Of a stretch of DNA of 8,427 nt, positions 1 to 8,427 are shown in pieces. Source of the DNA: Solirubrobacterales bacterium (GTDB lineage: Bacteria > Actinomycetota > Thermoleophilia > Solirubrobacterales > Solirubrobacteraceae); contig JACCYI010000146.1 in the NCBI GenBank assembly GCA_013696535.1, positions 1 to 8,427 of the forward strand, read 5' to 3'. Made by a program: the position numbers and the translations under genes. The notes under the pieces are model-generated. The model saw only the letters and a list, made by a program, of their open reading frames with translations. It made no database searches and was not told the DNA's origin. Numbering within the stretch: position 1 is the stretch's first letter; the number at the start of each line of letters is the position of its first letter.

Positions 1-102
1 CTGTTGATCCGTCACAAGGGGCTTGCCAGGCTCCGGTTTCCGTCCGGCGGTCCACCTAGGGTGGATCGAACTGAGTCAGAACCCAGAGGAGCACCCGAAC
101 CG

Positions 103-1188
103 ATGGCCACGCAAGACACCACGGCCAACAAGGCCCGAGATACCGCTTTGCAGGGCGCGCTCGCGCAGATCGAGCGTCAGTTCGGCAAGGGTTCCGTCAT
201 GCGGATGGGCGATGAGGGCGCTCAGGTGAAGGTCGACGCCATCCCCACGGGCGCTTTGTCGCTCGACCTCGCCCTCGGCATCGGCGGAATGCCGCGCGGG
301 CGCATCGTCGAGGTCTACGGCCCGGAATCCTCCGGCAAGACGACCCTCGTCTATCACGTCATCGCCGAAGCGCAGAAGCTCGGGGGCGTGTGCGCCTTCA
401 TCGATGCCGAGCACGCGATGGACCCGCTCTATGCCCAGCGCATCGGGGTTGATATCGATGAGCTGCTGGTCTCTCAGCCCGACTACGGCGAGCAGGCACT
501 CGAGATCGCCGACATGCTCGTGCGCTCTGGCGCGGTTGACGTGGTGGCGATCGACTCCGTCGCAGCACTCACGCCGCGGTCCGAGCTCGAGGGCCAGATG
601 GGCGATCAGACCGTTGGCCTGCAAGCCCGGATGATGTCGCAGGCAATGCGAAAGCTCGCCGGCAATCTCAACCGCACGCAGACACTGTGCCTCTTCGTCA
701 ACCAGATCCGCGAGAAGGTCGGCGTGATGTTCGGCTCGCCCGAGACCCAGCCGGGTGGTCGAGCGCTGAAGTTCTACTCCTCCCAGCGGTTGGACATCCG
801 CCGCATCGAGACGCTCAAGGACGGCACGGAGGCCATCGGCAACCGGGTGCGCGTCAAGGTGGTCAAGAACAAGGTGGCCGCCCCGTTCCGGCAGGCGGAG
901 TTCGACATCGAGTTCGGAACCGGCATCTCCACGGAGGGCTGCATCCTGGACCTGGGCATCGAGCACAACGTCGTGACAAAGTCCGGGTCCTTCTTCTCCT
1001 ACGGCGACGAGCGCCTGGGTCAGGGGCGCAACAACGCCAAGAACTTCCTCAGCGAGCATCCCGAGACGGCCAAGGAGATCGAAGCGAAGATCTACTCGGC
1101 GCTTGGCCTCGGTCAGGATCTCGTCAAGCCGATCGATCGGGACGCTGAGGTGGTTCCCGCGCCGGTTGCCGAACCGGCCGTCGCCTAA
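103..1188 (+). CDS. recA: RecA recombinase
   Basis: RecA is the ATP-dependent strand-exchange protein of homologous recombination and the co-protease that triggers LexA self-cleavage in the SOS response. The 361-residue product has the Walker A motif GPESSGKT at residues 73-80, the VVAID Walker B strand at about 147-151, and the signature [14 protein letters not shown] from residue 221. The L1 loop ([14 protein letters not shown]) and L2 loop ([13 protein letters not shown]) are both intact. There is no intein, unlike in Mycobacterium tuberculosis RecA. The length is normal for the family, including an acidic, Pro/Ala-rich tail. I chose ATG 103 because the typical N-terminal helix ([20 protein letters not shown]) begins shortly after it and AGAGGAG lies at 85-91; the frame is open back to a TTG at 4, but that extension does not look like RecA. 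recX follows 6 bases after the stop. No GAAC-N4-GTTC operator is visible in positions 1-102. The function is certain and the start is very likely. Confidence 0.97.
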
Positions 1189-1194
1189 CTTCCT

Positions 1195-1710
1195 GTGTGC
1201 TCAGAGCGGGCGAGGCCGGCCGGTGAGCGGGTGCTCGATTTCGAAGCCCGTCTCCAGCATGCTCGTGACATCGCGTGGCGCCAGCTCGATCGGCGAGACC
1301 GGACCCTCGCGGAGATGAGACGGACCCTCGGGGACAAACGGGTGGAACCCGAGATCGTCGAGCAAGTGGTCGAAGAGCTCTTAGATGGCGGGTACCTCGA
1401 CGACGCCCGTTACGCACTGCGTTTCGCAGAGGATCGGCGGCGATTGGACTCGTGGGGTTCTGACCGCATCGAACGGCGCCTGCGCGCCCTGGGTGTCGAG
1501 GGCGACCGCATCGCGGCCGCGGTGGCCGAGCAGAACTCCGATGACGAACGAGCCGCGGCGCTCGAGCTGCTCGAGCGACGCTTTCCCCGGCTGCCCGAGA
1601 CACCTCAGGAGCGGGACCGAGCGCTGGGAATGCTCGTGCGCAAGGGATACGGCCTTGAGCTCGCCTACGACGTTCTACGGCGTCGCGCCGGGGTGTCGGA
1701 GCTCGATTGA
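1195..1710 (+). CDS. recX: Regulatory protein RecX
   Basis: RecX binds RecA filaments and usually restrains their extension and co-protease activity. The 171-residue product is a string of three-helix units, as expected for the family. It has a first unit around ARDIAWRQLDRRDRTLAEM, a second with the diagnostic EELLDGGYLDDARYALRFAEDRR, and a third unit after QERDRALGMLVRKGYGLELAYDVL. The gene lies 6 bases after recA, so it is almost certainly co-transcribed and translated by reinitiation. No clear ribosome binding site precedes GTG 1195, and an in-frame GTG at 1231 (product 12 residues shorter) is a reasonable alternative start. The C-terminus (GVSELD) follows straight after the last helical unit, and the stop is 10 bases before the LexA-type box. 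The family call rests on the helix pattern and on its position behind recA. Confidence 0.93.
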   Translation: MCSERARPAGERVLDFEARLQHARDIAWRQLDRRDRTLAEMRRTLGDKRVEPEIVEQVVEELLDGGYLDDARYALRFAEDRRRLDSWGSDRIERRLRALGVEGDRIAAAVAEQNSDDERAAALELLERRFPRLPETPQERDRALGMLVRKGYGLELAYDVLRRRAGVSELD

Positions 1711-1744
1711 CGGGGTGCGCGAACCTGCGTTCGTTTGCACCCCG
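1711..1744 (+). repeat. Inverted repeat / hairpin after recX
   Basis: CGGGGTGC (1711-1718) and GCACCCCG (1737-1744) are perfectly complementary. Inside them CGAAC (1720-1724) pairs with GTTCG (1729-1733) around a CTGC loop, leaving a small internal bulge. It begins on the base after the recX stop, so it could end the recA-recX transcript or protect its 3' end. No T-run follows, so it is not a canonical intrinsic terminator. The inner part is also an exact LexA-box match, and the two readings may both be true. Confidence 0.6.
1720..1733 (+). promoter_or_regulatory. LexA (SOS) operator candidate upstream of rny
   Basis: The site reads CGAAC CTGC GTTCG, an exact fit to the Gram-positive and actinobacterial LexA box CGAAC-N4-GTTCG. 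It lies 273 bases before the rny ATG and directly before a promoter-like pair at 1735-1763, where a bound repressor would be expected to block RNA polymerase. The placement next to recA-recX fits an SOS role. The caveat is that the site forms the core of a larger hairpin, so the symmetry could reflect RNA structure rather than repressor binding. Confidence 0.55.
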
Positions 1745-1763
1745 ACTCCCGCAGTACTACGAT
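1735..1763 (+). promoter_or_regulatory. Possible promoter for rny-miaB
   Basis: TTGCAC (1735-1740) and TACGAT (1758-1763) resemble -35 and -10 elements and are separated by exactly 17 bases. The -10 fits the TANNNT pattern common in high-GC Gram-positives. The -35 begins one base after the LexA-type box. Transcription would begin near 1770 and leave a leader of about 235 bases. The hexamers are only moderate matches, so this is a candidate. Confidence 0.35.
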
Positions 1764-1979
1764 CCCCCTCAGCGACAGAACGGCCTTGGTGCCGCTGAAA
1801 TCCCAGCAAAAACACGTTTTCAACTCAACTTGACCACTCGAGAAACCAACGACCCCTCCGTGATCTAGAAGCGCGGGTGCGTGTGCGCCCCCGCAGAGTG
1901 CTGGTTCATCTCACGCTGCCTGCACGGCTGCTCTGCTGCTCGCCAACTCGGATAACTGAGTGGGGTTGGGGCCTTCGTG

Positions 1980-1998
1980 CCCCGCTCCTGCGGGGAGA
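1980..1998 (+). promoter_or_regulatory. Hairpin overlapping the rny ribosome binding site
   Basis: CCCCGC (1980-1985) and GCGGGG (1990-1995) pair perfectly around a TCCT loop. The 3' arm continues into the only purine-rich Shine-Dalgarno-like stretch before rny, GGGGAGA at 1992-1998, about 8 bases before ATG 2007. Folding would hide most of that site, so the hairpin could limit translation of RNase Y until it is opened. The pairing is visible in the sequence; the regulatory role is inferred. Confidence 0.45.
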
Positions 1999-2006
1999 CC
2001 AAACCT

Positions 2007-3476
2007 ATGATGATCTTGATTGCGGCCGTGGTGCTGGCGGCGGGGCTCGTCGGTGCCGCTGCGCTGTTGAACCGCCGGGTGCCGGCAGGCGTGGGAGCTT
2101 CCATCGGACCGGAGGCGGGTGCGGCCCTCGCTACACGGCCGATGTCCGAGCCGAAGGCGAGTGACCCGGAAACACTCGAGCGATCCACCGAGTCGCGCTC
2201 CGAAGTGGTGCAGCTCGAGAAGCGACTGCTTGACCGCGAGGAGACCCTCGACACGAAGCTCGAGGAGCTGGGCGCTCGTGAACGCGCCCTGGAGGAGCGG
2301 ACAGGCGAAATCGAGCAGCTCCGCCAGCGACAGATTATCGAGCTCGAGCGGGTGGCGGGCCTCAGTGCGTCCCAGGCGAAGTCCATCCTGCTCAAGGAGC
2401 TCGGAGACCAGATCCGTCACGATTCGGCTCGCCTCGTGCGCCAGGTCGAAGAGGAGACGAAGCGCGACGCCGACCGGCGGGTTCGCAACATCCTGGCGGT
2501 GTGTATGCAGCGGATGGCGGCGGGTCACGCGGCAGAGACCACCGTCTCAGTCGTTCAACTCTCCGCAGACGACATGAAGGGACGCATCATCGGGCGCGAA
2601 GGGCGTAACATCCGTGCCCTCGAGCACCTCACCGGTGTCGACTTCATCATCGACGACACTCCCAACGCAGTCATCCTGTCGGGCTTCGACGGGGTCCGGC
2701 GGGAGATCGCCCGCATGACGCTCGAGAAGCTGCTGCAGGACGGGCGTATCCATCCGGCCCGTATCGAGGAGACCTACTATCAAGCTAAGTCAGAGCTTGA
2801 GAGTCACATTCTGGAAGTCGGCGAGCAGGCATGTCTCGATGCCAAGGTGCAAGCGCTGGACTCGTATCTGACCGGGGTCCTGGGCCGGCTCAAGTACCGG
2901 ACGAGCTACGGTCAGAACGTGCTCGCGCACTCGATCGAATGCGCCCACCTCGCCGCGATGATGGCGCACGAGCTCGGCGCCAGCCCGAAGACCGCCCGGC
3001 GGGCCGCCCTGCTGCACGACATCGGCAAGGCGGTCTCTCACGAGGTCGAGGGCCCGCACGCCCTGGTCGGCGGCGACCTGGCCCGCAAGCACTCCGAGTC
3101 CGAGGCCGTCGCGCACGCCATGGAGGCTCACCACAACGAGGTGGAGCCACAGACGGTCGAGGCGGTCATCGTCCAAGCCGCGGATGCCCTCTCGGGAGCT
3201 CGCCCTGGGGCGCGAGGCGAATCGCTCGAGCAGTACGTCAAGCGCCTGCGCGACCTCGAGCAGATCGCGACCCGTCACGACGGAGTCGACAAGGTCTACG
3301 CCATGCAGGCGGGGCGGGAGATCCGCGTCATCGTCGAGCCGCACGCACTCGATGACGACGGCGCCACCCTGCTCTCACACGAGATCGCACGAGAGATCGA
3401 ACGGCAGCTCGACTACCCGGGTCAGATCAAGGTCACCGTGATCCGGGAGTCGCGGGCAACCGACTACGCGCGATGA
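2007..3476 (+). CDS. rny: Ribonuclease Y
   Basis: RNase Y is a membrane-anchored endoribonuclease that starts mRNA decay by cutting single-stranded RNA. The 489-residue product has the family architecture in order: an N-terminal membrane anchor (about residues 2-22), a long charged coiled coil rich in Glu, Arg and Leu (about 52-160), a KH domain with GRIIGREGRNIR at 192-203, and an HD domain with HSIE at 307-310, the metal-binding HD at 337-338 in HDIGK, and AHHNEVEP near 374. A dimer-like C-terminal region follows. It is slightly shorter than the usual 510-520 residues, mainly in the linker and coiled coil. ATG 2007, or the adjacent ATG 2010, places the start right at the hydrophobic anchor. 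A GTG at 1977 would put ten polar residues before the anchor, so I rejected it. The stop overlaps the miaB start (ATGA), which indicates translational coupling. Confidence 0.96.
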   Translation: MMILIAAVVLAAGLVGAAALLNRRVPAGVGASIGPEAGAALATRPMSEPKASDPETLERSTESRSEVVQLEKRLLDREETLDTKLEELGARERALEERTGEIEQLRQRQIIELERVAGLSASQAKSILLKELGDQIRHDSARLVRQVEEETKRDADRRVRNILAVCMQRMAAGHAAETTVSVVQLSADDMKGRIIGREGRNIRALEHLTGVDFIIDDTPNAVILSGFDGVRREIARMTLEKLLQDGRIHPARIEETYYQAKSELESHILEVGEQACLDAKVQALDSYLTGVLGRLKYRTSYGQNVLAHSIECAHLAAMMAHELGASPKTARRAALLHDIGKAVSHEVEGPHALVGGDLARKHSESEAVAHAMEAHHNEVEPQTVEAVIVQAADALSGARPGARGESLEQYVKRLRDLEQIATRHDGVDKVYAMQAGREIRVIVEPHALDDDGATLLSHEIAREIERQLDYPGQIKVTVIRESRATDYAR

Positions 3477-4792
3477 AGTCGTTCCACGTCACCACCTTCG
3501 GGTGCCAGATGAACGAGCACGACTCCGAGCGGATGAAGGGCATGCTGGAGTCGCTCGGCTACGAGGAGGTGGCCGCGCGAGAGGATGCCCAGCTCATCCT
3601 CTTCAACACCTGCTCGATCCGCGAGAAGGCCGACGAGCGCTTCGTCGCCCATCTGCACCACGCCAAGCACCTCAAGCGGGCGGATCCCGAGCGGATCGTC
3701 GGAGTCGGCGGCTGCTGGGCGCAGTCGGTCAAGGAGCAGGTGTTCGCGCAGTTTCCCTTCGTCGACGTGGCCTTCGGGCCCGGCCAGGTGCACAAACTCG
3801 CGGAGTTCCTGACGTCGGATTCCATCACCGCTCAGGGCTTCTTCGAGTTCGAGGGTTTCACCGGGCACCTTCCGGACAAGCGCGCGCGGAGATACCAGGC
3901 GTGGATGCAGGTGTCCGTGGGCTGCAACTCGGCCTGCTCGTATTGCATCGTGCCTTCGACCCGCGGGCGCGAGGTGTCTCGATCGTCGCACGAGCTGCTC
4001 GCGGAGGCCGAGCGGCTCGTCGCGGACGGTGTGCGCGAGATAACCCTGCTCGGGCAGAACGTCAACTCCTACGGCCGCGACCTCCCGGGAAGCGAACGCA
4101 GTTCCTTCGCGGAGCTCCTCGCCGCCCTCGACGCCATCGACGGTGTCGATCGCATTCGCTACACCAGCCCGCATCCCAAGGACATGCGCGAAGACGTGAT
4201 CCGCGCGCACGCGGAGCTCCCCTCCCTGTGCGAGCACATCCATCTGCCATTGCAATCGGGTTCTACCCGCATCTTGAAGGCGATGCGCCGCACCTACGGG
4301 CGCGAGCGCTACCTCGATCGTGTCGATCTCATCCGCGACCACGTGCCCGACGTCGCGCTGACCACCGACGTCATCGTCGGCTTTCCGGGTGAGTCGGAGG
4401 CGGACTTCGCCCAGACGCTCGAGGTGGTCGACGAAGTCGGCTTCGACTCGGCCTTCACCTTCGTCTACTCTCCGCGGCGCGACACCCCGGCGGCGACGAT
4501 GGGTTCGCAAGTGCCGCATCCCGTCAAGGTCGAGCGGATGGAACGCCTCGTCGAGCTCGTTCAGCGCCGCGCGCGCGAGCGGGCCCAGCGCTTCGTCGCA
4601 CGATCCGTTGAAGTACTCGTCGAGGGCACGTCGCGCACAGACCCCTCACGTCTTCGCGGCCGCACCCGCCACAACAAGGCAATCAACTTCACGGGGCTGG
4701 CGGCGCCCGGTGATCTCGTTCGAGTCGACGTGCTGAGCGCTTCGAGCCAGACGCTGCTGGGCGAGGAGCGTCTGCTCGCGCGCGCAGGCTGA
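3473..4792 (+). CDS. miaB: tRNA-2-methylthio-N6-dimethylallyladenosine synthase MiaB
   Basis: MiaB adds the 2-methylthio group to i6A37 next to the anticodon of tRNAs that read codons starting with U. The 439-residue product shows all three domains. An N-terminal UPF0004 domain carries Cys11, Cys47 and Cys81 for the auxiliary [4Fe-4S] cluster (FGCQMNEHDSERM, NTCSIREKA, GGCWAQ). A radical SAM barrel has C151xxxC155xxC158 (GCNSACSYCIVP) followed by RGREVSR. A C-terminal TRAM domain covers about residues 370-436 and includes GRTRHNKAINF. GQNVNSYG and HLPLQSGS are typical MiaB motifs and favour MiaB over the relatives RimO and MtaB. The start overlaps the rny stop by four bases, so rny and miaB are translated together. 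The partner gene miaA, often found downstream in actinobacteria, is not in this window. Confidence 0.96.
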   Translation: MKSFHVTTFGCQMNEHDSERMKGMLESLGYEEVAAREDAQLILFNTCSIREKADERFVAHLHHAKHLKRADPERIVGVGGCWAQSVKEQVFAQFPFVDVAFGPGQVHKLAEFLTSDSITAQGFFEFEGFTGHLPDKRARRYQAWMQVSVGCNSACSYCIVPSTRGREVSRSSHELLAEAERLVADGVREITLLGQNVNSYGRDLPGSERSSFAELLAALDAIDGVDRIRYTSPHPKDMREDVIRAHAELPSLCEHIHLPLQSGSTRILKAMRRTYGRERYLDRVDLIRDHVPDVALTTDVIVGFPGESEADFAQTLEVVDEVGFDSAFTFVYSPRRDTPAATMGSQVPHPVKVERMERLVELVQRRARERAQRFVARSVEVLVEGTSRTDPSRLRGRTRHNKAINFTGLAAPGDLVRVDVLSASSQTLLGEERLLARAG

Positions 4793-4815
4793 GCGGTTGC
4801 CGTCCGGCCGTTGTG

Positions 4816-4829
4816 CGAACATACGTTCG
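4816..4829 (+). promoter_or_regulatory. LexA (SOS) operator upstream of the radical SAM gene
   Basis: The site reads CGAAC ATAC GTTCG, an exact fit to CGAAC-N4-GTTCG and one base from the classic Bacillus form CGAACATATGTTCG. It occupies the 36-base gap after miaB, and its last G is the first base of the GTG start codon at 4829. There is no Shine-Dalgarno sequence between the box and the gene, which would suit a leaderless transcript. In that case GAACAT at 4817-4822, inside the box, sits at -12 to -7 and has the key A and T of a TANNNT element, so LexA would cover the -10 and the start point. From memory, M. tuberculosis Rv2578c, a homologue, appears in published lists of LexA-regulated genes. 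Confidence 0.8.
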
Positions 4830-5866
4830 TGCGATGGAGCAATCAAGAGACGGAAGCTGACTCTCAGGGCCGGCTGCCCGGCAGCGACACCGACGTGGTG
4901 GTCCGGCGCTTCGACGCACCTGAAGCGCTCGACACCCGGTTCTACGAGGTGCGGGCGAAGTCGGCGCTCAACCGGGTGCCCGAGCGATCGCGAGTTCCCT
5001 TTGAGTGGACGATCAACCCGTACCGGGGATGTAGTCATGCGTGCACCTACTGTTTTGCCCGTCCGACGCACGAGTACCTCGATTTCAACGCCGGCCGCGA
5101 CTTTGAGCGCGAGATCATCGTCAAGGTCAACGTCCCAGAAGTCCTGCGTTGCGAGCTTGCACGGCCGGCGTGGGGCAACGGGCACATCGCCATGGGCACG
5201 AACACTGACCCGTACCAGTGGGTGGAGGGTCGCTACAGGCTCATGCGGGGTATCTGGGAAGTCCTGCGCGACGCCGCCAATCCGGCTTCGGTCCTGACCA
5301 AGTCGCCGCTGATTCTCCGCGATGCCGACCTCATGCTGGAGCTCGCTCAGCGCGCTCGCGTGAGCGCCTGTCTGTCCGTGCCGACGCTCGACGAGAAGGC
5401 TTGGCGAGCGACCGAGCCGCACACCCCGCACCCGCGGGCGCGACTCGAGGCCGTGGAGGAGCTCAACCGCCGGGGTATCCCGACCGGCATTCTCATCGCC
5501 CCGCTCATGCCGGGAATCAACGACGACCCGAAGCAGGTCGAGAAGATCCTGGCGCTGGCCGACGAGGCGGGCGCCACGAGCGTCGGCGGCCAGACACTGT
5601 TCCTTCGCGGCGCGACGCGCGACGTCTTTCTCGACTGGCTACGCACAAGTCGGCCGGACCTCGTCGACCGATACGCGGAGCTCTACGCACGCGGCTCGTA
5701 TGCGCCACGCGCGGAGCGACAGCGCATCGAAGCGCCGTTGCGAAAGGCGCAGCGCGTGTCGCCGATGAGCGAAGAGCGATTCTTTCGTCAGAAGGGTCAT
5801 GAGCAGGCACGGCCGGTGGACCCGGTGAGGATCCACACCATGACGATGCAGGAGGCCCTGTTCTGA
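4829..5866 (+). CDS. Rv2578c-family radical SAM protein (SplB-like), SOS-associated
   Basis: This is an iron-sulfur enzyme of the radical SAM superfamily, in the group that includes spore photoproduct lyase (COG1533). The 345-residue product has the SAM-cluster motif C68xxxC72xxC75 in RGCSHACTYCFARPTHEYLD, the conserved GTNTDPYQ stretch, a TKSPLILRD strand, and RGATRDVFLDWL near the C-terminus. I chose GTG 4829 because it gives an MRW-x-x-Q start, as I remember it for Rv2578c-type proteins. A TTG at 4811 would put the LexA box inside the gene, and GTG 4895/4898 would remove conserved residues. The gene has its own LexA-type operator and sits in a recA neighbourhood, which supports a DNA-damage role. 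The last five residues, QEALF (341-345), fit the QxxLF form of a beta-clamp binding motif. The substrate is unknown. The family call is firm; the repair role is inference. Confidence 0.93.
   Translation: MRWSNQETEADSQGRLPGSDTDVVVRRFDAPEALDTRFYEVRAKSALNRVPERSRVPFEWTINPYRGCSHACTYCFARPTHEYLDFNAGRDFEREIIVKVNVPEVLRCELARPAWGNGHIAMGTNTDPYQWVEGRYRLMRGIWEVLRDAANPASVLTKSPLILRDADLMLELAQRARVSACLSVPTLDEKAWRATEPHTPHPRARLEAVEELNRRGIPTGILIAPLMPGINDDPKQVEKILALADEAGATSVGGQTLFLRGATRDVFLDWLRTSRPDLVDRYAELYARGSYAPRAERQRIEAPLRKAQRVSPMSEERFFRQKGHEQARPVDPVRIHTMTMQEALF
5849..5863 (+). other. C-terminal clamp-binding-like motif QEALF
   Basis: These codons encode the final five residues of the radical SAM protein. Clamp-binding peptides in bacterial polymerases and repair proteins typically follow QL(S/D)LF or the looser QxxLF, and are often found at a flexible C-terminus. 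Gln, Leu and Phe are in the right places here, and the preceding residues (about 325-340) look unstructured and polar. The second position (Glu rather than Leu) is weaker than the consensus. The match is short, so its significance depends on conservation in homologues. Confidence 0.4.
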
Positions 5867-5936
5867 TCGCCGAGATGAGATTGCCCCCTTCCAAGGCGCC
5901 CAGGTTCCGCCCACGGTTTCGTCACATACCCGAGAC

Positions 5937-5943
5937 AAGGTGG
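5937..5943 (+). promoter_or_regulatory. Ribosome binding site fixing the VOC gene start
   Basis: AAGGTGG ends 6 bases before ATG 5950 and differs by one base from the ideal AAGGAGG. It favours ATG 5950 over the in-frame ATG at 5875, which would add a 25-residue basic, proline-rich leader unlike any VOC protein. Confidence 0.75.
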
Positions 5944-5949
5944 TTTGCG

Positions 5950-6312
5950 ATGGCTGGTGAGCTTGCGTTCTTCGAGCTCGGCGTGGAGGACGCCGATCGC
6001 GCACGCGCGTACTACGGGCAAATGTTCGGCTGGCGCTTCGAGCCGGGCCCGTCGGGTCAGGGCTTTCAGATCGGTACGCCGAACGTGCCCGGCGGGCTCC
6101 ATGGCGACGACCCTGGCGCGACGCCGTATCTGTTCTTCCGGGTGTACGACATCGAGACGGCGCTGGACCGAGTGCGCGAGCTCGGTGGCGCCGTCGAGGA
6201 CATGGACGTCGAGGGTGAAGAGGCTTCGGTCGCACGATTCGGCCGCTTCAAGGTCTGTCGTGACGACCAAGGCTCTCCCTTCGGTCTCCATCAGCCGCCG
6301 ATCGCCGGCTGA
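5950..6312 (+). CDS. VOC family (glyoxalase-fold) protein
   Basis: The 120-residue product is a single-chain protein of the vicinal oxygen chelate fold, which covers glyoxalases, dioxygenases and resistance proteins. It shows two beta-alpha-beta-beta-beta units. The first strand (LAFFELGVED, residues 5-14) is followed by the typical helix with RARAYYGQMFGWRFE, then FQIGTPNVPGGLHG. The second unit begins at PYLFFRVYDIETALDRVRELGG and ends with FGRFKVCRDDQGSPFGLHQP. Glu9, His51 and His114 are plausible metal or substrate ligands, but which are used cannot be told from sequence. The length fits small actinobacterial VOC proteins often annotated only as glyoxalase-like or bleomycin-resistance-like. 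It begins 83 bases after the radical SAM gene, has its own ribosome binding site, and converges with the SDR gene. The substrate is unknown. Confidence 0.9.
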   Translation: MAGELAFFELGVEDADRARAYYGQMFGWRFEPGPSGQGFQIGTPNVPGGLHGDDPGATPYLFFRVYDIETALDRVRELGGAVEDMDVEGEEASVARFGRFKVCRDDQGSPFGLHQPPIAG

Positions 6313-6344
6313 GGTCCCCTGGCTGGCATGGTTCCCAACCAACA

Positions 6345-6356
6345 CCCCGGCCGGGG
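6345..6356. repeat. 12-bp GC palindrome between convergent genes
   Basis: CCCCGGCCGGGG is a perfect palindrome in the 137-base gap between the ends of the VOC gene (6312) and the SDR gene (6450). A second, imperfect pair lies at 6409-6416 and 6428-6435 (CACCTCCC with GGGAAGTG, one mismatch). Either could help end transcription from one or both sides, but no T-run follows and the 12-mer has no loop, so a terminator role is weakly supported. The rest of the gap shows no gene. Confidence 0.3.
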
Positions 6357-6449
6357 CGGACGCGGAGAGCGCCGTCCGGGATCCGGCGCGCAAACGGACA
6401 CAGCGACGCACCTCCCCCAGGTAAAGCGGGAAGTGGGTCTCCCGAGAGC

Positions 6450-7244
6450 CTAGGAGCGTTGCGACCGCTGACCCTTGGCGATCGCGTCCGAGACGCCGTC
6501 CGAGCCGAGCCTTCGCTGAAGCGCCGAGGCTGCCCCGGGGGCGACGTTCGCGAACGCGGCGCCGAGCCGCAGGGCGAGCGGCGCCACGTCGACCTCGGCG
6601 CGATCGTCGGCGATCGCGGCGAGCACCGCCCGAGCGACATCGTCCGGGGTCTTGGTACCGACGCCGAGAGGCAGCCTGGCTCCCGAGTCATGGAACATCC
6701 CGGCGTCCCGGATGAAACCGGGGAAGACGACGGACACCCCGACGCCGTGCGGACGCAGGTCCTCCCGAAGACCGAGCGCGAAACCACGCAAGCCGAACTT
6801 GGTTGCCGAATACAGGCTGCCACCTGAGCTCGCGGCCTTGCCGGCCAGCGAGGACACGAACACGAGATGTCCCACGCGCCGGGTGACCATGGCGGGACTC
6901 AAGGCCTGGGCCAGAACGATAGGCGCCCGGAGGTTGACGGCCAGTGCCGCGTCGATCTCCGCAACCGATAGCACGTCGATTCGACCACTCGCCGGGAGGG
7001 CGGCGTTGGCCACCACCACGTCGGGTTCCCCGGCCTCAGCGATAAGGCGCTCGACGTCAGCGGGATCGGCCAGGTCGCACGCCACCGCCCGCCCGCCGAT
7101 CTCGGCGGCGAGCGGCCCGAGCAGCTCCCCGCGGCGTCCGGTGAGGACCATCGTCGCTCCCTGCCCGGCCAGCGTTCGGGCGATGGCGTGGCCGATCCCG
7201 CCCGTGGCGCCCGTGAGCAGCACCCAGCGACCGGCGAGCTTCAT
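6450..7244 (-). CDS. Short-chain dehydrogenase/reductase (SDR)
   Basis: This is a 264-residue classical SDR, an NAD(P)-dependent oxidoreductase. The Rossmann nucleotide site is TGATGGIG at residues 11-18, with a second-strand region TGRRGE (35-40) whose arginines favour NADP over NAD. NAA is at 80-82, the structural Asn at 104, the active-site serine at 131-132 (FVSSLAG), and the catalytic pair YSATK places Tyr145 and Lys149. The motif FPGFIRDAGMF follows the sixth strand. Early residues LAGRWVLLTGATGGIG and the tail with a short basic end are typical of cytosolic actinobacterial SDRs. Its ATG overlaps the stop of the FIST gene (ATGA), so the two are almost certainly one operon read on the minus strand. 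The family is certain; the substrate cannot be told, though the proteins may act in one pathway. Confidence 0.94.
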   Translation of the reverse strand: MKLAGRWVLLTGATGGIGHAIARTLAGQGATMVLTGRRGELLGPLAAEIGGRAVACDLADPADVERLIAEAGEPDVVVANAALPASGRIDVLSVAEIDAALAVNLRAPIVLAQALSPAMVTRRVGHLVFVSSLAGKAASSGGSLYSATKFGLRGFALGLREDLRPHGVGVSVVFPGFIRDAGMFHDSGARLPLGVGTKTPDDVARAVLAAIADDRAEVDVAPLALRLGAAFANVAPGAASALQRRLGSDGVSDAIAKGQRSQRS

Positions 7245-8404
7245 GCCGCGAAGACCGCCACCGTCGCAGTGAACGCGTGCAGGAAGTGTTCCCCGCCGAC
7301 GGGCCCGATCTCGCCCGCTGCGAAGAAGCCGGCCGCTGGGGCGCCGTCGAGGATCCTCGCCACCGAGGTCGCGTCGTGATCGGGCTCGCCGAACATCCCG
7401 CGGCCTCGACCGTTGCAGGCGAACACGAGCGCGCCGGCCGGCTTCCGGCCACCGAGCGCCTGCATGCGGATCTCGAGCGCCTCGGCGAGGTCGCGGTCCG
7501 CGCTCTCGGCGTCACGGGCGTGCAGTCGGATGACCTGGCCGGGCCGCACGTCGGTACCGACGGCGATCGAGCCTGATTGCGGATCGGCGCCCGCCAGGCC
7601 GCGGACGAGGAAGTCTCCCTGGACGTAGTCCGGCTTGTTGACGTCGATCACGATGCCCATCAGCAGCCCGCCCGCGACCATGCGCTTGTCGGCATCGGAG
7701 AGCCCCTCGATGGTCTCCCGGAGTTTCTGCAACGCCGGCTTGCCGGCCAGCTCGGAGATGACGTTGCCTTCCGCGGCCGTGATGGTCAGCTCAGGACCCA
7801 CCGGAGCCGCGCCCTGCGAGACGCACGGCAGCACCTCGACGTCCTCGAAGCGGACGCCGACGGCGCCCTCGGACGCCACCTCATCGCCGTAGAAGAGCGC
7901 AGCGCCGTCGTCGGGAGTTCGGGCCGAGGCCAGACCCCCGAGCAGCGGCACCATGGGCACCAGGTCAGACAGGAATCGCAGCACGGGATCCGTCGGAAAG
8001 GAGAACGGATCAGGAAGCAGGAGGACGCCCGCCGCGCCCTCGAGGTCGGGCATGCCGGCCAGCGCCCCGCCGCCGTCGACCGGCTCGACCGTGGCGTGGA
8101 AGGCCCGTGCCTCCCCATCGCCCAGCGAAGCGGCCCAGATGGAGACCGCCGTCCCGTCCTCGACCTCGCGGCTGCGCCCGAGCACCCCGGCCGCACCGCA
8201 GCCGACGAGCTGGTCGGGCTCGAGGATCTCCGTGACGATCTCGAGCGTGGCGTTCGGATCGTGAAGATGGCCGCCCGCCGCGAACATCACGACGAGGTCG
8301 CAGGGCGCACCGTGCAGCCCGTCGCGCGCGACGGCGGCCGCCTCTGCCGCGCCGGCGCGGGGATTCGCCTGATCAGAGAGGCCGGTGCCGATGCGAACGG
8401 ACAT
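7241..8404 (-). CDS. FIST-domain protein (FIST N and FIST C)
   Basis: FIST domains are sensory modules thought to bind small ligands such as amino acids, and are usually attached to signalling outputs. Here the 387-residue product is FIST alone, with no kinase, GGDEF, HAMP or methyl-acceptor part. The N-terminal half (about 30-200) has CDLVVMFAAG, the VGCGAAGVLG turn at 67-76 and LLGGLASA at 154-161. The C-terminal half (about 215-385) has GNVISELAGKPALQ, the signature FACNGRGRGMFGE at 328-340, GFFAAGEIGP at 359-368 and the closing FLHAFTATVAVF. No signal peptide or membrane segment is evident, so it is probably cytosolic. It starts at ATG 8404 with only 23 bases of upstream DNA in the window, so its promoter cannot be judged. 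It overlaps the SDR gene by four bases. Confidence 0.9.
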   Translation of the reverse strand: MSVRIGTGLSDQANPRAGAAEAAAVARDGLHGAPCDLVVMFAAGGHLHDPNATLEIVTEILEPDQLVGCGAAGVLGRSREVEDGTAVSIWAASLGDGEARAFHATVEPVDGGGALAGMPDLEGAAGVLLLPDPFSFPTDPVLRFLSDLVPMVPLLGGLASARTPDDGAALFYGDEVASEGAVGVRFEDVEVLPCVSQGAAPVGPELTITAAEGNVISELAGKPALQKLRETIEGLSDADKRMVAGGLLMGIVIDVNKPDYVQGDFLVRGLAGADPQSGSIAVGTDVRPGQVIRLHARDAESADRDLAEALEIRMQALGGRKPAGALVFACNGRGRGMFGEPDHDATSVARILDGAPAAGFFAAGEIGPVGGEHFLHAFTATVAVFAA

Positions 8405-8427
8405 CCACGGCTGACCATACTCCAGCC

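Follow-up and report, generated by a model that had tools for sequence, protein, structure and literature searches.

SplB-like radical SAM enzymes have been connected to the SOS response in several bacterial lineages. Control of splB by LexA in alpha- and beta-Proteobacteria, through two motifs, has been in print since 2012 (PMC3323433). According to later reports, a radical SAM protein belongs to the core Gram-positive SOS regulon, drawn from seven species including M. tuberculosis and C. glutamicum, as well as to that of Balneolaeota (PMC7739468), and a SplB-like/radical SAM gene is under LexA in Bacteroidetes (PMC8565304). SplB-like enzymes are also linked with ImuB-C operons (PMC3765255). 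In Streptomyces venezuelae, LexA binding and damage induction are reported for vnz_31145 (PMC9380542), which is likened to the gene considered here by its description rather than by family assignment. The DNA-repair link of a Streptomyces gene of the Rv2578c family is called speculative (PMC12924846).

The window, i.e., the whole 8,427-nucleotide stretch of DNA that was analyzed, contains a radical SAM gene of the Rv2578c/PA0069 type, preceded by recA, recX, rny, and miaB and followed by genes for glyoxalase-like, SDR, and FIST proteins. The initial annotation offered as its main point that an SplB-like enzyme takes part in the SOS response. That point is right, but it is already published for Proteobacteria, Gram-positives, Balneolaeota, Bacteroidetes, and S. 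venezuelae. Rv2578c and PA0069 themselves have reportedly been named as LexA targets, and full-text searches pairing either name with LexA found no paper. Within the open-licence literature searched, two features appear to be new: the fusion of promoter, operator, and start codon, accompanied by a -26 element, and a clamp motif at the C-terminus of the enzyme. No substrate or place of action was found in the literature for the SplB-like family.

The protein scores 50.2 bits against Radical_SAM (PF04055; cut-off 29.5) and carries the CxxxCxxC motif, which together place it in the superfamily. Its top NCBIfam match is NF038135 (Rv2578c), with 395.8 bits over positions 1-310 of 317, and the third-best is NF033668 (PA0069 family). 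Because 395.8 bits falls short of the curated cut-off of 430 for NF038135, the gene is named Rv2578c-type rather than a family member, and the earlier designation holds at the level of type.

The box, CGAACATACGTTCG, occupies positions 4816-4829, and its final G doubles as the first base of the GTG start codon at 4829-4831. The initial description of an exact box overlapping the start, with no Shine-Dalgarno-like sequence seen on inspection between the two, is therefore accurate. Position 1 of the Rv2578c family profile aligns to residue 1 of the GTG-initiated protein, and the alignment begins at residue 1 in 63 of the 80 best loci among the 257 homologous ones in the genome scan, which supports GTG as the start; on these grounds the in-frame alternative TTG at 4811 was rejected. 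Exact CGAACNNNNGTTCG occurs twice in the window, at 4816 and 1720, against a mean of 0.04 in dinucleotide shuffles, and two copies were reached in 1 of 200 shuffles of the window. The chance expectation of 0.01 given initially thus had the correct order of magnitude and was slightly low. That the box at 4816 arose by chance is rejected by the shuffle mean and by its conservation in class, phylum, and clade promoters. The copy at 1720-1733 lies just 3′ of recX, has no TG..AT marks (see below) and no adjoining start codon, and is possibly a chance occurrence. The features of the locus are collected in Table 1.

Table 1. Features of the radical SAM locus and of the recA upstream region (window coordinates)
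Feature	Position	Strand	Remarks and basis
CGTCCG-N10-TAGGGT upstream of recA	41..62	+	same distance between -26 and -10 elements as found before the radical SAM gene
CGTCCG, -26-type element	4801..4806	+	16 nt upstream of GAACAT; putative PafBC-like site
TG-C-GAACAT, lying within the operator and resembling an extended -10	4814..4822	+	putative promoter core
LexA operator (SOS box), CGAAC-ATAC-GTTCG	4816..4829	+	one-base overlap with the start codon; sequence, shuffles, clade alignment
Radical SAM gene, Rv2578c/PA0069 type	4829..5866	+	GTG start, 345 aa; profile searches
CxxxCxxC [4Fe-4S] motif, codons 68-75	5030..5053	+	intein insertion point in some relatives
QEALF, predicted beta-clamp-binding motif (QxxLF), codons 341-345	5849..5863	+	homologue tails, published consensus

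Conservation of the box extends well beyond the window. Among the 80 loci, L001-L024, L033, L035, and L037 have an exact GAAC-N4-GTTC that ends on the start codon or a few bases off. The box lies mostly at -22 in Streptosporangiaceae loci and, in a one-mismatch form, at -23 in Micromonospora loci, and L063 and L070 retain only a two-mismatch site. A scan of Conexibacter's class (Thermoleophilia) found a family match in 58 of 149 genomes, and the exact box stands upstream of the conserved core in 30/30 loci, these being the best-scoring 30 of the 58 matching genomes. Across the phylum, 174 of 396 genomes have a match. The best-scoring 30 of these (group A) comprise 24 with an exact box and 6 with one mismatch, and an exact box was accepted in 37 of 40 selected lower-ranked matches (group B), where a few of the remaining boxes may extend into a reading frame upstream. 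The three misses in group B are a contig end (L210), a locus without a box (L189), and a match found only inside codons for EQLF (L191). Twenty distant family members (132-244 bits; controls C and D, lower matches chosen from the same retrieval) serve as a built-in negative control for these counts, and none has an exact box. The initial annotation had proposed scoring GAAC-N4-GTTC upstream of homologues and had raised the possibility that those of distant actinobacteria are also LexA-controlled; such homologues do carry the box. A conserved operator of this form in the promoter region is the mark of a LexA/SOS regulon member, and the reading of the box as a LexA operator is well supported by its conservation. 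In the related Conexibacter genome G003, lexA sits behind its own box.

Proteobacterial homologues mostly appear to use the operators of their own lineages. In a plasmid collection, from which 14 of 78 matching records were examined, GTTC-N7-GTTC lies upstream of the gene in 7 of 9 Alphaproteobacteria and CTGT-N8-ACAG upstream of an Aeromonas homologue, so that 8 of 10 proteobacterial homologues (Alpha- and Gammaproteobacteria) have their own LexA motif. The upstream region of a Gemmatirosa homologue has neither a proteobacterial motif nor the actinobacterial box. The three actinobacteria in this collection have one exact box, one box with a single mismatch, and, in Tsukamurella, no exact match. 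LexA control thus seems to follow the radical SAM gene across three LexA motif types.

Two linked features of the promoter were overlooked in the initial annotation, namely CGTCCG upstream of the box and the TG..AT asymmetry of the operator itself. Both emerge from 45 distinct clade promoters aligned on the box, whose loci were selected by an M-R-W protein start. Of 69 sources, 17 were left out for want of a pattern-matched MRW start (13 of them class loci from other clades, the rest L026, L027, L038, and the box-bearing L012), 6 were duplicates, and 1 (L025) was boxless; the Thermoleophilia label of the set draws on record titles, some naming just Actinobacteria, together with the class search and Conexibacter taxonomy. 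In 45 of 46 distinct promoters, the first base of the box precedes the M-R-W start by 12-16 nt (29 of them at -12); the box is absent only from L025. TG at -3/-2 and AT at +4/+5 are each found in 44/45 promoters, and the complete TGCGAACAT in 40/45. T at +5 is present in 45/45, compared with 17/45 for A at its palindromic mate, which indicates that the operator carries a directional signal. YGTC stands exactly at -16 in 29/45, while each other offset between -30 and -6 accounts for at most 4/45.

These marks suggest that TGCGAACAT is a weak extended -10 element within the LexA half-site, GAACAT itself being a poor -10, that CGTCCG is a -26 element, and that transcription starts at the start codon. 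The transcript is therefore probably leaderless, a possibility that the initial annotation had raised. The leading alternative, considered unlikely, is an ordinary SOS gene in which the LexA operator is real, the promoter lies elsewhere, and TG..AT and CGTCCG reflect a class-specific LexA preference or common ancestry. In keeping with it, the 45 promoters all belong to a single group of relatives and 16/45 have no YGTC at -16. Ancestry alone would not, however, account for the pattern of conservation: C, G, T, and C reach 42, 32, 39, and 40 of 45 at -16 to -13, and no base exceeds 26/45 from -40 to -17. A general LexA preference is countered by the G003 LexA sites of lexA, recN, uvrA, uvrB, and radA (names other than lexA being read from sequence), none of which has TG..AT, and a symmetric operator by the excess of T at +5 over its mate. 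For comparison, group A supplied 24 exact boxes and group B 36 (four were dropped). Among these, TG occurs in 4/24 and 0/36, AT in 8/24 and 12/36, and YGTC at -16 in 0/24 and 0/36; in both groups the box lies farther upstream and is followed by TANNNT in 14/24 and 30/36.

The preferred reading, a promoter fused with the operator, gains a possible second damage input from the -26 element. In mycobacteria, PafBC sites follow the motif TGTCGG-N10-TANNNT, of which TGTCAG and TGTCAC are variants (PMC8151990), and PafB contacts a -26 motif (PMC11804915). CGTCCG-N10-GAACAT at the radical SAM gene keeps the spacing of the PafBC motif and differs in its letters, with C in place of T at the first base. 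Counting the recA site of Table 1, the window holds two sites with this -26/-10 spacing against a chance mean of 0.74, which is not significant alone. In the recA loci of relatives (300 nt searched), YGTC-N12-TANNNT occurs in 15/29, or 20/29 if the first T of the -10 is left free, and an exact LexA box occurs in 9/29, the other 20/29 having none. No exact LexA box is present in the 100 nt available upstream of the window recA (window 1-103). All six relatives' genomes searched encode one ORF with two fused WYL domains, one of which matches PafBC (PDB 6sj9) over residues 11-680 with an E value of 9.8e-24, and PafBC is accordingly present in relatives. Three genes of the Conexibacter genome G003, read as radA, uvrB, and uvrA (L355, L357, and L358), have the LexA box fused with CGTCCG..TANNNT, and LexA and a PafBC-like factor may thus compete there. 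A PafBC-like protein may likewise drive the radical SAM gene; the 16/45 promoters without YGTC at -16 and the non-significant spacing within the window count against this.

The start-codon operator is shared with other genes. In a set of 20 genomes, all chosen for carrying the radical SAM gene, TGCGAACATNNGTTCG was counted 62 times (34 forward, 28 reverse) and is present in 19 of them, against 0 occurrences of its reversed control. Thirty sites were examined, of which 12 belong to the radical SAM gene and 18 to others. At 15 of the 18, a start codon at +11 to +18 opens an ORF of at least 80 aa (885 of 9000 for random windows), which rejects the idea that a box on the start codon is peculiar to the radical SAM gene. 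YGTC at -16, present at 8/12 radical SAM sites, is found at only 4/18 others, and the -26 element is hence not a general part of this operator. The other products include, by sequence, Pol IV-like (L371, L377) and ImuB-like proteins, and the same geometry is seen for proteins with Pfam IMS domains (L361, L365) and with PHP domains, as in DnaE2 (L360, L369). The names uvrA, uvrB, recN, radA, Pol IV, and ImuB in relatives are sequence readings, with Pfam support for the IMS and PHP cases only, and the LexA and DprA assignments rest on domain models. The common geometry groups the radical SAM gene with translesion synthesis, and the -26 element is its further mark.

Several additional proteins behind LexA boxes deserve mention in their own right. 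Look-alike proteins of 105-119 aa, encoded in several genomes, follow a start-codon SOS operator in L378, L383, L393, and L398 (also L356); L356 has no Pfam or NCBIfam match, and proteins of this type are candidates for an SOS protein of a novel kind. L368 (an HTH/HNH-type protein), L376, and L385 also start on TGCGAACATNNGTTCG. A LexA box, 51 nt from the ATG, precedes the gene for a DUF5131 protein (PF07505; L366, 963-1746); this protein matches radical SAM mobile pair protein A far below the cut-off, and the window radical SAM protein matches mobile pair protein B below the cut-off.

At the opposite end of the gene, the protein terminates in QEALF, which fits the second form of the consensus published for clamp binding in bacteria, QL[S/D]LF or QxxLF (PMC12309361). 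QEALF sits behind a variable linker, and the low predicted confidence of the tail (residues 313-345, pLDDT below 50) suggests an exposed segment. Q-x-x-L-[FLI] lies at the end, or at most 4 residues from it, in 116/120 of the closest homologues and in 0/446 other ORFs of the same loci; an earlier control count of 8/454 consisted entirely of radical SAM tails that had slipped through its filter. A strict count of the tail motif in four wider sets gives 75/79, 18/28, 20/25, and 12/14, with 8 further loci that could not be parsed for tails. It is absent from 21 of these 146 tails, 12 of which were judged close variants (QLTLM, QLRLV, etc.) and 9 none or doubtful. Another set has the strict motif in 10/20 and, in the other 10, variants such as QMSLDL, some off the very end. 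The motif is also present in 18/20 distant family members without a LexA box, which makes it independent of SOS control and rejects the notion that the two go together. Clamp docking would then be an old property of the family to which SOS control was added later.

The C-terminal motif points to DNA at the replication clamp as the place of action, and this bears on what the enzyme might modify. An SOS-induced enzyme with RNA, nucleotides, or a protein as its substrate (e.g., in damage signalling) is conceivable, since radical SAM substrates are highly diverse and Pfam finds no domain besides Radical_SAM in the window protein, yet the clamp motif in nearly all close homologues and an operator type held in common with translesion-polymerase-like genes make a substrate other than DNA quite improbable.

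For an enzyme acting on DNA, the nearest solved fold is informative. Spore photoproduct lyase (SPL) depends on C140 as H donor. Fold searching returns SPL as the closest structure (PDB 4fhc, 4k9r; 266 residues, rmsd 3.6, 12% identity), with SPL C140A/S mutants among the structures matched, and the predicted model accordingly has an SPL-like fold. Sequence searching retrieves no SPL chain even at E 10, giving only 3 unrelated chains, and a sequence-level relation to SPL is rejected. C68, C72, and C75 are invariant in 27/27 aligned proteins, which were selected by MRW start so that this motif is no independent test there. No other Cys is invariant, and a conserved H-donor Cys of the Cys140 type is consequently missing from these 27 sequences. 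A true SPL ortholog repairing 5-thyminyl-5,6-dihydrothymine is therefore highly doubtful, given the low structural identity, the failure of sequence searches to recover SPL, and the lack of any invariant Cys beyond the cluster. Many relatives (L025-L033, L035-L037, L118, L120-L122, and others) have a putative intein inside CxxxCxxC at the third Cys, as judged from a match split at residue 75, the NCBIfam intein model NF038136, and PF14890 in P0089; in them, splicing could be a prerequisite for forming the enzyme.

Taken as a whole, the reading that we regard as probable on balance is that of an SOS gene with a fused leaderless promoter/operator, encoding a clamp-tethered SplB-fold radical SAM enzyme that acts on a DNA lesion. 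LexA bound to the operator would cover the promoter from its -10 region through the point of transcription initiation to the start codon, thereby shutting off a leaderless promoter composed of the -26-type CGTCCG, likely a PafBC-class activator site, and the weak extended -10 in the LexA half-site. Upon damage, LexA would be cleaved, a PafBC-like activator would probably assist, and the mRNA would begin at or adjoining GTG. The SplB-fold product would generate a 5′-deoxyadenosyl radical at CxxxCxxC and use it to reverse or process a replication-blocking DNA lesion, while its flexible tail, with QEALF at the end, would hold it on the beta sliding clamp where forks have stalled or gaps have formed. 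It would work there alongside translesion polymerases, whose genes carry this type of operator in relatives. Radical chemistry is a plausible means of lesion repair, and an intrastrand base-base C-C cross-link is our first guess at the lesion.

The clamp motif, if true, places the action of the enzyme at the replication clamp, and an orphan SOS gene family of several phyla would become a candidate direct-reversal system for replication-blocking lesions. More tentatively, and with less confidence than in the model for this locus, SplB-like (COG1533) enzymes in general could be clamp-docked agents of lesion reversal, widely used among bacteria. They would form a direct-reversal arm within the SOS response, acting at stalled forks alongside translesion polymerases; in Thermoleophilia, a special leaderless promoter with fused -10, operator, and start codon would drive this arm, often with a PafBC-like -26 element as second damage input. 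TGCGAACATNNGTTCG together with a start codon may offer a simple signature for SOS genes in Thermoleophilia, unknown ones included, and the fused promoter/operator/start suggests that one and the same promoter can receive both LexA and a PafBC-like activator.

Compared with the known systems, the locus resembles the SOS-regulated splB/COG1533 genes of Proteobacteria, Gram-positives, and Bacteroidetes (PMC3323433, PMC7739468, PMC8565304) in having a SplB-like/radical SAM gene under LexA; the accessible portions of those papers and of PMC9380542 are silent on operators at the start codon, on PafBC-like elements, and on clamp motifs. As in the PafBC/RecA-NDp promoters of mycobacteria (PMC8151990, PMC11804915), a GTC core stands equally far from the -10; unlike in those promoters, the element here is CGTCCG and the -10 coincides with the LexA half-site GAACAT. 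SPL provides the closest solved fold and differs in sequence and in its cysteines, as described above. Archaeal SplB-like genes, whose substrate is unknown, lie beside NreB (PMC4929162, the only paper found in the open-licence literature on both sliding clamp and SplB) and likewise tie a SplB-like enzyme to sliding-clamp partners; in the available text of that paper, it is the Nre proteins, rather than the SplB-like enzyme, in which a clamp (PIP) motif is considered. No paper joining a clamp-binding motif with radical SAM was found in the open-licence literature. QEALF follows the published clamp-binding pattern, stands at the very C-terminus after a linker of low predicted confidence, and, unlike the known cases (PMC12309361), is predicted from sequence and belongs to a radical SAM enzyme. 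Finally, the gene shares with the NF038135 and NF033668 families the CxxxCxxC motif and a LexA box, found upstream of most relatives examined, and differs in that the box is set on the start codon rather than, as is mostly the case in those relatives, at -22/-23 or -44/-47.
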